Positions 1 to 64,000 of a stretch of 64,000 nucleotides of DNA are shown piece by piece. The position numbers were made by a program, and so were the translations under genes. How positions within the stretch are numbered: the first letter of the stretch is position 1; every line of letters begins with the position of its first letter. Source of the stretch: Candidatus Alcyoniella australis (GTDB lineage: Bacteria; Lernaellota; Lernaellaia; JAVCCG01; Alcyoniellaceae). The stretch lies in assembly GCA_030765605.1 (NCBI GenBank), contig JAVCCG010000017.1:60522-124521 (forward strand). Reading direction: 5' to 3'. The notes below the pieces were generated by a model that saw only the letters and a program-made list of their open reading frames with translations, was not told the DNA's origin and did no database searches.

Positions 1-650
1 TCTTTGCCCGTGCAATCGGGGTAGGGCGCGTGGCCTACGATCAGGTTGAGTTTCTCAGCGGGGAACGCCTCGGGTACGCGCTGGCGGTTCTGGTCCTGGC
101 TCAGGTGCGGCAGCAGATCACTGACGCACAGCACTGGTTCGCCCGGCTCGTCGCCGATGCTGACCTCGACCGCATCGCCGTTGGCCAGCAGCACCACGCC
201 TTGCAGCGCCAGCGGTCGCGCCATCCATTGGTACTTTTTAATTCCGCCGTAGTAGTGGGTCTTGAACAGACCGAGGTTCGACTCCTCGTACAGCGGATTG
301 CCCTTGAGATCGAGGCGCGGCGAGTCGATGTGCGCGCCGACCATCAGCATTCGATCCAGGCTCTTGCCATCGATCCGCGCGGCGAGCACGCACTTGTCGC
401 GGTAGACCTGATAGACCTTGCCGCTCCCGGAGGATTTGTCCAGACGCGTAAATCCGGCCTGATCCAAAATCTCGGCCACCCGGCGCGCGGCCAGCCGCTC
501 GGTCTTGGACGCGTCGAGGAACGAGACGTAATCCTTGGCAAGGCTATGGGCCTTGTCGATTCCGGCGCGGCCCAGCAGATCCCAGGCGCTGGCGGTTTCG
601 TGGGTGTACTTCTTCAGCAGTTCGTCGGCTTTTTGTTTGCTCTTTGCCAT
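1..650 (-). CDS. M18 family aminopeptidase, N-terminal part (cut by window edge)
   Basis: The frame opens at the ATG at 648-650 and stays open to base 1, so about 216 N-terminal residues are visible and the C-terminal half lies outside the window. The protein starts MAKSKQKADELLKKYTHE and carries VGAHIDSPRLDLK near residues 104-116. This motif is typical of M18 metallo-aminopeptidases, and its His is a zinc ligand. The family removes N-terminal residues (often Asp/Glu) from peptides in the cytoplasm. No signal peptide is seen. It lies 10 bp downstream of the Asp-rich lipoprotein gene and may be the last gene of that minus-strand run. Family assignment is good; substrate preference cannot be read. 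Confidence 0.85.
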   Translation of the reverse strand, partial: MAKSKQKADELLKKYTHETASAWDLLGRAGIDKAHSLAKDYVSFLDASKTERLAARRVAEILDQAGFTRLDKSSGSGKVYQVYRDKCVLAARIDGKSLDRMLMVGAHIDSPRLDLKGNPLYEESNLGLFKTHYYGGIKKYQWMARPLALQGVVLLANGDAVEVSIGDEPGEPVLCVSDLLPHLSQDQNRQRVPEAFPAEKLNLIVGHAPYPDCTGK

Positions 651-660
651 TTTCAGAATC

Positions 661-1464
661 CTATTCGCAGGCCGTAGCGCGCATCAGCAGTTCGGCCTCG
701 AGTTGGTTGCTCACCGCTCCCAGGGCGTCGGCGACCTGTACGCTGAACTGTGACGACGACTCCGCGGGCGCGGTTTCGGTCAGGGTTACCTCAAGCTCCA
801 GAGTTCCCTCGGTCTGTTCCAGATCCGGGGAGATGATGAACGGATTAATGCTTCCTTCATCGATGATGACCAGAATCATCCCACCGCCGAGATTGCCGTC
901 GAGATCGGCGAAATCGACCAGCATCGTGCTGGTGCTGCCCACCAGATTGCACACCGGGTTGGGATCGAAGCGCAGGTTGCTGATCGAGGGTGTGCGGTTG
1001 GCCGGGGCCACCTCGAACGTCGCCTCGAGTACGTTGCTTTGGTTACCCGCGGCGTCGACGATCCAGACGGCTAGTAGATGCTCACCAGGTTGCGCGTCCT
1101 CGGCCGGCAGCACATTGGACATCAGCTCGCCCTCGCCGCGCTCCTCGTGGATGATCGTCACCGGCTCGCGCTCCACCGTATCCACTGCCGCGTGAATCGA
1201 TCCGCCGATCAGGTCGGCATCGGGATCAACGAAATGGATCACGAAGTTCAGCGCGCCGCCCTGTGGCACCTGCTCGGGGTAGGTGATCAACTCCGAGATC
1301 TGCGGCGCACTGTAGTCGTCGTCATCGTCGTCGTCGATGTCGTCGTCCTGGTCGTCGTCATCATCATCATCGTCGTCGCCGCTATCCGCGCAGGCTGCCA
1401 GCAGCAGCGCGGTTAGGGCGATAGCGAGCAGAATGCGCCAAAGTGTGATGCGTGTTGTTTTCAC
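661..1464 (-). CDS. Lipoprotein with Asp-rich linker and Ig-like repeats, function unknown
   Basis: 267 residues. A lipoprotein signal (LTALLLAAC, lipidated Cys about residue 25) is followed by a near-pure Asp tract at about residues 30-52. The rest looks like two beta-sandwich segments, each with a related phrase (DPDADLIGGS and DLDGNLGGGM), so it probably arose by internal duplication. No catalytic motif was seen. The Asp codons mix GAC and GAT, which argues for selection on the protein rather than simple DNA slippage. The start overlaps the stop of the preceding gene by 4 bases, indicating translational coupling. It is likely a surface or periplasm-facing lipoprotein whose acidic tract acts as a spacer. 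Confidence 0.8.
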   Translation of the reverse strand: MKTTRITLWRILLAIALTALLLAACADSGDDDDDDDDDQDDDIDDDDDDDYSAPQISELITYPEQVPQGGALNFVIHFVDPDADLIGGSIHAAVDTVEREPVTIIHEERGEGELMSNVLPAEDAQPGEHLLAVWIVDAAGNQSNVLEATFEVAPANRTPSISNLRFDPNPVCNLVGSTSTMLVDFADLDGNLGGGMILVIIDEGSINPFIISPDLEQTEGTLELEVTLTETAPAESSSQFSVQVADALGAVSNQLEAELLMRATACE

Positions 1465-1724
1465 CAGATGTCCGATGGGATGTCGCCGTTGGCCGCCAGT
1501 AGCAGGTCGACCAGGGCGTCGTTAAAGAAGTTGTGCGAGTCGTTGATCGAACGCGCCGTCTGCGAGGCGTAGAACTTGCGACCCTGGGCGATCTCGTCGG
1601 CCAGCGCCTCGAACAGATTGTCGCGGCGGATGCCGCTGCGCACCCTGGGACCGTTGTAGAGCAGGATGTCCGAGACGATGCCCCGCGCCAGCTCGCGCGC
1701 CTTGGAAGGATTGTCGATGGTCAT
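1461..1724 (-). CDS. Small conserved hypothetical protein (87 aa)
   Basis: 87 residues, mostly helical by composition, with no signal peptide or membrane segment. It overlaps by 4 bases both the HtrA-like gene upstream (stop at 1721) and the lipoprotein gene downstream, so the three are translationally coupled. The phrase ARGIVSDILLYN resembles small proteins found near cell-envelope genes in deltaproteobacteria, but I cannot name a family with certainty. No function is assigned. Confidence 0.75.
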   Translation of the reverse strand: MTIDNPSKARELARGIVSDILLYNGPRVRSGIRRDNLFEALADEIAQGRKFYASQTARSINDSHNFFNDALVDLLLAANGDIPSDIW

Positions 1725-3106
1725 TTGACCTCCACCGCGACCATCCGCCGCTCGCCGTCGCGCACGCTCTCAAACAGCACGCTGGTGCCCGGCGCGCGGC
1801 TCCACAACAGCGTGGCCAGCTGCTCGGGCCGGTTGATCGGAAAGCCATCGGCCTTTTCGATCACGTCGCCCACCTGCAGGTCCACGGCCTGCTGCACGGT
1901 GGCCGGATCGATCTTTACGACCATCACGCCGCCGCTTTGGTCCAGTCCCTCGGGCATTGCCACTACGCTGATCCCGATCAAGGCCTCGGTGCCCTGCGGC
2001 CACTGCGATTCGTAGAGCCGGTAGTCGTCCGGCGCGGGCAGCAGACGAGCATTAAGCTCGTTGGGCTGACCGTGGCGCACCAGCTCGATCTGCACCTCGG
2101 AGTAGGGCGGGATGCGCGAGATCAGCCGCTGCAGCGAATGGAAGTCGTCGATCGGCTCGGAGTTCACCGCGGTCAGCATGTCGCCGGGAATAATTCCCGC
2201 TTTAGCCGCCGGTGTTCCCGGCCGCGCCTCGGTTACCATTACCGCGCCGCCGCGCTGCTTGCCTCGCGCCCGCGCCTGGCCCGGAGTAAGGCTTGAGCCG
2301 GAGAGCCCAAGGAACGAACGGCGGACTTTACCGCCGGAGGCGAGCTGAGCCGCGACCCACCTACACGTATCCAGCGGCACGGCGTAGCCCACACCCTGGC
2401 GCGTACCCAATCTGGTCAGCAGCCCGATCACGCGGCCGTCGAGGGTCAGCAGCGGCCCGCCGGCCAGCTCGTCGATCACCGCGATGTTGGTCTGGATAAA
2501 GGTTTCGTAACCATCGTACCCCTCGGGCAACCGGCCCGAGGCGAGCACCACGCCGTGAGCCATGCTGCGTCCGCCGGAGAGTATCCCGCCCACGCCCACC
2601 ACCCAGCGTCCCGGCTGGGGCGTCACGCTTCCGGCCAAATCGGGAACGGGCAGTTCCTCTCCCGCGTCGACCTTTAGCAGCGCCAAATCGCAAAGCTCGT
2701 CGATGCCCACAAGCTCGGCGGGCAGCTCGCGGCCGTCGGGCAGCTCGACAAACGTCGCCAGGTTGCCCTCGACCTGATGCGCGGTGGTCAGGATCAGCCC
2801 CTGGGGGTCGATCGCCATGCCCGAGCCCAGGCGCAACGCCGAAGCGCTGCCGGTCTGCAAGGCCACGGATCCGGGCTGCTCGATCGCGACCTGCTGAATG
2901 TGGCGCGTGCGCACCAGCACCACGGAGGGCGCGACGAATCCGGCGACGTCGATGATCCGCGCCTCCAGGTCGTCCAGACCCGGCGCGGGCGGCATCAGCG
3001 GCTGGACCACCGGCGGCGGCGCGGGCTCGCAGCCCGCCGTCAGTGCCAGTAGCGTAATAATCAATGCGAAAACGAGCTTGTTCACGTAATCCAGTCCTCG
3101 GATCAT
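1721..3106 (-). CDS. HtrA/DegP-like lipoprotein with PDZ domains, catalytic Ser replaced by Ala
   Basis: 461 residues: a lipoprotein signal (LLALTAGC, Cys26), a trypsin-like fold at about residues 50-255, then two PDZ-like domains at about 265-355 and 370-461. The His (TTAH, H110) and Asp (ELCDLALLKV, D140) of the triad are present. The serine motif, normally GNSGGP, reads DELAGGP, with GCC (Ala215) where the nucleophile should be. Members of this family degrade or chaperone misfolded envelope proteins. As written this one should lack protease activity and may act as a chaperone or PDZ scaffold. A GTG at 3085, giving a shorter MNKLVFALII-type signal peptide, is an alternative start. First gene of a coupled four-gene run. 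Confidence 0.85.
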   Translation of the reverse strand: MIRGLDYVNKLVFALIITLLALTAGCEPAPPPVVQPLMPPAPGLDDLEARIIDVAGFVAPSVVLVRTRHIQQVAIEQPGSVALQTGSASALRLGSGMAIDPQGLILTTAHQVEGNLATFVELPDGRELPAELVGIDELCDLALLKVDAGEELPVPDLAGSVTPQPGRWVVGVGGILSGGRSMAHGVVLASGRLPEGYDGYETFIQTNIAVIDELAGGPLLTLDGRVIGLLTRLGTRQGVGYAVPLDTCRWVAAQLASGGKVRRSFLGLSGSSLTPGQARARGKQRGGAVMVTEARPGTPAAKAGIIPGDMLTAVNSEPIDDFHSLQRLISRIPPYSEVQIELVRHGQPNELNARLLPAPDDYRLYESQWPQGTEALIGISVVAMPEGLDQSGGVMVVKIDPATVQQAVDLQVGDVIEKADGFPINRPEQLATLLWSRAPGTSVLFESVRDGERRMVAVEVK

Positions 3107-3133
3107 CGAAGCTATCGGATGCTCTCGGGCATG

Positions 3134-4081
3134 TCAAACAGGGGTGGGGGGGACGCCGCGTCCGCGGATTCGACCTTTGAACGGCAGTAGCAGCCGACTG
3201 CGTCGGCGCAGCTTGCGTACCTGCGCAAGGTGTAGCAGCGCCTCGCGTTCGCCGGCCTCGATGTAGTCCTCGATCCGGCCGAAGTCGGCCCAGTGGATGC
3301 CTCCCACCTCGGGTCTGAGCACCAGGTCGGCCCTGTCCAGCTCCTGGTTGCGCAGGGCGTACTTGGCGATCTCGTTGGCGCGATAGATCACCTCCAGCGA
3401 ACGTTTGGTCGGCGCGACAGTCGAAAGATCGGCCGAGACGTCGACCGCGATCACTCTGCTGGCCCCCAGCCGCCGGGCCGCACTCACCGGGACCATCGAG
3501 GTCGTGCCGCCGTCGATCAGCTCGCGCCCATCGAGGGTTACCGGCGGAAAAAAGCCGGGAATCGAAGAGCTGGCGGCCACTGAGTAGAACACCGAACCCT
3601 GCTCAAGCAGCGCCTCGGACCCGTTGCGCAGGTCGGTGGCCACGGCGCAAAACGGTATCCGGCAATCCTCGAACGTCGCCTGCGGATCGATGATCCCCGC
3701 CAAATAGGCCGAGAGATCCTCCCAGCTGAGGATCGAGCGGTCGGTCACCGAGCGGGTGTAGGCCAGGCCGCGTTTGAGGTAGAAGCCGATCGAATCCCAG
3801 AACCCGTCTTCATCGTCCAGCTCGCCGCCGCGCCGCATGTTGTGAATTCGCGCGTTACGGAATTCGCTCGAGGCGAAGAAGCTGCGGAACTTTTGCAGCA
3901 CTTTATCCACCTGCGGGGTCAGGCTAAACGCCGCGCCGACAACGCTCCCGGCGCTGGTGCCGACAATCATGTCGACTTTGATCCCCTCCTCTTGGAGGAT
4001 ACGCAGCACGCCCAGGTGCGCCAGCCCCCTGGCGGCGCCGCCGCCCAATGCCAATGCCAGTCCGCGGAAACGCTGCGTCAT
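3134..4081 (-). CDS. Patatin-like phospholipase, RssA type
   Basis: 315 residues from the ATG at 4081, chosen because it overlaps the preceding stop by 4 bases and opens directly with the family N-terminus (MTQRFRGLALALGGGAARG). Motifs seen: oxyanion loop GGGAARG, nucleophile elbow GTSAGS (Ser43) and catalytic Asp in LIDGG (Asp190), the complete Ser-Asp dyad. The family hydrolyses acyl chains from phospholipids or neutral lipids. There is no signal peptide, so it is probably cytoplasmic or peripheral to the inner membrane. An upstream extension to 4150 is open but lies inside the neighbouring gene. Confidence 0.9.
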   Translation of the reverse strand: MTQRFRGLALALGGGAARGLAHLGVLRILQEEGIKVDMIVGTSAGSVVGAAFSLTPQVDKVLQKFRSFFASSEFRNARIHNMRRGGELDDEDGFWDSIGFYLKRGLAYTRSVTDRSILSWEDLSAYLAGIIDPQATFEDCRIPFCAVATDLRNGSEALLEQGSVFYSVAASSSIPGFFPPVTLDGRELIDGGTTSMVPVSAARRLGASRVIAVDVSADLSTVAPTKRSLEVIYRANEIAKYALRNQELDRADLVLRPEVGGIHWADFGRIEDYIEAGEREALLHLAQVRKLRRRSRLLLPFKGRIRGRGVPPTPV

Positions 4082-4584
4082 CTGAGAAACTCCAACGCTT
4101 CCTGGGGGATGAAGTCCAGCGGCAAATGTTGGGCTCGCACCACGATCCACTGATCGTCGCGTCGTTCGAGCAGCAATCCGACGTTCGCCGTGCGTCCGGC
4201 GTCGACCTGCGGCATGCCGCCGCGCAACAGGCTGGGCACGTAGGTTCCTTGGGCCGTGGCGTTAAAGGTGATCCTCGCCTGGTCGCCGTCGATCTCGATG
4301 CGCACCGCCGAGACGTCGATCTCGATGTCGCTGTAGACCTTGAGCCCGGTGCGCACGACCCTCTCCCAATTCTCGCGCGAGATGCCGGTGTCGTCGGTGA
4401 AGTCGTCGCTGAACAACTCGGTCAGCCGGTCGAAGTCCTCGTCCTGCACAGCGTCCGCCGCGTGTTCGAGCACGCGCTTGACGCGCTGCTCCTCGCTGGG
4501 AGTTGCGAAGTAGAGCATCAGCGCCAGGAATATGCCGGCGACCACGATCAGCGCCGCCAGCTTTCTGCCTTGTTGTGGCGTCAT
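4078..4584 (-). CDS. Single-pass membrane protein with NTF2/SnoaL-like domain
   Basis: 168 residues. One N-terminal membrane segment (LAALIVVAGIFLALMLYF, about residues 9-27) lacks a lipobox. It is followed by an alpha+beta domain whose start (EEQRVKRVLEHAADAVQDED) and later strands resemble NTF2-like/SnoaL folds used for binding or scaffolding. No catalytic residues can be assigned. It is coupled to the patatin gene by a 4-base overlap and lies 4 bp after the FmdB-like gene, so the two probably share a transcript. Function unknown. Confidence 0.7.
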   Translation of the reverse strand: MTPQQGRKLAALIVVAGIFLALMLYFATPSEEQRVKRVLEHAADAVQDEDFDRLTELFSDDFTDDTGISRENWERVVRTGLKVYSDIEIDVSAVRIEIDGDQARITFNATAQGTYVPSLLRGGMPQVDAGRTANVGLLLERRDDQWIVVRAQHLPLDFIPQEALEFLR

Positions 4585-4588
4585 CTTC

Positions 4589-4810
4589 CTACCTACAATT
4601 TGAGCAGTTGTTGGACGTGCACCCCGAGCAGCTCGATCCGGAGCCGCCCGTGGTTGCGCCGCCCGCAGTTGCGCTGTGATGGCTGCACAGGCTGGGCAGC
4701 CGTCGTGCCGGAGCCTTGCAGTGCTCGCAAGTCGGAGCCGGGTCCGAGGCGCGCAGCAGCGTCTCGAAACAATTTCCGCAGGACGTGCATTCGAAGTCGT
4801 AAATCGGCAT
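4589..4810 (-). CDS. FmdB family zinc-ribbon protein with Cys-rich tail
   Basis: 73 residues beginning MPIYDFECTSCGNCFE, the family signature. CxxC pairs at the N-terminus (CTSC) and at CEHC form a zinc ribbon, followed by Gly/Ser/Cys-rich residues (SGSSCSGCTSNNCSNC). The family is putatively regulatory and often sits beside unrelated genes; its biochemical role is not established. It lies between the NTF2-like gene and another small zinc protein. A second FmdB-like gene occurs at 38980. Confidence 0.85.
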   Translation of the reverse strand: MPIYDFECTSCGNCFETLLRASDPAPTCEHCKAPARRLPSLCSHHSATAGGATTGGSGSSCSGCTSNNCSNCR

Positions 4811-4822
4811 CGCGCTCCAGCG

Positions 4823-5080
4823 TTATTGCGTCAGACTGCCCGGCGGGCGATGCGATTCTCCGCCGGAGCCGTAAAGCATCAATCGATCGGCCAGCTCGAG
4901 TCGGCAGCGCAGGCACAGCAGCATCTCGATGCGCTGGCAGACCTCGTTCTCGAGCTCGTGCGCGGTGCGCGGATCGTCGGCCAGCCTGCGGACCGCAGCC
5001 ACGAGATCGGCCTCAGGGTCGGTCTCGGGCAGCATGCCGTCGAACCCGGAGACCAACTCTACACGCACATGATAGAACAA
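4823..5080 (-). CDS. Zinc-ribbon-like small protein, 5' end interrupted by an in-frame amber codon
   Basis: Only a TTG at 5080 opens the uninterrupted frame, giving 85 residues with one Cys pair (LLCLRCR). Reading upstream in the same frame gives RRCDHCGAELPPSR, which supplies a matching CxxC pair, then an in-frame TAG at 5129-5131, then an ATG at 5165-5167. That ATG directly abuts the selA stop and is preceded by GAGG. The natural gene therefore probably spans 4823-5167 and is interrupted by one stop. The stop lies in a 15-bp tandem repeat whose sister copy has CAG at the same place. It could be a recent nonsense mutation, a sequencing error or readthrough. Function unknown. Confidence 0.6.
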   Translation of the reverse strand: MFYHVRVELVSGFDGMLPETDPEADLVAAVRRLADDPRTAHELENEVCQRIEMLLCLRCRLELADRLMLYGSGGESHRPPGSLTQ

Positions 5081-5167
5081 ACGCGACGGCGGCAGCTCGG
5101 CCCCGCAATGGTCGCAGCGCCTGTCCGCCTAGTCCCTGCCCGCCTGGTCCCTGTCCGATGGTTCCAT

Positions 5168-6565
5168 CTAAGCCTCAAATCTGAGCGCCGCAATCAGCGC
5201 CAGCGCCGCGGGCTCGAGCTCGTGCGGCTCTAGGGTGCGCGGATCGAGCAGCAGCCGTTCGCGGCTGATGCGCGCGATCAACGGTGGATCGCCACGGCGC
5301 AGCCTTGCGGCCAGCTCGTCCACCGAAACCGCGAGCGGCTCGATCGCCACAGCGCGGGTCGGCAGTTCGATCAACGGCAGCGCGCCGCCCCCGGCGCGAC
5401 TGGTCTCGTCGACGATCTCGAGCTTGGCCGCGCCCTGCGGCAGCGACGCCAGTAGCTCGACCAACCGTGCGGCGCGCTGTTGCAACTGCGTTGGATCGAT
5501 GGTCAGGGCAGCCAGGGTCGGCACCTCGCGTATCGCGGTTTGCGGGTCGAGCGAGAGCCGCAGGGTCGCCTCCAGAGCGGCCAGGGTCATCTTGTCCAGG
5601 CGCAGAGCGCGCGCCAGCGGATGGCGCTTGCAGCGCGCGATCAGTTCGGACTTGCCCGCCAGGATCCCGGCCTGCGGTCCGCCGAGCAGCTTGTCGCCCG
5701 AGAACGTGACCAGGTCCACGCCCTCGTCGAGCACTTGGCGCGCGGTGGGCTCGTCGCCCAATCCCCACTGCGCGAGGTCGATCAGGCAGCCCGAGCCCAG
5801 GTCCTCGACCAGCGGCAGGCCGTGTTCGCGGCCAAGCGCTGTCAGTTCGCCGCGCGAGACCTCTTGGGTAAAGCCGACGATGCGGTAGTTGCTGGTGTGC
5901 GCGCGCAGCAGCAGCGCAGTGTCCGGGCCGATGGCCTGTCGGTAGTCGCTCAGGTGGGTCTTGTTGGTCGAACCGACCTCGACCATCTGGGCGCCAGAGG
6001 CGGCCATCACTTCTGGAATGCGGAACGATCCGCCGATCTCGACCAGCTGCCCGCGGCTGACGATCACCTGTTTGTCGCCGGCCAACGCAGCCAGGGCCAA
6101 AAGCACCGCGCCGGCGTTGTTGTTCACGGCGAACGCGTCCTGCGCACCCGTGGCCTCGATCAGCAGCTCGCGCACCAGATCGTGGCGCGAACCGCGCTCG
6201 CCGCGCTCCAGGTCGTACTCCAGGGTCGAGTAGCTCACTGCGCAACGCTGCGCAGCCCGGGCCGCCTCGGCGGCCAAACGGCTGCGGCCCAGGTTGGTGT
6301 GAAGCACGATTCCCGTGGCGTTGAGCACCGGCTCGAGGCGCGGCCGCAATCTACGTTGCAGCTCGCCGGACACCAGCTGGGGCCAGCTCGCGGACTGGGG
6401 CGGCCCTGCGCCCTGGATGATAGCCTGCCGTACACGCTCCACGGCTGAGCGTGCCGCGGCCCCCACGTGGGTCCGGCCGTGTTTCTCGATCAGGCCCTTG
6501 ACCGGCTCGAGTTCGAGCAGCGCTCCCACCTGGGGCAGGCTGCGCAACGCATCTTTAGCAGTCAT
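5168..6565 (-). CDS. selA: L-seryl-tRNA(Sec) selenium transferase SelA
   Basis: 465 residues, the normal SelA length. It converts seryl-tRNA(Sec) to selenocysteinyl-tRNA using selenophosphate and pyridoxal phosphate in the cytoplasm. Seen: the N-terminal tRNA-binding helices (SLPQVGALLE), NATGIVLHTNLGRS, and the PLP lysine in TFSGDKLLGGPQAG (Lys292). Its presence implies that the organism decodes some UGA codons as selenocysteine. selB, selC and selD are not in this window. The stop is immediately followed by the ATG of the zinc-ribbon gene. Confidence 0.95.
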   Translation of the reverse strand: MTAKDALRSLPQVGALLELEPVKGLIEKHGRTHVGAAARSAVERVRQAIIQGAGPPQSASWPQLVSGELQRRLRPRLEPVLNATGIVLHTNLGRSRLAAEAARAAQRCAVSYSTLEYDLERGERGSRHDLVRELLIEATGAQDAFAVNNNAGAVLLALAALAGDKQVIVSRGQLVEIGGSFRIPEVMAASGAQMVEVGSTNKTHLSDYRQAIGPDTALLLRAHTSNYRIVGFTQEVSRGELTALGREHGLPLVEDLGSGCLIDLAQWGLGDEPTARQVLDEGVDLVTFSGDKLLGGPQAGILAGKSELIARCKRHPLARALRLDKMTLAALEATLRLSLDPQTAIREVPTLAALTIDPTQLQQRAARLVELLASLPQGAAKLEIVDETSRAGGGALPLIELPTRAVAIEPLAVSVDELAARLRRGDPPLIARISRERLLLDPRTLEPHELEPAALALIAALRFEA

Positions 6566-6635
6566 TGAACACCCGTATGCATCAAATATCGCTATCTTGG
6601 ATTATCGGCGAGCCGCCAGTGGAAGGCAAACGGGA

Positions 6636-9875
<3,240 letters not shown>

Positions 9876-9975
9876 CCTGCAGTTCTCCCGCCGCCCGCTG
9901 ACGCGGGCCGTCATGCTTACCAATAATCCGGGTTTGCAATGGAGCGCCGGACCTGTCCGGCCCAGATTTGCCAAA

Positions 9976-10434
9976 GCATAGGGAAAGGGGTCGCGCCAGT
10001 CAACGCCGGTTGGTTACTGTTTCGCCGTGGACTACTAGGCTAGTGGAAAAGATCGAGAAATCGATCTTTATGTGTAGGCTCGCCGGGGGCACCTTTGAGG
10101 TGCCAGCAAAACTCGCGCATAAAGGTTGGTTTTTAACAACGACCAATCCCGCGTCGCGGAGAGCATCGTTGGACAATGATTATGGTCGCTCGCGTGCCTT
10201 GCTGCAGCTCATAGCTGCCTCGCGGGGTGTTCGAAATTTATTTTGAGGTGGGCTGCGTGCTTTTCCACGCGTATGTCGAAGAAAACGTGCGTGGAGAACC
10301 TTGTTCGGCTGACATGCTGACTGTTGAGGGTCGCGGATACTGTCAAAGGCGGCATGCACTCCGACATTAATAAATTTCGTTCCAATGCCCCGCGAGCGCT
10401 TACTAATATTGTTTAAACAAACAATATTCCCCCG
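9976..10434. other. 459-bp non-coding gap rich in inverted repeats
   Basis: No convincing gene. A 92-codon plus-strand frame at 9968-10246 has no family resemblance and lies over the structured part. Seen directly: a 9-bp stem with a GAAA loop (AAAGATCGA / TCGATCTTT, 10048-10069); CTTTATG at 10066-10072 pairing with CATAAAG at 10118-10124; inside it GGCACCT/AGGTGCC with a 3-base loop (10088-10104); GTGGAAAAG at 10043-10051 matching CTTTTCCAC at 10260-10268; and TCCACGC/GCGTGGA (10264-10295). The nesting suggests either a structured RNA or a small non-autonomous mobile element bounded by GTGGAAAAG ends. Confidence 0.5.
10405..10428. repeat. AT-rich perfect inverted repeat downstream of the DegT-like gene
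   Basis: AATATTGTTT and AAACAATATT form a perfect 10-bp stem around AAAC, 6 bases past the stop of the DegT-like gene. It lacks a following T-run on the minus strand, so it is not a standard intrinsic terminator. It may be a weak terminator, an mRNA 3' stabiliser or a protein-binding site. Confidence 0.55.
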
Positions 10435-11556
10435 CTACACCACCGCCCGGACCTGTTCGATGACGTACTCGACCTGGGGCTGGGTCAGGTCGGGATAGAG
10501 CGGCAAGGCGATGGAGCGCGCGCCGATCGACTCGGCGACCAGGAAGTCACTGGGCTGATACCCCAGCTCTTGGCGCAGGTAGGTGTGCAGATGCAGCGGT
10601 CGGAAGAACACGCCCGTGCCCACGCCGCGTTCGCCCAGTTGCTGGATGATCTCGTGACGGCGCGAGGCTTCGACCCAGATCGTGAACAGGTTGCGCGCGC
10701 TTTTCGAGCCGGGCCGAACTCGCGGAAAGTAGACGTTCTCGATCCGGTCGAACGCCTTTTCGTAGCGCTTGCAGATTTCGTCGCGCCGCGACCATAACTC
10801 CTCAATGCGCCGCAGTTGCGGCAACAGCAGCGCCGCGCGCAGGTCGTCCATCTCGCTGTCGAATCCCAAGGCGTCGATGTCGCAGGGCATGTGCAGACAG
10901 TCGCATCGATCGGCCTGCGTTTCGCTGACGCTGAGATTGCGCAGCCGCCTGAGGCGCTGGGCCAGGTCCGAATCATTTAGCACGATCGCGGCGCCTTGGC
11001 CCGCGCTGATGTTGGCAGTGGAGTGGAACCCCAGGCAGGCCGCGTCGGAAAGCTGGCCGGGACGGACCCCCTCGCGGCGGCCCTCCAGGCAATGCGAGGC
11101 GTCTTCGATAAGCAGTAGGTGCGAACGGTCGGCGATCTCGCGCAGCATGGCCATGTCGGCCATCTGACCATAGAGGTGCATCGGCACGATCGCCTTGGTC
11201 TGCGGCGTGATCGAGGCTTCGATCCGTTCGGCGTTGATGTTGCCGGTATCGGGCTCAACATCCACGAACGCGGGTTTGGCGCCGGCGTGCATGATCGCGC
11301 TCACGGTTTCCAGCGGGCTCAGCGGCGAGAGGATCACCTCGTGGTCGCGGCCCACGTCCAGTGCGTGTAGCGCGAGCGTTATCGCATTCGTATTGTTGTT
11401 GACGGCCACACAGTGGCGCACGCCGAGCACCTGAGCCAGTCCGCTTTCCAGCCGCGTCACGCGATCGCTGCTGCACAGCAGTGGCCGCTGCAGCGCATCC
11501 ATCGCTTGCTCGATCTCGTCGTGTCCCAAACAGTGACGGTAAAGCTCGATCTTCAT
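10435..11556 (-). CDS. DegT/DnrJ/EryC1-family protein lacking the PLP lysine
   Basis: 373 residues, full family length. Family features: VNNNTNAITLALHAL in the N-terminal part, MHLYGQ, the aspartate that contacts the PLP ring (IEDASH, Asp152), and the C-terminal small domain (FFRPLHLHTY). These enzymes normally transaminate nucleotide-linked keto-sugars. The lysine that binds PLP, expected in a phrase like FHATKN, is replaced: the sequence reads GFHSTANISAGQGAA with GCC (Ala181). A few family members use His here, but Ala cannot form the Schiff base. It may be a sugar-binding, dehydratase-like or regulatory relative. It lies 3 bp after the S15-like gene on the same strand. Confidence 0.85.
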   Translation of the reverse strand: MKIELYRHCLGHDEIEQAMDALQRPLLCSSDRVTRLESGLAQVLGVRHCVAVNNNTNAITLALHALDVGRDHEVILSPLSPLETVSAIMHAGAKPAFVDVEPDTGNINAERIEASITPQTKAIVPMHLYGQMADMAMLREIADRSHLLLIEDASHCLEGRREGVRPGQLSDAACLGFHSTANISAGQGAAIVLNDSDLAQRLRRLRNLSVSETQADRCDCLHMPCDIDALGFDSEMDDLRAALLLPQLRRIEELWSRRDEICKRYEKAFDRIENVYFPRVRPGSKSARNLFTIWVEASRRHEIIQQLGERGVGTGVFFRPLHLHTYLRQELGYQPSDFLVAESIGARSIALPLYPDLTQPQVEYVIEQVRAVV

Positions 11557-11559
11557 GGC

Positions 11560-13308
11560 TTAAACGGAGCCTCCACAGCAGCTTTGGTTTCGGTCATGCT
11601 CGTCCGGGGGTTGCCCGTCCGCGTCATCATCATCGTCGCCCGCAGTGTCGTCGTCATCATTATCGTAATCGTCGTCGCCCGCCGGCTCCCAGGGGAATTC
11701 GCCGATCACCGGCAGGCGTAGGGTGGTCTGATCGCCGAAGACGATCGTGTTGGTCTGATCCAGCGGCAATCCGATTTCGCCCGGCGTGAGGCCTGGATTG
11801 ATAGCGAAGAACGGCGATTCGGAGCTGGAGATCAGCACGCCGATGCGATGGCCGGTGTTGAACGCGTGGCTGGTCGACCACAGGTCGATTGTAAGCTGCG
11901 CCGCCTCGCCGGGAACCAGCGCGAGCTGTTGTTCGAATCCCTGGCGGAAGCGCGCGCGCAGGATGCCGTTGACGATCAGGATCATTCGGCCGTCGGGATA
12001 GAGGTCGACCAGGTAGGCGGTGACGTCGGTGTCCGCACGGTCGCTGATCAGCTCCACGTTGAGCAGTACTTTGCCCGTGACCTCCACCGGCTGGGGCAGC
12101 GGCTCGCTCTGGAAGTACAGCACGTCGTCGCGCTCAAGGTAGCTTGTCAGGTCGCAGGGCCCGGACAGTGCGCTCATTGAGCGGCCGCAGCGGGTGGGCA
12201 GCGGATCGTCCGGGTCGAACAGGTAGCTCAGGGTGCCCTCCGCAGGCGGATCGATCGACAGCGCGGCGTCAACGGTCGGGTAGAGCTTGACCTCGTGCTG
12301 TCCCGGCGGCGGCCAGCTCTCGCCGTACTGCCAGCTGTTGCCCGGCGCGTCGGGGTCGCTCACATCGCCCATGGTGTAGTAGCTCACCGCCGGCCAGTTG
12401 AACCCGTCCAACGTGCCCTCCAACGCCCGGTCGAGGAAGTCGTCCAGCGGATCCTTGCGCGGCGGTTTGTAGCAGCGCCGAGCGTTTTCCGGGAAGGTCA
12501 GCTCGCCTATGGTGTTCAGGCCGAAGGTGGCGTGGGTCCAGGGGCCGATCACCAGGTACTGTTGCTCGGCGCCCGCATGGCTGAAGATCTCGAATCCGCG
12601 GATCGCGCCCTCGGAGAAGAAGTCGTACCAGCCGCCAAAGTGGAACGCCGGGCTTTCCAGGTACGGTTCGCGCGTAGCCAGGTCGACCTGCTCCCAGTAC
12701 TCGTCGTATGCCGGATGGGCCAGCATCTCGGGCAGGCGGAACAGGCTGCCCTGGCCCTGAAGCCAGCCGGTGATGTCGCCCTCGCGCAGCACGCCGCCCT
12801 GGAGAAAGCCGATGTGATAAAGCGTGGGCGAGGCCGCGGCCATCACCTGACCAGCCAGCTGATCCGAGGCCGCGCCGGAGAGCATGTATTGCAGAATCGC
12901 CAGGCCCGAGTAGCCCTGGCCGACGATCGTGCCGTTGTACCAGGGCATCAGCTCGACGGCGTGCACCGTGTCCAGGCCGTCGCGCAGCTCGCCCCAGCCG
13001 TCGCAGCGAAACACGCAGTCCAAGCCCTGGGATGCGCCGCGGCCGCGGGCGTCCTGAATCACCACCGCGCGGCCCTCGTCGGCCAGCGCTCCGTAAGTGA
13101 CCATCTGCAGCTTGTCGTAGGGTGTGCGCAACAACAGCGTGGGCAGGCGGTCGCCCAGTTGGTAGCCGCCGGGCAGGTAGATATCCGTGGCTAGATTGAC
13201 GCTGTCGCGCATCGGCCACGAGAGGGGAAAGTAGAGGAACGCTTGGGCCGCCGCGGGCAGCAGCAGCGCCAGAGCCACGATCACCGCACACGCCGTTGAC
13301 CTGCGCAT
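11560..13308 (-). CDS. Secreted CocE/S15 family hydrolase-like protein with Asp-rich CCGG tail
   Basis: 582 residues with an N-terminal Sec signal (about residues 1-23), an alpha/beta hydrolase domain with cap, and a C-terminal jelly-roll typical of X-Pro dipeptidyl-peptidase/CocE proteins. The catalytic Asp (HFGGWYD, Asp229) and His (IGPWTH, His259) are present. The nucleophile motif, usually GxSYxG, reads GQGYSG, with Gly132 at the Ser position. The last 40 residues are mostly Asp and end in SCCGGSV, a tail resembling that of the glycosidase at 57759. As read it should not hydrolyse acyl or peptide bonds normally, unless Ser134 substitutes. It shares one base with the upstream beta-barrel gene (TGATG). 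Confidence 0.8.
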   Translation of the reverse strand: MRRSTACAVIVALALLLPAAAQAFLYFPLSWPMRDSVNLATDIYLPGGYQLGDRLPTLLLRTPYDKLQMVTYGALADEGRAVVIQDARGRGASQGLDCVFRCDGWGELRDGLDTVHAVELMPWYNGTIVGQGYSGLAILQYMLSGAASDQLAGQVMAAASPTLYHIGFLQGGVLREGDITGWLQGQGSLFRLPEMLAHPAYDEYWEQVDLATREPYLESPAFHFGGWYDFFSEGAIRGFEIFSHAGAEQQYLVIGPWTHATFGLNTIGELTFPENARRCYKPPRKDPLDDFLDRALEGTLDGFNWPAVSYYTMGDVSDPDAPGNSWQYGESWPPPGQHEVKLYPTVDAALSIDPPAEGTLSYLFDPDDPLPTRCGRSMSALSGPCDLTSYLERDDVLYFQSEPLPQPVEVTGKVLLNVELISDRADTDVTAYLVDLYPDGRMILIVNGILRARFRQGFEQQLALVPGEAAQLTIDLWSTSHAFNTGHRIGVLISSSESPFFAINPGLTPGEIGLPLDQTNTIVFGDQTTLRLPVIGEFPWEPAGDDDYDNDDDDTAGDDDDDADGQPPDEHDRNQSCCGGSV

Positions 13309-14561
13309 CAGTCGAACCAGTAGCTCGTGCCCAGCACGATGCTGGTCGAGATGCCGTTTACCGCGACCTTGTCCCCCGCGGGATTCACCGTGTCGCCGTT
13401 GCCCAGGTTGAGCAGCAGGCCCAAGCTGGTGTAGGTGCGGTTGGTGCGATAGCCGCCCTGCATAGTCAATCCGATCCAGTGCACCTTGAGGATTCCGGTG
13501 TCCGCGAGCTCATAGGGGTCCGGCGCCGCGGAGCGGTTGGTGTAGGCGCCCGCGGCTACGGTGTAGCGCTCACGGATTAGGAACTCCATACCCGCATTAT
13601 AGTTGATCACCTGCAGCAGCGCTGCGTTTCCCGGCTGCTGAGTACCCGTGGCCAGGGTCAACAGGTTCTGCGCCGCGAAGTAGCTCAGATCGAGGCTCAG
13701 CGTGATCCACGGCCGAGGCATCATCGCCGTACCGAGCACCACGGTGAACGGAAAGGCGGTCTCGGCCTTAAGCGAGTTGACGATTTTGGAGCGGCCGCTT
13801 CGTTGCAAATGATCGGTGTGGGTCACGACCTTGGTGAATCCCGAGCGGTAGAGCGGCAAGCCCTGGCGCAGGCAGATCCCGATCCGCCACCATTCAAAGG
13901 GCCGGAATTGTGCGCCCAGGTGCGGGACCAAGCCGTGGTTGGTGGTCTTGAGTTGGAACACCCGGTCGTCGTAGCCGCCGGCGTCGTAGTCTACGTAGGT
14001 CGCGCTGTTGGCCTCCTTGCGGTCGTAAAAGTAGAAAAGCGACAGCCCCAGCGAGACGTGTTCGGCGACTCTGATCGAGTAGCCCGGCCCCAGCAGGTAG
14101 GTGCGCTGGGCTTGGCGCAGATCGAGGTTGACCTCGGCCGGTTCCCCCTGCCAGCTCGCGTTGGACAGGGTCAGGTCGGCGTCGATGTTCTCGTTGCTCG
14201 CCACCAGGGTCGAGAACCCGATGACTCCCGGGCCCAGGCGTCTGATCGCCGCGCCGCCGGTGGGATAGAAGTTGAGCGATCCCAGCCGCAACCGCTCGCC
14301 GCCGGAGTAGTCCGAGATCTCCACCAGCTTGCTTTCCAGCGCGCGTCCCGAGAGGCTGAAGCTGTCGTAGTCGGCCTCGATCGGCCCGGCCGGGTTGTAG
14401 TACCAACCCGAGGGATCGGCCGACAGCGCGCAATAGGCTCCGCCCAGACCGAAGGCCCGCTGCCCCTGCACCACGTTGAAGTAGTTGAATAGCTGCGCAC
14501 GCGCCGGCGCGGCCCATCCCAGGACGAGCAGCGCCGAGAGCAGCAGCAGGCTTCGACGCAT
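13308..14561 (-). CDS. Outer-membrane beta-barrel protein, FadL/PorV-like
   Basis: 417 residues with a Sec signal peptide ending near APARAQ (residue 23). The mature start contains GQRAFGLGGAYCALSADPSGWYYNPAG, the conserved plug-like opening of the OmpP1/FadL and PorV-type families (given here as a description; key parts are AFGLGGAY and YYNPAG). The rest shows alternating amphipathic strands and ends in a terminal aromatic pair region (SYWFD), as expected for BAM-dependent barrels. Such proteins transport hydrophobic compounds or serve secretion; the ligand cannot be inferred. It is the second gene of a minus-strand run starting with the DUF2914 gene. Confidence 0.8.
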   Translation of the reverse strand: MRRSLLLLSALLVLGWAAPARAQLFNYFNVVQGQRAFGLGGAYCALSADPSGWYYNPAGPIEADYDSFSLSGRALESKLVEISDYSGGERLRLGSLNFYPTGGAAIRRLGPGVIGFSTLVASNENIDADLTLSNASWQGEPAEVNLDLRQAQRTYLLGPGYSIRVAEHVSLGLSLFYFYDRKEANSATYVDYDAGGYDDRVFQLKTTNHGLVPHLGAQFRPFEWWRIGICLRQGLPLYRSGFTKVVTHTDHLQRSGRSKIVNSLKAETAFPFTVVLGTAMMPRPWITLSLDLSYFAAQNLLTLATGTQQPGNAALLQVINYNAGMEFLIRERYTVAAGAYTNRSAAPDPYELADTGILKVHWIGLTMQGGYRTNRTYTSLGLLLNLGNGDTVNPAGDKVAVNGISTSIVLGTSYWFD

Positions 14562-14576
14562 TGCGCCCGCCGTGCT

Positions 14577-15125
14577 CTACTCGACCGTGAATTCGGCCTG
14601 GCCCAGCAGGCCGTTTTGAGCGTCGATCACCTCGACGCGCCAACGTCCGGTCTGCGAGGGTGCGATCGTCTTGTACGAGTAGGTGCGGAACGGCGTGCTG
14701 CGGATCTCGAGTGCGATGCGCGAGACCGGCTGATCCTCGTAGTACCAGACGTGGGTCACGCTGGTGGGCTCGACGAACGGCTCGAGGGCCACGCGCGAGA
14801 GGCAGTAGACACGGCCCACATCCGCGGCAAAGACCTCGGAGGGGCTCACGGCCTCGTGATCCTCCACGCCTAGGCAGAACACGAGCTGCACCGAACGTTC
14901 CAACAACGTTTCTTGCTGGGGTGCCGCCGCAGTCGGCAAGGCCGCGGGTGCCGGTGTGGGCGTGGGAGTAGGCGTGGGAGTGGGAGTAGGAGTAGGAGTA
15001 GGAGTAGGAGTGGGAGTAGGAGTAGGCGTGGGAGTAATCGGCCCCGGATCCTGTCCCTGTTGGGCCGCCGCGGGCAGGGCCGTGAGCAGCACGAATAGCA
15101 GGCAGATCAGCAGGCTGAGCCTCAT
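14577..15125 (-). CDS. Secreted DUF2914 protein with Thr-Pro repeat linker
   Basis: 182 residues: Sec signal (about 1-22), a linker of about 14 Thr-Pro dipeptides (about residues 30-58), then a C-terminal domain at about 75-182. Its phrases VTHVWYYEDQPVSRI, RTYSYKTI and GRWRVEVID fit DUF2914, a beta-rich module of unknown function in envelope proteins. The Thr-Pro stretch probably spans the peptidoglycan or holds the domain away from the membrane. No lipobox. It is the first gene of the minus-strand run and diverges from the S9 peptidase gene, so 15126-15221 should hold two promoters. Confidence 0.8.
   Translation of the reverse strand: MRLSLLICLLFVLLTALPAAAQQGQDPGPITPTPTPTPTPTPTPTPTPTPTPTPTPTPAPAALPTAAAPQQETLLERSVQLVFCLGVEDHEAVSPSEVFAADVGRVYCLSRVALEPFVEPTSVTHVWYYEDQPVSRIALEIRSTPFRTYSYKTIAPSQTGRWRVEVIDAQNGLLGQAEFTVE
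14957..15036 (-). repeat. Hexanucleotide repeat encoding the Thr-Pro linker
   Basis: About 80 bp of GGGAGT/AGGAGT/GGCGTG-type hexamers (plus-strand view) lie inside the DUF2914 gene. Each unit encodes Thr-Pro. Such a tract can change copy number by slippage in six-base steps without breaking the frame, so linker length may vary between strains. Confidence 0.85.
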
Positions 15126-15221
15126 GACGTTATCTCCTTCATAATTTTCCGGTGTGGACAGGATCGACGGCCAATCTATAGGATGGTGCGTTTCATGTCC
15201 ACGCGCTTTGGAGGTGCTTCG

Positions 15222-17174
15222 ATGTCGATATCCAGACTGACAACTCTGGTGCTGGTCGCGTTCCTTATAGCGTGTCCAACGCTGTGTGCGGCCCAGGACG
15301 ACGGGTTCGCAAACTACCTGCAGATCAGCTATGCCCGGGGCGGATCGCTCTCGCCCGAGGGCTCGCGGCTCGTCTATCTGGACAACGGCGGCGGCACGTA
15401 TCAGGTCTACCTGCGCGACCTGACGGCTGACCAGAGCGCGCCCCCGCGGCAGCTCACCGACTTTGCCGAGCCGGTTGAGTTCGCCGTGTATTTGCCGACC
15501 CGGGAGCGGGTGCTGATCGGATCATCCGTAGGCGGCAACGAGCGCACCCAGTTGCTGCTGCTCGACCCGGCCACGGGCGAATACGAGGCGTTGACCAGCG
15601 CGCCGGAGGTGATCCACCGTTTCGGCTGCTTCAGCCGCGACGGCCGCTACATCGCTTACGCTGCCAATGCGCGTGATCAGGCCCACTTCGACATCTATGT
15701 GATGGACATGAACACGCGCGAGGCGCGCCGAGTTTTGACCCGCGACGGATACAACGACGCCGAGAGCTTCTCTCCCGACGGCAAACAGCTGGTCGTCAGC
15801 TCCTGGGAGAGCAACTACGACAACAATCTGTACCTACTGGATCTAGGCGACGGCGAGATGCGGCTGCTCACCAAGCACGTGGGCTGGGCGACCTACGAGT
15901 ACCCGCGTTTCGACCGCAAGGGTAAGCATCTGTGGTTGACCTCCAACTACAGCCAAAACTTCAACAACCCGGCGCGAATCAAACTTCGCAACGGCAAACT
16001 GCGCTTCGAGCGGTTGATCAACCGCGAGACCGAGGCCCTGGTGCTCTCCGAGGACCCGCAACGCCTGGCCTACGTGATCAACGACGACGGCTACTCGATG
16101 CTGATGCTTTGGGACCCCAAGGGCTGGCGCGAGCTGGAGCTGCCGCAGATCCCGCGCGGCGTGATCCGCAACCTCTCGATCAGCCCCGACGGCACCAAGC
16201 TGGCATTCTCGCTCTCGTCGCCGACCCTGCCCAGCAGCGTGTTCGTGGTCGATATCGAGGCGCGCAACCTGCGGATGGTCAGCGTGCCGAATTTCGCGGG
16301 CATCGACCCGACGGGATTCGTCGAACCTGAATTGATTAAATACCAATCGGCCGACGGCAAGAGCGTCCCGGCGTTTCTCTACGTACCTCCCGGCGTCAAG
16401 GCCGACGGCTCCAACCCGGCGTTGATCTATGCCCACGGCGGTCCCGAGGGCCAGGAGCGGCCGGACTTCGGCATCACCTTTCAGTATTTCCTCTCGCGCG
16501 GCTACCTGATCTTCGCCCCCAATCCGCGGGGCTCCGCGGGCTACGGCAAGCTCTACATTCATGCCGACGACAAGGATAAGCGGCCGGCCGCGGTGGCCGA
16601 CTACGCCTGGGGCGCCAAGTGGCTGGTCGAGAACAACTGGGCTGATCAAAGCAAGATCGGGATCTACGGCGGCTCCTACGGCGGCTACGTGGTGATGGCC
16701 ATGCTCGCCCAGTTCCCGCAGACCTGCGCCGCCGGGGTGAGCTTTGTGGGCATCTCCAACCTGGTGAGCTTTTTGCAAAACACCGGCGCCTGGCGACGGG
16801 CGATCCGCGAGGCGGAGTACGGCTCACTTGAGTTCGACCTGGAGCTGCTGCAGCGCATCAGTCCGATCAACAAAGTCGAGCTGATCAGCTCGCCGCTGAT
16901 GGTGATCCAGGGCGCCAACGATCCGCGCGTGCCGCAGCAGGAGGCCGACCAGATCGTGGCCGCGTTGCGTGCGCGCAACGTGCCGGTGGAATATCTGCTC
17001 TACGCCGACGAGGGGCACGGCTTGGCCAAACGCAAGAACCGGCTCGAGGCCTATCCCAAGATGGGCGCGTTTTTCGACCTCTATCTGCGCGGGATCCAGC
17101 CTGAGCCCGAAAAACAGACTGAGCAGAACGCAACGGACGAAGACGGGGAGCAGCCGCCTGCGACCGAGCAATAA
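15222..17174 (+). CDS. Secreted S9 family (prolyl oligopeptidase-type) peptidase
   Basis: 650 residues from the ATG at 15222, chosen because GGAGG lies 7 bases upstream and the product then starts with a clean signal peptide (MSISRLTTLVLVAFLIAC...AAQ). An N-terminal TolB-like beta-propeller (about residues 30-370, with repeats such as FSPDGKQLVVSS) precedes an alpha/beta hydrolase domain. The triad is complete: Ser485 in YGGSYGGY, Asp567 in GANDPRVP, His599 in DEGHGL. The family cleaves peptides after proline or related residues, or acts as acylaminoacyl peptidase. Probably periplasmic. The last 20 residues are acidic and Gln/Pro-rich. Confidence 0.92.
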   Translation: MSISRLTTLVLVAFLIACPTLCAAQDDGFANYLQISYARGGSLSPEGSRLVYLDNGGGTYQVYLRDLTADQSAPPRQLTDFAEPVEFAVYLPTRERVLIGSSVGGNERTQLLLLDPATGEYEALTSAPEVIHRFGCFSRDGRYIAYAANARDQAHFDIYVMDMNTREARRVLTRDGYNDAESFSPDGKQLVVSSWESNYDNNLYLLDLGDGEMRLLTKHVGWATYEYPRFDRKGKHLWLTSNYSQNFNNPARIKLRNGKLRFERLINRETEALVLSEDPQRLAYVINDDGYSMLMLWDPKGWRELELPQIPRGVIRNLSISPDGTKLAFSLSSPTLPSSVFVVDIEARNLRMVSVPNFAGIDPTGFVEPELIKYQSADGKSVPAFLYVPPGVKADGSNPALIYAHGGPEGQERPDFGITFQYFLSRGYLIFAPNPRGSAGYGKLYIHADDKDKRPAAVADYAWGAKWLVENNWADQSKIGIYGGSYGGYVVMAMLAQFPQTCAAGVSFVGISNLVSFLQNTGAWRRAIREAEYGSLEFDLELLQRISPINKVELISSPLMVIQGANDPRVPQQEADQIVAALRARNVPVEYLLYADEGHGLAKRKNRLEAYPKMGAFFDLYLRGIQPEPEKQTEQNATDEDGEQPPATEQ

Positions 17175-17290
17175 CGGGTCGTGGCCGGGCTTGCACGCAT
17201 TTATGCTCACAGGTAGCCTCTAGCCTGGATAATCCGGGTCGACCTTGCCCAAGAAGGTCACGGGGATAAACAAGTAAACGGAGATCGAAG

Positions 17291-19495
17291 ATGAAGCGCT
17301 GGATATTTATGGCGATGCTGCTGGCGACCCTGGCCCTTGTGTTTACCATCGGCGGCGGTTGCAGCTGCAGCGGCGATGATGACGACGACGACGACGATGA
17401 TGACGATGACGATGACAACCAAGGCGATGTGCCCGACGAGGCGTTTCAGGAGATCTGCGGCGAGCGCGACTGGCTTGATACCTTGCAGCCGACCGAGCTG
17501 GTCTACGACTCGGGCAACGAGTTCGGCAACGACGGCCGCCTGCATTACGACCTGGCCGAGGGCGACGTGGCCGCGGTGCACTTTATTCCCGAGCACTCGC
17601 TGTGGATCAAGAAGCTCCGCGTGCACTTCACCGGCGAGGGGGGGCCGATCCGGGTCCACGTCTATGAGGGGTACGGCCGCTCGCGTCCGAACACCGACGT
17701 CGACCTGACCGAACCGATCGAGCAGGATATCGAAACCGACGCCGGATGGGTCGAGATCGACATCAGCGACCGCCAGCTGGTGGTGCTGCCCTCGAACCAC
17801 TTCTGGGTCGGTTACGAGCACGTCAACGAGCAGCCCTACATCAGCATGGACAACGGCGTGGACAACGATTCGACCCACAGCCTGATCCGCATCGAGGCCG
17901 CGCAGCACGATATCAGCCCCTTCGATTGGATCGGCCTGGGCGACGTGGCGTTTATGATCCAGGTTACGGGCGACTACTTCTGCGAACTGGATATCAACGA
18001 GCGCCAGTTCACCAACGTCAGCGAGCAGGCCGGACTCTCCGAGCTCTCGGCTGTGCGCATCAACTGGGGCGACGTCAACAACGATGGCTGGGACGACATG
18101 CTCCTGCATCGTCTGGGCTATATCGACGAAACCGCCAATCTGCTGCTCAACAATCAGGACGGTACGTTCGAGAACGTCACCGACGATTCGGACCTCGACG
18201 GCCACTACGCGAGCTTCGGCGGCCTGGCCGATTTTGACAACGACGGCAACCTCGATGTGTACCTCGGGGTCAACGTACCCAATGAGGACGCCGATCCGCC
18301 GGACAACGGCGCGCGTTCGCTGATCATGCTCGGCGACGGCGAGGGCGGATTCACTGAAGTCGCGGGCAACGGCGTGGACCTCGAAGCCTCGACGTCCGCG
18401 GCCTCCATCGCCGACTACGACGCCGACGGCGACCTCGACATTTACGTGGGCAACTGGCTGGTCAAGTACCCCTCTCCGGCGTGCTGGTCCGACTTCATTT
18501 TTAACGGCAAGGGCAACGGCAAGTTCGATGAGACCTCCGCCGCGACCGGCATCGCCGTCCTTGAGGCGCGTCCGAGCTACGGCGTGACTTGGGTCGACTT
18601 CGACATGGACAACGACATGGACATCTCGGTCGCCAACTACGGCCGCGTCGACAACTTCCTGCTCGAAAACAAGAACGGACACTTCACCGACGTCGCGCCC
18701 CAAGTCGAGCTCGACCGCCAGGGCGTGGGCACCGGCGGCAACACCTTCGGCACCGACTGGGGCGACGCCAACAACGACGGCTACTTCGATACCTACCAGG
18801 CCGAGATCGCCCACCCGCGCTACCAGCCCAGCTCGGACATCGGCTCGATGATGTTCGGAATGGGCCCGGACGAGGACTGGCTGTTCCAGAATGTTACCGA
18901 AGCCGCCGGGATCTTCTACGACGAGGGGCAGGTCGACCCCAGCTGGGTCGACTACAACAACGACGGCCGCCTCGATTTCGCGCTCAGCGTGCTCTACACG
19001 TTGCAATACTTCCGGCTCTACCGCCAGGAAGAGGACGGTACGTTCACCGACGTGACCTACATCACCGGCACCGAGATTCTGGACACCAACAACAACGCCT
19101 GGGCCGACTTTGACAACGACGGCGACATGGACCTGATGAACATGGACCGCCGTTCCGGCGGGCACGCCAACCTGTTCCGCAACGACATCGGCAACGAGCT
19201 GAACTGGCTCGAGATCAGCCTGCGCGGCACCGACTCCAACCGCATGGCCGTGGGCGCGCGGGTCGAGATTTCCAGCCCGAGCATCGAGTACCAGGTGCGC
19301 TACGTGCAGGCGGGCAAGGGACACGCCTGTAGCCAGCATTCGGCGCGGCTGCACTTCGGCCTGAACACCGACGATGTGGTGCAGATCCTGACCGTCTACT
19401 GGCCCTCGGGATTGGAAGAGGAGTTCGGCGAGATCCCGGCCAACAGCTGGATCAAGATCACGGAGGGCGACGACGACTACGAGGTCGTGCAGTAA
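17291..19495 (+). CDS. Asp-rich lipoprotein with FG-GAP/VCBS repeats and C-terminal ASPIC/UnbV domain
   Basis: 734 residues. Lipoprotein signal with Cys at about residue 24, then an uninterrupted 14-Asp run. After a lectin-like region (about 45-230) come at least seven calcium-binding FG-GAP/VCBS blades marked by DVNNDGWDD, DFDNDGNLD, DYDADGDLD, DFDMDNDMD, DANNDGYFD, DYNNDGRLD and DFDNDGDMD. These form an integrin-like propeller. The C-terminal 100 residues (AVGARVEIS, YWPSGLEEEF) match the ASPIC/UnbV module that follows such propellers. Likely a cell-surface binding protein. GGAG lies 7 bases before the ATG, and the gene ends with a strong terminator. Confidence 0.9.
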   Translation: MKRWIFMAMLLATLALVFTIGGGCSCSGDDDDDDDDDDDDDDNQGDVPDEAFQEICGERDWLDTLQPTELVYDSGNEFGNDGRLHYDLAEGDVAAVHFIPEHSLWIKKLRVHFTGEGGPIRVHVYEGYGRSRPNTDVDLTEPIEQDIETDAGWVEIDISDRQLVVLPSNHFWVGYEHVNEQPYISMDNGVDNDSTHSLIRIEAAQHDISPFDWIGLGDVAFMIQVTGDYFCELDINERQFTNVSEQAGLSELSAVRINWGDVNNDGWDDMLLHRLGYIDETANLLLNNQDGTFENVTDDSDLDGHYASFGGLADFDNDGNLDVYLGVNVPNEDADPPDNGARSLIMLGDGEGGFTEVAGNGVDLEASTSAASIADYDADGDLDIYVGNWLVKYPSPACWSDFIFNGKGNGKFDETSAATGIAVLEARPSYGVTWVDFDMDNDMDISVANYGRVDNFLLENKNGHFTDVAPQVELDRQGVGTGGNTFGTDWGDANNDGYFDTYQAEIAHPRYQPSSDIGSMMFGMGPDEDWLFQNVTEAAGIFYDEGQVDPSWVDYNNDGRLDFALSVLYTLQYFRLYRQEEDGTFTDVTYITGTEILDTNNNAWADFDNDGDMDLMNMDRRSGGHANLFRNDIGNELNWLEISLRGTDSNRMAVGARVEISSPSIEYQVRYVQAGKGHACSQHSARLHFGLNTDDVVQILTVYWPSGLEEEFGEIPANSWIKITEGDDDYEVVQ

Positions 19496-19522
19496 CTTCG
19501 ATCAGCGATACGTCAGCCACAA

Positions 19523-19552
19523 GGGGACGGCCCGGGCCGTCCCCTTTTTTTC
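19523..19552 (+). terminator. Rho-independent terminator after the FG-GAP lipoprotein gene
   Basis: A perfect palindrome, GGGGACGGCCC followed directly by GGGCCGTCCCC, precedes eight T residues, 27 bases after the stop codon. This is the clearest intrinsic terminator in the window. It separates the lipoprotein gene from the glycosidase gene. Confidence 0.93.
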
Positions 19553-19602
19553 ATCTGCTCTCGCCCCAAGTCCCACGCCCGAGCTGTTAGAATTCGCGCA
19601 CT

Positions 19603-22029
19603 GTGAAAAAAATGACGGTCCTGATTGTACTGATTGCGCTGCTGTTCTGCGGCTGCCAGGCCGTGATGCTCAACGGTGCCGAGGTACCGGCCACGCTGCG
19701 CGCGCCGCTGCTCGAGCGTCCCGCTGATCCGGCCTTGCCGCCGTGGTTGGAGCAGCGCCCCAAGCTGTTCGAGTTCTCGAGCTGGGATCAATCGTATCTG
19801 CGCAACGATCCCTACCCCGCGCGGCTGCTCGGCGGCATGGCCGTGGGCAATGGCCAGGTTTTCGCCCTTGAGGGGCTGAGCCTGCCGCTGGACACGTTGC
19901 ACAATGTGGCGGGTCCGGACTACCAGCTGGAGTCGCGCTTTTTTTCGGACATCGTACTCGAGCTGCGTCGCGGACTGCGCCGCGTGCATTGGGAGCGGCA
20001 GCGCATCCGGCGCGTGGCGGGCACGGCGGTAAACGTCATCGACCGCAGTCGCGACGGCCTTTCGCTGTACAGCATCGACTTCGCGCCGCGAGGCGCCATG
20101 ATCGAGGGCAGCGCTGCCCAGCGCTGTTTGGTGCGGCTGAGCGTGGTCCACAACAACGGGCCGCAGGCTGTCGACGATCTGGAACTCGAGTTGCGTAGCG
20201 TGTTGGGCAGCTCGTCCGACGAGCTGATCGTCGAACGCATTGAGGGCACGGGGCGCAACTTGGCCATCGGCACCAACGCCCACCCGTTGCGCTGTCGATC
20301 GCGCGACGGCGTGCTGCGCGTGCGCGTGGGTGATTTGCAGCCCGGCGAGCAGTTCATCTGTGCGTTCTTCATCAGTTTTGCCGACGGCTCGGACGCGCGC
20401 ACCGTGCTGCGGCAAGCGCTCCAGAGCGATCCCGAGGCGCTGCTGTCCGCGACCATCGACGATTGGCGCTCGTGGATGGCCGCTGGCGCGCAAGTACGCA
20501 CCTCGGATCAACGCTTTGACGAACTGCTCGAGGCGCTGCTGGTGGCGATCCGCGTGCAGACCGCGAGTAGCGGCGCGGTCTGCGAGATGAGCCGCTACTC
20601 GTTCACCTGGCTGCGCGACATCATGGGCCCGGCGCTACTCTATCCGCTGCTGGGGCGCATCGATGAGTATCGCGCGATGCTTGACTACTACTGGCTGGCC
20701 GCGCTGGACAACGGCGGGACAGCCAACGCGCTGCCAATCAACGTGGCCGGATTGCCCAAGGCGCAGCCGGACTGGGAGAGCTTGCCGACCGGCAGCGGAC
20801 GCGAGGCGGCGGAGAGCGTGAGCTACGCGGTGCTGCACTACCGCGAGTACGTCCAGGCCAGCGGCGACTGGGAACTGCTGCGCCAACGCTACGGCATGCT
20901 GCGCCACGCGCTGATCCACCAGGACCTGCGCCACGGCTGCCTGCTGCCGTTTTCCGACGACGAGACCTTTCGCGGCAGCCTGGCCGCTGCCCAGGGGATC
21001 TGGGCTGGAAGCGGCCTGCGCGAGACGCACCTCTCGGCCAACTCCTCGTTCCTGTTCGTGGCCGCGGCCCAGTTCATGGAGCGCGCCGCGCTCGAGCTGG
21101 ACCTGCCCGAACACGCCGCGCAATACCGTCGACTGGCTGACGATGTGCGCCAGTGCACCGAGCGCTTCTACTGGCTGTCCGACGAGCGCTGCTACTCTCC
21201 GGCGCTGAAGATCGATTCGCTGCAGCCGCTGGACGAGCCGTTCGTCGACGTGACGCTTAAGCCGCTGTGGTGCGGGTACCTCGACCGCGACGACCCGCGG
21301 GCCTATACCAACCTCGAGTCAATCATCGAGCTGCTGCCCGCGCATCGCGGCCTGGTCTACTCGCCGCTGCATCCCTATTACCAGGCTCTGGCCGGGCTGA
21401 TGGGTTTCCATCGCGGGATTTGTACCGGCATGAGCTACGGCTTTTACCTGGACAATCTGGCGCAGCTGGACCATCCGCAGGCCGAGGCGCTGTTCGCGGG
21501 CTACTCCGAGTTCTTCCATCCCACGGGTACGGTCAGCGAGTACCACGTGGTCGACGACTTCGGCCGCCTGGTCTACCGCTACGACGACCAGGGGGTCCAG
21601 ACCGACCAGACCGCGGCCTACCGCTCGTGGGAGGCGGGGGTCGACGCCGCGGCCATGCTGCGTTATCTGTTCGGCCTGGAGCTCGACGCGCCCCGCGGCC
21701 GGATTGTTGTTGCCCCGCATTTGCCCGCAGGCATGGACTTCGCGCGGCTCGAGGGGACGAGCTGCGGCGCCACGCGCTTCGATCTGGCGATCGAGCGCCT
21801 GCCGCAGGGTTTGCGCGTAGTGATCAGCGGGCTCGACGGACCGCTGTCGGTGGACGCCCGGCTTTCGCTGGCCGGGCCGATCGACGAGCTGTTGGTCAAC
21901 GGTCGACCGCTGCTCGCGCCCAGCGTCAATAAATGGGATCGCTGGTCAATGCGGACCGCCGGACTGTCCGCCGGGCCGGACACGCCGCTGACCATTGAGG
22001 TCCGCTCGCATCTCGATCTGAATTATTAG
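19603..22029 (+). CDS. Lipoprotein with six-hairpin glycosidase domain
   Basis: 808 residues from a GTG at 19603; an ATG at 19612 is an equally possible start, since no clear ribosome site is seen. A lipoprotein signal (VLIALLFCGC) is followed by an N-terminal beta-sandwich (about 40-280). A large alpha/alpha-barrel-like domain spans about 290-690, with YSFTWLRD, GYLDRDDPRAYTNLESI, TGTVSEYH and AAYRSWEAGVDAAAML, and a small C-terminal beta domain follows. The layout matches six-hairpin glycosidases (GH15/GH63/GH94-like), which cleave glycosidic bonds by inversion. Candidate acids are in TWLRD and TVSEYH, but I cannot place it in a family or name the sugar. Probably on the outer membrane. Confidence 0.75.
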   Translation: MKKMTVLIVLIALLFCGCQAVMLNGAEVPATLRAPLLERPADPALPPWLEQRPKLFEFSSWDQSYLRNDPYPARLLGGMAVGNGQVFALEGLSLPLDTLHNVAGPDYQLESRFFSDIVLELRRGLRRVHWERQRIRRVAGTAVNVIDRSRDGLSLYSIDFAPRGAMIEGSAAQRCLVRLSVVHNNGPQAVDDLELELRSVLGSSSDELIVERIEGTGRNLAIGTNAHPLRCRSRDGVLRVRVGDLQPGEQFICAFFISFADGSDARTVLRQALQSDPEALLSATIDDWRSWMAAGAQVRTSDQRFDELLEALLVAIRVQTASSGAVCEMSRYSFTWLRDIMGPALLYPLLGRIDEYRAMLDYYWLAALDNGGTANALPINVAGLPKAQPDWESLPTGSGREAAESVSYAVLHYREYVQASGDWELLRQRYGMLRHALIHQDLRHGCLLPFSDDETFRGSLAAAQGIWAGSGLRETHLSANSSFLFVAAAQFMERAALELDLPEHAAQYRRLADDVRQCTERFYWLSDERCYSPALKIDSLQPLDEPFVDVTLKPLWCGYLDRDDPRAYTNLESIIELLPAHRGLVYSPLHPYYQALAGLMGFHRGICTGMSYGFYLDNLAQLDHPQAEALFAGYSEFFHPTGTVSEYHVVDDFGRLVYRYDDQGVQTDQTAAYRSWEAGVDAAAMLRYLFGLELDAPRGRIVVAPHLPAGMDFARLEGTSCGATRFDLAIERLPQGLRVVISGLDGPLSVDARLSLAGPIDELLVNGRPLLAPSVNKWDRWSMRTAGLSAGPDTPLTIEVRSHLDLNY

Positions 22030-22043
22030 CAGTCGATTAAAGT

Positions 22044-22577
22044 TTAGCCGGCCCGGAGGGTCCGTTCCTGCTCGGACATCTCGCTGCGAATGCGCATGAT
22101 GTCCTGCGGGTCGTGCAAGCTGATCTTGTGAAGTCGGGCGCGCAGGCCCGCGGTGTCGTACTCGTAGCGCCGACGGTCCACGGTGTGCACCAGGCGGATC
22201 CGGCCGTAGGGGTTGGCCGCGGTCAGGCACATCATCATCCGCGGCACGTCGCCGATCGGCGGCAGGGCGTCGCCCTGGGTGTTGAGCATGGCGCTGACTT
22301 TGGTGCCGCCGGTCTTGATGTGGGTGATGGCGCAACGGCCGTTGCACTGCTTGGCCAGGGCGTGCAACCGCTGCAAGCCCCGGGAGCGCTCGAAGTAATC
22401 CTGGTCAAAGTCAAACGACCTGGGCGCGTCCGCCTCGAATCGACCGTCGTCAATAACCGTGATCTCCACCCGTGGTTTGGACCCGTTGGTCTCGCGGATC
22501 GAGATCTCGATACTATCGGCCTGATGCGACAGCATGTTCATGCCCACGTCGAGGATTAACTGCGAGATTTCGCTCAT
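22044..22577 (-). CDS. GHKL-type ATP-binding protein (HATPase_c)
   Basis: 177 residues, soluble. It opens MSEISQLILDVGMNMLSHQA, which resembles the N-box helix of GHKL ATPases, followed by DSIEISIRE and a VEITVIDDGRF strand-loop corresponding to the ATP-lid DxGxG motif (second Gly not conserved). It looks like the stand-alone ATPases related to anti-sigma kinases and to proteins beside iron-hydrogenase genes. It lacks a histidine-kinase phosphoacceptor domain. It is isolated: convergent with the glycosidase gene, with a 640-bp gap upstream. Role unknown. Confidence 0.7.
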   Translation of the reverse strand: MSEISQLILDVGMNMLSHQADSIEISIRETNGSKPRVEITVIDDGRFEADAPRSFDFDQDYFERSRGLQRLHALAKQCNGRCAITHIKTGGTKVSAMLNTQGDALPPIGDVPRMMMCLTAANPYGRIRLVHTVDRRRYEYDTAGLRARLHKISLHDPQDIMRIRSEMSEQERTLRAG

Positions 22578-23217
22578 TGCGCTCTCCGGGTTTTACTAAT
22601 CAGTTGCTACCCGGTTCCAGGGGCGCGGTTGAGCATCGATCTGATGGGGGGTAATGGCGGTGGTCGCCTCCCGGCAATACTCCACGGTAAGAGGATGATA
22701 TGGGCTATCATTGGGAGCCTGAAAATGAAGCAGGTTGTAGCATGATGTGACGGTTTTGCTGTTTGCCGGTCGGTTAAGGAGGGAAGCGACCACCAACCAA
22801 GAAAACTGATAAGCCGGGCTTGCGCCCTTGGGTACCGGGAGTGGCAGGCTTGCCATCAGTTGTCTTTGCATTATTGTTTCCTACGCATGACTACCGGCGA
22901 TGGGCCATGGCGGCGACTCATGGTGCAAATCAATGTTGTGAATGTCGCCGCCACGAACCGTGGTGAAAACAATACAAGTGTCGTGCCAAAACCAGGAGTT
23001 TTCGATAGACGTGGTAAATGGCAGCGATTACATTATTGTATAGTTATAGACTTATAGTGCGCCCCGGGCCCAAGTGTAATGATAATGTGACACTGAAAGG
23101 GCTTCATCGTGTTGAAATGCTACACAAATAGCTAACAAAACGTATATAAACAAGTACTTAATGATTTGAGTACGATGTTTCGGGGCAGAGACAAAATGAC
23201 CGAAAATCGACCAATTA
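22578..23217. other. 640-bp gap with inverted repeats, possible element remnant
   Basis: Lower in GC than its surroundings. GGTGGTCGCCTCCC at about 22656-22669 and GGGAAGCGACCACC at about 22782-22795 are inverted copies (13 of 14 paired, fully paired with one G-U on the minus-strand RNA). AACTGAT near 22803 and ATCAGTT near 22855 form a second stem, and ATCAGTTG also occurs near 22600. A 91-codon minus-strand frame (22596-22871) covers this but has no family I recognise. Best reading: a degraded or non-autonomous element, or a structured RNA. From 22900 to 23217 I see nothing definite. Confidence 0.4.
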
Positions 23218-25524
23218 TTACTGCAAAATCTTGAAATTTTGCTCCAGGGAGCGGCTGTTGCCCGCGCGATCGGTAACTTGAAGTTTGATTGTGTGCTCGC
23301 CGGGCTCCAGATTTTGGTCCGGGATGTATTTGATCCAGCCTCGCGGACCGTTGCTCTCGCCCACCACGCGTTGGCCATCGAGGGTCAGGACCGTGTTGCC
23401 CGCCGGAATGCCCGAGCCCGCGTCGCTGACCACGAAGCTCAGAGCCGGTCGCGCATTGCGCAATTTGGCGTTGGCGCGTGGCCCGGTCCACTTGATGTAC
23501 GGCCGTTGCACGTCGCGCATCAGCGCGAAAGTGCCCAGTTGCGGCGCCCGTCCGCTGATGGTGCGCGAGGCTGGGTCGTGGTTAAAACCCATCTGCCACC
23601 AGCGGCCGGAGTCGTAGTAGTAGACTCCCACGCCGTTTGGGGTCTGGCCCTCGGGCAGCTTGATGCTCACCCCGATTTTGCCGCCCAGGGGCACGCCCTT
23701 GCGCTCGATGCAATAGGCCGCTCCCACCTGTTGCAGGCCCTGTTTGGGCTCGGGGACAGTCGTCTGTTCCAGCGTGGTGTAGAACGGACGCTCCAGCGTG
23801 CCCCGGCCGAGGCGCACGGCGAACCGGCCGTCGTTCGATTTAAGCCTGGCACCCCCGCGCGCGAGCTGCAGCGGCGCTGCAATGTTTGCGCGGACCTCGC
23901 GGCCTTGGCGGTCGCGTCCGCTGGCGCTGATCGACAGCGGGGTCGAGACGATGTTGTTGTTGTCCAGGATCGCCATGTAACGGCCGTTGCCCTGCCAGAC
24001 GCCGGGCAGCAGCACCTCGTCCTCGCCCCCTCCGCTGACCTTTACCGTGGGCTCGCGCAGCAGCGGCTCTGCGGTGTTGATCACGATCTCGGTGTACAGC
24101 TCGCGCAGCCGGTAGCTGATCGAGATCTGCGGCAGTGCGGCAGCCTGTTCGATGGTGGGTCGAGCGTAGAACAGCCGCCATGGGGAATGCAGCCCGTGCC
24201 CGTCCTGGGTCCGCGCTTTGATCAGCAGGCCCTCAAGCGCTCGGCCCATGGGCGGCTCGAGCTCCCAACGTCCGGCGTCAAGCGCGTGCGTTGTGGCCGC
24301 ATGCCACGAGCGTCCGTGGTCGGCGGACCAGGCGCTCTCCAAGAGCAGGTTGGGCTCGCCGTCAGGGTCGCTGCCTCCCAGCAGCACGCGCGTTTGTTCA
24401 GTCTCGATGCGGAACAGCTCGGGCGCGCGGTTGGCGATCAAGGTCAGCTCGACCACCGTGCTGTTGTCCGAGACGTCCGTGGCGATCAACCGCAACGTGT
24501 GCTCGCCCTGGGGCAGATCGCGGATTACGCCATCGCCATCCAGGTCAAAGGCCGTTTGCTCGACCCACTTGCGGAACAGCCGGTGATAGCCGTGGCCGTG
24601 CCGGAAGTACAGCTCGAGGTCGTAGGCGTAGTTGATCACCTGCTTGTGCTCGTAGCAGGAGCGCTGGAACTGCGAGAGGAAAATCGTCTTGCCGTCGAGC
24701 TCGGCGCGCAGTTGGTAGGGCGCCAGGATGCGGTCCGAGCCGTCGATGCGGTCGATAACCCGCAGCCCGAATCCAACCTCGCCGCTGATCGAGATCGGCC
24801 TGCCCGAGCTGTAGTGACCGTCGCGTTTGACCAGCGGCAGCACCGGCTTGGAGCGTCCGCCGTTGACCGTGGCGTCGTGGCTCAGTGGATCGATGAAGAT
24901 TTCCAGCGGCTGGGGCGGGATGCTGTCGTCGCGGAAGAAGCCGTGGGTCAACGGGTTGAGCGGGCAGTTGTCCGGGCCGCGCAGCTCGAAGTGCAAATGC
25001 GGCGAGCTGGTGCCGGTGTTGCCCGCGTAGCCGATCACCTGGCCCGCCGTGACCTTGATCTCGCCGGGCTTTAGGAACAGGTCGGCCTCGTACGAGCCGA
25101 TCTGCCGGTGATAGGCGCGCATTCGAGTCCAGATTTCGTCGATCATTCCGTCGAGGTGGGCGTAGACCACGGTGTTGCCGTCCTCGAGCCGGATGTACAG
25201 CGCCTTGCCGTAACCCACGGCGCTGGTGCGCGCGCGGCAGACCCAGCCGTCGGCCACAGCCACCACCGGCGTGCCGATCACGCCGTAGGTCGACAGGTCG
25301 AGCCCCGCGTGAGGGTGGCCGATGCGGTATTCGCCGAAGTTGCCCGAGATGCGAATCGGCGTCAGCAGCGGCCAAAGATAACCGCGGTCCGAGACAAAGC
25401 TTTGGGGCTGCATCTGCGGGACCTGTTGGGCCTGGGCCAGGGTGGCGGGGACCGGATCGGCGGCCACGGCCGGAACAGCGGTCAGCAGTACGGCCAGCGT
25501 CAGCGCGGCGATGGTTCTGAGCAT
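23218..25524 (-). CDS. Secreted M23 family metallopeptidase with beta-sandwich C-terminus
   Basis: 768 residues from the ATG at 25524, chosen because the signal peptide (MLRTIAALTLAVLLTAVPAVAA) starts there. The LytM/M23 domain at about residues 45-200 has zinc ligands in HPHAGLDLS (His72, Asp76) and HLHFELRG (His176, His178). The family cuts peptide cross-links in peptidoglycan. The remaining 550 residues are a series of beta-rich modules that probably bind wall or partner proteins, ending in an Ig-like repeat (VTDRAGNSRSLEQNF). It is the third of three wall-remodelling genes on this strand, 41 bp after the M74 gene. Confidence 0.9.
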   Translation of the reverse strand: MLRTIAALTLAVLLTAVPAVAADPVPATLAQAQQVPQMQPQSFVSDRGYLWPLLTPIRISGNFGEYRIGHPHAGLDLSTYGVIGTPVVAVADGWVCRARTSAVGYGKALYIRLEDGNTVVYAHLDGMIDEIWTRMRAYHRQIGSYEADLFLKPGEIKVTAGQVIGYAGNTGTSSPHLHFELRGPDNCPLNPLTHGFFRDDSIPPQPLEIFIDPLSHDATVNGGRSKPVLPLVKRDGHYSSGRPISISGEVGFGLRVIDRIDGSDRILAPYQLRAELDGKTIFLSQFQRSCYEHKQVINYAYDLELYFRHGHGYHRLFRKWVEQTAFDLDGDGVIRDLPQGEHTLRLIATDVSDNSTVVELTLIANRAPELFRIETEQTRVLLGGSDPDGEPNLLLESAWSADHGRSWHAATTHALDAGRWELEPPMGRALEGLLIKARTQDGHGLHSPWRLFYARPTIEQAAALPQISISYRLRELYTEIVINTAEPLLREPTVKVSGGGEDEVLLPGVWQGNGRYMAILDNNNIVSTPLSISASGRDRQGREVRANIAAPLQLARGGARLKSNDGRFAVRLGRGTLERPFYTTLEQTTVPEPKQGLQQVGAAYCIERKGVPLGGKIGVSIKLPEGQTPNGVGVYYYDSGRWWQMGFNHDPASRTISGRAPQLGTFALMRDVQRPYIKWTGPRANAKLRNARPALSFVVSDAGSGIPAGNTVLTLDGQRVVGESNGPRGWIKYIPDQNLEPGEHTIKLQVTDRAGNSRSLEQNFKILQ

Positions 25525-25565
25525 GTCCAGGATCCGAAATTGCGGCGCGACCGGCCTCAAGTCGA

Positions 25566-27113
25566 CTAGTTACACGGTTGGTTGCAGTAGGGCAGCTGGT
25601 TCAGCGGTCTGAAGGAGGAGACCGGATCGGACTCGTCGTAGACCTGGGCGTCGTAGGACAGCTCGAGCGAGGCGTAGAGTTTGCGCGTTACGCGTTTGAC
25701 GATCAGCACCTGGCCGATTTGCAGCTTGTCCGAGGGCTTGATCTTGTTCCAGAGGCACAGGTCGCTCATCCGGCAGTTGAAACGGCGCGAGATCGTCCAC
25801 AGCGAGTCGCCGGACTCGACATTATGCACGGCCTGTTCCATCACCAGCTCGCTGTTGTCGGCGACCATCTGCTCGATGCTCGGTTCGCGTTCGGGCAGCG
25901 GCGGCACTTCGCTGGTGTAGACCACCAGCGATTGTCCGGGGTAGAGCCTCTTGGAGCGACTCAGCCCGTTCCAGGCACGGATGTTGGACGAGGTGACCGC
26001 GGGGTCGAGAAAACGCGAGGAGATCGTGCTCAGCGAGTCGCCTTCGGCCACCACGTAAATCAGCGAGGGCCCGTCGCGCTTAACCCTGCGCGACACGCTC
26101 GAGCTGGCCACTGCCCTGCGCGAGGGCGAGTAGCTCGCGGTCTGGCGCGGGCGCGCGCTTCCGGGCTCGTAGTCGACCTGGGAGCCGCTGCCGATCATCC
26201 GCCCTTGGCGTGCCAGCTGGAAATCGGTCTGGGTCGGCGTAAATCCGTCGGCCGCAGCCACGGCATTCGGGCAATAGAAGCGGACGTGCAGGTGGTTGTG
26301 GTGTCCGCGCGAGTGACGGATGATCCCCTGGCGTACGCGGCGTCCGCGGGGATATTGAAAGACCGTCTCGAGGAAGGCGGCCGATTTTTTCAGGTTGTCG
26401 CGGCAGTAGGCGTAGAAGATCGATTGCAGCGAGTAGTCCAGGAAGATGTACTGGACTTTGCCGTTCTCGATCATCGCCTCGATCAACGTCCAGGTTTTGG
26501 GTACGTCGAGGTTCCCCTCGTTCATTGTGACGAAATGGCCGCGCGCGCTTCCGTCGCTGAAGTAGAGGCCGATGTCGATGTCGCGGCCGTTCTCGTGGGA
26601 GACGTGGGGCCGCAACGATCCGCCGCCCGGAGCGCTCAAATCGCCGATGTAAATGTCGTGGGTCCCGGGGTAGGTGACCTGCACGGTCTCAATGGCGTAG
26701 AGCACTGCCGAGATCAGTTCCGGCGTGGAGAAGTCGTGGTGCGAGCGGCGCACAAAGTAGCCCGGGCCGTCGGGGAACTGCACGCCGTTGATCAGCAGGC
26801 CGTTTGACGGAGCGCCCCAGGACATGCATACGCCCTCGGGCATCGGCACGCGCTGGCTGACGTCGATCGCTTTAGGTGGCTGTTCCACGGTCGGGGGCAG
26901 CTCTTTATTTATCGATAATTCGTCGAGGGAGTCCTGGTCGGACGCGGCTTGGGCGGAGTTCTGATCCTGGTCCTCGGCCTGTTCACCCTGCTCGACAGTC
27001 TGCTCGGAGGTCGATTCGTCGGATTCGCCTTGATCGGACGCGACCTCCTCGGCCCACACCGCGGGCGCGAGCAGTAGCAAGCTTAGTAGGGCGATCAGTA
27101 GCAGTCGTCGCAA
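25566..27113 (-). CDS. M74 murein endopeptidase (MepA-like) with two LysM domains
   Basis: About 515 residues from a TTG at 27111-27113, preferred because GGGAG lies 7 bases upstream and the signal peptide (RRLLLIALLSLLLLAPAVWA) begins there; the frame stays open to 27197. An acidic Glu/Gln/Asp linker follows. The penicillin-insensitive endopeptidase domain has SHENGRDIDIG and HHNHLHVRF, matching the zinc-binding HxxxxxxD and HxH of MepA. Two LysM domains follow at about residues 350-397 (VAEGDSLSTISSRF) and 424-468 (VESGDSLWTISRRF), which bind glycan strands. MepA-type enzymes cleave D-Ala-mDAP and mDAP-mDAP bonds. The LysM fusion anchors it to its substrate. The upstream neighbour makes 3-3 cross-links. 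Confidence 0.9.
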   Translation of the reverse strand: MRRLLLIALLSLLLLAPAVWAEEVASDQGESDESTSEQTVEQGEQAEDQDQNSAQAASDQDSLDELSINKELPPTVEQPPKAIDVSQRVPMPEGVCMSWGAPSNGLLINGVQFPDGPGYFVRRSHHDFSTPELISAVLYAIETVQVTYPGTHDIYIGDLSAPGGGSLRPHVSHENGRDIDIGLYFSDGSARGHFVTMNEGNLDVPKTWTLIEAMIENGKVQYIFLDYSLQSIFYAYCRDNLKKSAAFLETVFQYPRGRRVRQGIIRHSRGHHNHLHVRFYCPNAVAAADGFTPTQTDFQLARQGRMIGSGSQVDYEPGSARPRQTASYSPSRRAVASSSVSRRVKRDGPSLIYVVAEGDSLSTISSRFLDPAVTSSNIRAWNGLSRSKRLYPGQSLVVYTSEVPPLPEREPSIEQMVADNSELVMEQAVHNVESGDSLWTISRRFNCRMSDLCLWNKIKPSDKLQIGQVLIVKRVTRKLYASLELSYDAQVYDESDPVSSFRPLNQLPYCNQPCN

Positions 27114-27207
27114 ACGTATACTCCCGCCAACCTGCCGTAGGGCAGCATCGGCAACATATAATCGTGTGATTATCTCAGAAACGAGATGCAAAACCAAGCC
27201 CTAACGC

Positions 27208-29031
27208 TTACTTATCCAGTAGTTCTTTCACCCGTTGGCGATCGCGGCCGTAGATGTCGGTGAGGAAGATCGCCCGGCCGTCATCGTGCAGCGCCACGGT
27301 GACGTACTCGATATGGATCGGGATTTTGGTGCGCAGCTCCAGCCGCCGGTTGTTGCCCGAGCGCAACATCCGTTCGGTGTTGGCCGCCTCGGGGTGGCCG
27401 TCCTGCTCGATCAGCCATTGGGCCATCTCCAGGGCATTTTCCAGGCGCATACAGCCGTGGGAGTAGGCGCGATAGCTGCGGTTGAACAGGTATTTACTCG
27501 GAGTATCGTGCAGGTAAACGTCGTGGTGGTTGGGAAAGAGGATCTTGACCTTGCCCAAGGCATTACCCGCGCCGGGCTTCTGAGTGATGTACAGCCGTCC
27601 GCTGCTTGATTCGCGCAGCTTGTAACCGCGGACTTTGTAGTAATCGTCGATGTCCTCGGCCAGTTCGGCCTTGGCCACGATCTCCTCGACGATCCGTTCG
27701 GGCACGTTCCAGAAGGGGTTGTACTCGACGAACTCGATCTCGTCGACGAACTCCGGGGTGTTGTTGTCCTTCTTGCGGTTGCCGACCACGATGCGATGCT
27801 TGCGGAGCAGCTCGCCCTCGCGCACCACGTGGACCTCGTACTGCGGGATGTTGACCCGGAAGTAGAAGGGCTTCCAGCGGCATGGCGTTTCGCGCAGCTT
27901 TTGCGTTGCCAGGGCGATCTGCGCCGCGCGCATATCGATCGGCACGTTGAGCGCCTTGAAGGTCGATCGCGCCGCCACACCGTCGGGCGTGAGCTGATGG
28001 TGCTCCTGGTAGCTCTTGACCGCATCTTGCGTGGCCAGGTCGAAAAAGCCGCTGACCGGACCTTGGTAGAATTCTTCCAGTCCCAGCCGCCGTTGCAGTT
28101 GTTCGACCAGCGGGCCGCGACTGTTGCGCCGAAGCTTGGTGAAACGCGAGCGCGGCTCGATCGGCTCGATCACGTCCCGAGCGTCGAGTTTAAGATAGAA
28201 CTCCATCGCGCGTTGCAATCCGGCATAGTCGAGCATTCGCGGATCGAGTGCAGCCAGCGCAGCGTCGAGATCATTGCGCGCCACAGCCAAGACCGAGCCC
28301 AGGCGCGAGCGCGGCAGGCCCATCTGCAGCGCCATGCGCTCCAGGTCGCGGGCCAGCTCCACGTCCAGCCGGGCCGCGCGGCCCTCCAGCGCCCGAAGTT
28401 CGCGGTCCAGCCCTGAGACCTGTTCCACTGGCTTGGAATAGGCGCTGCCCGCATCAGCTTGCTGCAGTCGGTCCAGCAGCCTTGCGGCCAGCTGCTCGTG
28501 CGACAGGTCGCGAAGGTTGCCCAGCTCCAGGCACAGTCGCAGCTCCTGCCACAGCGTGATCTCGAGGCTGAAGCGATCGATCAGATCGCGGGCGTCGCTT
28601 TGGATCGCGGCGATCCGCTCGCGGTTGTAATCCACTCCATAGGACGTGGGGTCGATGCCATCGAAGCGCAGCCGCTCGATTCTCTTGAGCAGCGTATTAG
28701 CCGCGGGCAGCGGTTGATATCCGTCAAAGAACACCGGCCGTAGCCTGCCGTTGAAATACAGCATCCGCAGCGACAGCGCGATGCGGTCCTGGGGCAGTGC
28801 GGCGGAGATCTCGTCGGCCTGAAGCTCGAGCAGTTCGGGATCAACGGCCAGTTGCTCCGCCAGGGCCGGGCCGCAACGCGGCGCGAAGTCGCGCAGGGCG
28901 AGCTGATTGGGTTTGAGGTAGAGTAGGTATCCGGCGACCAGAGCGCAGATCGACAATGTCGCGGCCAGCAAAATATATGCCGGGCCGCGACCTCGTGTTT
29001 TTATGCTCTGCGCCTGTTCGTCCTCGGGCAT
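27208..29031 (-). CDS. L,D-transpeptidase, YcbB/LdtD type
   Basis: 607 residues with one N-terminal membrane anchor (about 18-37). A helical scaffold region (about 75-290) and a peptidoglycan-binding domain (about 303-367, GPLVEQLQRRLGL) precede the YkuD catalytic domain (about 390-560). The active-site motif is HDTPSKYLFNRSYRAYSHGC with catalytic Cys527 in SHGCMR. Such enzymes make 3-3 cross-links between mDAP residues in the periplasm and tolerate most beta-lactams. It is the first of three clustered wall genes, with endopeptidases able to open cross-links just downstream. Confidence 0.93.
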   Translation of the reverse strand: MPEDEQAQSIKTRGRGPAYILLAATLSICALVAGYLLYLKPNQLALRDFAPRCGPALAEQLAVDPELLELQADEISAALPQDRIALSLRMLYFNGRLRPVFFDGYQPLPAANTLLKRIERLRFDGIDPTSYGVDYNRERIAAIQSDARDLIDRFSLEITLWQELRLCLELGNLRDLSHEQLAARLLDRLQQADAGSAYSKPVEQVSGLDRELRALEGRAARLDVELARDLERMALQMGLPRSRLGSVLAVARNDLDAALAALDPRMLDYAGLQRAMEFYLKLDARDVIEPIEPRSRFTKLRRNSRGPLVEQLQRRLGLEEFYQGPVSGFFDLATQDAVKSYQEHHQLTPDGVAARSTFKALNVPIDMRAAQIALATQKLRETPCRWKPFYFRVNIPQYEVHVVREGELLRKHRIVVGNRKKDNNTPEFVDEIEFVEYNPFWNVPERIVEEIVAKAELAEDIDDYYKVRGYKLRESSSGRLYITQKPGAGNALGKVKILFPNHHDVYLHDTPSKYLFNRSYRAYSHGCMRLENALEMAQWLIEQDGHPEAANTERMLRSGNNRRLELRTKIPIHIEYVTVALHDDGRAIFLTDIYGRDRQRVKELLDK

Positions 29032-29185
29032 CTGCGTTCCTCAGTTGATATTGTGCCCAATTTTGCGCCTGAATATCACACGTCGCATTACCGATCAACT
29101 TAAAAGCGTTACGATTTTTACCATAGTTGTGTTGCTGCGACCCGCCAAACGGCGAGAGTGGGGTGGGGAATAATGTTGGATAACA

Positions 29186-29306
29186 TCAAAACTTATCGTG
29201 ATCCGTGCGCAGGAAGATCTCGGCGCTCAGCAGTGAGACCAGCGCCCACAGCGCGATCAGCGGCAGCAATCTGATGGAGTAGTGCGTCGCGCAATTACTT
29301 TTTTTT
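29186..29306 (-). other. Possible frameshifted transmembrane tail of the upstream membrane-protein gene
   Basis: Just past the stop of the gene at 29295 the shifted frame encodes a hydrophobic helix, RLLPLIALWALVSLLSAEIF, followed by LRTDHDKF and a stop at 29186. No good start codon lies in this frame. It joins the upstream frame if one A is dropped from the A8 run at about 29302-29309. It may be a slippage-dependent C-terminal membrane tail, an indel error, or chance. The rest of the 29032-29294 gap shows nothing else. Confidence 0.35.
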
Positions 29307-29837
29307 CGGGTTTTTACGCTTGCCCTTATCCGCGGCATGCGCCGCGGGCACCGGCGGAGCCAGGCGCATATCGCCGAACAGCCCGTTGTAGAGCACGAGT
29401 AACAGCAGCAGCAGTCCGGCGAGCAGGAAGTAGCCGCCGACCACCCGGGCGTTGCGGTTGCCGATGCGTTTATCGTTGAGCAGCTCGCGCAGCAACAGCA
29501 GATCGTACGGGCTCACCTCGCCCAGTTGCTGGGCGAACATCTGCGAAAGGTGCGCGATGTTCTCTCCTCGCGGCCGCCCGTTGACGTCCTGCGAGGTCTG
29601 CAAATCGCGGTGGTACAGCTTGGTGGGCGCGAGCAGCCAATCTTGCATGGGCGCGATTTCGGACCACTCGGGGTGGTGGTTGTCGTAGAGCATTGGCCGC
29701 GCCGACTCGATCTGCGGGCCGTACCTGCCAAAGGCCAGTAACAGCACCAGCCCGGCAATCAGCGCTGCTCCGGCCAGGGGCAGCAGCGGGAACGACTCGA
29801 ACTTGCTCGGGCTGAACAGGTCGGCCAGGCGGTTCAA
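29295..29837 (-). CDS. Two-pass membrane protein of unknown function
   Basis: 180 residues with membrane helices at about 17-38 (LLPLAGAALIAGLVLLLAFG) and 134-153 (GYFLLAGLLLLLLVLY). Between them lies a soluble, probably periplasmic loop, and a basic end follows (DKGKRKNPKKK). The loop lacks recognisable motifs. The start overlaps the stop of the secreted-protein gene at 29834 by 4 bases, so the two are translationally coupled and probably act together at the envelope. An A8 run at the very end could allow a frame change adding a third hydrophobic helix. Confidence 0.7.
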   Translation of the reverse strand: MNRLADLFSPSKFESFPLLPLAGAALIAGLVLLLAFGRYGPQIESARPMLYDNHHPEWSEIAPMQDWLLAPTKLYHRDLQTSQDVNGRPRGENIAHLSQMFAQQLGEVSPYDLLLLRELLNDKRIGNRNARVVGGYFLLAGLLLLLLVLYNGLFGDMRLAPPVPAAHAADKGKRKNPKKK

Positions 29838-30937
29838 CGTTCGCCCTCCAAAAAGAAGTAGTGTCCCTCGAGCCCCACAGGATGCAATTTAATCAGCAGC
29901 CCACGCTCGCGCGCATAGCTGAAAAGCTCGTCCAGCCGTTGACGGGGGACCTCGACGAACTGGCCCACAGTGTGCACGCCGTCGCCCTTGCGCACCTCGA
30001 AAGCCCGCTTGAGCTGATCGTCCCAGGATTCGACCTGCACAACGGCGGACCCCGCGTTGTCCAGATCGTCGAACAGCGCCGGCTCTCTGGTGGGTACGTT
30101 CTCCAACGATCCGTCCGAGCGGATCAGCACGCAGTGCGAGGGATAGCACAGCACCCAGGCGTTGTAATAGAAGCTGAAGGTCGCGTTGTCCGGCCTGGTG
30201 GTCACCTGCGACAGGGCCTTGCTCAGATTCGGATCGCGGCGCGCGACGGGATGGCGCACGCCAAGATCGCCGGACTTGAACAGCAGCTCTCCCAGCCGTT
30301 GGGCAGGGAAGATCACCGCCCACTGGCTGGGCGTATCAGCGGGGCTGACCGTGCGTGATTGCGCCGCCCGCAGCCGCTGCTGGGCCGGGGCGTTGATGTG
30401 CACGAAGCTCGTCGAGTCCTCGGGATCGTACTGCTCCAGCGGCTCGCCGGGCGCCGTGCTCAGCCGCTGGGGCACCCAGAACAGACGGTCGACAGCACAG
30501 GCGCAGAACTGATACCAGCGCAGCTGGAACTCCTCGCGCATTTGCAGTGGCCGGTACTTGACCTCGACCGCGATGGTCTGGCCGGGCCAGATCAGGCCTT
30601 CGCTGAAAAAGCGTTCGGTCGTTCCGCGCGCCCCCGGGTCGTAGTTGTAGCCGCCCTGCTGATGATCGACCTCCAGCGCTCCGCGCGCCGTGCGCTGGAA
30701 GGTGTAGACGGTCCAGGGGTAGTCCTTGCGCTGTATGTCGTAGAGCACGTGCGGCTGGCTGTCCTTGTTGGTGATCTCGAACACGACCTTGACCAGCTCG
30801 CCCTCGCCCGCTGATTCGGGCACACGGGTGCTGATTTTGAACGGCGGCGAGTCCACGTGCTCAACAGGCGGCAATGCCGCCGCAGGTAGGCAGGCGATCA
30901 ACAGCAGCGCGACAATCAATGCGGCTGGTTTGTACAA
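29834..30937 (-). CDS. Secreted protein of unknown function (367 aa)
   Basis: Sec signal peptide at about residues 1-21 (MYKPAALIVALLLIACLPAAA); the Cys in LIACLP is not in a convincing lipobox. The N-terminal domain (about 25-140) resembles an immunoglobulin-like fold that handles lipoprotein or protein ligands (VVFEITNKDSQPHVLYDI). The remainder (about 180-367) has no recognised family; it contains FSFYYNAWVLCYPSHC and a GHYFFLE end. It is coupled to the two-pass membrane protein downstream. Likely a periplasmic partner of that protein; no reaction is proposed. Confidence 0.7.
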   Translation of the reverse strand: MYKPAALIVALLLIACLPAAALPPVEHVDSPPFKISTRVPESAGEGELVKVVFEITNKDSQPHVLYDIQRKDYPWTVYTFQRTARGALEVDHQQGGYNYDPGARGTTERFFSEGLIWPGQTIAVEVKYRPLQMREEFQLRWYQFCACAVDRLFWVPQRLSTAPGEPLEQYDPEDSTSFVHINAPAQQRLRAAQSRTVSPADTPSQWAVIFPAQRLGELLFKSGDLGVRHPVARRDPNLSKALSQVTTRPDNATFSFYYNAWVLCYPSHCVLIRSDGSLENVPTREPALFDDLDNAGSAVVQVESWDDQLKRAFEVRKGDGVHTVGQFVEVPRQRLDELFSYARERGLLIKLHPVGLEGHYFFLEGER

Positions 30938-31038
30938 GCTTCACTCCATCTGGGACCGCGCTGATCTTAGCAAGAGGGCCGCCGGGGTAGCAACGCCATT
31001 TGACAGGCACTCAACGGCTGCGGACAATGAATTGCACT

Positions 31039-32136
31039 ATGCGAACTATCCACCTGCTCGCCCTGGCCGCTATTGCGGCGCTGCTGTTGCCGACCCTGTG
31101 CTGCACTGATTACGCGGACTACTACGGGCCGGGCGGCGAGGGATTGGATTACGATTCCGGAAACGGGCCGTACGACGACAGCGACTCTTCGGGCTCGTTG
31201 CGCGGCGAGGTGAATCCTCTGGGTCCCGAGAACACGGTGGTGCGCGCGATGGCCGCGGACGAAAAATATCTTTTCATCGGCACGGACTCGGGCGAGCTGC
31301 TGTTCAGTGCGCTGGTGGCCGACCCGCCCAAGTGGACCTCCCTGGGCAGCGTGCCCGAGGCGGTCAGTGCCTTGGCCATTTCACCCAGAGACAGCGAGCT
31401 GCTGATCGCTCTGGACCGCACGTCGGACACGTTGATCTACCGTTTCGACGACTCCCATGGATTGATCCCCTCGGACGACGGGATTGTCGATGGCGGCCCG
31501 GTGCTGCAGATCGGGGTCGAATCGGGCAACGACGATATGTTCGTCCTGACCCCGCGCGCGCTGTACGTCAGCGCGGATAACGGCGTCACCTGGGAACGCC
31601 GCCTGCATGTGGCCGATGTGGGGTGCGCTGATTTCTACAAGATGGCGATTCATCCCCTGCTGCCGCAGTCGATCTTCATCATCGGGCTGTGCGACGATCG
31701 ACCGACCGTGCTGCGCACGCTCAACGGCGGACGCCTGTTCAACAGCATCGAGCTGCCGGCCCCCGCCGGTGAGGAGGCCTGGTGCCTGGCCGCGTCGACC
31801 GATGACCCGCTGCTACTGGTGGCCGGCGGCAGGCGCGGGGTGTGGTCCAGCTCCGATTTGGGTTCGAGCTGGAGCATCGAGCGTTCATCCGCCCAGTGGG
31901 CCCTGAACTTCGACGCATCCTACAGCCGCCACAACGGCAAGCCGCTGTTCGTCGGGCTTGAGGCCGTGCACTACCGCCTGCTGCTGCTGATGGGCAATCA
32001 GGCGGGCACGGCTTGGCAGGACAAGATCGTCGATGGCTATACGGGCGGCAACGACGTGCTGTGCCCCAGCACGCAGCTCTCCAAGAGCTGCTTCGTGGGC
32101 ACCGAGGGCAGCGGCGTAGTTTCGCTCATGCCCTGA
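31039..32136 (+). CDS. Lipoprotein with Asp-box (BNR/sortilin-like) beta-propeller
   Basis: About 365 residues if the ATG at 31039 is used (MRTIHLLALAAIAALLLPTLC, a lipoprotein signal with Cys about 21-22); ATGs at 31000 and 31027 are in frame but would lengthen the n-region. Two Asp-box motifs are visible, VSADNGVTWER and SSSDLGSSWSIER, typical of neuraminidase/sortilin-type propellers, along with repeated strand phrases. No sialidase catalytic residues are evident, so a binding role is likelier. A short acidic/Ser linker follows the Cys. It is convergent with era and separated by 38 bp. Confidence 0.75.
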   Translation: MRTIHLLALAAIAALLLPTLCCTDYADYYGPGGEGLDYDSGNGPYDDSDSSGSLRGEVNPLGPENTVVRAMAADEKYLFIGTDSGELLFSALVADPPKWTSLGSVPEAVSALAISPRDSELLIALDRTSDTLIYRFDDSHGLIPSDDGIVDGGPVLQIGVESGNDDMFVLTPRALYVSADNGVTWERRLHVADVGCADFYKMAIHPLLPQSIFIIGLCDDRPTVLRTLNGGRLFNSIELPAPAGEEAWCLAASTDDPLLLVAGGRRGVWSSSDLGSSWSIERSSAQWALNFDASYSRHNGKPLFVGLEAVHYRLLLLMGNQAGTAWQDKIVDGYTGGNDVLCPSTQLSKSCFVGTEGSGVVSLMP

Positions 32137-32174
32137 GGGCCGCAGTAGAACCCTCATGAATAATGCGGGCCAGA

Positions 32175-33075
32175 TCAGTCGGGTTTGTAGCCCAGTTCGG
32201 CCAGGGCTTGCGGGTCGCGGGTCCAGTCGCGCTTGAGTTTGACGAACAGCCGCAGCACGACCTTACGTCCCAGCAACTGTTCGAGCTCCTCGCGCGCCTG
32301 CGTGCCGATCAGTTTGATCGTGCGTCCGGCCGCGCCGATCACCATTCCCTTCTGGCTGTCGCGTTCGACCCAGATTTCGGCCTCGATTTCGACCGGCGCA
32401 TCGGACGAGCCGGGTTCCCTGTAATCGATCACGTCCACGGCCGTGGAGTAGGGGATCTCCTGGCGCATGAGCTTGAAGACTTTTTCGCGCACGATCTCCG
32501 CGGCCAGCAGGCGCTCGGTCTGATCGCTGAGCTGGTCGCGTGGGTAATAGGCCGGACCCGGGGGCAGGGCGTTGACGATCTCGAGCAGCAGATCATCGAC
32601 TCCGTCGCCGCTGAGCGCGCTGATCGGGATCACCTGCGACACGCCGGGCAGGCCGCTGTAATGCTCGATCATCGGCAGCAGCTCGAGCCGGTCGATCTTG
32701 TCGATTTTGTTCAGCGTGCAGATGCAGGCGATCTTGGCCTCGTGCAGACGATCGGCGATCTGTTCGTCGCGCCTGCGGTCGGGCTTGAGGCAGTCGACGA
32801 GCAGCACGGCCAGGTCGGCGTCCTTGATTACGCTCCAGGCCTCGCGCTGCATGTAGGCGGTCAGCCGCTTGTCGGTCCGCCCCAGGATGCCCGGTGTGTC
32901 CAGGAACAACACCTGGGCCTGGGGCAGGTTGAGGATCCCCAGAATGCGTTTGCGCGTGGTCTGGGGTTTGGCCGAGACTGCGGCGATTTTCTGGCCGAGC
33001 AGGCAGTTGAGCAGGGTGGATTTGCCCGCGTTGGGCTTGCCCAACAGCGCGACGTAGCCCGAACGCAGTTCGCTT

Positions 33076-33086
<11 letters not shown>
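32175..33086 (-). CDS. era: GTPase Era
   Basis: About 303 residues from a GTG at 33086, preferred because GGAG lies 7 bases upstream; an ATG at 33104 is in frame. It binds 16S rRNA and helps assemble the 30S subunit. Motifs: P-loop GKPNAGKST (usual G1 has Val instead of Ala), switch II DTPG, NKID (G4), SAL (G5), and a C-terminal KH domain with MVIGAAGRTIKLIG. The start lies inside the end of rnc, the common bacterial order, so the two are co-translated. Confidence 0.95.
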
Positions 33087-33807
<721 letters not shown>

Positions 33808-33875
33808 GGCGTGCAATTAATCCCAGGCTAAGCTCACTGTCAACCTCGGATATTACCGTATGGTATAAATCGACC

Positions 33876-35333
33876 GTGCCAAAGCAGCCTTTAACAGACC
33901 GCGGAGAGCGCCGCAGGGCCCAAAGCCGCGCCGAGCGCTTGGGATTGCTGCTGGCGGTTTTAGGCGGGGTCGCACTGCGGCTGCCGCTGATCGACGCTTG
34001 CGGAATCATGCCTGCCGACGGCCTGCGCCTGGCAGTCTGGTCGATCACCGTGCAGGACAAAGCGCTGCCGCTCTATCCGCTGCTGCTCCAGGCGATGCGG
34101 CCGCTGTGCGGCAACGCGCAGCTCGCCGGCGGGCTGGTCGCGGCATTGCTCGGGGCGTGGGCCGTGGTGCCGCTCTACCTTTTGTTGAGCGAGCGGGTAA
34201 GTCGCGTCGCGGGCTGGATCGGCGTGCTGATCGCCTCGAGCTCGTTGCACTGCATTGCGCTCAGCGCCGGGGTCGTGCCCAATCCGGCGTTGATCGTGCC
34301 GCTGCTTTACGCCTGGCTCTTTTGGGGCCGACTAGATCCGGACGACCGCGCGAACCTGATTAAATTCAACCTGGCCTGCGGCCTGGCCGCTCTGGCGCGT
34401 CCCGAGGGTTGGGCGCTGATCGCACCCTGCGCCTGGGCCAACTATCGCTACATCCGGCAACGGGGTTTCTCTCGTTGGCTGGGGCCGGGTCTGGCCGCGG
34501 CGCTGCCCTACCTGGCGCTGGTCGGCTGGATGGCGCTGCTGGGGCACAGCGGCTACGCCGGCGAGTTCTTTGGCTACTCACTATCACGGCTGAGCGTCGG
34601 GGGCGTGCTGCACGGCCTGACCGGCTATCTCGCGGCGCTGGTGGGACACGGGTTTGCCTGGTGGTGCCTCGTTGCGCTCTGCGGCTGCGTCGCGGCGCTG
34701 TGTGGAAAGGGGTTTGCGCGCAGCCTGGCGTTCGAGGCGCTGGCGATTGTGGCGGTGCTGCTCGCGGCGCTCTCGATCCAGTGGGCGCCGGACCTGCACC
34801 GGTTGCTCACGCCCGCGGTCTTTGCGGTCTACGTGAGCGCTGCGGCGGCCCTTGGCGCGCTGCTGCGCGGGCTGCGGGCACGCAGGACGTTGCAAAGCGC
34901 GGTCGCGGTGACGATCGGGTTACTGGTGTTGCTCAGCGCGGCCCTGAGCTACGGCATTCTCTCCGATGCGCGCCAGGATCTGCGCGGTGTGTTCGACGAT
35001 CGACTGCGGTCCTGGCAGGTCGCGGCGGCCGCGACTCAGGGCCGATTGCACAGCGACCTGCCGCTGGAGGCCTCGTACTATTCGGGCCGCGAATTCGACC
35101 GTTACTCGATCGAGACTGCGCTGCCCGGCGATACGTTGGCGCTGCACAGCACCGAGGGCTGCCTGGAACAGCGGATCGATGAGTTGCGGGAGCGCTTCGA
35201 GCTGCGAGTGCTGCGCCGGTTGACCGCTCCCCGGGCTTTTAAGTACGGCCCGGCCAACGTAAGCTGTTTCAATGGAAGCGATCCGGGAGAGCTGCACGTC
35301 TCGATAGTGATCGCTCTGGACCAAGTGAGGTAA
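33876..35333 (+). CDS. Multi-pass membrane protein, GT39/ArnT-like glycosyltransferase
   Basis: 485 residues from a GTG at 33876. About eight to ten hydrophobic helices cover residues 20-370, followed by a soluble C-terminal domain of about 110 residues. The overall layout and the first luminal loop after helix 1 (LPLIDACGIMPADGLRLAV) fit polyprenyl-phosphate-dependent glycosyltransferases such as ArnT/PMT, which move a sugar onto protein or lipid at the outer face of the inner membrane. The usual Asp-Glu of that loop is not clearly conserved, so the assignment is tentative. It diverges from rnc and is followed 2 bp later by the HEAT-cyclophilin gene. Confidence 0.65.
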   Translation: MPKQPLTDRGERRRAQSRAERLGLLLAVLGGVALRLPLIDACGIMPADGLRLAVWSITVQDKALPLYPLLLQAMRPLCGNAQLAGGLVAALLGAWAVVPLYLLLSERVSRVAGWIGVLIASSSLHCIALSAGVVPNPALIVPLLYAWLFWGRLDPDDRANLIKFNLACGLAALARPEGWALIAPCAWANYRYIRQRGFSRWLGPGLAAALPYLALVGWMALLGHSGYAGEFFGYSLSRLSVGGVLHGLTGYLAALVGHGFAWWCLVALCGCVAALCGKGFARSLAFEALAIVAVLLAALSIQWAPDLHRLLTPAVFAVYVSAAAALGALLRGLRARRTLQSAVAVTIGLLVLLSAALSYGILSDARQDLRGVFDDRLRSWQVAAAATQGRLHSDLPLEASYYSGREFDRYSIETALPGDTLALHSTEGCLEQRIDELRERFELRVLRRLTAPRAFKYGPANVSCFNGSDPGELHVSIVIALDQVR

Positions 35334-35335
35334 AT

Positions 35336-37429
35336 ATGCGCAAAACGGCCTTGGCATTGGCCTTGGTCTGCCTGCCGCTGCTGCTCGCCTCATCCGCGCT
35401 GGCGGAAGAGCGCGGGCTGGAAAAGCTGGTCACGATCCTCCAAGCCCAGGACGCGCGGCAGGTGACCGAAGGATTGGCGCAGCTTACGCGTGATCCCGAC
35501 CCGGCGATCGCTGCGCGCGCCCTGCGCGCCCTGGGACGCATCGGCGATCCGGTGGCTCTGCCGTTGCTGCTCGAGGCCCTGCACTCGGGAAACGTTCGCG
35601 ACGAGGCGATTTTTGCCCTGGGCGAGTTGGAGGACCGCGAGACCCTGGCCTTAATCGGCGCCAAGCCTGATCCCATGGCGCTCGAAGCCCTGCGCGGCGT
35701 GCTTGTCGAACCGACGACGATCCTCTCCCAAGACGTGTTGTTGCGCCGCGCCCTGGCCGTGGAGGCGCTGGGCAAGCTTCGCGACCGCGAGTGGGTGGAG
35801 AAGATCGTTGAGGCGGGCACCATGGGTCTGGGCGGGATGCGCGGCTCGATGCCCGAGTTGCTGTGCCTCAACGCGATTACCGCGCTGGTGCGCATCGACG
35901 ACGAGGCTGCGCTGCCGCTGCTGCTCAGCGCCCTTGAGGCCCCGAGCCCGGCGCTACGGCGCAGTGCGGCTCTCGGGCTGGGGAGGATGGGCCGCACTGA
36001 AACAGCGGACGAGCTTTCGGCGCTGTTCAATGATCCTGATCCGGAAGTGCGTTCGGCCGCGTTGTGGGCGCTGGTGCGGCTTGCGGCGTCGGATAAGGCG
36101 AACCTTGCGCTGCGGATGCTCTCCGACCCGGTGCTCGAGGTGCGGATCGAGGCGATCCGACTGCTGGCGCTGGGTTCGGGCCCGGAGGTCAGCGGCGCGT
36201 TGTTCCATCATCTGCGGCGCAGCGGCGGCCGTCCGCCCGCGGCTTACAATAACGAGGATCTCGAGGTGCTGCGCGCCCTGGGCCGACTGGGCGGCAAGGA
36301 CGAACGCAACCTGCTCTCGATGCTCGTGAGTCAGCCCGGGCCGGCCGGGTTGACTGCGCGCTGGGCCTATGCGACCTGCAAGACAGTGGAAGACCGCGAC
36401 GTGCTGACCGTGGAGCGCAAGTACTATGCGAGTACGCCGCTGTCCTACGTTTCGTGGGCCGAGGCGCTGGCCCAACGCGGTGGAGAGGCGGGCCGCATCG
36501 GGCTGCGCGCGGTAATCGAAGACCCGGCGGCTCCGGCCGAAGCCAAGTGCATTGCGCTGGACGCGCTGGCCGACAAGCTGCCCGAGCAGGTCGAGGCCTG
36601 GGCCACGGAGTTCCTCTCCCAGCCGGGCAGCCCGCCGCAGCTCAAGGCCGGTGCGGCCCAGGCCCTGAGCGCGATCCAGAGCCAGAGCGCGTTGGCCGAA
36701 CTGCTCGCGGCCTGGCCCCGGGCGCATCACGAGGTTGATCCCGACGTGCGGCTCTCGCTGCTCGACGCGTTGGGCAAGCACGCGGCTCGCCTTGACCAGC
36801 GCTCCCAGCGCTGGTCAAGGGTGCGCGCGGCGATCTACTCGGGTACGCGCGATCAACAGCGGCTGGTCAGGGCGCAGGCGATCAGGTTAATGCGCGAGAT
36901 CTACAACGAGGACCTGCTCTCGATGCTCGCCCAACAAATGCCCGCGTCCGACGACGGGCGCTGCGAGCGGGCCGCGCAGTTGATCGGCAAGCTGCGCATA
37001 CTACGGATCGAGACGCCGCGCGGCCGGATCGACGTGCGGCTGGAGACCGACGATGCGCCGCTGACCGTGTTGCAGATCAGCGAGCTGGCGCGTTCCGGCG
37101 CGTACAACGGACTAATCTTCCACCGCGTTGTGCCCGATTTCGTTGTCCAGGGCGGCGACCCGCGCGGCACTGGTTGGGGATCGGCCGGCGAGCTGCTGCC
37201 GTGCGAAATCAGTCGGCTGCGGTTCGTCACCGGCGCGGTGGGCATGGCCACGGCGGGCAAGGACACCGGCTCGAGCCAGTTTTTCTTTACGCTCTCGCCC
37301 CAGCCGCACCTCGACGGCGGCTACACGGTGTTCGGCGAGGTGGTGCAGGGGATGGACGTGGTGCGCAGGCTGCTGCCCGGCGACAAGATCGTACGCGCCA
37401 CGCTGCTCGACCTGCGGCCGCAGCAATAA
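35336..37429 (+). CDS. Secreted HEAT-repeat protein fused to a cyclophilin domain
   Basis: 697 residues. Signal peptide at about 1-23 (MRKTALALALVCLPLLLASSALA). Residues about 25-550 are HEAT/PBS-like helical repeats (for example DPDPAIAARALRALGRIGDP, LSDPVLEVRIEAIRLLALG). Residues about 555-697 form a cyclophilin-type peptidyl-prolyl isomerase with FHRVVPDFVVQGGDP, the catalytic Arg region, SSQFFFTL and LDGGYTVFGEV. It isomerises Xaa-Pro bonds, presumably in periplasmic proteins held by the helical scaffold. The start is 2 bp after the GT39-like gene, so they are co-transcribed. It is convergent with thiC (19 bp). Confidence 0.9.
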   Translation: MRKTALALALVCLPLLLASSALAEERGLEKLVTILQAQDARQVTEGLAQLTRDPDPAIAARALRALGRIGDPVALPLLLEALHSGNVRDEAIFALGELEDRETLALIGAKPDPMALEALRGVLVEPTTILSQDVLLRRALAVEALGKLRDREWVEKIVEAGTMGLGGMRGSMPELLCLNAITALVRIDDEAALPLLLSALEAPSPALRRSAALGLGRMGRTETADELSALFNDPDPEVRSAALWALVRLAASDKANLALRMLSDPVLEVRIEAIRLLALGSGPEVSGALFHHLRRSGGRPPAAYNNEDLEVLRALGRLGGKDERNLLSMLVSQPGPAGLTARWAYATCKTVEDRDVLTVERKYYASTPLSYVSWAEALAQRGGEAGRIGLRAVIEDPAAPAEAKCIALDALADKLPEQVEAWATEFLSQPGSPPQLKAGAAQALSAIQSQSALAELLAAWPRAHHEVDPDVRLSLLDALGKHAARLDQRSQRWSRVRAAIYSGTRDQQRLVRAQAIRLMREIYNEDLLSMLAQQMPASDDGRCERAAQLIGKLRILRIETPRGRIDVRLETDDAPLTVLQISELARSGAYNGLIFHRVVPDFVVQGGDPRGTGWGSAGELLPCEISRLRFVTGAVGMATAGKDTGSSQFFFTLSPQPHLDGGYTVFGEVVQGMDVVRRLLPGDKIVRATLLDLRPQQ

Positions 37430-37448
37430 CAGCAACAGTTCGGCGGCG

Positions 37449-38735
37449 CTATTTCTTATTCAGTGCGCGCTTGCTGACCCTGATTGCGCAGAACTCCCCG
37501 CACATAGTGCACACGTCGTCCTCGGTCGGCGGCGTGTTGGCGCGCAGTTCCTCGGCGCGTTTTGGGTCGATGGCGGACTCGATCTGTCCCGGCCAGTCCT
37601 GGGCCACGCGACGCTCGCTCATCTTGCGGTCGAGCGCCCAGGAGTCGGCGCGGCCGCGAGCTAGGTCAGCGGCATGCGCCGCGATCTTGGAGGCGATCAC
37701 TCCCTGCCGCACCTGCTCGACGTCGGGCAGCCCGAGGTGCTCGCTGGGCGTGACGTAGCACAGGAAGTCCGCGCCGTGCCAGGCGGCCAACGCCCCACCG
37801 ATGGCGCAGGCGATGTGGTCGTAGCCCGGAGCGATGTCGGTCACCAGCGGACCGAGCACGTAGAACGGCGCGCCGTCGCAGATCCGCTTCTGCAGCTCGA
37901 CGTTGCTCTGCACCTGATCCAGCGGCACGTGCCCCGGCCCCTCGACCATCACCTGCACGCCCGCGGCCCGCGCGCGTTTGGTCAGTTCGCCGAGTACGAA
38001 CAGCTCGGCGAGCTGGGCCGGATCCGTGGCGTCGACGATCGATCCGGGACGGAATCCGTCGCCCAAGCTGAGCACAACCTCGTGCTCGGCCGCGATCTGC
38101 AGCAATTCGTCATAGCGCTCGTAGAGCGGGTTTTCCGCCTTGTTGTGCATCATCCACTCGACGAGGAACGAGCCGCCGCGGCTGACAATGCCCATCAGTC
38201 GCGGGTTGTCCAACAGTACCTTGAGCGAGTTGCGGTTGATGCCGCAGTGCACGGTGATGAAGTCGACTCCACCCTCGCATTGGCGGCGGATCACCTCGAA
38301 CAGCAGGTCCGGGTCGAGGTCGGCCAGGCCCACGCCGCAGGCGATCGATTCGATGACCGCCTGGTAGATCGGCACGGTGCCCAGCGGGACCGGGCATTGC
38401 GCGAGGATCTCGCGGCGCACCGCGTCGATATCGCCGCCGGTGGAGAGGTCCATCACCGTGTCGGCCCCGGCGTCGAGCGCCGCCCGCAGCTTGTCCAGCT
38501 CGAATTGCAGGTCCGCGCGGTCCTTGCTGGTGCCGATGTTGGCGTTGACCTTGATCCGCGCGCCGCCGCCCACAGCCAGCGGCTCGATCTGCGGCCGGTG
38601 CAGGTTGCGCGTGATCACCGCCTTGCCCGCGGCGACCTGCTCGGCCAGGCTTTCGGGCTCGAGCCCCTCGCTGTGCGCGGCCTGAACCACGGATTGGGGA
38701 AGTGTGCCGGACTTGAGTTGTTCGAGTAGAGTCAT
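37449..38735 (-). CDS. thiC: Phosphomethylpyrimidine synthase ThiC (radical SAM)
   Basis: 428 residues, the shorter bacterial form. It rearranges aminoimidazole ribotide to hydroxymethylpyrimidine phosphate for thiamine. Seen: KVNANIGTS, DLSTGGDI, GDGFRPG, VEGPGHVPL, and the C-terminal iron-sulfur motif CTMCGEFC (CxxCxxxxC). The close paralogue BzaF, which makes 5-hydroxybenzimidazole for cobamides, cannot be excluded from sequence inspection alone. No thiamine or cobalamin riboswitch consensus was found upstream, though a hairpin is present at 38778-38801. No other thi or bza genes are in the window. Confidence 0.9.
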   Translation of the reverse strand: MTLLEQLKSGTLPQSVVQAAHSEGLEPESLAEQVAAGKAVITRNLHRPQIEPLAVGGGARIKVNANIGTSKDRADLQFELDKLRAALDAGADTVMDLSTGGDIDAVRREILAQCPVPLGTVPIYQAVIESIACGVGLADLDPDLLFEVIRRQCEGGVDFITVHCGINRNSLKVLLDNPRLMGIVSRGGSFLVEWMMHNKAENPLYERYDELLQIAAEHEVVLSLGDGFRPGSIVDATDPAQLAELFVLGELTKRARAAGVQVMVEGPGHVPLDQVQSNVELQKRICDGAPFYVLGPLVTDIAPGYDHIACAIGGALAAWHGADFLCYVTPSEHLGLPDVEQVRQGVIASKIAAHAADLARGRADSWALDRKMSERRVAQDWPGQIESAIDPKRAEELRANTPPTEDDVCTMCGEFCAIRVSKRALNKK

Positions 38736-38777
38736 CTCTTCCCTCCAGGGCGGAGCCGTGTTTCCCGCCTGGGCGGC

Positions 38778-38801
38778 GGTGTCTCAATCCACTGAGACAC
38801 C
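38778..38801 (-). promoter_or_regulatory. Perfect hairpin in the thiC leader
   Basis: GGTGTCTCA and TGAGACACC form a 9-bp perfect stem around a 6-base loop, 42 bp upstream of the thiC ATG. There is no T-run on the minus strand, so it is not an intrinsic terminator for the leader. It could be an operator or a leader-RNA structure. A TPP riboswitch would need conserved CTGAGA...ACCC and CTGAT...TAATGC elements, which are absent. Confidence 0.4.
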
Positions 38802-38979
38802 CCCAGCGGCGGCCCCTTTTTAAGCCCGGCCTCGCCTGCAAGTCAAGCTGCACGGCCCAGGTCGCGGACCGCGAACCGGCGACGCGGGCGGCATGACGGC
38901 AGCCTTGCTTTTACAGGGTCGGTTCACTAGATTCATCTCGAACCGCGTACCGTCGGGTTCAATCACCGGGGAGGAATGG

Positions 38980-39321
38980 GTGCCGATCTACGAGTACGAG
39001 TGCCGCCGTTGCGGCGCGACCACCAGCTTTATCGAGAAGATGTTCCAGCGGCCGCGATTGTTCGGCAGCCGGCGTCGCTGCTCCAAGTGCGGCTCGAAGA
39101 AGTTGGTTAAGGTGGTCAGCTCGTTCTCGAGCAAGGTCGAGCGCACACGTACCGAGACGCTCAACGAGATGGCGGGCATGGGCAACGTGCAGTTCGTACC
39201 GCAGCAAAGTCAGCCCCAGGGCCCGCCGCCGGGCGGATGCCCCTACTGTTCCCCGGAGGGCCAAGAGAAAGAGAACGACAAACCCAAGGGACCGGATTCA
39301 ATCAACGTCAGAACAGACTGA
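38980..39321 (+). CDS. FmdB family zinc-ribbon protein
   Basis: 113 residues from a GTG at 38980, chosen because the family opens M-PIYEYECRRCG and GGGGAGG lies just upstream. CxxC pairs at CRRC and CSKC form the zinc ribbon. A basic linker and a Pro/Gly-rich tail with CPYC follow. Role not established for the family. It is the first gene of a long plus-strand run leading to recO. Confidence 0.85.
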   Translation: MPIYEYECRRCGATTSFIEKMFQRPRLFGSRRRCSKCGSKKLVKVVSSFSSKVERTRTETLNEMAGMGNVQFVPQQSQPQGPPPGGCPYCSPEGQEKENDKPKGPDSINVRTD

Positions 39322-39345
39322 TCTGCCACACTCTGAGGAGGTCCA

Positions 39346-39765
39346 ATGGCCACGAAGGATAATCTGCTGAATCGCATCGTCGGAATGGGCGAAGATAAGA
39401 TGACCGATCTGGTCAACGAGCTGATGGGCAACCCCAAGTTCGCCTCGGCCCTGGGCAACACGATCCAGCACGCGATGCAGACCAAGGGGCGCATCGACAA
39501 GAACGTCGCCATGGTGCTCGGCGCGGTCAACGTGCCGACCAAGGATGACTACGACAAACTGTCCAAGAAGGTCAGTTCGGTCAACAAGGGCATCTCGGCG
39601 ATGGAACTGCGCCTCGACGAGTTGATCGGCCAGGTCGACCAGCTCGCCGCCAAGGTCCGCAAGGCCCCGCCCAAGAAGAAGGCCCCGCCGGTAAAAAAGG
39701 CTGCGCCGGTTAAGAAGGCCGCGCCCAAGAAAAAAGCCGTGCCCAAAAAGAAGACCAAGAAGTAG
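39346..39765 (+). CDS. Coiled-coil protein with Lys/Pro/Ala-rich tail
   Basis: 139 residues with a strong ribosome site (GAGGAGG) 6 bases before the ATG. Residues about 60-100 form a predicted coiled coil (KLSKKVSSVNKGISAMELRLDELIGQ). The last 40 residues are repeats of Lys-Lys-Ala-Pro type, like histone H1 or AlgP tails and some phasin-like proteins. The basic tail could bind DNA, polyphosphate or an acidic surface. A ParA-type ATPase lies two genes downstream, and basic tails are a known feature of ParA partners, so a link is possible but not shown. Confidence 0.75.
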   Translation: MATKDNLLNRIVGMGEDKMTDLVNELMGNPKFASALGNTIQHAMQTKGRIDKNVAMVLGAVNVPTKDDYDKLSKKVSSVNKGISAMELRLDELIGQVDQLAAKVRKAPPKKKAPPVKKAAPVKKAAPKKKAVPKKKTKK

Positions 39766-39777
39766 CGACGAGACTTA

Positions 39778-40764
39778 ATGCCGGAGGCTGCCCCGACAAG
39801 CTCCACCCGCCGCGTGCGCGGTCGGAAGCATCCGCCTACGCTGGTCACCGGCCTGAGCGGTTACGCCGGGATGGCGCTATTCGAGCAGCTTTTGGCAGAC
39901 TCGCGTTGCCCGCAAGTGGTCTGCATCGACCTCGAGCGGCCGGGGTTCGACCTGGGTCGCGCCAAGTTCTTCCGCGTCGATCTGACGCTGCCCACGGCCG
40001 ACGCGCTGGTGGCCGAGATCCTCGAGGAGGAGCAGATCGGCCGGGTGATGCACGCGGCGTTCCTCAGCGGCCCCAGCCACGACCACCTGCGCGCCCACGA
40101 GCTGGAGACCATAGGCACAATGCACGTGCTCAACGCCTGCGCCGCGGTGGGGGTAGAGAAGATCGTGGTGCCGCTAAGCACGGTGAGCTACGGCGCGCGG
40201 GCCGACAACCCGAATTACCTGACCGAGGAACACCCGCTGCGCGGCGACCCGAAATATCCCTACGTCCGCGACAAGATCGAGGTCGAACAGTTGTTGGCCG
40301 AGCACGCCCGGCGCTACCCCGAGTGCTGCGTGACCGTGCTGCGCGCCGCACCGGTGGTCGGCCCGGACTCGAGTTATTTTTTCAACAAATATCTCAGGCG
40401 ACCTCTGATGTTGCGGCTCTCGGGATACGATCCGCTGATGCAGTTCCTGCACCAGGACGACCTGACCTTCGCGCTCAAGGCTGCGCTGGACGCGGACAGC
40501 CCGGGCGCGTTCAATATCGCGGGCCGCGGCGTGGTGCCCTACAGCGCGGTGGCTCCGCTGGTCGGCCGCGCCTGCATCGCGTTTCCGCTGGCTCTGGCCA
40601 GAACGCTGAGCGCCGCGTTGTGGCCGGTGTACGCGCTGCCGTTCGATCCGCGCTACCTGGAATATTTGCGCTACCTGTTTGTGGCCGACATCTCCAAGGC
40701 CGAGGGCGGGCTGGGCTTTTCGCCGCGTTACAGCTCGCGCGAGGCGCTGCTCAGCGTGAGCTGA
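39778..40764 (+). CDS. NAD-dependent epimerase/dehydratase (extended SDR)
   Basis: 328 residues. A Rossmann nucleotide-binding motif (TLVTGLSGYAGMALFE, GxxGxxG) follows a basic N-terminal extension of about 20 residues. The catalytic Ser and Tyr-xxx-Lys are seen in LSTVSYG and YVRDK. The family acts on nucleotide sugars or related substrates using NAD(P). The C-terminal part contains FNIAGRGVVPYSA, as in sugar epimerases, but the substrate is not evident. It lies 12 bp after the coiled-coil gene and 24 bp before the ParA gene. Confidence 0.8.
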   Translation: MPEAAPTSSTRRVRGRKHPPTLVTGLSGYAGMALFEQLLADSRCPQVVCIDLERPGFDLGRAKFFRVDLTLPTADALVAEILEEEQIGRVMHAAFLSGPSHDHLRAHELETIGTMHVLNACAAVGVEKIVVPLSTVSYGARADNPNYLTEEHPLRGDPKYPYVRDKIEVEQLLAEHARRYPECCVTVLRAAPVVGPDSSYFFNKYLRRPLMLRLSGYDPLMQFLHQDDLTFALKAALDADSPGAFNIAGRGVVPYSAVAPLVGRACIAFPLALARTLSAALWPVYALPFDPRYLEYLRYLFVADISKAEGGLGFSPRYSSREALLSVS

Positions 40765-40788
40765 GCCGGAGGCTTTAAGGGGGGGAGA

Positions 40789-41556
40789 TTGCGAAAGATC
40801 GCTTTTGTCAACGAGAAGGGTGGAAGCTGTAAGACCACGCTGACGGTCAGCGTCGGCGCCTACCTCGCACTGTATAAGGGCGCGCGCGTGCTGTTGTGCG
40901 ACCTGGACCCCCAGGGTCAGGTGGCCAAGAGCCTGGGGATCGATCCGCGCGGGCTGCCGCTGTCGATGACCGACCTGCTCAACGATCCGACGGTCAAACT
41001 GCGCGATGTGGTGCATCATAGCCGCATCGAGGGCCTGGACGTCGTGCCCTCGAACAAGACGTTGACCGATTTCAGCATCGAGGCGGCAAAACGCCAGGAC
41101 CGTAACATGCGGCTCAAGGTGCAGATCGACCGTGTGCGCGGCTACGACTATGTGCTGTTCGACTCGCCGCCCTCCCTGGGCCTGCTGACGATGAACATCA
41201 TGATGGCCACGCGCGAGATCGTGATTCCGGTCAACCTGACCTTCCTGGCCCTCGACGGCTGCGCCGAGATCGTCGATACGATGGAGGCGGTACGCAGCAA
41301 CTACAACCGTCGCGAGCTGCGCGTCTCGCTGGTGGTCCCCACGCTCTACCGGCCCACGCGGCTGGCCAACGCGATCCTCGAAAAGCTCGGCGAGTACTTC
41401 GGCGATCGGCTTTCGCCAAACGTGATCGGCTTCAACGTGGCCATCGACGAAGCCCAGAGCCAGGGATTGACAATTTGGGAATACAGCCGGTCGAGCCGCG
41501 GCGCGCAGATGCTTGCGGCGCTGGCCGAGGAGATTGCCGCGATCAAGGCGGACTGA
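40789..41556 (+). CDS. ParA-family ATPase with Cys in the P-loop
   Basis: 255 residues from a TTG at 40789, with GGGGGGAG ending two bases upstream. Deviant Walker A is EKGGSCKTT (usual KGGVGKT), with Cys in place of the last Gly; the signature Lys is kept. Walker A' is LLCDLDPQG and Walker B region is YDYVLFDSPPS. No ParB or parS was seen nearby, so this is an orphan ParA that probably positions some cargo on the nucleoid rather than segregating a plasmid. The stop overlaps the acyltransferase start (TGATG). A second, unrelated ParA gene is at 53899. Confidence 0.85.
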   Translation: MRKIAFVNEKGGSCKTTLTVSVGAYLALYKGARVLLCDLDPQGQVAKSLGIDPRGLPLSMTDLLNDPTVKLRDVVHHSRIEGLDVVPSNKTLTDFSIEAAKRQDRNMRLKVQIDRVRGYDYVLFDSPPSLGLLTMNIMMATREIVIPVNLTFLALDGCAEIVDTMEAVRSNYNRRELRVSLVVPTLYRPTRLANAILEKLGEYFGDRLSPNVIGFNVAIDEAQSQGLTIWEYSRSSRGAQMLAALAEEIAAIKAD

Positions 41557-42548
41557 TGGCACAGCACGAACAGCCGCAGAGCGCGACCGATCGCGCGGCC
41601 CAACTCGGTCTGGGCGAGAGCTTGGCCGGGCGGCTGGAGCATCGCTTGGCACAGCGCGAAGGGCGGCGCGGCGAGCCCGAGATCGAGCGTGATCTGTTGC
41701 AGCCGCTGGTGCAGTTTTTCAGTTCGCTGAGCAGCTCGCTTTCGTCCCGCAGCGACGACCCCGAACAGATCGGCCTGGTAGACGAGTTCGGTATGAACGA
41801 GGGCTGGCGGGCCCGGGTGCGACATTTCCTCGAGCTGCTCTACACGGCCTACTGGCGGGTCGAGGTCAGCGGCCTGGAGCACGTGCCCTCCGATGGGCGG
41901 GCGATGCTGGTTTCCAATCACTCCGGCGGGCTGCCGTTCGACGCGTTTATGATCTCGCACTGCATCGAGCGCGATCACCCGGCGCACCGCTCCGTGCGGC
42001 CGCTGATGGAGGACGTGTTCTCGACTCAGCCCTACTTTTCGATATTGATGTCGCGCTACGGCATGGTGCGCGCCTGTCAGGAGAACGGCCAACGACTGCT
42101 CGAGGCTGATCGGCTGATCTGCGTGTTTCCCGAGGGGGTTAAGGGCGTGACCAAGCGCTACCGCGACCGCTACCGCCTGCTGCGCTTCGGCCGCGGCGGA
42201 TTCGTCAAGCTCGCGCGACGCACCGAGTCGATGATCGTGCCGGTCTCGGTGGTTGGCGCCGAGGAGATCTACCCGATCGTCGCCCGGCCCGATCGTATCT
42301 CCCGCCGACTGGGATTGAGTTTGCCGCCGGCCACGCTGACCTTCCCCTGGCTGGGCCCGCTGGGGCTGGTTCCGCTGCCGAGCAAGTGGTACATCGATTT
42401 CGGCAAGCCGATCGACGTGGCGCAGCTTGGCGTGCGCTCTGAGCACGACGACATAGCGATCAACAGCGTAAAAGAGCAGGTTCGCGCACGAATCCAGTGG
42501 CAGATTATCGAGCGACTCAAGCGCCGCGAATCGATCTGGAGAGGCTGA
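41556..42548 (+). CDS. Lysophospholipid acyltransferase (PlsC-like)
   Basis: 330 residues from the ATG at 41556, which shares one base with the ParA stop. An N-terminal region of about 75 residues is charged and unlike PlsC. The acyltransferase domain has SNHSGGLPFDA (His with Asp seven positions on, a spacing known in some actinobacterial and myxobacterial homologues) and FPEGVKGVTKRY. The family adds an acyl chain to lysophosphatidate at the inner membrane. The ParA coupling is notable but unexplained. Confidence 0.85.
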   Translation: MAQHEQPQSATDRAAQLGLGESLAGRLEHRLAQREGRRGEPEIERDLLQPLVQFFSSLSSSLSSRSDDPEQIGLVDEFGMNEGWRARVRHFLELLYTAYWRVEVSGLEHVPSDGRAMLVSNHSGGLPFDAFMISHCIERDHPAHRSVRPLMEDVFSTQPYFSILMSRYGMVRACQENGQRLLEADRLICVFPEGVKGVTKRYRDRYRLLRFGRGGFVKLARRTESMIVPVSVVGAEEIYPIVARPDRISRRLGLSLPPATLTFPWLGPLGLVPLPSKWYIDFGKPIDVAQLGVRSEHDDIAINSVKEQVRARIQWQIIERLKRRESIWRG

Positions 42549-42578
42549 TTGCGCGGCCCGGGCGCGGGAAGCGAACAG

Positions 42579-45191
42579 GTGAACGACGCGGCTGAGCCTC
42601 AACTCGCCCAAAGTCTCGCGCGCCATCGCGCTGCTCTCAAGCGCGCCCAACGCCGCGGCGACTCGGGCTTTGACACGGCCCGCGCCAACTGCGCGTTTTT
42701 CGACGAGTTGGTGCGCGGACTGTTCCAGCGCGCGCTGGAACAAGGCGAAGAGCACGATCCTCTGCCCGCGCTGATCGCCGTGGGCGGTTACGGCCGCGGC
42801 CTGCTCGCTCCGTACTCTGACATCGATCTGTTGTTTCTGTTTGCCGACGGCGCGGACGTCGAGGCCGGACGGCGATTGATCGAGCGCACGCTCTACCCGC
42901 TGTGGGATTTACGGCTCGACCTGGGCCACGCCGCGCGCACGATCGATGAACAGCTCGACCGCGCGATTCACGATCCCACGATTCTCACCGCGACCCTGGA
43001 TTGCCGGGCGCTGGCCGGCGACGAGGCGTTGCCCGTCGAGCTGGGACGCAGGCTCGATGCGGCGATCGCTTCGGGCCGGGTCGCGGGGCCGGTCTCGCGC
43101 CGCGTCGAACCCGGGGCCGGGGAGTATCCGGTGAGCTCGGTCACCGTACTGGAGCCCAACGTCAAGGAGAGCCCCGGCGCACTGCGCGACTTCCAGCTTG
43201 CCCTGTGGAACGCTCGGGTCTGCCTCGGGGTGTCCGACCTCGCCGGGCTGGTCCAGATCGATGTGCTCAGCCAACTCGACGTGACGATACTCAACGCCTC
43301 GATCGATTTTTTACTCAAGCTGCGCTGCGAGCTGCACCTGCTCGCCGGACGCCGTGCGGACGTGCTGTCGATCGAGATGCAGCGCGAGGTGGCCGGCAAC
43401 CTGGGCTTCGGCGCCAAGTCCGAGCGCCAATTGATCGAGGATTTGCTGCGCGAGTATTACCTGCACGCCCGCCGCGTCTACGACCTGCTGCGCCGCGTCA
43501 ACCGGCGCTGTGCGCGTCCTCGGGCTGACGCGGCTCAATTTTCGCGTACGATCGAGCCCGGGCTGCTCTACACATCCGAGGGCGTGGAACCGGCGTCGGC
43601 CGACGATTTGCGCCGTGACCCGGTTCTGCTGATGCGCACAATGGCTCACGTTGCGATCGAGGGCAGACGGTTTTCCGAGCGCGGTCGCGCGTTGCTGCGC
43701 GAGGCCGCCGATTTGATCGACGAGGATTTTCGTTCGGGGCGCGAACAGGCCAAGACGTTTATCGAGTTGCTGCACGGCGATCACGCCGCTCTGGCGTTGC
43801 GCCAGATGCACGAGCTGAGGCTGTTGGGCCGCTACCTGCCGGAGTTTGAGGCGCTCAACTGCCTGCCGCAGTACGACATCCACCATCGGTTCACGGTGGA
43901 CGAGCACACGCTGCTGACGATCCACTTCCTCGAACAGCTCGGCGGCGAGACGCCGGACGAGCTGCGGCGACTGGCCGGAGTCTACCGTCGGCTCAAGCGG
44001 CCGGAGGTGCTCAAGCTGGCGCTGCTGCTGCACGACATGGGCAAGGCCGGCGGTCCGGGGCACGTCGAACGCTCGCTGCGGTTGATGGCGCCGGTGTTGC
44101 ATCGCTTGGGCGTGGACGAGGACGATGCGCGCAGCCTGGAGTTTCTGGTGCGCAATCACACGGCGATGAGCACCCTGGCGCAGCTGCGCGACATCCACGA
44201 CCCTAAGCTGCTTCGGCGTTTCGCCGGCACCGTGGGCGGAGCCGAACCGCTGGCCATGCTCTATCTGCTGACCTACGCGGACATGCGAGCGGTGGGCCCG
44301 GGAATTTGGAGCTCGTGGAAGGGCTCGCTGCTCGAGGAGCTGTACAACCGCACCCGCGACCTGCTCGATCCCGGGGCCGACCAGCGCGATGAGGACCTGC
44401 GCGAGCAGCTCGAGTACGAGGTCTCGGCACGGGTCGCCGGAAGGCCGTTCGCCGCGCGGCTGCAGAACTACTTCGCGCACATGCCCGAGAACAGCCTGCG
44501 CTGGCTCAGCCCGGCGCGCGCTGTGCGCCATCTCAAGGTGCTCACCGGCCTATCAAAGGCCAAGCCGGTGTCGGTCGGCGTGTTCGAAGAGCCTTCCCTG
44601 GGCGTGCTCGAGCTGGTGGTGGCTACCCGCGACCGCCGCGGCCTGCTGTGGCGCATCGCCGGGGCTTGCACCGAGCTCGACGTCAACATCCTCGGCGCCC
44701 AAGTCTTCACCCGCTCCGACACGGTGGCGATCGACACTTTGCAGCTCGAGCCGCCGAGCGAAGATCCTGAGACCGGGCTGCCGCTGCTCCCGCCATTCGA
44801 GCTCCAGACGCGCCTGGCCGACAGGCTCGAGCGATTATTCACCGGCGACGATCTGCCGCAACAGATCGAGTGTAAGCACAGTCCCACACGCCGCAGCCGC
44901 GAGATGAGCCGTCGCGTGCCGGTCAAGGTCAGCGGCTCCAACGACGAGTCGGTCAGCCACAGCCTGATCCAGGTCCAGGACTTGGACCGATTGGGTCTGC
45001 TCTACGACGTGACGCGTACGATCTTTAAGAACGGCGCCAACGTCTACCTGGCCAAGGTAAACACCGAGGCCGGGCGCGCGGTGGACGCGTTCTACGTCGA
45101 CAGCGAGGGGAGCAAGCTCTCAGCCGCGAAGCTCGATGAGCTGTGCAGCCGGATTCGCGATGTGCTGACCCGGGCACAGGAGCGGCAGTGA
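42579..45191 (+). CDS. glnD: Bifunctional PII uridylyltransferase/uridylyl-removing enzyme GlnD
   Basis: 870 residues from a GTG at 42579 (GGAAG 7 bases upstream; a TTG at 42549 is also in frame). It adds UMP to PII when nitrogen is scarce and removes it when glutamine is high. Domains in order: nucleotidyltransferase with GGYGRGLLAPYSDIDLL (about residue 68), linker, HD hydrolase with LLLHDMGKAG (about 482), and two ACT glutamine-sensing domains (about 677 and 794). All key motifs are present. It overlaps glnE by 4 bases, coupling both arms of glutamine-synthetase control. Confidence 0.95.
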   Translation: MNDAAEPQLAQSLARHRAALKRAQRRGDSGFDTARANCAFFDELVRGLFQRALEQGEEHDPLPALIAVGGYGRGLLAPYSDIDLLFLFADGADVEAGRRLIERTLYPLWDLRLDLGHAARTIDEQLDRAIHDPTILTATLDCRALAGDEALPVELGRRLDAAIASGRVAGPVSRRVEPGAGEYPVSSVTVLEPNVKESPGALRDFQLALWNARVCLGVSDLAGLVQIDVLSQLDVTILNASIDFLLKLRCELHLLAGRRADVLSIEMQREVAGNLGFGAKSERQLIEDLLREYYLHARRVYDLLRRVNRRCARPRADAAQFSRTIEPGLLYTSEGVEPASADDLRRDPVLLMRTMAHVAIEGRRFSERGRALLREAADLIDEDFRSGREQAKTFIELLHGDHAALALRQMHELRLLGRYLPEFEALNCLPQYDIHHRFTVDEHTLLTIHFLEQLGGETPDELRRLAGVYRRLKRPEVLKLALLLHDMGKAGGPGHVERSLRLMAPVLHRLGVDEDDARSLEFLVRNHTAMSTLAQLRDIHDPKLLRRFAGTVGGAEPLAMLYLLTYADMRAVGPGIWSSWKGSLLEELYNRTRDLLDPGADQRDEDLREQLEYEVSARVAGRPFAARLQNYFAHMPENSLRWLSPARAVRHLKVLTGLSKAKPVSVGVFEEPSLGVLELVVATRDRRGLLWRIAGACTELDVNILGAQVFTRSDTVAIDTLQLEPPSEDPETGLPLLPPFELQTRLADRLERLFTGDDLPQQIECKHSPTRRSREMSRRVPVKVSGSNDESVSHSLIQVQDLDRLGLLYDVTRTIFKNGANVYLAKVNTEAGRAVDAFYVDSEGSKLSAAKLDELCSRIRDVLTRAQERQ

Positions 45192-48136
45192 GCGAGATCC
45201 TCGGCCCCGCAGGCTGGCCGCTTCCGGCGCGCGTGGCCGCGGTTGCGGCCTGTTCCGGCTCGGTCGATTCGCAGGCGGCGGCACTGGGCTTCATGCGCCT
45301 GGCCGAGCTGCGGCCGCAGCCGGTGGACGAGGCTGCGATGCCCGACTTGGCGCTGATCTTCGGCGCCAGTCCGTTTCTTGGCGAGCTGCTGCTCAGCGAC
45401 GACGAGCTGCTTGACGCTCTGTGTCGCGGCGGGCTGAACGCGGCGCTGCCCGACGCGCGACAAATCGATGCGCGACTTGCGGGCTGTGGCGATGCCGAGC
45501 AGTTGCGCCTGGTCCGCTCGCGTCTGCTGTTCACGATCGCCCTTAGCGACCTGGCGCGCCGTGCGGACACTCCGCGGGTGCTACTTGCTCTGTCCGACTT
45601 GGCCGACTGCGTGTGCCAGCGAGCCTGGGAGCTGGCCTGCGAGGGCCTGGACGTGCAGCGCTTCGATAACGACGAGGGCCAAGGCGGCTGGGCCTTTTGC
45701 ACCCTGGCCATGGGCAAGCTCGGTGCGCGCGAGCTTAACTTCTCGTCGGACATCGATCTGGTGTTCGTACACTCCGGCGAGCCGGCAGGTGGAGCCGACG
45801 ACCGGGTCGCGGGCGGGCACGAGCTGGCTGCGGCCGTGGCCAGACGGATGATCAAGCTGATGACAGCGCCGGGGCGAGGCGGCGCGCTGTATCGCGTTGA
45901 TTTGCGGCTGCGGCCGATGGGCCGCAGCGGCGACGTGGTGACCAGCCTGCGCGCGGCCGAGGTCTACTACGAGTCGTGGGGCGAGACCTGGGAGCGCCAG
46001 GCGTTGCTGCGCGCGCGGCCCTGCGCCGGGAACATCGAGTTGGGATACGAGCTGCTGGAGCTGCTGCGGCCGTTCGTGTTTCGCCGCTACCTCGATCATC
46101 AGTCGTTGGAGGCAGTGGCCCGCATCAAGGAGCGGATGGAGGCCGAACTGGGCGCCGCGGCGCGTCAGGGCGACGACGTCAAGCTCTCGCCCGGCGGGAT
46201 CCGCGAGCTGGAGTTCATCGTCCAGAGCCTACAGCTGATCCACGGCGGCCGCGACAAGTCGTTGCGCACAACCTCGACCCTTGATGCGCTCGAGGCTGCG
46301 ACCCGTAGCGGGCACATCGAGGCTGATCGAGCACAGCGTCTACGCGATAGCTACCTGTTCCTGCGTGAGCTGGAAAACCGTTTACAGATGCACGGCAACC
46401 TACAGACCCAACTGCTGCCCCACGACCAACGCCGCATGGCGGCGCTGGCGCGGCTGATGGGGATCGCGCAAACCGACGATATCCGCGCGGCGCAACAGCT
46501 TCGACAGCGTTACGACGAGATACGCCATGGAGTGCGCGAGATCTACGAACAGGTGGTCCCGGCGCGGGCCACGCGCAGCTCCACGCACTCGATGCCCCTG
46601 GGCGGGCCGGAGTGGGCAGCGCGCAAGGGCACGATCCAACGTTTGGACGAGGCCGGGTTCGCCGACCCCAAGGCCGCCTATGCCGCGTTGATCAGCATCC
46701 GCGAGGATCCGTCCGAGCCCGAGAGATCGGCCACTCGCGAGCTTTTCGCGCGCCTGGCGCCGGAGCTCGTGGCGCGCGCCGCGCAGACCCCGGACCCGGA
46801 CGCGGCGCTGATGCGCATGGAGCGCTTCGTGCGCGCGCGCGGCAACCGCTCGTCGCTGTTCAAGCGGCTGTGGTCGCGGCAGCGCGAGATCGAGCTGCTG
46901 CTGCGCGCCCTGGGCGGGTCGGCCTACATGGCCGGGATTCTAATCGCCCATCCCGAGCTGAGCTCCCAAGTGCTGCGGCCCGACGCGGTGTTGCTGCCGC
47001 GCGGGCTCAAGGCGGCCCGCTCATCGGTGGACGCGTTTCTGGAGGGCACGCGCGATCCTATGGAGCGTGCGGCGGAGCTGGCCCGCTCCAGACGCGCCAA
47101 CGAGCTGGCGATCGGTTTACGCGACATGCTGCAGGCTGCGGACGTGCGCCGGATCTGCTCCGAGCTCTCCGACCTGGCTCAGGCCTGCTGCGAAGTCTGC
47201 CTCGACCTGGCGCGTAAGCGGGTTTCCGCGCGGCACGACGTGGAGCCGGGCGATTTGGGTGGCTTCGCTGTGCTGGCCCTGGGCAGCCTGGGCCCGCGCG
47301 AGCTGACGTTCAACGCCGACCTCGACCTGCTGTTTTGCTTCCAGGATGTGGAGTACGACGACCAGGGGATCAGGCAACGCACCGCGCTGACCAGGCTGGC
47401 CGAGACGCTGATCGTCTTGCTCGCCGGTTCGCGTACGGCCGGTCCGATCTATCGCATCGACGCCCGGCTGCGACCCGACGGCGGCCAGGGAGCCATCGCC
47501 ATGCCAGCCAGCGCTACGGCCAATTATTTTCGCACGCGCGCCGCTCCCTTCGAGCGCCAGGCGTTGCTGCGCATGCGGCTGCTGGCAGGCGACGCGGCAG
47601 TGGCCGAGCCGCTGCTGCGCGCGCGCGACGAGCTGCTGTTCTCGGGGCCGGCCGCGCGCGATGACCTGCAGCAGTGCGCGCAGATCCGCGAGCGCTATTT
47701 CTCGCAGATCGACGGTCCGCCGCAACTCGAGCTGAAGTTCGGGCCCGGCGGCCTGCTCGACGTGGAGTTCGGCGTGCAACTGCTGGCCCTGGCCCACGGC
47801 TATGATCACCAGGGGCTGCGCAGCGGCGCGACTCTGACGATCATCAACGCCGCGGCGCGCGCCGGGTTGATCCAATCTAAGTCCGCGGCAGCGCTACGCC
47901 TGGGATGGCTGACGCTCAAGGCGGTGGAGAACAAGCTGCGGCTGACCTACGAACGTCCGCGCAGCACCATGCCCCAGCCGGGAACGGCCGAGGCCGCGTT
48001 CCTCGGTCGGCTGCTCGATTGGCCTGAGCCCGGGCCGTTCTACGAGTACCTCGATCGCGTGCGGCGCGACGTGGAAACGGCTTACCTCGAACTGCTCTCG
48101 GGCCTGGGCATCGAGATCGAACGGGGAGATCGATGA
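45188..48136 (+). CDS. glnE: Bifunctional glutamine synthetase adenylyltransferase/deadenylylase GlnE
   Basis: 982 residues from a GTG at 45188 that overlaps the glnD stop (GTGA). It switches glutamine synthetase off by adenylylation and on by phosphorolytic removal, responding to PII and glutamine. The two nucleotidyltransferase domains are seen: GKLGARELNFSSDIDLVF (about residue 174, deadenylylase half) and GSLGPRELTFNADLDLLF (about 697, adenylylase half), each with the DxD pair. Full length. It overlaps the PHP phosphatase gene by 4 bases. Confidence 0.95.
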   Translation: MSEILGPAGWPLPARVAAVAACSGSVDSQAAALGFMRLAELRPQPVDEAAMPDLALIFGASPFLGELLLSDDELLDALCRGGLNAALPDARQIDARLAGCGDAEQLRLVRSRLLFTIALSDLARRADTPRVLLALSDLADCVCQRAWELACEGLDVQRFDNDEGQGGWAFCTLAMGKLGARELNFSSDIDLVFVHSGEPAGGADDRVAGGHELAAAVARRMIKLMTAPGRGGALYRVDLRLRPMGRSGDVVTSLRAAEVYYESWGETWERQALLRARPCAGNIELGYELLELLRPFVFRRYLDHQSLEAVARIKERMEAELGAAARQGDDVKLSPGGIRELEFIVQSLQLIHGGRDKSLRTTSTLDALEAATRSGHIEADRAQRLRDSYLFLRELENRLQMHGNLQTQLLPHDQRRMAALARLMGIAQTDDIRAAQQLRQRYDEIRHGVREIYEQVVPARATRSSTHSMPLGGPEWAARKGTIQRLDEAGFADPKAAYAALISIREDPSEPERSATRELFARLAPELVARAAQTPDPDAALMRMERFVRARGNRSSLFKRLWSRQREIELLLRALGGSAYMAGILIAHPELSSQVLRPDAVLLPRGLKAARSSVDAFLEGTRDPMERAAELARSRRANELAIGLRDMLQAADVRRICSELSDLAQACCEVCLDLARKRVSARHDVEPGDLGGFAVLALGSLGPRELTFNADLDLLFCFQDVEYDDQGIRQRTALTRLAETLIVLLAGSRTAGPIYRIDARLRPDGGQGAIAMPASATANYFRTRAAPFERQALLRMRLLAGDAAVAEPLLRARDELLFSGPAARDDLQQCAQIRERYFSQIDGPPQLELKFGPGGLLDVEFGVQLLALAHGYDHQGLRSGATLTIINAAARAGLIQSKSAAALRLGWLTLKAVENKLRLTYERPRSTMPQPGTAEAAFLGRLLDWPEPGPFYEYLDRVRRDVETAYLELLSGLGIEIERGDR

Positions 48137-48912
48137 TCTGGGGCAGGCGCAAGGCGCAGCGCGAGACGCACGAGCAGCAGTCCCAGCCGCTGAGCGGGAT
48201 GATCGATCTGCACGCCCATCTGCTGCTGGGCAAGGACGACGGCGCGGCTGACGTCGCGGAGGTGGCGCAGATTTTAACCACAGCGCGCGAGGCCGGGTTC
48301 CTGTTGGTGACCGCCACTCCGCACCTGATGGCCCAGGGCAGCTTGGTCGGACGCAAGGATACCCTCGAGGCCTTTGAGCAGCTCAAGGGCGATCCGGCCC
48401 TGGCCGGGCTGGGCGCGATGCTCGTTCCAGGCGCCGAGAACTACATGGACGAGGCGTTTTTCGACAATCTCGAGCGCGGCGATCTGTTGCCGCTAGGCGG
48501 CGTGGGACGGCGTCACCTGCTGGTCGAGGTGCCGATGGTCGGCATGCCGCCGTTTATGGCGCAGGCCGCCTTCCGTATTCGAGTCAAGGGCTGGGTACCT
48601 TTGCTGGCGCACCCCGAGCGCTACGTCGCCGTGATCGAGAGGCCGGGACTGCTGTACGAGCTACGCGAGATGGGTTACATGCTGCAGGGCAACCTCTCGA
48701 GCCTGGCCGGGATTCACGGCCGCAGCGTGAAGCGTACCCTCGAGCAGTGTCTGGCAGAGGGGCTGATCGACTGCCTGGCCTCGGATGTGCACACGGCGCG
48801 CCGCGCGGAGACGATCTACGGCCGCGGGATCGCACGCTGCTGCGAGCTGCTGGGCCGCGACCAGGCGCTGCGGCTGCTCAAGACCGTGCCCTCGCAGATC
48901 CTCGAGGAGTAA
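48133..48912 (+). CDS. PHP-family tyrosine phosphatase, CpsB/YwqE type
   Basis: 259 residues. Metal ligands of the PHP fold are seen as IDLHAHLLLGKDDGA, TPHL, GAENYMD, LAHPERY and SDVH, in family order. CpsB-type enzymes remove phosphate from tyrosine kinases that control capsule or exopolysaccharide export. No kinase or polysaccharide gene is adjacent here; instead it is coupled to glnE by a 4-base overlap and followed by recO. The partner kinase must lie elsewhere. Confidence 0.88.
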   Translation: MIWGRRKAQRETHEQQSQPLSGMIDLHAHLLLGKDDGAADVAEVAQILTTAREAGFLLVTATPHLMAQGSLVGRKDTLEAFEQLKGDPALAGLGAMLVPGAENYMDEAFFDNLERGDLLPLGGVGRRHLLVEVPMVGMPPFMAQAAFRIRVKGWVPLLAHPERYVAVIERPGLLYELREMGYMLQGNLSSLAGIHGRSVKRTLEQCLAEGLIDCLASDVHTARRAETIYGRGIARCCELLGRDQALRLLKTVPSQILEE

Positions 48913-48915
48913 CTC

Positions 48916-49728
48916 GTGGCCGGCGAGATCAAGCGCGGGCCGGCGATCGTGCTCCGGCAATATCCAATCGGCGAGTCCGACCGGCTGCTGGTGCTGCTCA
49001 CGCGCGAGTGGGGCAAGCTGCGCGTGCTGGCCAAGGGCATGCGTCGCAGCCGCAAGCGCGGGCTGGCGAGCCTGGACCTGCTGAGCCTGGCCGACGTCGA
49101 GCTGGCCGGGTCGCGTCGTAGCGACTGGTTGCGATTGTCCGGGGGCAGGGTGATCGAGCCGTTCTGGCCGCTGAGCGCCGATCCGTTGCGGCTGTGCCTG
49201 GCGTTCTGCCTGGTCGAGGAGATCGACCTGCTGATCGAGGACGATACGCCGGTGCCCGACAAGTTCGAGTTGCTGCTGGTCACGCTGGGCGAACTGGCCG
49301 CGGGCCGTGGAGTCGATATGCTGCGCGTCTCCGAACTCAAGCTGCTGGCGCTCTCCGGCCTGCTGCCGCTGATGGAGCGCTGTCCGCGCTGCGGCGTGGA
49401 TCCGCTGAAGCGCGAGGGCACGGCGCGCTACTCGTTCAGCGCCCAGGCCGCGTTCTGCGCGCGTTGCGCCGGAACCAACCGCACCAATCCGGCGCTGTCG
49501 CAAGGCTCATTACGTGCGATTCGCGCGGCTGCGATGCAGCCCATCGAGAGCCTGCCGCGGATGAGTCTGACCGACGCCACCGCCGCGGAACTCGACGCGC
49601 TGGTGCCGCGGATGATCGAGTATCATCTCGGGCGCAAACTGCGCGGACTCAGGGTGTTGGCGCAGCTGCGAGCGGGCCGGGAGCCAGCAGCTCGGGACGT
49701 TCCAGCGCCAGGCGGCAGATCCCAATAA
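48916..49728 (+). CDS. recO: DNA repair protein RecO
   Basis: 270 residues from a GTG at 48916, 3 bp after the preceding stop. RecO helps RecF and RecR load RecA onto single-strand gaps. Seen: the N-terminal OB fold (AIVLRQYPIGESDRLLVLLT, LAKGMRRSRKRG) and a zinc finger with CPRC (about residue 155) and CARC (about 181). The last 80 bases overlap the 3' end of the convergent gluzincin gene, so the two terminate inside each other. Confidence 0.92.
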   Translation: MAGEIKRGPAIVLRQYPIGESDRLLVLLTREWGKLRVLAKGMRRSRKRGLASLDLLSLADVELAGSRRSDWLRLSGGRVIEPFWPLSADPLRLCLAFCLVEEIDLLIEDDTPVPDKFELLLVTLGELAAGRGVDMLRVSELKLLALSGLLPLMERCPRCGVDPLKREGTARYSFSAQAAFCARCAGTNRTNPALSQGSLRAIRAAAMQPIESLPRMSLTDATAAELDALVPRMIEYHLGRKLRGLRVLAQLRAGREPAARDVPAPGGRSQ

Positions 49729-51982
49729 GTTCCAGGGTCCAGGCACGCAACCCTTCAGGCAGGTCCTGCGCGAGCAGCGCTTCGTACGCCTCGACGGCGT
49801 GCTCGTAGCGGCCCAGCTGCACCCGGCAGCCGCCGAGCATGATCAGCGCCTCGCGCCGTAGGGCCTGGTCCGGGATCGCGCCCCAGGCCGCCTGGTCGAG
49901 CAGCGGCTGGGCAAGGTCGTATGAGCCGTTGGAGTACAGCCGGCGGCCGTAGAGGTAGCTGATCAGCGGGTCGCCGGGATCGATCGAGCTTGCAACGGAC
50001 AGCCGTCGCATTGCGGATGCCGTGCTCTGATGGATCACCAGGTAGGCCATCAGCTCGTCGCGCGTGGGCGAATCCAGGGCGTGCAGCCGGACATAGGCCG
50101 CGCGGTCGCGGGAGGGCGAGAGGTGACGCTGGTACACGCCCTGGTACAGCTCGCGCGCCGCGCGCAAATCGCCCAACCGGTAGAATATGTCGCCCAGATC
50201 GAGCTCGAGCGACGAGCGGGTTAGCGCGGTCTGGCCCGGGGTCTCGATCGCCTCTTCCAGGGCACGCCGCGCGCCCGACAGATCCCCAGCGCCGGCCAGC
50301 GCCCCGGCCAATCCTCGCAACGCCGATCGGTCCCCGGGCGATAGCTCCAAAGCTTGCACGAAGATCTCGCGGGCGCGGGTGAACCGACTGTGCTTCAGGG
50401 CCGAGCGCCCCAGTCCGAGCAGCCGTGCCCGCTCGCGGCCGCAGCTGGTCTCGAACAGCCCCTTGCGTTTGAAGCGCACCTGGGCCGCGGGCAGCACGCG
50501 CGGGTCGCCTGGATATGCGTCGATGAACTCGAGCCACTGCTGCGCCAGCTCGTCCAGGTCGGCCCCTGCCTCCTGCTCGAAATCGCCCCAGGCGTAGAGC
50601 TTGCGCACGCGCTCGATGCCGATGCGGTCGATCAGCCAGCCGACGAAGCTGCCCGCGGTGATGTAGGCCCGCGAGCCCTGGATCGGGAAGAAGCCGGTGG
50701 TCGACATCACCCGTCGCGGGTCCGGCAGCAGCTCCAGCTCGCGCATGGCCCAGGCCCAGTCGTGTTCGAGGAACTCGCCGGAGTAGCCCTCGCAGGCCTC
50801 GGCCAAGCCCTCGGTCAGGCCGTGGTTGATCGAGAATCCGAGCAGCGGCATGCCGATCGGGCCCGAGAGCACGTGCAGTAGCTCGTGCTTGAGCACCGGG
50901 TGCGGGAACGGTTCGTAGTTGATGTGCTGCATCCGGCCCGCGATGTCCGCGTAGCTGGTGCCCGCCGCGCCCATCAGCCGCTTTTTTTGCTGGGGCGAGG
51001 CGTAGATGAAGCTGGTGACCTTGTGCGGGTAGTCGATGCCCAGAAACTCGATGTCCTGTTGGTAGCGATACTCGTGTTCGAGGATCAGCCGTGTGATCTC
51101 GCGTTCGACCCGCGAGTCGCGGGGATAGATGTAGACGAAGTGCGCGGACTCGGCGCGTCCGCCCAACGTGCGCTCGATGTACGCGCGGTCGATGCCGATG
51201 CCCAACTCGCCGCGATAGACCTGGCCGGTGATGATCGCCGATAGGCAGACCGCGATCAGTCCCAGTTCCAGGCCGCGTAGGTTCTGCGCCAGCCAGCCGG
51301 CGTGGCGTAGCGCGTTGTGGCGTAGCCGGACCAGCATTCGCGCAGAGCTCAGCAGCAGCACGGCCCAGCACAGGTCTAGCCCGCGGCTGATAAGCAGCGG
51401 CGCCTTGATGGTGACCACAGAATCGTAGATCGGGCCGGGGAAGTAGCCGAACACCGGGTTGTAGAACATGGTTACCGGCTCGCTGACAAAGCGGTAGACG
51501 CTGTAGAGCAACACGCCGAGCACCAGCAGGGCCGCGGCCAGCGCGCCTTTTTTGCGGCCGGGCACCACGATGGCAGTAACGAACGCCATGGCCGGGACGG
51601 TGATCGCCGAGATCAACGGCAGCAGCAGATGCCATTGCAGCCAGATCGTCAGGTTGCACGCCGGGTGGAAGATGGTGGAGGCCCAGGTGACCAGCCCGCC
51701 GAACAAGGCCAGGTAGATTGTTCCGCCCAGGGCCTCGGTGGCGTCCTGATCAAACGCCGCGGGTGCGTAATTCGTATCGCGCAGCCGCAGCCAGCCGTGG
51801 AAGCGCCGGTTGGCAACGCGCACCGACCAAAGCGTGCCGGCCAGGGCGATGATCAACGTTTGGGCCAGGGCGTTCTCAAACCCCGGGTCGGCCAGCAGCG
51901 GCACCCAGGCCAGTCCCGCAACCCCGGCCGCGACGAGCAGCGCCAGTGCGATGTAAAACGGGTCGCGCAGCGGTTTGAACAC
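49649..51982 (-). CDS. Membrane gluzincin-like metallopeptidase with TPR-like C-terminus
   Basis: About 777 residues from a GTG at 51982, 4 bp after the DUF4388 stop. Roughly six membrane helices (about residues 8-250) lead into a soluble domain with a zinc-protease motif KHELLHVLSG (about residue 365) and a downstream GLTEGLAEACEGY that can supply the third ligand, as in peptidase-MA gluzincins. Residues about 540-777 are TPR-like helical pairs (ALELSPGDRSALRGLAGALA). It likely cuts or binds proteins at the outer face of the inner membrane. Substrate unknown. It is the last gene of the ParA/DUF4388 group. Confidence 0.75.
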   Translation of the reverse strand: MFKPLRDPFYIALALLVAAGVAGLAWVPLLADPGFENALAQTLIIALAGTLWSVRVANRRFHGWLRLRDTNYAPAAFDQDATEALGGTIYLALFGGLVTWASTIFHPACNLTIWLQWHLLLPLISAITVPAMAFVTAIVVPGRKKGALAAALLVLGVLLYSVYRFVSEPVTMFYNPVFGYFPGPIYDSVVTIKAPLLISRGLDLCWAVLLLSSARMLVRLRHNALRHAGWLAQNLRGLELGLIAVCLSAIITGQVYRGELGIGIDRAYIERTLGGRAESAHFVYIYPRDSRVEREITRLILEHEYRYQQDIEFLGIDYPHKVTSFIYASPQQKKRLMGAAGTSYADIAGRMQHINYEPFPHPVLKHELLHVLSGPIGMPLLGFSINHGLTEGLAEACEGYSGEFLEHDWAWAMRELELLPDPRRVMSTTGFFPIQGSRAYITAGSFVGWLIDRIGIERVRKLYAWGDFEQEAGADLDELAQQWLEFIDAYPGDPRVLPAAQVRFKRKGLFETSCGRERARLLGLGRSALKHSRFTRAREIFVQALELSPGDRSALRGLAGALAGAGDLSGARRALEEAIETPGQTALTRSSLELDLGDIFYRLGDLRAARELYQGVYQRHLSPSRDRAAYVRLHALDSPTRDELMAYLVIHQSTASAMRRLSVASSIDPGDPLISYLYGRRLYSNGSYDLAQPLLDQAAWGAIPDQALRREALIMLGGCRVQLGRYEHAVEAYEALLAQDLPEGLRAWTLELIGICRLALERPELLAPGPLAAAPTP

Positions 51983-51986
51983 GGCG

Positions 51987-53243
51987 CTAGTCTGTATCCG
52001 ATTCGGGGTCGCTTGCGAAGTCCGCAAACTGTGCGGCCTCGGCCAGCGCCTGTTCGCGGTCAACGGGTTTGCTCAGCGCGGCGGCGTTGCCCTCGCTGGG
52101 CCGCACCTGCTGCGCCTGCTCCACAAACAACCGCGTGGGAGCCTGCGGCGCGCGGCCCACGCGCACCATCCGCGTGTGGATCAATGCCAGCAGCAGCGCT
52201 TTTTTCAGCGTCTCGGGATCGACGCTGGCCCCCAGAATTTGTTTCAGGCTCGTGGCGCCGTCGATCATCGTGCACAGCAGCAGTTGGTCGCGCGACAGCG
52301 CCAGGTCGGCCAGGGAGTAGGGCGCAAACTCGTTGGGCACTAGGTACGAATCGGCCGCAGGCAGCTCGTCGTCCAGCCGTTGCTCGCCGTAGCCCAGCAG
52401 CAGCCCGAACAGCGCCAGCCGCGGGGTTGGGATCTTCAGCCGCAGTCCGGCCTGGCGCTCGCGCCGGTTGCGGTCGAAGCTCAGGTCGCACGCGCTCCAG
52501 GTGAACAGCGAGAACACGATCTGCGCGAAGGTCTCCTGCAGCTCGGAGCGCAATTGCTCGGGCTGCAGCACGCCCAGCGCGATCAACGATTCGCCCAGCG
52601 GCTCGTTGCTGCGTTCGGAGCGGCGCACCGCTTGCAACAGCAGCGACTCGTCGAGCCTGCCGCGGGCCAGCAGCTGGTTGCCCAGCTTGTCGGCCATCAA
52701 CTCCGAGCGGGCGCTGGTGACCATTCCGGCTGTGAACTGCAATCCCTTGACCGTGTTGTGACCGCGGAAGGTCAGCTCGCCCTCGAACCCCAGGGTGTCG
52801 GCGGCGGCCAGCAGGCGCGCCATGCGCAGGCGTTTTAAATTGATCTCGGCCACCTCGGGATCGGGACTTGCGCCCGGTCCGACCAGCCGGTCCAGGGCGG
52901 CCAGCAGCGCCTCGGCGCGCGTGGGGAATCCCAGCGACGCGTCGGCGTGCTCGTCCCCGGATCGGTCGCTGGAGTAGGGGCTGAGGGTGTTGATTGCCAC
53001 CAGCGGCGCGTCGAGTCCCAGCTCGCGCAGCACCTGGGGCGCTTGAGCGTTGAATGAGCCGGATTCTCCGCGTTCGACCACCACTAGTTGCGGTGCGGCG
53101 CGCGCCACGCACTCGAGCCCCGCGCTGTCGGTGGCGATCAAGGGCTCGTAGCCGGACTGCTTGAGTAAGAAGTACAGCAGGGCCGCGGTCTCGGCTTGAG
53201 GCTGCACCAAACAGATCCGCGGCCCGCCCGATTGTTTATCCAT
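51987..53243 (-). CDS. DUF4388 (PATAN-like) protein with degenerate receiver-like N-terminus
   Basis: 418 residues, soluble. The N-terminal 120 residues look like a CheY-type fold (RICLVQPQAETAALLYFLLKQSGYEP) but lack the acidic phospho-acceptor set, so it is probably a pseudo-receiver. A DUF4388 domain follows at about 150-260 (GELTFRGHNTVKGLQ, LGNQLLARGRLDE, LGESLIALGVL), common in myxobacterial-type signalling. A helical C-terminus resembles effector-binding regions. It lies 32 bp after the basic-tailed membrane protein gene and is likely co-transcribed with it and parA. Confidence 0.8.
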   Translation of the reverse strand: MDKQSGGPRICLVQPQAETAALLYFLLKQSGYEPLIATDSAGLECVARAAPQLVVVERGESGSFNAQAPQVLRELGLDAPLVAINTLSPYSSDRSGDEHADASLGFPTRAEALLAALDRLVGPGASPDPEVAEINLKRLRMARLLAAADTLGFEGELTFRGHNTVKGLQFTAGMVTSARSELMADKLGNQLLARGRLDESLLLQAVRRSERSNEPLGESLIALGVLQPEQLRSELQETFAQIVFSLFTWSACDLSFDRNRRERQAGLRLKIPTPRLALFGLLLGYGEQRLDDELPAADSYLVPNEFAPYSLADLALSRDQLLLCTMIDGATSLKQILGASVDPETLKKALLLALIHTRMVRVGRAPQAPTRLFVEQAQQVRPSEGNAAALSKPVDREQALAEAAQFADFASDPESDTD

Positions 53244-53275
53244 GGGGCGAGCTTAGGCTTAGATCACGGCGCGGA

Positions 53276-53902
53276 TCAAGCGAAGATGATTACCAGCGAG
53301 GCGAACAGGAACGCACCCTTGATCAGCAGCGAGCCGATGTTGGTCTCGTCGTCGGCCAGGCTGCCCAGGAATTTGAAGGTTCCGGGGTACAGCGGATCTT
53401 TCTCGTCGGCGTAGGTTCCCTCGTCGTACAGCCGCAGGATGTTCGAAATTTTGACCTGTAATCCGAGTAGGTCCTGCAGCCGTTTGCGGTTGACCTCGAT
53501 CAGCTTGCTGCCGCTGGAGGCCGCCATGAACACGCCTGCGATCAGCAGCACCTTGAACACCAAGCGCCAGAACCAGCCCGCAACGCCCCACGGCCCGCCG
53601 AAGGCGATAACCGCCAGCAGCGCCAGCGCGCCGCACAGGGCGCAACAGAGGATCATCGCGCGCTCCTCGCGGGCGCGACGATAGAGCACCTCCTCGTTGT
53701 GGGCGAGGAACAGCATTTTGAGCACGCTGAACTGGGGAATATCCAGTGCGTCGGCCTGTGCCGCTACGGCCGGATCAGCCTTGACGCTTTTAGCAGCCGT
53801 TTTTTGGGCGGCGGTCTTCTTGGCCGCTGCCTTTTTGGCGCCGGCCTTTTTCTTGGGTGCGGTCGATTCGAAGATATCGTCGAGCTTCTTGTCTGACATC
53901 AT
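53276..53902 (-). CDS. Membrane protein with basic Lys/Ala-rich N-terminal tail
   Basis: 208 residues. After a short acidic start (MMSDKKLDDIFES) comes a strongly basic stretch (KKKAGAKKAAAKKTAAQK, about 17-42). A helix and two or three membrane segments (about 83-101, 105-127, 190-207) follow. Basic disordered N-termini on membrane or cargo proteins are used by several ParA partners to stimulate ATP hydrolysis. Its start overlaps the parA stop by 4 bases (ATGA), so the two are made together. I infer it is the ParA partner; this is not proven by sequence. Confidence 0.75.
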   Translation of the reverse strand: MMSDKKLDDIFESTAPKKKAGAKKAAAKKTAAQKTAAKSVKADPAVAAQADALDIPQFSVLKMLFLAHNEEVLYRRAREERAMILCCALCGALALLAVIAFGGPWGVAGWFWRLVFKVLLIAGVFMAASSGSKLIEVNRKRLQDLLGLQVKISNILRLYDEGTYADEKDPLYPGTFKFLGSLADDETNIGSLLIKGAFLFASLVIIFA

Positions 53903-54681
53903 TTACTCCCGGCAAGTCTTTGAAGCACCTCGTCGGTCAGGGCGGTGAAATCCTCGGTCCCCCTGCCGGACTTGGAGCGCTCGTATTCGAAGATCGTCTG
54001 GTGCTCCAACGGAGCGGCTTTGTGCTTGGTGTTGATGCGGATCATGGTTTGGAAAACCGCGTCGCCGAAACGTTCGCGGATCGTGTGTTCCACCTTGTGG
54101 GTGATCGTCTCGCGCCGGTCGTACTGGGTCAGCAGGTAACCCAGTACCTCGAGCTCCGAGTTGAGCTTGGAGCGTATTTTATCGACGGTCTGCAGGAAGT
54201 ACTTGAGCCCCAGCAGCGGCAGCACCTCGCAGCTCACCGGCACCAGCACTTGGTTGGCGGCGACCAGCGCGTTGACGTTGAGCAGACCCAGGTAGGGGCC
54301 GGTGTCGATCAGTATCAGGTCGTAGCCTTTGATCCGCTCGGAATCCAGTGAGTTTTTCAGGAAGCTCTCGCGGCCCATCAGCGGAGCGAGGTTGAGATCG
54401 GCGTTGGCCAGGCTCTCGCCCGCGGGCGCCAGGTCGATATGCTCCAGGGCGGTCTGGACGATTACACCGTCGAGCGGGTTCTCGGCCATCAACGCCTCGA
54501 AGATTCCGTCCTCATCCTCCTCGAGATGGTGGTAGAGCACGTGGGTCAGGTGGCCCTGGGGATCCAGGTCGAGCAGCAGCACCCGCTTGCCCCTGCGGCC
54601 CAGTCCGGCGGCGAGGTTGACGGCGGTTGTGGTTTTACCCACGCCACCCTTCTGATTAGAGACGGCGATTATCGGTTGCAT
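53899..54681 (-). CDS. ParA/Soj family ATPase
   Basis: 260 residues from the ATG at 54681; the product starts MQPIIAVSNQKGGVGKTT, a standard ParA opening with deviant Walker A at residues 10-17. Walker A' is LLLDLDPQGH and Walker B region YDLILIDTGP. No parB or parS was seen, and the neighbour is a membrane protein with a basic tail, so it probably positions a membrane-linked or signalling cargo rather than the chromosome. It heads a four-gene minus-strand group. An in-frame ATG at 54714 would add 11 residues. Confidence 0.9.
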   Translation of the reverse strand: MQPIIAVSNQKGGVGKTTTAVNLAAGLGRRGKRVLLLDLDPQGHLTHVLYHHLEEDEDGIFEALMAENPLDGVIVQTALEHIDLAPAGESLANADLNLAPLMGRESFLKNSLDSERIKGYDLILIDTGPYLGLLNVNALVAANQVLVPVSCEVLPLLGLKYFLQTVDKIRSKLNSELEVLGYLLTQYDRRETITHKVEHTIRERFGDAVFQTMIRINTKHKAAPLEHQTIFEYERSKSGRGTEDFTALTDEVLQRLAGSK

Positions 54682-54794
54682 CGGTTTTTCCCGAGATTTC
54701 GGGGTTTCCAGCACGGAACCTTTAAAGCTGGGATTTCTCTAGCTATCACAGCGCCGGGGCGCTCGTCAACTTATCCGGGATTGCTGCCGCGCTA

Positions 54795-55247
54795 TTACTC
54801 GTGTTCGGGCAGGAACTCGTCGCAAAAGCCCTCGGGCGGCTCCCACATCCAGATTCCCATGTTGCCCTGGGCGCGCACCGGCTCGCTGAACGCGCGGGGG
54901 TCGCACAGCATCCAGCCGTGATGATCCGGCGTCCACCATTCGAGTAGCGGGTCGCCGCGGTCGCGCTTACCCAGGTTCACCAGATCGCCGGGCGGGATCG
55001 TTCCCTTGTCGATCATTACCGTGCCGATCACCGCTCCGCGCGGCATCGGGTTAGGCAGCTTGGCGATGTACGGCTTGACCCACGGCTGATCCAGCGCCTC
55101 AAGCTCGAGCATCCCGCCGGCGTGGATCGCGATCCGCTTGCCCATGTATTTGGCGGGGGGCGGCCAGGAGCGGTTCTCGATAATTTTGAATCCCGCGATA
55201 ATCAGCGATGCCCAGGGTTGGCGTACTGTGAGGGTCGGAATCGCCAT
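54795..55247 (-). CDS. ASCH domain protein
   Basis: 150 residues, soluble. It opens MAIPTLTVRQPWASLIIAG and continues KIIENRSWPP, the typical ASCH start, then GAVIGTVMI and GWMLCDPRAF. The ASCH fold is PUA-like and binds RNA or nucleoside-type ligands; members include an RNase and an N4-acetylcytidine amidohydrolase. The exact activity cannot be told. It is transcribed alone, 113 bp upstream of the parA gene start. Confidence 0.85.
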   Translation of the reverse strand: MAIPTLTVRQPWASLIIAGFKIIENRSWPPPAKYMGKRIAIHAGGMLELEALDQPWVKPYIAKLPNPMPRGAVIGTVMIDKGTIPPGDLVNLGKRDRGDPLLEWWTPDHHGWMLCDPRAFSEPVRAQGNMGIWMWEPPEGFCDEFLPEHE

Positions 55248-55343
55248 TTATCGAGCGCGCTCCTGTTTAGATATCTCACCCCAATCCATCCACGGTGTGC
55301 GCGGTCGGTGGTGGGATAATGGACCTTTCGCGCTAACTATTTA

Positions 55344-56443
55344 TCAGCCTTTTAAGTGTTCGTCAAAGAATTGAAAGATCTGATCCATCTCGCCGTAGAA
55401 ACCATAGGGCGACTGATAGATCGGCGTCAGGCAGCTTTCCGGCTCGTTGATCAGCTCGTGATAGGGGTAGAGCGCCGGCGCGGTCTCATCCTGGAGCAGG
55501 CCGTTGTCAACGGCGTAGTACTCTCCGAAGCAGTCCGAGACATAGGCTTTGAAGCCCGGCTCGTGGCGCACCAGCAGGTTGCCGGCCACCGAGCCGCCCG
55601 AGTGGCCGATCAGCCCGATGCCGTCGTTGTCGACCTGCTCGAGGTATTGCAGGTACTTCAGCCCCAGCAGCGCTTCGTAACCGCGTACGCCGATCAAGGT
55701 AAAGCCGCCTTGCAGCATGCTGCGCGTGACCAGATCCTCGGATTGGCCGCCGGCCATTGCCCGCGAGGCGAGCATCAGGATCGCGTAGCCGTGGTCGGGG
55801 TACGATGCGCCGCCGTAATCGTCGCGAAAGACCGCGGGCGCGTCGTTGTGTCCGTGCAGCGCCAGCACTGCGGGAAACGGCTCGTCCTTGTATTTGGGAA
55901 TCAGCAGGATCGCCTTGAACGTGCCCACGTAGGGGTCGGCCAGCAGCAGCTCGCGCTCGTAGTAGCGCGCGGTTTGGTCGCGGCGGATCACCGTGACGTA
56001 CAGCGGACGCTGGTTGATCCCCTGGCGCAGGAACCCGACGTTGGCCTGCTCGACGATCAGCTCCCCCAGCTCTTGCCCGGGCGGAAGCTGGTCGAGCACA
56101 TCGACCTGGCCCAGCTCGATCTGTTCAAGCTGTTGATCGAGCTCCTCGGAGCTGACCGGCGCACCGTGTTCCGCCGCGATCTGCACGAAGGTCAGGTAGT
56201 CGTCCACGCAGGTGTGCTGCTCGATGCAATCCCAGTCCGCGTCCAGATCCTCATCCTCGAACACGCAGTATTGGTTGGGACACTGGACCTCGTCGTCGTC
56301 TCCGCTGTCGTCGTCGTCGTCATTCGAATCGTCGTCGTCTGTTGACGCGCCGCGCGACCCGCTGTCGTCGGCCTGATCCGCGCACCCGGCGCACAGCACA
56401 ATGCCCAGCGCCAGCACGATCAGCGGCAGCAACAGCGCGCCTC

Positions 56444-56447
<4 letters not shown>
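55344..56447 (-). CDS. Asp-rich lipoprotein, alpha/beta hydrolase-like (copy 2)
   Basis: 367 residues from a GTG at 56447 that overlaps the upstream copy's stop (GTGA). Lipoprotein signal (VLALGIVLCAGC), Asp-rich linker, then paired Cys (CPNQYC, CVDDY) and an alpha/beta hydrolase domain with LALHGHND (oxyanion) and the nucleophile elbow GLIGHSGGSVAG (Ser about 282). The end reads SPYGFYGEMDQIFQFFDEHL, where similar hydrolases carry the catalytic His before the last helix; here a Tyr is seen. It is a tandem paralogue of the gene at 56444. Substrate unknown. Confidence 0.8.
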
Positions 56448-57658
<1,211 letters not shown>

Positions 57659-57758
57659 TATCGCGCATTATACATGTTAATCTTGCGTCCTCAGTTCCCA
57701 GGGCCACTTGTTTGATCGGCTTGGGTCGATGTATTACCATTCCCGCTGGAAACAAGGC

Positions 57759-59216
57759 ATGTACCCTCGAAGTTACAACTACTCGCTATTGCTCGTATTC
57801 GTGGCACTGGCGCTGCTTGCGACCACGGCCGTATCTGCCGACCAGGGGTTTTTCTCGGTCGAGCAGCGCGACGGCCGCTGGTGGTTCATCGATCCTGACG
57901 GCGAGATCTTCATCTCCACCGGCGTCAACCTGATCAACCCCGGCGGGCACTACGCTCCGGCCCTGGGTTACAGCCCGTACCAGCGCAACATCATCGAGCT
58001 TTACGGCTCGGAGCAGGCCTGGGCCGCGGTGACCCTGGAGCGCATGGAGCAGTGGGGCCTGAACACGTTGGGCGGCTGGAGCAAGGCCGCGCTGTTTCCG
58101 GATACGCCCTACACCAACGTGCTCTACCTCTCCGGCGCCAACTGGGAAAGCGGCGTTGTGCCCGACTACTTCTCCGAGGAGTTTCTCGACCGCGTGGAGC
58201 AGATCTGCTCGAGCACCGTGGCTGCTGGGGCCGACGATCCGCTGCTGCTGGGTTGGTTCATCGACAATGAGATGCGCTGGGGCGCTGATTGGCGCGTGCT
58301 GCGCGACCTGTTCGCCGACTACTATGCCTTTGATCAGGACGCGCCGGGCAAGGCCGCGCTGGTGGAGTTTCTGCGCGGGCGCTACAACAACGAGATCGAG
58401 GCTTTCAACGCCGCCTGGGGCACGCGGCACGCGAGCTTTGACGCGCTGTATGGCGAGACCCGCACCAGCGCCATGCCCGCCAATCAGGCCCAGGCCGCGG
58501 ACCGCGAAGCGTTCCTGGCGCTGCTCGCCGAGCAGTTTTTCAGTACGGTGGAGCAGGGGATCCGCGAGTACGATCAGCAGCATCTGATCCTCGGTTCGCG
58601 CCTGGTCTCGTGGGTCACACCGCGGGTGGTGCTCGAGGCTGCGACGCGGCACTGCGACGTGCTTTCGATCAATCACTACCGCGTCTGGCCGACCGTCGCG
58701 GACCTGCTGCGCACCCTGCAGCGCGAGCTGAACTACGTGGGCGTGGACGACGAATCGACCCTCTCCGAGTACTTTGACGAGGCGGGCCTGCCGATCTTGG
58801 TCAGCGAGTTTTCGATGCGCGGCATGGACGCGGGCCTGCCCAACACCTGGCCGCCCAACGTGCTGTTCATCACCGCCGATACCCAGCAGCAGCGCGCTTA
58901 CCTGTTCGAGCAGATGGCGCGCACCTGGCTCGAGGGCGGGTACGTGATCGGCTATCACTGGTTCGACTGGATGGACGAGCCGGTCTCCGGCCGCTTTGAC
59001 GGCGAGAACTCCAACTTCGGCCTGGTCACCGAGCTGGACGAGCCCTACGAGCTGCTGACCGCCACCATGGCCGCGGTCAACGCCACGGCCTACGACTGGG
59101 AGCCGCCCGCACCCGACGACGACGATGATGTGGCCGACGACGATGATGACGACGACAGCGGTGACGACGATGTGGCAGGCGATGACGACGACGACGATTC
59201 GGGGTGCTGCGGGTAA
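57759..59216 (+). CDS. Secreted glycoside hydrolase (clan A-like) with Asp-rich CCG tail
   Basis: About 485 residues from the ATG at 57759 (start of the signal peptide MYPRSYNYSLLLVFVALALLATTAVSA; ATG 57729 and TTG 57708 are in frame). A small strand region (RDGRWWFIDPDGEIFISTGV) leads into a TIM-barrel like those of beta-agarase and GH42/GH50-type enzymes. Likely acid/base is Glu in FIDNEMRWG (about 171) and nucleophile Glu in ILVSEFSMRG (about 350). The last 35 residues are almost all Asp and end SGCCG, like the S15-like protein at 11560. Substrate unknown. It diverges from the hydrolase pair. Confidence 0.78.
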   Translation: MYPRSYNYSLLLVFVALALLATTAVSADQGFFSVEQRDGRWWFIDPDGEIFISTGVNLINPGGHYAPALGYSPYQRNIIELYGSEQAWAAVTLERMEQWGLNTLGGWSKAALFPDTPYTNVLYLSGANWESGVVPDYFSEEFLDRVEQICSSTVAAGADDPLLLGWFIDNEMRWGADWRVLRDLFADYYAFDQDAPGKAALVEFLRGRYNNEIEAFNAAWGTRHASFDALYGETRTSAMPANQAQAADREAFLALLAEQFFSTVEQGIREYDQQHLILGSRLVSWVTPRVVLEAATRHCDVLSINHYRVWPTVADLLRTLQRELNYVGVDDESTLSEYFDEAGLPILVSEFSMRGMDAGLPNTWPPNVLFITADTQQQRAYLFEQMARTWLEGGYVIGYHWFDWMDEPVSGRFDGENSNFGLVTELDEPYELLTATMAAVNATAYDWEPPAPDDDDDVADDDDDDDSGDDDVAGDDDDDDSGCCG

Positions 59217-59828
59217 ACGCCGCTGATCGTAAATCATGTGGTTTTTCAAGCCGAGTAGGGCGCTTTAGTAAGAAATTACTTTACATCTGTGATTTGCCTA
59301 AAAATCGATGATTAATGTTGTTAATCAAGTGGTTGAAGGCTATTGCATAATATATTGCATGAGGGTTTGCATACGAATTGTGATTTCAAATCACAGATTT
59401 CGTATAGGTTACGAAGCGCGTATAGTTGTTGATATTACTTGGTAATCGCGATTTGGCTCCATACGATGTTCATATAATGTTTTTCCCTGCCGCGTAAGGT
59501 CTTGATTAATCAGGGTAATCTTGAAACCGCACGCATACGATAATCTTTCGAAAAAAACCGCGATTTCGCTGTAATTCCGCCTAAGTACGATAGGGCTTAG
59601 TTGATCGCATAGGTTCTGTTTTTGCAGGTCTGTAAGTTGCTGAATCTAATGGGAAATAATCGCATGGAAAATTTAGCAAAACATTATGTCAACTACACTC
59701 CTAGCCCCGTAGTTACTCCAACCACCATGGTCTATTAAGTTGTTAAAGAGCACCTTTATATTTTACCAGGGGGCGGCGCTGTGTGTCAAATGTTATTAGA
59801 CAAGGCTGGTGAAATTTGGCGTTATAAC
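59217..59828. other. AT-rich gene-free stretch with phased TTGCAT repeats and a long palindrome
   Basis: Base composition drops sharply here. Three TTGCAT hexamers lie at 59343, 59355 and 59367, exactly 12 bp apart, followed by a palindrome: ATACGAA (59371-59377), TGTGATTT / AAATCACA around one C (59379-59395), TTCGTAT (59399-59405). This looks like a binding-site cluster. A 29-codon frame at 59649-59738 has no ribosome site and is not called. Nothing else is recognisable. Confidence 0.6.
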
Positions 59829-60607
59829 GTAGATTCTTCGCTTCGCTCAGAATGACAAACGGCGGACGATGTGCAGCGTTATATCGCAATGATATCATAG
59901 GTAAACCGTCATCCTGAGTCCCTTGGACGAAGGATCTACGTGCGCACGTGGAATTTGTTGTGAATTGTCGCTTGGTGGTTGCAGGACGTGGATTCTTCAC
60001 TTCGTTCAGAATGACAGCCCGCGCGCGACTTACAGCGTTATATCGTGTTGATATCGTACGCCATTTGTCATCCTGAGGCCCAGGGCCGAAGGATCTACGT
60101 GCGCACGGTGGATTTGTCTATAATGGACGATTGGTGGTTGTAGAAAGTAGATTCTTCACTTCGTTCAGGGTGACAGCCCGCGCGCGACTGATAGCGTTAT
60201 ATAGCAATGATATCAATCGACAAGCTGTCATCCTGAGTCCCTTGGCCGAAGGATCTACGTGCGCACGTGTAATTTGTTGTGAATTGGCGCTTGGTGGTTG
60301 TAGGACGTAGATTCTTCACTTCGTTCAGAATGACAGTTTGCGGGCGACTGACAGCGTTATATCGCATTGATATCATACGATAAATCGTCATCCTGAGTCC
60401 CTTGGACGAAGGATCTACGTGCGCACGTGGAATTTGTCTATAATTGGCGCAGAGTGGTTGTAGGGCGTAGATTCTTCACTTCGTTCAGAATGACAGCCCG
60501 CGCGCGACTGACAGCGTTATATACCATTGATATCAAACGATAAACCGTCATCCTGAGGCCCTGGGCCGAAGGATCTACGTACGGATGGTGAATTTGTTGT
60601 GAACTGG
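59829..60607. repeat. Tandem array of five ~160-bp palindrome-bearing repeats
   Basis: GCGTTATAT recurs at 59876, 60035, 60194, 60354 and 60514, giving a period of 159-160 bp. Each unit has a left arm TCATCCTGAG...CGAAGGATCTACGT and, after about 45 bases, its inverted counterpart ACGTAGATTCTTC...CAGAATGACA, so each can form a long imperfect hairpin. Units differ at scattered bases. The last unit stops near 60607, beside the STAND gene, and appears to resume at about 63023. No spacers of CRISPR type are present. Confidence 0.9.
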
Positions 60608-60618
60608 CGTAAAACGCC

Positions 60619-62805
60619 CTACACCTTGCCGCGCAGACGGTCGAGGTTGCGGCGCGCGATCTTGATCTCGGGCTTGGCGCCGATGCGCTCGAAGATCTCC
60701 AGGGCCTGCTGCATAAGCTCAATGGCTTGCGGGATGTCGCCCTGTTCCTCGTGGACCGAGCCGATCTGGTGGAGGTCAATAGCCACACCAGGCAGATCGC
60801 CAATTTCTTTTCTAATAGAAAGACTAAGCTCGTGTTGTTTTAAAGATTCAGTCAATGAACCCTGATCCATGTAGACAATACCGATTTGGCTAATAACGGC
60901 CGCCTGCTCCTTTTTCGCGCCCAACTCATCGAATATCTCTTGCGCCTGCTGGTATTGCTCCAGGGCGGCGGCCAAATCGCCGCGCACTTGGTTAACTACT
61001 CCAATATTATGTAAAGTTTGGGCGATGCCCGCTTTATCTCCTAGTTCTTTCTTGATCTCGAGGCTCTGCTGGTATTGCTCCAGGGCCGCAGTGTAATCAC
61101 CTCTTGCACGATGGATCATGCCGATCTGGTGGAGGGCCATACCAACTCCTGCCTTGTCGTGGATCTCGCGCTTGATTTTGATGCTCTGCTGGTATTGCTC
61201 CAGGGCGGCGTCCAAATCGCCGCGATTCTGATGGATCATGCCAATCTGGTGGAGGACGGCGGCTGTATTCCGTTGATCTGATGCTGCTTTCAAAATATCT
61301 AAGCTCTTAAAATATAATGCCAATGCTTCTATATACTGCCCTGTTTGCTGATAGAGAATACCAAGATTTAATAATGCAACGCCCCCTTCTTTCCCCAAGC
61401 TGCGCGCGCCGCGGACCAGGTCGGGAAGCATCTGCTGGACCGAGACCAGCCAATCTGTGGGCACGATGCCCTGCTTTTGTGCGATGTAATCCGAGAGCAT
61501 ATCCGCATAGGCCCCGAGGAGCTGAAGCTGTTGTGCCTTGGCCTCGGGTTCGAGCTTGCGTTGCAAGGTCTGGCGGATCAGGGAGTGGAAGGCGTAGGTT
61601 TTAACAGCGGGATAGCGGGCAACAGGTCCGTGTTCCAGCAGGCTACGCTGGTGCAATGAGAAAAGCAGTTTGTTGGCATATTCGGTCTGAAGCTGGTCGT
61701 CCTCTTTAAACTCAGCCAAGAACTCCCCGGCCTCGGCCACGAACTCGCCCTTGAAAACCGAACAGGCCCGCAGCATGCGTAGCTCGTCCGGCGGCAGGTT
61801 GCGCAGGCTGAGATCGAGTGACTCGTCAAGGCTGCGCTGGTTCTGTTCCTCGGTCTCGACCCTCGCCTGGGGAAGCAGGTCCAGCACCTGGTCCACTGCC
61901 TTCTGGGCATCAAGAGGCGACTTGGAGAGAAAACCACCGATCAGCCTGCACGACAACGGATGGTCGGCCAGCTTGGCCGCAATGCTGTCCATCTGCTCGT
62001 CGCTGTATTCCTGCTGGCGATCACCCAGGGCGGAGCAGAGGATGTCGATGGCGGTCTGCCTTTCAGGACTTACGACCTTGATTGTCTTTTCATCATCCAG
62101 ACCGACCGGATGTCTGCGCGAGGTGAACATCAGCACGGTGCTCTTGCCGATGCGCGAGAGGAAATCCTTCAGGGCGATTGCGGCCTGGTCCTTGTTGTCA
62201 ATTGCATGCAGCACGGTCTCAAAGTTGTCCAGGATCAGCAGGCGGCGGCCATTAGATAAGTTGTTCAACACCTCTGATTTAAGCTCGTCCCCGGATAGCT
62301 TCTCGATGGCATCCTTGCCCAGGAGCCGTTTGCCGATCTGGTTGAGGAAATTTTGCAGGGTTGTGTCGGTCTTGAAGCTGAAGCCCCAGACAGCGTCGAA
62401 GCGGTCCTTGACCCGCTCGGCCGCCTTGCACGCGAGCACGGACTTGCCGATGCCGCCCATGCCCAGCAGGGTGAGCACGCGGGTGCCCTGAGCAATTTCA
62501 TCGGCTATTTGCCTGATTTCCTGTCGCCGACCATGGAAAGTCGAAGGTGTGTAAATTGAGGAAAGGTCTATATCAGTAGTTGCTTTAACTTCGCCTTCTT
62601 CTTCCGGCAAGGCATTGTCTTTCGTCCCCTCCGGCACGGTTGTATGGCGATAAAGGAATCGTAGAAGAATAATGGTTGCTACAATTAGCGCCCCTGATAT
62701 TAAATAGCTATCTAGCCATTGATGAACGAAAAAGACCAGAGCGAGACAAGCGACCAATAGGGCAAAAAACATAATCGAATCATTTCGAGACCAGCCCTTA
62801 AACAC
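60619..62805 (-). CDS. Membrane-anchored STAND (NB-ARC/NACHT-like) ATPase with six TPRs
   Basis: 728 residues. Two membrane helices at about 11-29 and 34-52 are followed by a short linker and a STAND ATPase: P-loop LLGMGGIGKS (115-122), Walker B LLILDNFE (Asp193), sensor LMFTSRR, then a winged-helix region (about 330-450). Residues about 490-715 are six TPRs of exactly 40 residues with near-identical cores (ALEQYQQSLEIKKELGDKAG). STAND proteins switch on by nucleotide exchange after ligand binding to the repeats. Some guard against phage; others regulate transcription. Here the only effector candidate is the membrane pair, suggesting a membrane-acting response. AT-richer than core genes and embedded in repeats, so probably acquired. 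Confidence 0.88.
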   Translation of the reverse strand: MFKGWSRNDSIMFFALLVACLALVFFVHQWLDSYLISGALIVATIILLRFLYRHTTVPEGTKDNALPEEEGEVKATTDIDLSSIYTPSTFHGRRQEIRQIADEIAQGTRVLTLLGMGGIGKSVLACKAAERVKDRFDAVWGFSFKTDTTLQNFLNQIGKRLLGKDAIEKLSGDELKSEVLNNLSNGRRLLILDNFETVLHAIDNKDQAAIALKDFLSRIGKSTVLMFTSRRHPVGLDDEKTIKVVSPERQTAIDILCSALGDRQQEYSDEQMDSIAAKLADHPLSCRLIGGFLSKSPLDAQKAVDQVLDLLPQARVETEEQNQRSLDESLDLSLRNLPPDELRMLRACSVFKGEFVAEAGEFLAEFKEDDQLQTEYANKLLFSLHQRSLLEHGPVARYPAVKTYAFHSLIRQTLQRKLEPEAKAQQLQLLGAYADMLSDYIAQKQGIVPTDWLVSVQQMLPDLVRGARSLGKEGGVALLNLGILYQQTGQYIEALALYFKSLDILKAASDQRNTAAVLHQIGMIHQNRGDLDAALEQYQQSIKIKREIHDKAGVGMALHQIGMIHRARGDYTAALEQYQQSLEIKKELGDKAGIAQTLHNIGVVNQVRGDLAAALEQYQQAQEIFDELGAKKEQAAVISQIGIVYMDQGSLTESLKQHELSLSIRKEIGDLPGVAIDLHQIGSVHEEQGDIPQAIELMQQALEIFERIGAKPEIKIARRNLDRLRGKV

Positions 62806-62887
62806 AACACCCCTCCAGACTTTCCAATTGTCATAATATACATTCCCCGTATGGTCAAGTCATTCTGTGGGAAAGCAAAAGGTTTTC

Positions 62888-62986
62888 CGGGGACAGTATT
62901 AGGATCTCCAGGGCCGTTATTTAGATTTTGGTGACAAGAATAATGCGTTACTAGGGATCGCTCTAAATTGACAGATACTGTCCCCG
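62888..62986. repeat. Short inverted-repeat element (about 100 bp)
   Basis: CGGGGACAGTAT at 62888-62899 is repeated inverted as ATACTGTCCCCG at 62975-62986, a perfect 12-bp match separated by 75 bp. It lies in the gap upstream of the STAND gene. The form is that of a miniature inverted-repeat element; no transposase is present. The rest of 62806-63022 shows only AT-rich sequence that should hold the STAND promoter. Confidence 0.7.
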
Positions 62987-63022
62987 AATCCGAGGACAAG
63001 CAGGCGGGAGTCGGTGCTGATA

Positions 63023-63240
63023 CGTGCGCGGTGTGGCAATAGGAAGTAGATTCTTCACTTCGTTCAGAATGACGTACTGCGGACGACTTACGGCGTTATA
63101 TATCGTTGATATCGAACGATAATATGTCATCCCGAACTCGTTTCGGGATCTCTATTGACCGAGATGCTGAAACAAGTCCAGCATGACAAAAAGACCGGGC
63201 CGAAGGATCTACGTGCGGATGGTGAATTTGGTGTGAATTG
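63023..63240. repeat. Further copy of the 160-bp repeat, with a second palindrome replacing part of it
   Basis: From about 63023 the sequence matches the right half of a 160-bp unit (GTAGATTCTTCACTTCG, then GCGTTATAT at 63093), in the same orientation as the main array. Its next left arm is broken. TGTCATCCCGAACTCG at 63125 to CATGACA at 63187 forms a different hairpin (arms of about 28 bases), after which the family end CCGAAGGATCTACGT resumes. Between 63241 and 63465 nothing is recognised apart from the upstream region of the last gene. Confidence 0.75.
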
Positions 63241-63465
63241 GCTGACAATAATTAGGTATGGTGACCCCCTAACTCCCAGTTTTTGGGGTTCACGTCACTC
63301 AGGGCGCCTGCTTGCTTCTCGCTATTGTTGGGCAAACGTGCGAAGATTCTATTGCACCGAGATAATCAGAGTTCCGTCCTTTTTTTGTCTCAAAAATCCT
63401 TGTATGTGGAGATTTGTGTTTTTGGCCAAGACGGACCGCCGAATGCGGTACAGGACGGGATTTTC

Positions 63466-64000
63466 ATGCTGAAACTAGGAGTAATCGGAACATCCAAAAA
63501 GGAAAACGAGAGGCGCGTACCTCTCCATCCGGATCATTTGTCGCGTATCCCAGAGAATGTTCGCCGGCAACTGATATTCGAACAGGGCTATGGGGAACCG
63601 TTCGGGATATCGGATTCAGACCTTGCGTCTCAGGTGGGCGGCATCGCAACACGTAGCGAGCTCTTGGCCGACCTGGGAGTGGTTGTCCTCCCCAAGCCAA
63701 AGGTGGAAGACCTCAAGACCCTCCGAAAAGGCGGCATCCTTTGGGGGTGGACACATTGCGTACAGCAGCGAGCTTTGACTCAGGTGGCGATCGAGCGAAA
63801 GCAGACTCTCATTGCGTTCGAGGAGATGTTCGTCTGGGGGCCTGATGGGCACGTCGGCCTCCACACCTTCTACAAGAATAATGAGTTCGCCGGCTATTGT
63901 GGTGTGCTGCATGCTCTTCAATTGAAGGGGATCGACGGGAATTATGGCGACCAGCGCAAGACGATCATCGTCAGCTTTGGTGCGGTAAGTAGGGGGGCTA
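63466..64000 (+). CDS. Alanine dehydrogenase / N5-(carboxyethyl)ornithine synthase-like protein (cut by window edge)
   Basis: The frame opens at an ATG at 63466 with GGGA 6 bases upstream and is open to the window end (178 codons). It starts MLKLGVIGTSKKENERRVPL and contains GYGEPFGIS, ILWGWTHCVQQ, EFAGYCGVLHAL and KTIIVSFGAVSRGA. The last phrase corresponds to the start of the NAD(P)-binding Rossmann part. This order fits the AlaDH/PNT superfamily and most closely carboxyethylornithine synthase-type enzymes, which make or split opine-like amino acids using NADPH. Substrate cannot be settled from the N-terminal half. Composition is closer to 50 percent GC than the core genes. Confidence 0.8.
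   Translation, partial: MLKLGVIGTSKKENERRVPLHPDHLSRIPENVRRQLIFEQGYGEPFGISDSDLASQVGGIATRSELLADLGVVVLPKPKVEDLKTLRKGGILWGWTHCVQQRALTQVAIERKQTLIAFEEMFVWGPDGHVGLHTFYKNNEFAGYCGVLHALQLKGIDGNYGDQRKTIIVSFGAVSRGA

Follow-up and report, generated by a model that had tools for sequence, protein, structure and literature searches.

The window analysed here, a stretch of 64,000 nucleotides from the genome of Candidatus Alcyoniella australis, carries two genes whose products are unrelated to each other. Each product begins with a type I signal peptide and finishes with an Asp-rich tract and a cysteine-containing end. The product of the first, a GH42-like hydrolase, terminates in DDDDDVADDDDDDDSGDDDVAGDDDDDDSGCCG (DDDDDDSGCCG, then stop), and that of the second, a CocE/S15 hydrolase encoded on the opposite strand, terminates in DDDDDADGQPPDEHDRNQSCCGGSV (DRNQSCCGGSV, then stop). 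The window also encodes four lipoproteins in which an Asp tract follows the lipobox Cys. The features are:

57759-59216, + strand: ORF of a secreted GH42-like glycoside hydrolase with the tail (PF02449, E 7e-5)
57759-57839, + strand: its type I signal peptide MYPRSYNYSLLLVFVALALLATTAVSA, without lipobox (called by our own heuristic, not SignalP)
59115-59204, + strand: Asp tract DDDDDVADDDDDDDSGDDDVAGDDDDDDSG of the GH42-like hydrolase
59205-59213, + strand: terminal Cys-Cys-Gly of the GH42-like hydrolase, followed at once by the stop TAA
11560-13308, - strand: secreted CocE/S15 (X-Pro-dipeptidyl-peptidase-like) hydrolase with a variant tail (PF02129, PF08530)
11581-11676, - strand: Asp-rich tract of the CocE/S15 hydrolase
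11563-11580, - strand: terminal CCGGSV of the CocE/S15 hydrolase, with three residues beyond CCG
661-1521, - strand: lipoprotein, lipobox Cys then Asp tract (LLAACADSGDDDDDDDDD)
17270-19495, + strand: FG-GAP/ASPIC lipoprotein, homologous to the tail-bearing protein L226; its N-terminus, GGGCSCSGDDDDDDDD, is a mirror image of the tail
55344-56606, - strand: lipoprotein, Asp tract after the lipobox Cys (CAGCADQADDSGSRGASTDDDD)
56444-57658, - strand: lipoprotein, Asp tract after the lipobox Cys, paralogue of its neighbour at 55344-56606

The adjacent lipoproteins of 55344-57658 resemble alpha/beta hydrolases by eye (GHSGGS motif), and a Pfam search of the two gave no match. Downstream of the GH42-like gene, positions 59827-60609 hold about five tandem copies of a repeat of approximately 160 bases, 64-85% identical to the reference copy, in which short ORFs read VILSEAKNLR. 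The minus-strand ORF at 60619-62805 displays, by eye, an NTPase-like (STAND-type) N-terminus and tetratricopeptide-like repeats.

In the genome that contains the window (G000; 4.29 Mb, 157 contigs), a search with TGYTGYGGNTGA, corresponding to CCG and a TGA stop, generated 72 matches versus 20 for the reversed control (p = 5e-8), and CCG with a TAR stop gave 27 versus 28 for the reversed pattern. ORFs with an Asp tract end exactly in CCG in 31 cases, in CCGK in one, in GCGC in four and in other Cys-containing ends in six (CCGGSV, CCS, SCG, CCE, CGGCAL and SCGC). Counted from ORF listings, there are at least 42 tail genes, three of them short and apparently frameshifted, and they code mostly for unrelated exported proteins. 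Since most tail genes were found through the CCG/CGC motif itself, we also drew samples blind to the tail, from 464 kb of G000 (the window and 20 other stretches), 400 kb of a second genome of the phylum (G001) and 252 kb around Lgt genes. When ORFs of at least 150 residues were compared, a Cys was present within the last six residues of 8 of the 10 that carry a C-terminal Asp tract, versus 53 of the 689 that do not (p = 8e-8). The 464-kb sample includes five proteins with a Cys tail and six lipoproteins with an N-terminal Asp tract, which scale to about 46 and 55 per genome, respectively. The last residue varies in this tail-blind sample (CCG, CCS, CCE, SCG, GCGT, GCGC), and the constant part is thus the Asp tract plus the terminal Cys. 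The codons of the tails are likewise varied (GAC and GAT, TGC and TGT, all four Gly codons, all three stops), which indicates that it is the protein sequence that is conserved and rules out a copied DNA cassette as the origin of the tail. Apparent frameshifts were seen in tail genes L114 (G003:C22), where the shift lies inside the Asp-coding repeat, L017 (G000:C147) and L107 (G000:C155), and could be due either to assembly error or to slippage of GAC repeats.

The phylum was sampled with seven genomes, representing seven genera, three families and one class. In all seven, GCGC ends exceeded the reversed-pattern control (20-81 versus 6-20; observed/control 20/6, 45/15, 52/9, 48/12, 62/10, 81/20 and 43/12), and no such excess was seen in 53 genomes of other phyla (161 versus 177 when summed). 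In G001, nearly every GCGC match that was fetched is an Asp-tract protein. Ends of the form DDDxxCCG are present in four of the seven. When 84,980 species genomes, possibly without the window's own, were scanned for the pattern, true Asp-CCG tails came up in only one other MAG of the phylum, JAOSJX01, labelled Deltaproteobacteria bacterium FR_14; four matches from Acidobacteria and one from Betaproteobacteria did not read as tails. The tail is a conserved, phylum-wide feature of exported proteins that carries the head of a MYXO-CTERM signal without its helix. The preliminary description had noted the two unrelated secreted proteins with signal peptide, Asp tract and CCG, and the similar tract after the lipobox Cys of window lipoproteins, and both points held. 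Its choice of CCG as the closing motif was partly correct, CCG being only one form and GCGC the dominant end among relatives. Its suggestion of an undescribed C-terminal sorting tail, to be withdrawn if no further proteins carried it, is supported by the numbers in G000 and by the occurrence throughout the phylum. We also note two short ORFs, L119 and L137 (G003:C27; 92 and 142 residues), that consist largely of Asp-rich repeats and a Cys tail.

With our own simple heuristic, signal peptides were called in 22 of 25 tail ORFs of G000 versus 69 of 209 other ORFs (p = 1e-7), and in 43 of 53 tail ORFs of the relatives versus 53 of 155 others (p = 3e-9). Domains found on tail-bearing proteins include subtilases, C25, M14, C1 and S15 peptidases, GDPD, metallophosphatases, Kelch, FG-GAP and PKD. 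In a set of 95 tails, most of them found through their CGC or CCG ends and therefore more biased than the tail-blind samples, 51 end in CGC, 35 in CCG and five in CGCGC, with Gly before the Cys in most; E, Q or V also occur at this position. Two Cys are usual (CC, CGC), and single-Cys ends exist (SCG, GCGT). The tails are hydrophilic, with a median net charge of -19 over 40 residues, and the highest 15-residue hydropathy within the last 40 residues has a median of -0.99 and a maximum of 1.35.

In MYXO-CTERM signals, a generic GCGC motif with its invariant Cys is followed by a helix and an Arg-rich end, and the head of M. xanthus TraA reads AFCCGTT; the MrtX protease cuts distal to the Cys, and lipidation by an unknown acyltransferase, with Lgt as the leading candidate, has been proposed (PMC11980579). 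The tails meet the signature Cys motif, be it GCGC or CCG as in TraA. The hydrophobic helix is absent, the chain ending at the Cys motif or within a few residues of it, and the short tails lack the Arg-rich C-terminus. Read-through of the stop codon into a helix was rejected: no helix followed by Arg lies in frame past the stop in any of the 104 tails examined, and all three stops are used. The 25 families most often matched, as listed for sets of 29 and 41 tail proteins, did not include TIGR03901, and NCBIfam (June 2026) gave no C-terminal sorting model among the most frequent matches of these proteins. TIGR03901 matched only helix-type proteins, which number one to four per genome in six phylum genomes and none in G001; these copies share an Asp-GCGC head, e.g. 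DDDDDDDGCGCSVTGGKASGFALPALMLMIGVFAYVLGLRRSR. Proteases of the CPBP family (PF02517) are found in the same six genomes and are missing from G001, a co-occurrence that, in seven genomes, is no more than suggestive. G001, which is 99% complete, nevertheless has approximately 45 short tails without CPBP proteases, indicating that the short tail does not need one, and a CPBP myxosortase was rejected as its required enzyme. As two defining parts were tested and found absent, the tail should not be classed as MYXO-CTERM, and it probably works like a MYXO-CTERM protein that has already been cleaved. The literature that we searched held no account of a helix-free MYXO-CTERM-like tail. Separately, L147-L151 (G003:C25) and L144/L148 (G005:C122) are tandem small Cys-rich proteins, each with a helix-type MYXO-CTERM whose head is Asp or GCGC-like.

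Proteins of the same family employ different ends. The C-terminus of subtilase L093 is a helix followed by RRRR, and its paralogues L092, L104 and L071 (34-39% identity across 530-610 residues) end in CCGK or directly in CCG; L225 of G001, included in this comparison, ends in GCGC. For the tail proteins L226, L202/L209/L228 and L234, homologues without a tail turned out to be N-terminal lipoproteins whose Cys is immediately followed by an Asp tract, namely the window protein 17270-19495 (31% over 651 residues), L314 (29-33% over about 435) and L302 (41% over 197), respectively. The N-terminal C-(x)SGDDDD of the lipoproteins mirrors the C-terminal DDDDSGC of the tails. Tail and N-terminal lipobox almost never occur in one protein: the automatic procedure placed a lipobox on six tail ORFs, of which four have a type I site that is plausible, a fifth is a false positive (ferredoxin-like) and the sixth, L304, may be an exception. 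Within single families, a lipoprotein anchor or a helix-type anchor can take the place of the tail, which points to anchoring, and the view that the tail is itself an anchor, interchangeable with the other two, is well supported. L307 (8455-12102, G005), a homologue of tail protein L221, lacks the Cys tail and has at its C-terminus, by eye, a peptidoglycan-binding domain of OmpA-like type; this pair could be another anchor swap.

All seven phylum genomes carry three copies of Lgt, compared with mostly one in the 53 genomes of other phyla; a few of the latter have two matches, which in some cases are fragments, and a single genome of 9 Mb has three. In a tree of these proteins, clades A and C are represented in all seven genomes and clade B in six. 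The clade A copy adjoins lspA and ileS in G000, a neighbourhood that identifies it as the canonical Lgt. The third copy of G000 (G000:C8, L254/L298) differs in type (RLGNFFNSE) from the clade B proteins of the relatives and may, we suggest, have replaced clade B. The neighbourhoods of the three clades revealed no common tail-related partner beyond ileS-lspA of clade A, and another genome, G034, has three Lgts and no clear tail excess (13 versus 8). It is conceivable that an accessory Lgt lipidates the C-terminal Cys, but this is speculative and rests on correlation within one clade; since the extra copies are common to one small clade, the correlation may reflect a single event.

The reading that we put forward, with confidence evenly divided for and against it, is that the tail is a lipidated-Cys surface anchor, a membrane-helix-free relative of MYXO-CTERM, for which an accessory Lgt is plausible; both lipidation and enzyme are inferred. 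The protein would be exported by Sec through its ordinary signal peptide (a heuristic call), and the Asp-rich linker would present the (S/G)-G-C-C-G or G-C-G-C end, whose Cys would be lipidated in the periplasm, although no lipid has been observed. As the chain is encoded to stop roughly at the point where a MYXO-CTERM protein ends after cleavage by myxosortase, no sorting protease would be needed, in line with G001. The acidic tract by the Cys would probably direct the protein to the external side of the outer membrane or tether it there, an inference drawn from its mirror-image likeness to the lipoprotein tracts described above and from its resemblance to the Bacteroidetes lipoprotein export signal. 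The clade C Lgt, which accompanies the canonical copy in each of the seven genomes, would be a plausible lipidating enzyme by correlation only. Several points speak against this reading. How a soluble, highly acidic, helix-free tail would reach a membrane acyltransferase lacks explanation; there is no lipobox, and the residue before the Cys is variable; and most phylum genomes keep CPBP proteases. The MYXO-CTERM likeness without hydrophobic and basic segments, proposed in the preliminary description, held and became stronger, with the same head motif and with helix-bearing versions in the phylum and within a protein family. As to the co-occurring processing enzyme that it called for, G001 excludes CPBP as a requirement, and an accessory Lgt remains a candidate. 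Among its three mechanisms, lipid anchoring is best supported, a disulfide is still possible and calcium dependence has no specific support, with neither chemistry nor enzyme shown.

A disulfide or other thiol link between the terminal Cys and a surface partner (S-layer, outer-membrane protein or polysaccharide), with the Asp tract as no more than a flexible spacer, is a possible alternative, under which the proteins would indeed be anchored, though not through a lipid. It agrees with the usual presence of two Cys and with the lack of both lipobox and membrane helix, and the anchor swaps show that anchors are interchangeable, not what their chemistry is. However, the tail shares its head motif with MYXO-CTERM proteins, whose proposed fate is lipidation (PMC11980579), single-Cys ends exist and no candidate partner has been identified. 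We regard it as unlikely that the tail is there to be recognised for export by T2SS or some other outer-membrane translocon, with proteins released into the medium and the Cys serving recognition instead of anchoring. Its presence on diverse secreted hydrolases would fit, as would the secretion of M. xanthus TraA Cys variants without MrtX (PMC11980579) and the T2SS-type GspK matches in five of the seven phylum genomes, which are themselves weak evidence. Against it stand the lipoprotein and helix-type anchors used in the same families and the N-terminal Asp-tract lipoproteins that mirror the tail; furthermore, T2SS substrates are not known to require a linear C-terminal tag.

Two further explanations appear very unlikely. 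The tails could be decayed MYXO-CTERM signals or functionless low-complexity Asp repeats; GAC-repeat tracts can expand by slippage, and L114, L017 and L107 are apparently frameshifted. Yet tens of proteins in every one of the seven genera keep the Cys end, with varied codons and stops, and no helix remnant was found past any of the 104 stops. Alternatively, poly-Asp could retain proteins at the surface through calcium, the Cys being incidental. Strongly acidic tails could bind Ca2+, but C-terminal Asp tracts nearly always end in Cys (8 of 10 in the sample), and an acidic C-terminus without Cys, in L306 (11073-12104), comes with an N-terminus that reads as that of a lipoprotein, i.e. with another anchor.

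For the lipid-anchor reading, a bolder version would be a C-terminal lipoprotein pathway in which a dedicated Lgt paralogue lipidates the terminal Cys of soluble proteins that lack a C-terminal membrane helix, with surface display through an acidic signal mirroring the N-terminal one; we consider this rather unlikely, though not remote. Both MYXO-CTERM and GlyGly-CTERM, to which the tail is compared here, depend on a membrane helix and on its removal by a protease. If the modified Cys were already the end of the tail, lipidation would be uncoupled from cleavage. The tails of G001 in the absence of CPBP, together with the extra Lgts of all seven genomes, would then make the unidentified MYXO-CTERM acyltransferase testable, and an Asp tract with a terminal Cys provides a one-line rule for predicting surface proteins, tens of them in each genome, in a phylum about which little is known.

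When compared to known systems, the tail resembles GlyGly-CTERM/rhombosortase in being a C-terminal tag that leads to surface attachment of T2SS-type cargo, but GlyGly-CTERM has a helix and a basic end, the tail has neither, and its signature residue is Cys. With the prolipoproteins of Lgt/LspA it shares a Cys preceded in most cases by G, A or S, in a phylum with additional Lgt paralogues; it differs in that the Cys is C-terminal, with no adjoining signal-peptide helix, and the lipobox [LVI][ASTVI][GAS]C is absent before it, D, S or G and then mostly G being found, with nothing hydrophobic at -3. In Bacteroidetes lipoproteins, an acidic run beside the lipidated Cys sends the protein to the surface (LES; PMC5080379), and the B. 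fragilis consensus, SDDDD after the Cys, is similar to the C-(x)SGDDDD of the present lipoproteins and mirrors the tail DDDDSGC, a resemblance of sequence only; LES is N-terminal, occurs on lipobox lipoproteins and is far shorter than the tracts of tail proteins. MYXO-CTERM/MrtX differs in its transmembrane helix and Arg cluster, in place of which the tail has a long Asp tract and, as encoded, stops at the Cys or a few residues after it, and the tail occurs in a genome free of CPBP. Nevertheless, the two have in common a C-terminal GCGC or CCG head with an essential Cys, a signal peptide, diverse large secreted cargo and tens of proteins per genome, and proteins of the same family swap between both forms.

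Follow-up and report, generated by a model that had tools for sequence, protein, structure and literature searches.

Anti-phage STAND ATPases such as Avs and bNACHT combine a C-terminal repeat sensor with an N-terminal effector position, and STAND-type proteins also include signaling or transcription-linked regulators such as MalT and AfsR. What identifies many defense islands is an integrase, a prophage, or a conserved gene at their flank. Integrons place a constant site beside exchangeable cargo and carry palindromic repeats beside the 3′ ends of open reading frames. Among conflict systems, the combination of an AP-ATPase with TPRs at its C-terminus is an established architecture (PMC7159879, PMC8195603).

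The locus described here lies in a window of 64,000 nucleotides (the whole stretch of DNA analyzed) on contig C17 of the Candidatus Alcyoniella australis assembly, which comprises 4.29 Mb in 157 contigs and belongs to a phylum represented by 7 genomes in the collection; other C numbers denote contigs of the same assembly. On balance, and with a good deal of reserve, we favor a reading in which a membrane-tethered STAND protein of defense type is one cargo among at least 17 islands, each headed by the same noncoding leader, with exchange between them through the leader core.

The STAND-TPR gene and its paralogs

The gene (60619–62805, minus strand, GTG start) encodes a protein of 728 amino acids and was delimited from its open reading frame, Pfam matches, hydrophobicity, and a structure model. 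An NB-ARC domain occupies residues 95–334 (Pfam E 1.4e-16; 60.9 bits against a cut-off of 23.5), TPRs follow at about residues 476–710 (TPR_12, E 7.7e-46), and two hydrophobic helices precede them at residues 10–28 and 33–51, bearing out a preliminary description of this DNA as encoding a two-helix, membrane-anchored STAND ATPase with TPRs. Walker A (GMGGIGKS) and Walker B (LLILDNFE) are invariant in five paralogs except for F/Y in the latter, and an NB-ARC domain with Walker motifs joined to C-terminal sensor repeats is what characterizes the AP-ATPase/NB-ARC type. The predicted model (mean pLDDT 78, pTM 0.50) is confident in the ATPase core and TPR superhelix and of low confidence at the N-terminus and in the pre-TPR region; in PDB fold comparisons the STAND-TPR structure 6mfv ranks first, ahead of TPR superhelices and Apaf-1. 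PADLOC returned generic TPR models and a weak PDC-S39 match, with no system-specific model matching the protein.

Four further family members were found in the assembly, at C23, C142, C114, and C111, with identities to the window gene of 75% (best segment), 53%, 44%, and 55%, respectively, the last being truncated by a contig end; three of them (C23, C142, and C114) adjoin the same repeat units as the window gene. A hydrophobic N-terminal segment is present in all five paralogs, two such segments before the ATPase being confined to the window copy, and in 3 of the 79 nearest relatives with the LGMGGIGK motif. The window copy (W) and C23 are 72–100% alike at alignment columns 201–480 and much less so on either side, and C142 and C114 are 88–98% alike C-terminally and about 30–45% in parts of the ATPase region. 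Judged from these alignments, the paralogs are recombinant mosaics, a pattern compatible with gene conversion or with recombination of the kind seen in conflict genes.

The product of the STAND gene is probably a defense or cell-suicide ATPase, and the gene would be one of the cargoes of an island family dispersed over the genome. In the mechanism proposed, the trigger would be a partner or invader protein recognized by the TPR superhelix, upon which the NB-ARC ATPase would oligomerize; the clustered N-terminal membrane helices, as effector or anchor, would then disturb the membrane or draw the complex to it, and the outcome would be an abortive, defense-type response. The repeat array and the leader would concern the housing and moving of the gene, the mechanism of the protein being independent of both. 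A signaling or transcription-linked regulator with no defense role is the reading toward which the best named-family matches point, FxSxx_TPR and AfsR among other TPR and STAND regulators, with every score well short of the cut-off; that role is unlikely, given that a Pfam search found no DNA-binding domain in the protein, that the membrane segment occurs in every paralog, and that defense systems occupy sister loci.

Upstream of the gene, a conserved block GTATGGTCAAGTYATTCTG (62849–62867, plus strand) is common to C23, C142, and C111 and, read by eye on the minus strand, offers a possible −35 region. A 97-bp element with the ends GGGGACAGTAT...ATACTGTCCCC (about 62889–62985, no strand assigned) sits in the same upstream region and, by alignment with C142 and C23, is absent from the paralogous loci. 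This is the small inverted-repeat-type element of the preliminary description, seen again by reading; an inverted-repeat search over 62806–63300 at the settings used gave none, and the ends of the element therefore rest on that reading.

The unit array and its junctions

Five units of about 145 bp with palindromic arms, separated by 15-bp linkers, form an array with a period of 160 bp at 59827–60609 (plus strand), supported by a tandem-repeat call, alignment, and hairpin folds: U1 (59827–59970), U2 (59986–60129), U3 (60145–60289), U4 (60305–60449), and U5 (60465–60609). The units fold modestly better than shuffled sequences (z −1.0 to −2.6), so that the array may conceivably be a terminator-like RNA; they constitute a second repeat family accompanying the STAND genes. 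ToxI-like type III toxin–antitoxin repeats were considered and provisionally set aside, the array lying mainly 3′ of the gene and its units being much longer.

The STAND gene lies 9 bp beyond U5. On its other side, a block beginning GGCAGGCGGGAGTCGGTGCT (62995–63043, plus strand) is common to C17, C23, and C142 and runs at each into another unit, which is partial at C23; the block ends in a linker-like sequence (CGGTGTGGCAATAGG, compared with CTTGGTGGTTGCAGG in the array). In the window the unit reached is U6 (about 63044–63242, plus strand), which is complete and, minus a nested palindromic insertion, 83–88% identical to U1–U5. The nested repeat (about 63126–63193) is of another kind, GTCATCCCGAACTCG...CAGCATGACAAAAAG. 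A right-end sequence, TGACAATAATTAGGTATGGTGACCCC (63243–63270, plus strand), is common to copies of the unit lacking the gene at C95, C151, and C80, and the rightmost gene of the window (63466–64000, plus strand; Pfam AlaDh_PNT_N, E 1.2e-11) belongs to the alanine dehydrogenase/PNT N-terminal family and continues past the window end.

The left junction between array and gene, GGCG followed directly by TAAAACG or TGAAACG, recurs at C23, C142, and C114, where the array stops at the same unit position and enters the 3′ end of the STAND gene via the same sequence. At C95, C151, and C80 the units terminate instead in a different common sequence, GACAATAATTAGGTATGGTGTCCCC. Those at C95 and C151 resemble empty sites; since they are located at different loci, they do not amount to proof of an insertion event.

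The preliminary description took the gene for a single acquired cassette inside one repeat unit, and named separate complete flanking units as grounds for abandoning that placement. Its 160-bp-period array and single 728-amino-acid gene were confirmed, and so was its restored period: when joined, the flanks align with earlier periods at 82–89% identity, because the array register is kept. The placement itself is literally contradicted, U5 and U6 both being complete, and a one-off insertion is at odds with the occurrence of the same left junction at three paralogous loci and of the upstream block at two. A single cassette splitting a unit is therefore very improbable; an acquired cassette of defense type is supported by the low GC content (54% for the gene against 64% for the window), the paralogs beside repeats, and the defense genes at sister leaders. 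The STAND gene thus breaks the array between two units without dividing either, and its pairing with the array recurs elsewhere in the assembly.

Of the unit, the arm motif was all that the other genomes of the phylum yielded. Two class relatives carry scattered copies of the left arm by itself (about 27 bp), which there also occurs in tandem with a 39-bp step (G001:C8:7559-7702). A leucine-rich-repeat gene with repeats more than 80% identical as DNA seems to span the end of C80 and the start of C134 and is followed by a partial unit (L064:8051-9197, L103:1-411).

The leader and its variable cargo

Left of the array lies a noncoding leader of 610 bp (59217–59826, plus strand), which was absent from the preliminary description and is the most informative part of the locus. 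It has a GC content of 40% against 64% for the window and occurs in at least 17 places of the genome (about 20 recurrences, of which 17 are alignable copies); the number is a lower bound and some cargo is unseen, because several contigs come to an end within the leader. In the window, the stop codon of a lipoprotein-like gene oriented toward the leader (57708–59216, plus strand; called as an open reading frame) abuts it directly; the product has a weak glycoside hydrolase 42 match (Pfam GH42, E 7.8e-5) and ends C-terminally in a run of Asp and SGCCG. All 17 alignable copies start within about 100 bp, and mostly within 40 bp, of the stop codon of an inward-pointing gene, a count that rests on mechanical calls of open reading frames and includes C155 with a gene tail only.

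Several leaders are immediately preceded by Asp-run lipoprotein-like genes ending in SGCCG, ECCG, or GCCS, at the window, C93, C142, C146, and C155 (L089, L059, L096, L097), the gene at C155 being reduced to its last codons. The leaders at L093 (C85) and L099 (C109) follow paralogous genes (65% identical DNA), each past an intrinsic-terminator-like sequence. Left ends of leaders carry a GTCAAGTAATACTTTAC-like sequence (L064 near 5459, L099 near 245, L094 near 1143), on the opposite strand a possible promoter aimed back at the preceding gene.

Three parts can be distinguished in the leader, all given on the plus strand. The left arm (59217–59366) is divergent between copies, with a mean pairwise distance of 0.45; the core (59367–59666) is homogeneous, at a mean pairwise distance of 0.10 among 10 copies and about 90% identity between copies; and the right arm (59667–59801; mean distance 0.23) ends sharply at GTGTGTCAAAT, a boundary common to the copies. 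The left boundary is blurred, and target-site duplications of the kind that mark a transposon or MITE were sought by eye only. The distances for the left arm show no correlation with those for the right (Mantel r 0.008, p 0.49). The left arm of the window leader is 85% identical to C93 and 40% to C54, and its right arm is 93% identical to C54, 71% to C93, and 70% to C23, so that by sequence comparison the window leader is a C93/C54 hybrid. A uniform core between diverse, uncorrelated arms is what recombination through the core would produce, and recombination within a homogenized core seems the best explanation of it, purifying selection on a protein-binding core combined with independent cargo capture being the weaker alternative. 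Ten hexamers occur at least three times in the core, compared with a mean of 3.6 in shuffled sequences, of which the maximum was also 10; these may be candidate binding sites.

If leader, array, and STAND gene had been copied together several times from one ancestral block and had then diverged with no exchange, the junctions common to C17, C142, and C23 on both sides of the STAND gene would be accounted for. Such segmental duplication is nonetheless improbable, as leader and cargo histories conflict: the right arm in the window is nearest to that of C54, where the cargo is of TIR/SEFIR type, rather than that of C23, the leader end at C142 is nearest to those of C151 and C95, and other cargo lies behind many leaders.

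The leader was rejected as a structured RNA (covariation term +2.45, z 0.42 and −1.51, no Rfam family) and as a gene (52/46/53 variable sites by phase, open frames mostly short). It was absent from the plasmids, viral contigs, GTDB genomes, and six other genomes of the phylum that were searched, the two pattern searches demanding an exact 32-base match.

Beyond the right end of the leader the cargo differs by locus. STAND-TPR genes follow at C17, C23, and C142, IetA and IetS at C93, a TIR/SEFIR-FGE protein (bSEFIR) at C54, and at C14 a single run of a type III restriction subunit, a PDC-S13/DinD-like gene, and a methylase-like gene, the last assigned by eye. The cargo at C54 and C14 has a GC content of 41–44% and 51–53%, respectively, compared with 61–66% for flanking genes. 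Among the leaders whose cargo can be seen, about half lack a recognized defense gene, and defense hits were absent from 10 left-hand neighbor sequences, one of them only a fragment. With families chosen after looking, defense genes lie to the right of 6 of 12 leaders and to the left of 0 of 10 (p 0.012), or 3 of 9 against 0 of 10 (p 0.087) once the STAND loci are left out. Of the six NB-ARC loci, three lie no more than 5 kb past a leader, as does the sole TIR_2 gene, and such stretches make up about 1.4% of the genome; the nominal probability of 1.3e-6 overstates the case, because the families were picked after looking and the paralogs are not independent. Enrichment of defense genes beside leaders is likely, if unproven.

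In this reading each island opens with a leader of about 0.6 kb immediately behind a chromosomal gene's stop codon and continues with variable cargo beyond the leader's right end, and the homogeneous core is probably where crossovers allow different loci to trade cargo and leader arms. In its most specific form, offered tentatively, this would make the core (roughly 300–435 bp, at least 17 loci) a cargo socket swapping STAND-TPR, IetAS, TIR/SEFIR, and restriction–modification genes with no dedicated integrase. Searches of the 157-contig assembly that covered tyrosine recombinases found no such integrase for the leader; two tyrosine recombinases are present, both in Xer-like settings (one beside hslV/hslU, one beside an amidase), together with one Y1 transposase, and no common motif was found at the far ends of the islands. 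An IS3-like pair is situated near the C85 leader. An integron was rejected, the two Xer-like enzymes being the only tyrosine recombinases and no integron integrase being found in searches for tyrosine recombinases in general. A recombinase may act on the leader in trans; the proposal that needs the fewest assumptions is homologous recombination from one leader core to another.

It is somewhat doubtful that leader and units are instead unrelated, nonautonomous families of REP/MITE-like kind in tolerant, low-GC intergenic sites 3′ of genes, with no exchange, the link to STAND genes reflecting gene duplication and shared tolerance of regions that also accept acquired genes. Leader and units do separate at some loci (C114 has units and the gene with no leader nearby, and C93, C54, C14, and C85 have a leader and no units), class relatives have scattered arm motifs without the rest of the unit, and MITE-like ends are common around the locus. 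Such an origin does not, however, readily explain the lack of correlation between arms around a uniform core, the placement of 17 of 17 leaders behind inward-pointing genes, or the identical gene/array junction at C17, C23, C142, and C114.

Comparison with described systems

For exchange through the leader core, which we continue to favor, the significance lies in one noncoding sequence that marks many loci and appears to predict the positions of immune-type genes in a sparsely sequenced phylum. If the core mediates exchange, immune genes could be shuffled without a recombinase of their own, and the leader could serve as bait for finding new defense genes; if the socket reading is true, this genome would hold a shufflable set of defense loci. 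The five unclassified membrane STAND-TPR paralogs are immediate candidates.

Like integrons, the islands show a constant site by exchangeable cargo and palindromic repeats near 3′ ends of genes; unlike integrons, they have their constant site at many separate loci, and no integron integrase was found. The STAND protein shares with Avs and bNACHT its ATPase class, C-terminal repeat sensor, and N-terminal effector position, but matches no PADLOC Avs or NACHT model and has a membrane segment as its possible effector. The structure 6mfv is the best fold match across ATPase and TPRs, yet at 14% identity and a TM-score of 0.32 normalized by the query, and the membrane segment is additional here. With AP-ATPase (NB-ARC) conflict STANDs the protein has the order of NB-ARC and then TPRs in common, whereas a short N-terminal membrane segment replaces their TIR or protease domain and their partner genes were not seen adjoining the STAND gene (PMC7159879, PMC8195603). 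A limited literature search, in itself weak evidence of novelty, found no described dispersed element beside defense genes. The defense hotspots of phages and their satellites resemble the islands in having variable defense cargo beside constant sequence (PMC9122126) but differ in that here a single noncoding sequence extends over at least 17 chromosomal loci, with no phage or integrase recognized nearby. The presence of the immune-receptor-like gene at one of these loci, and of known anti-virus genes at several of the others, suggests a swappable-cargo arrangement for bacterial immunity, which we matched to no described system.
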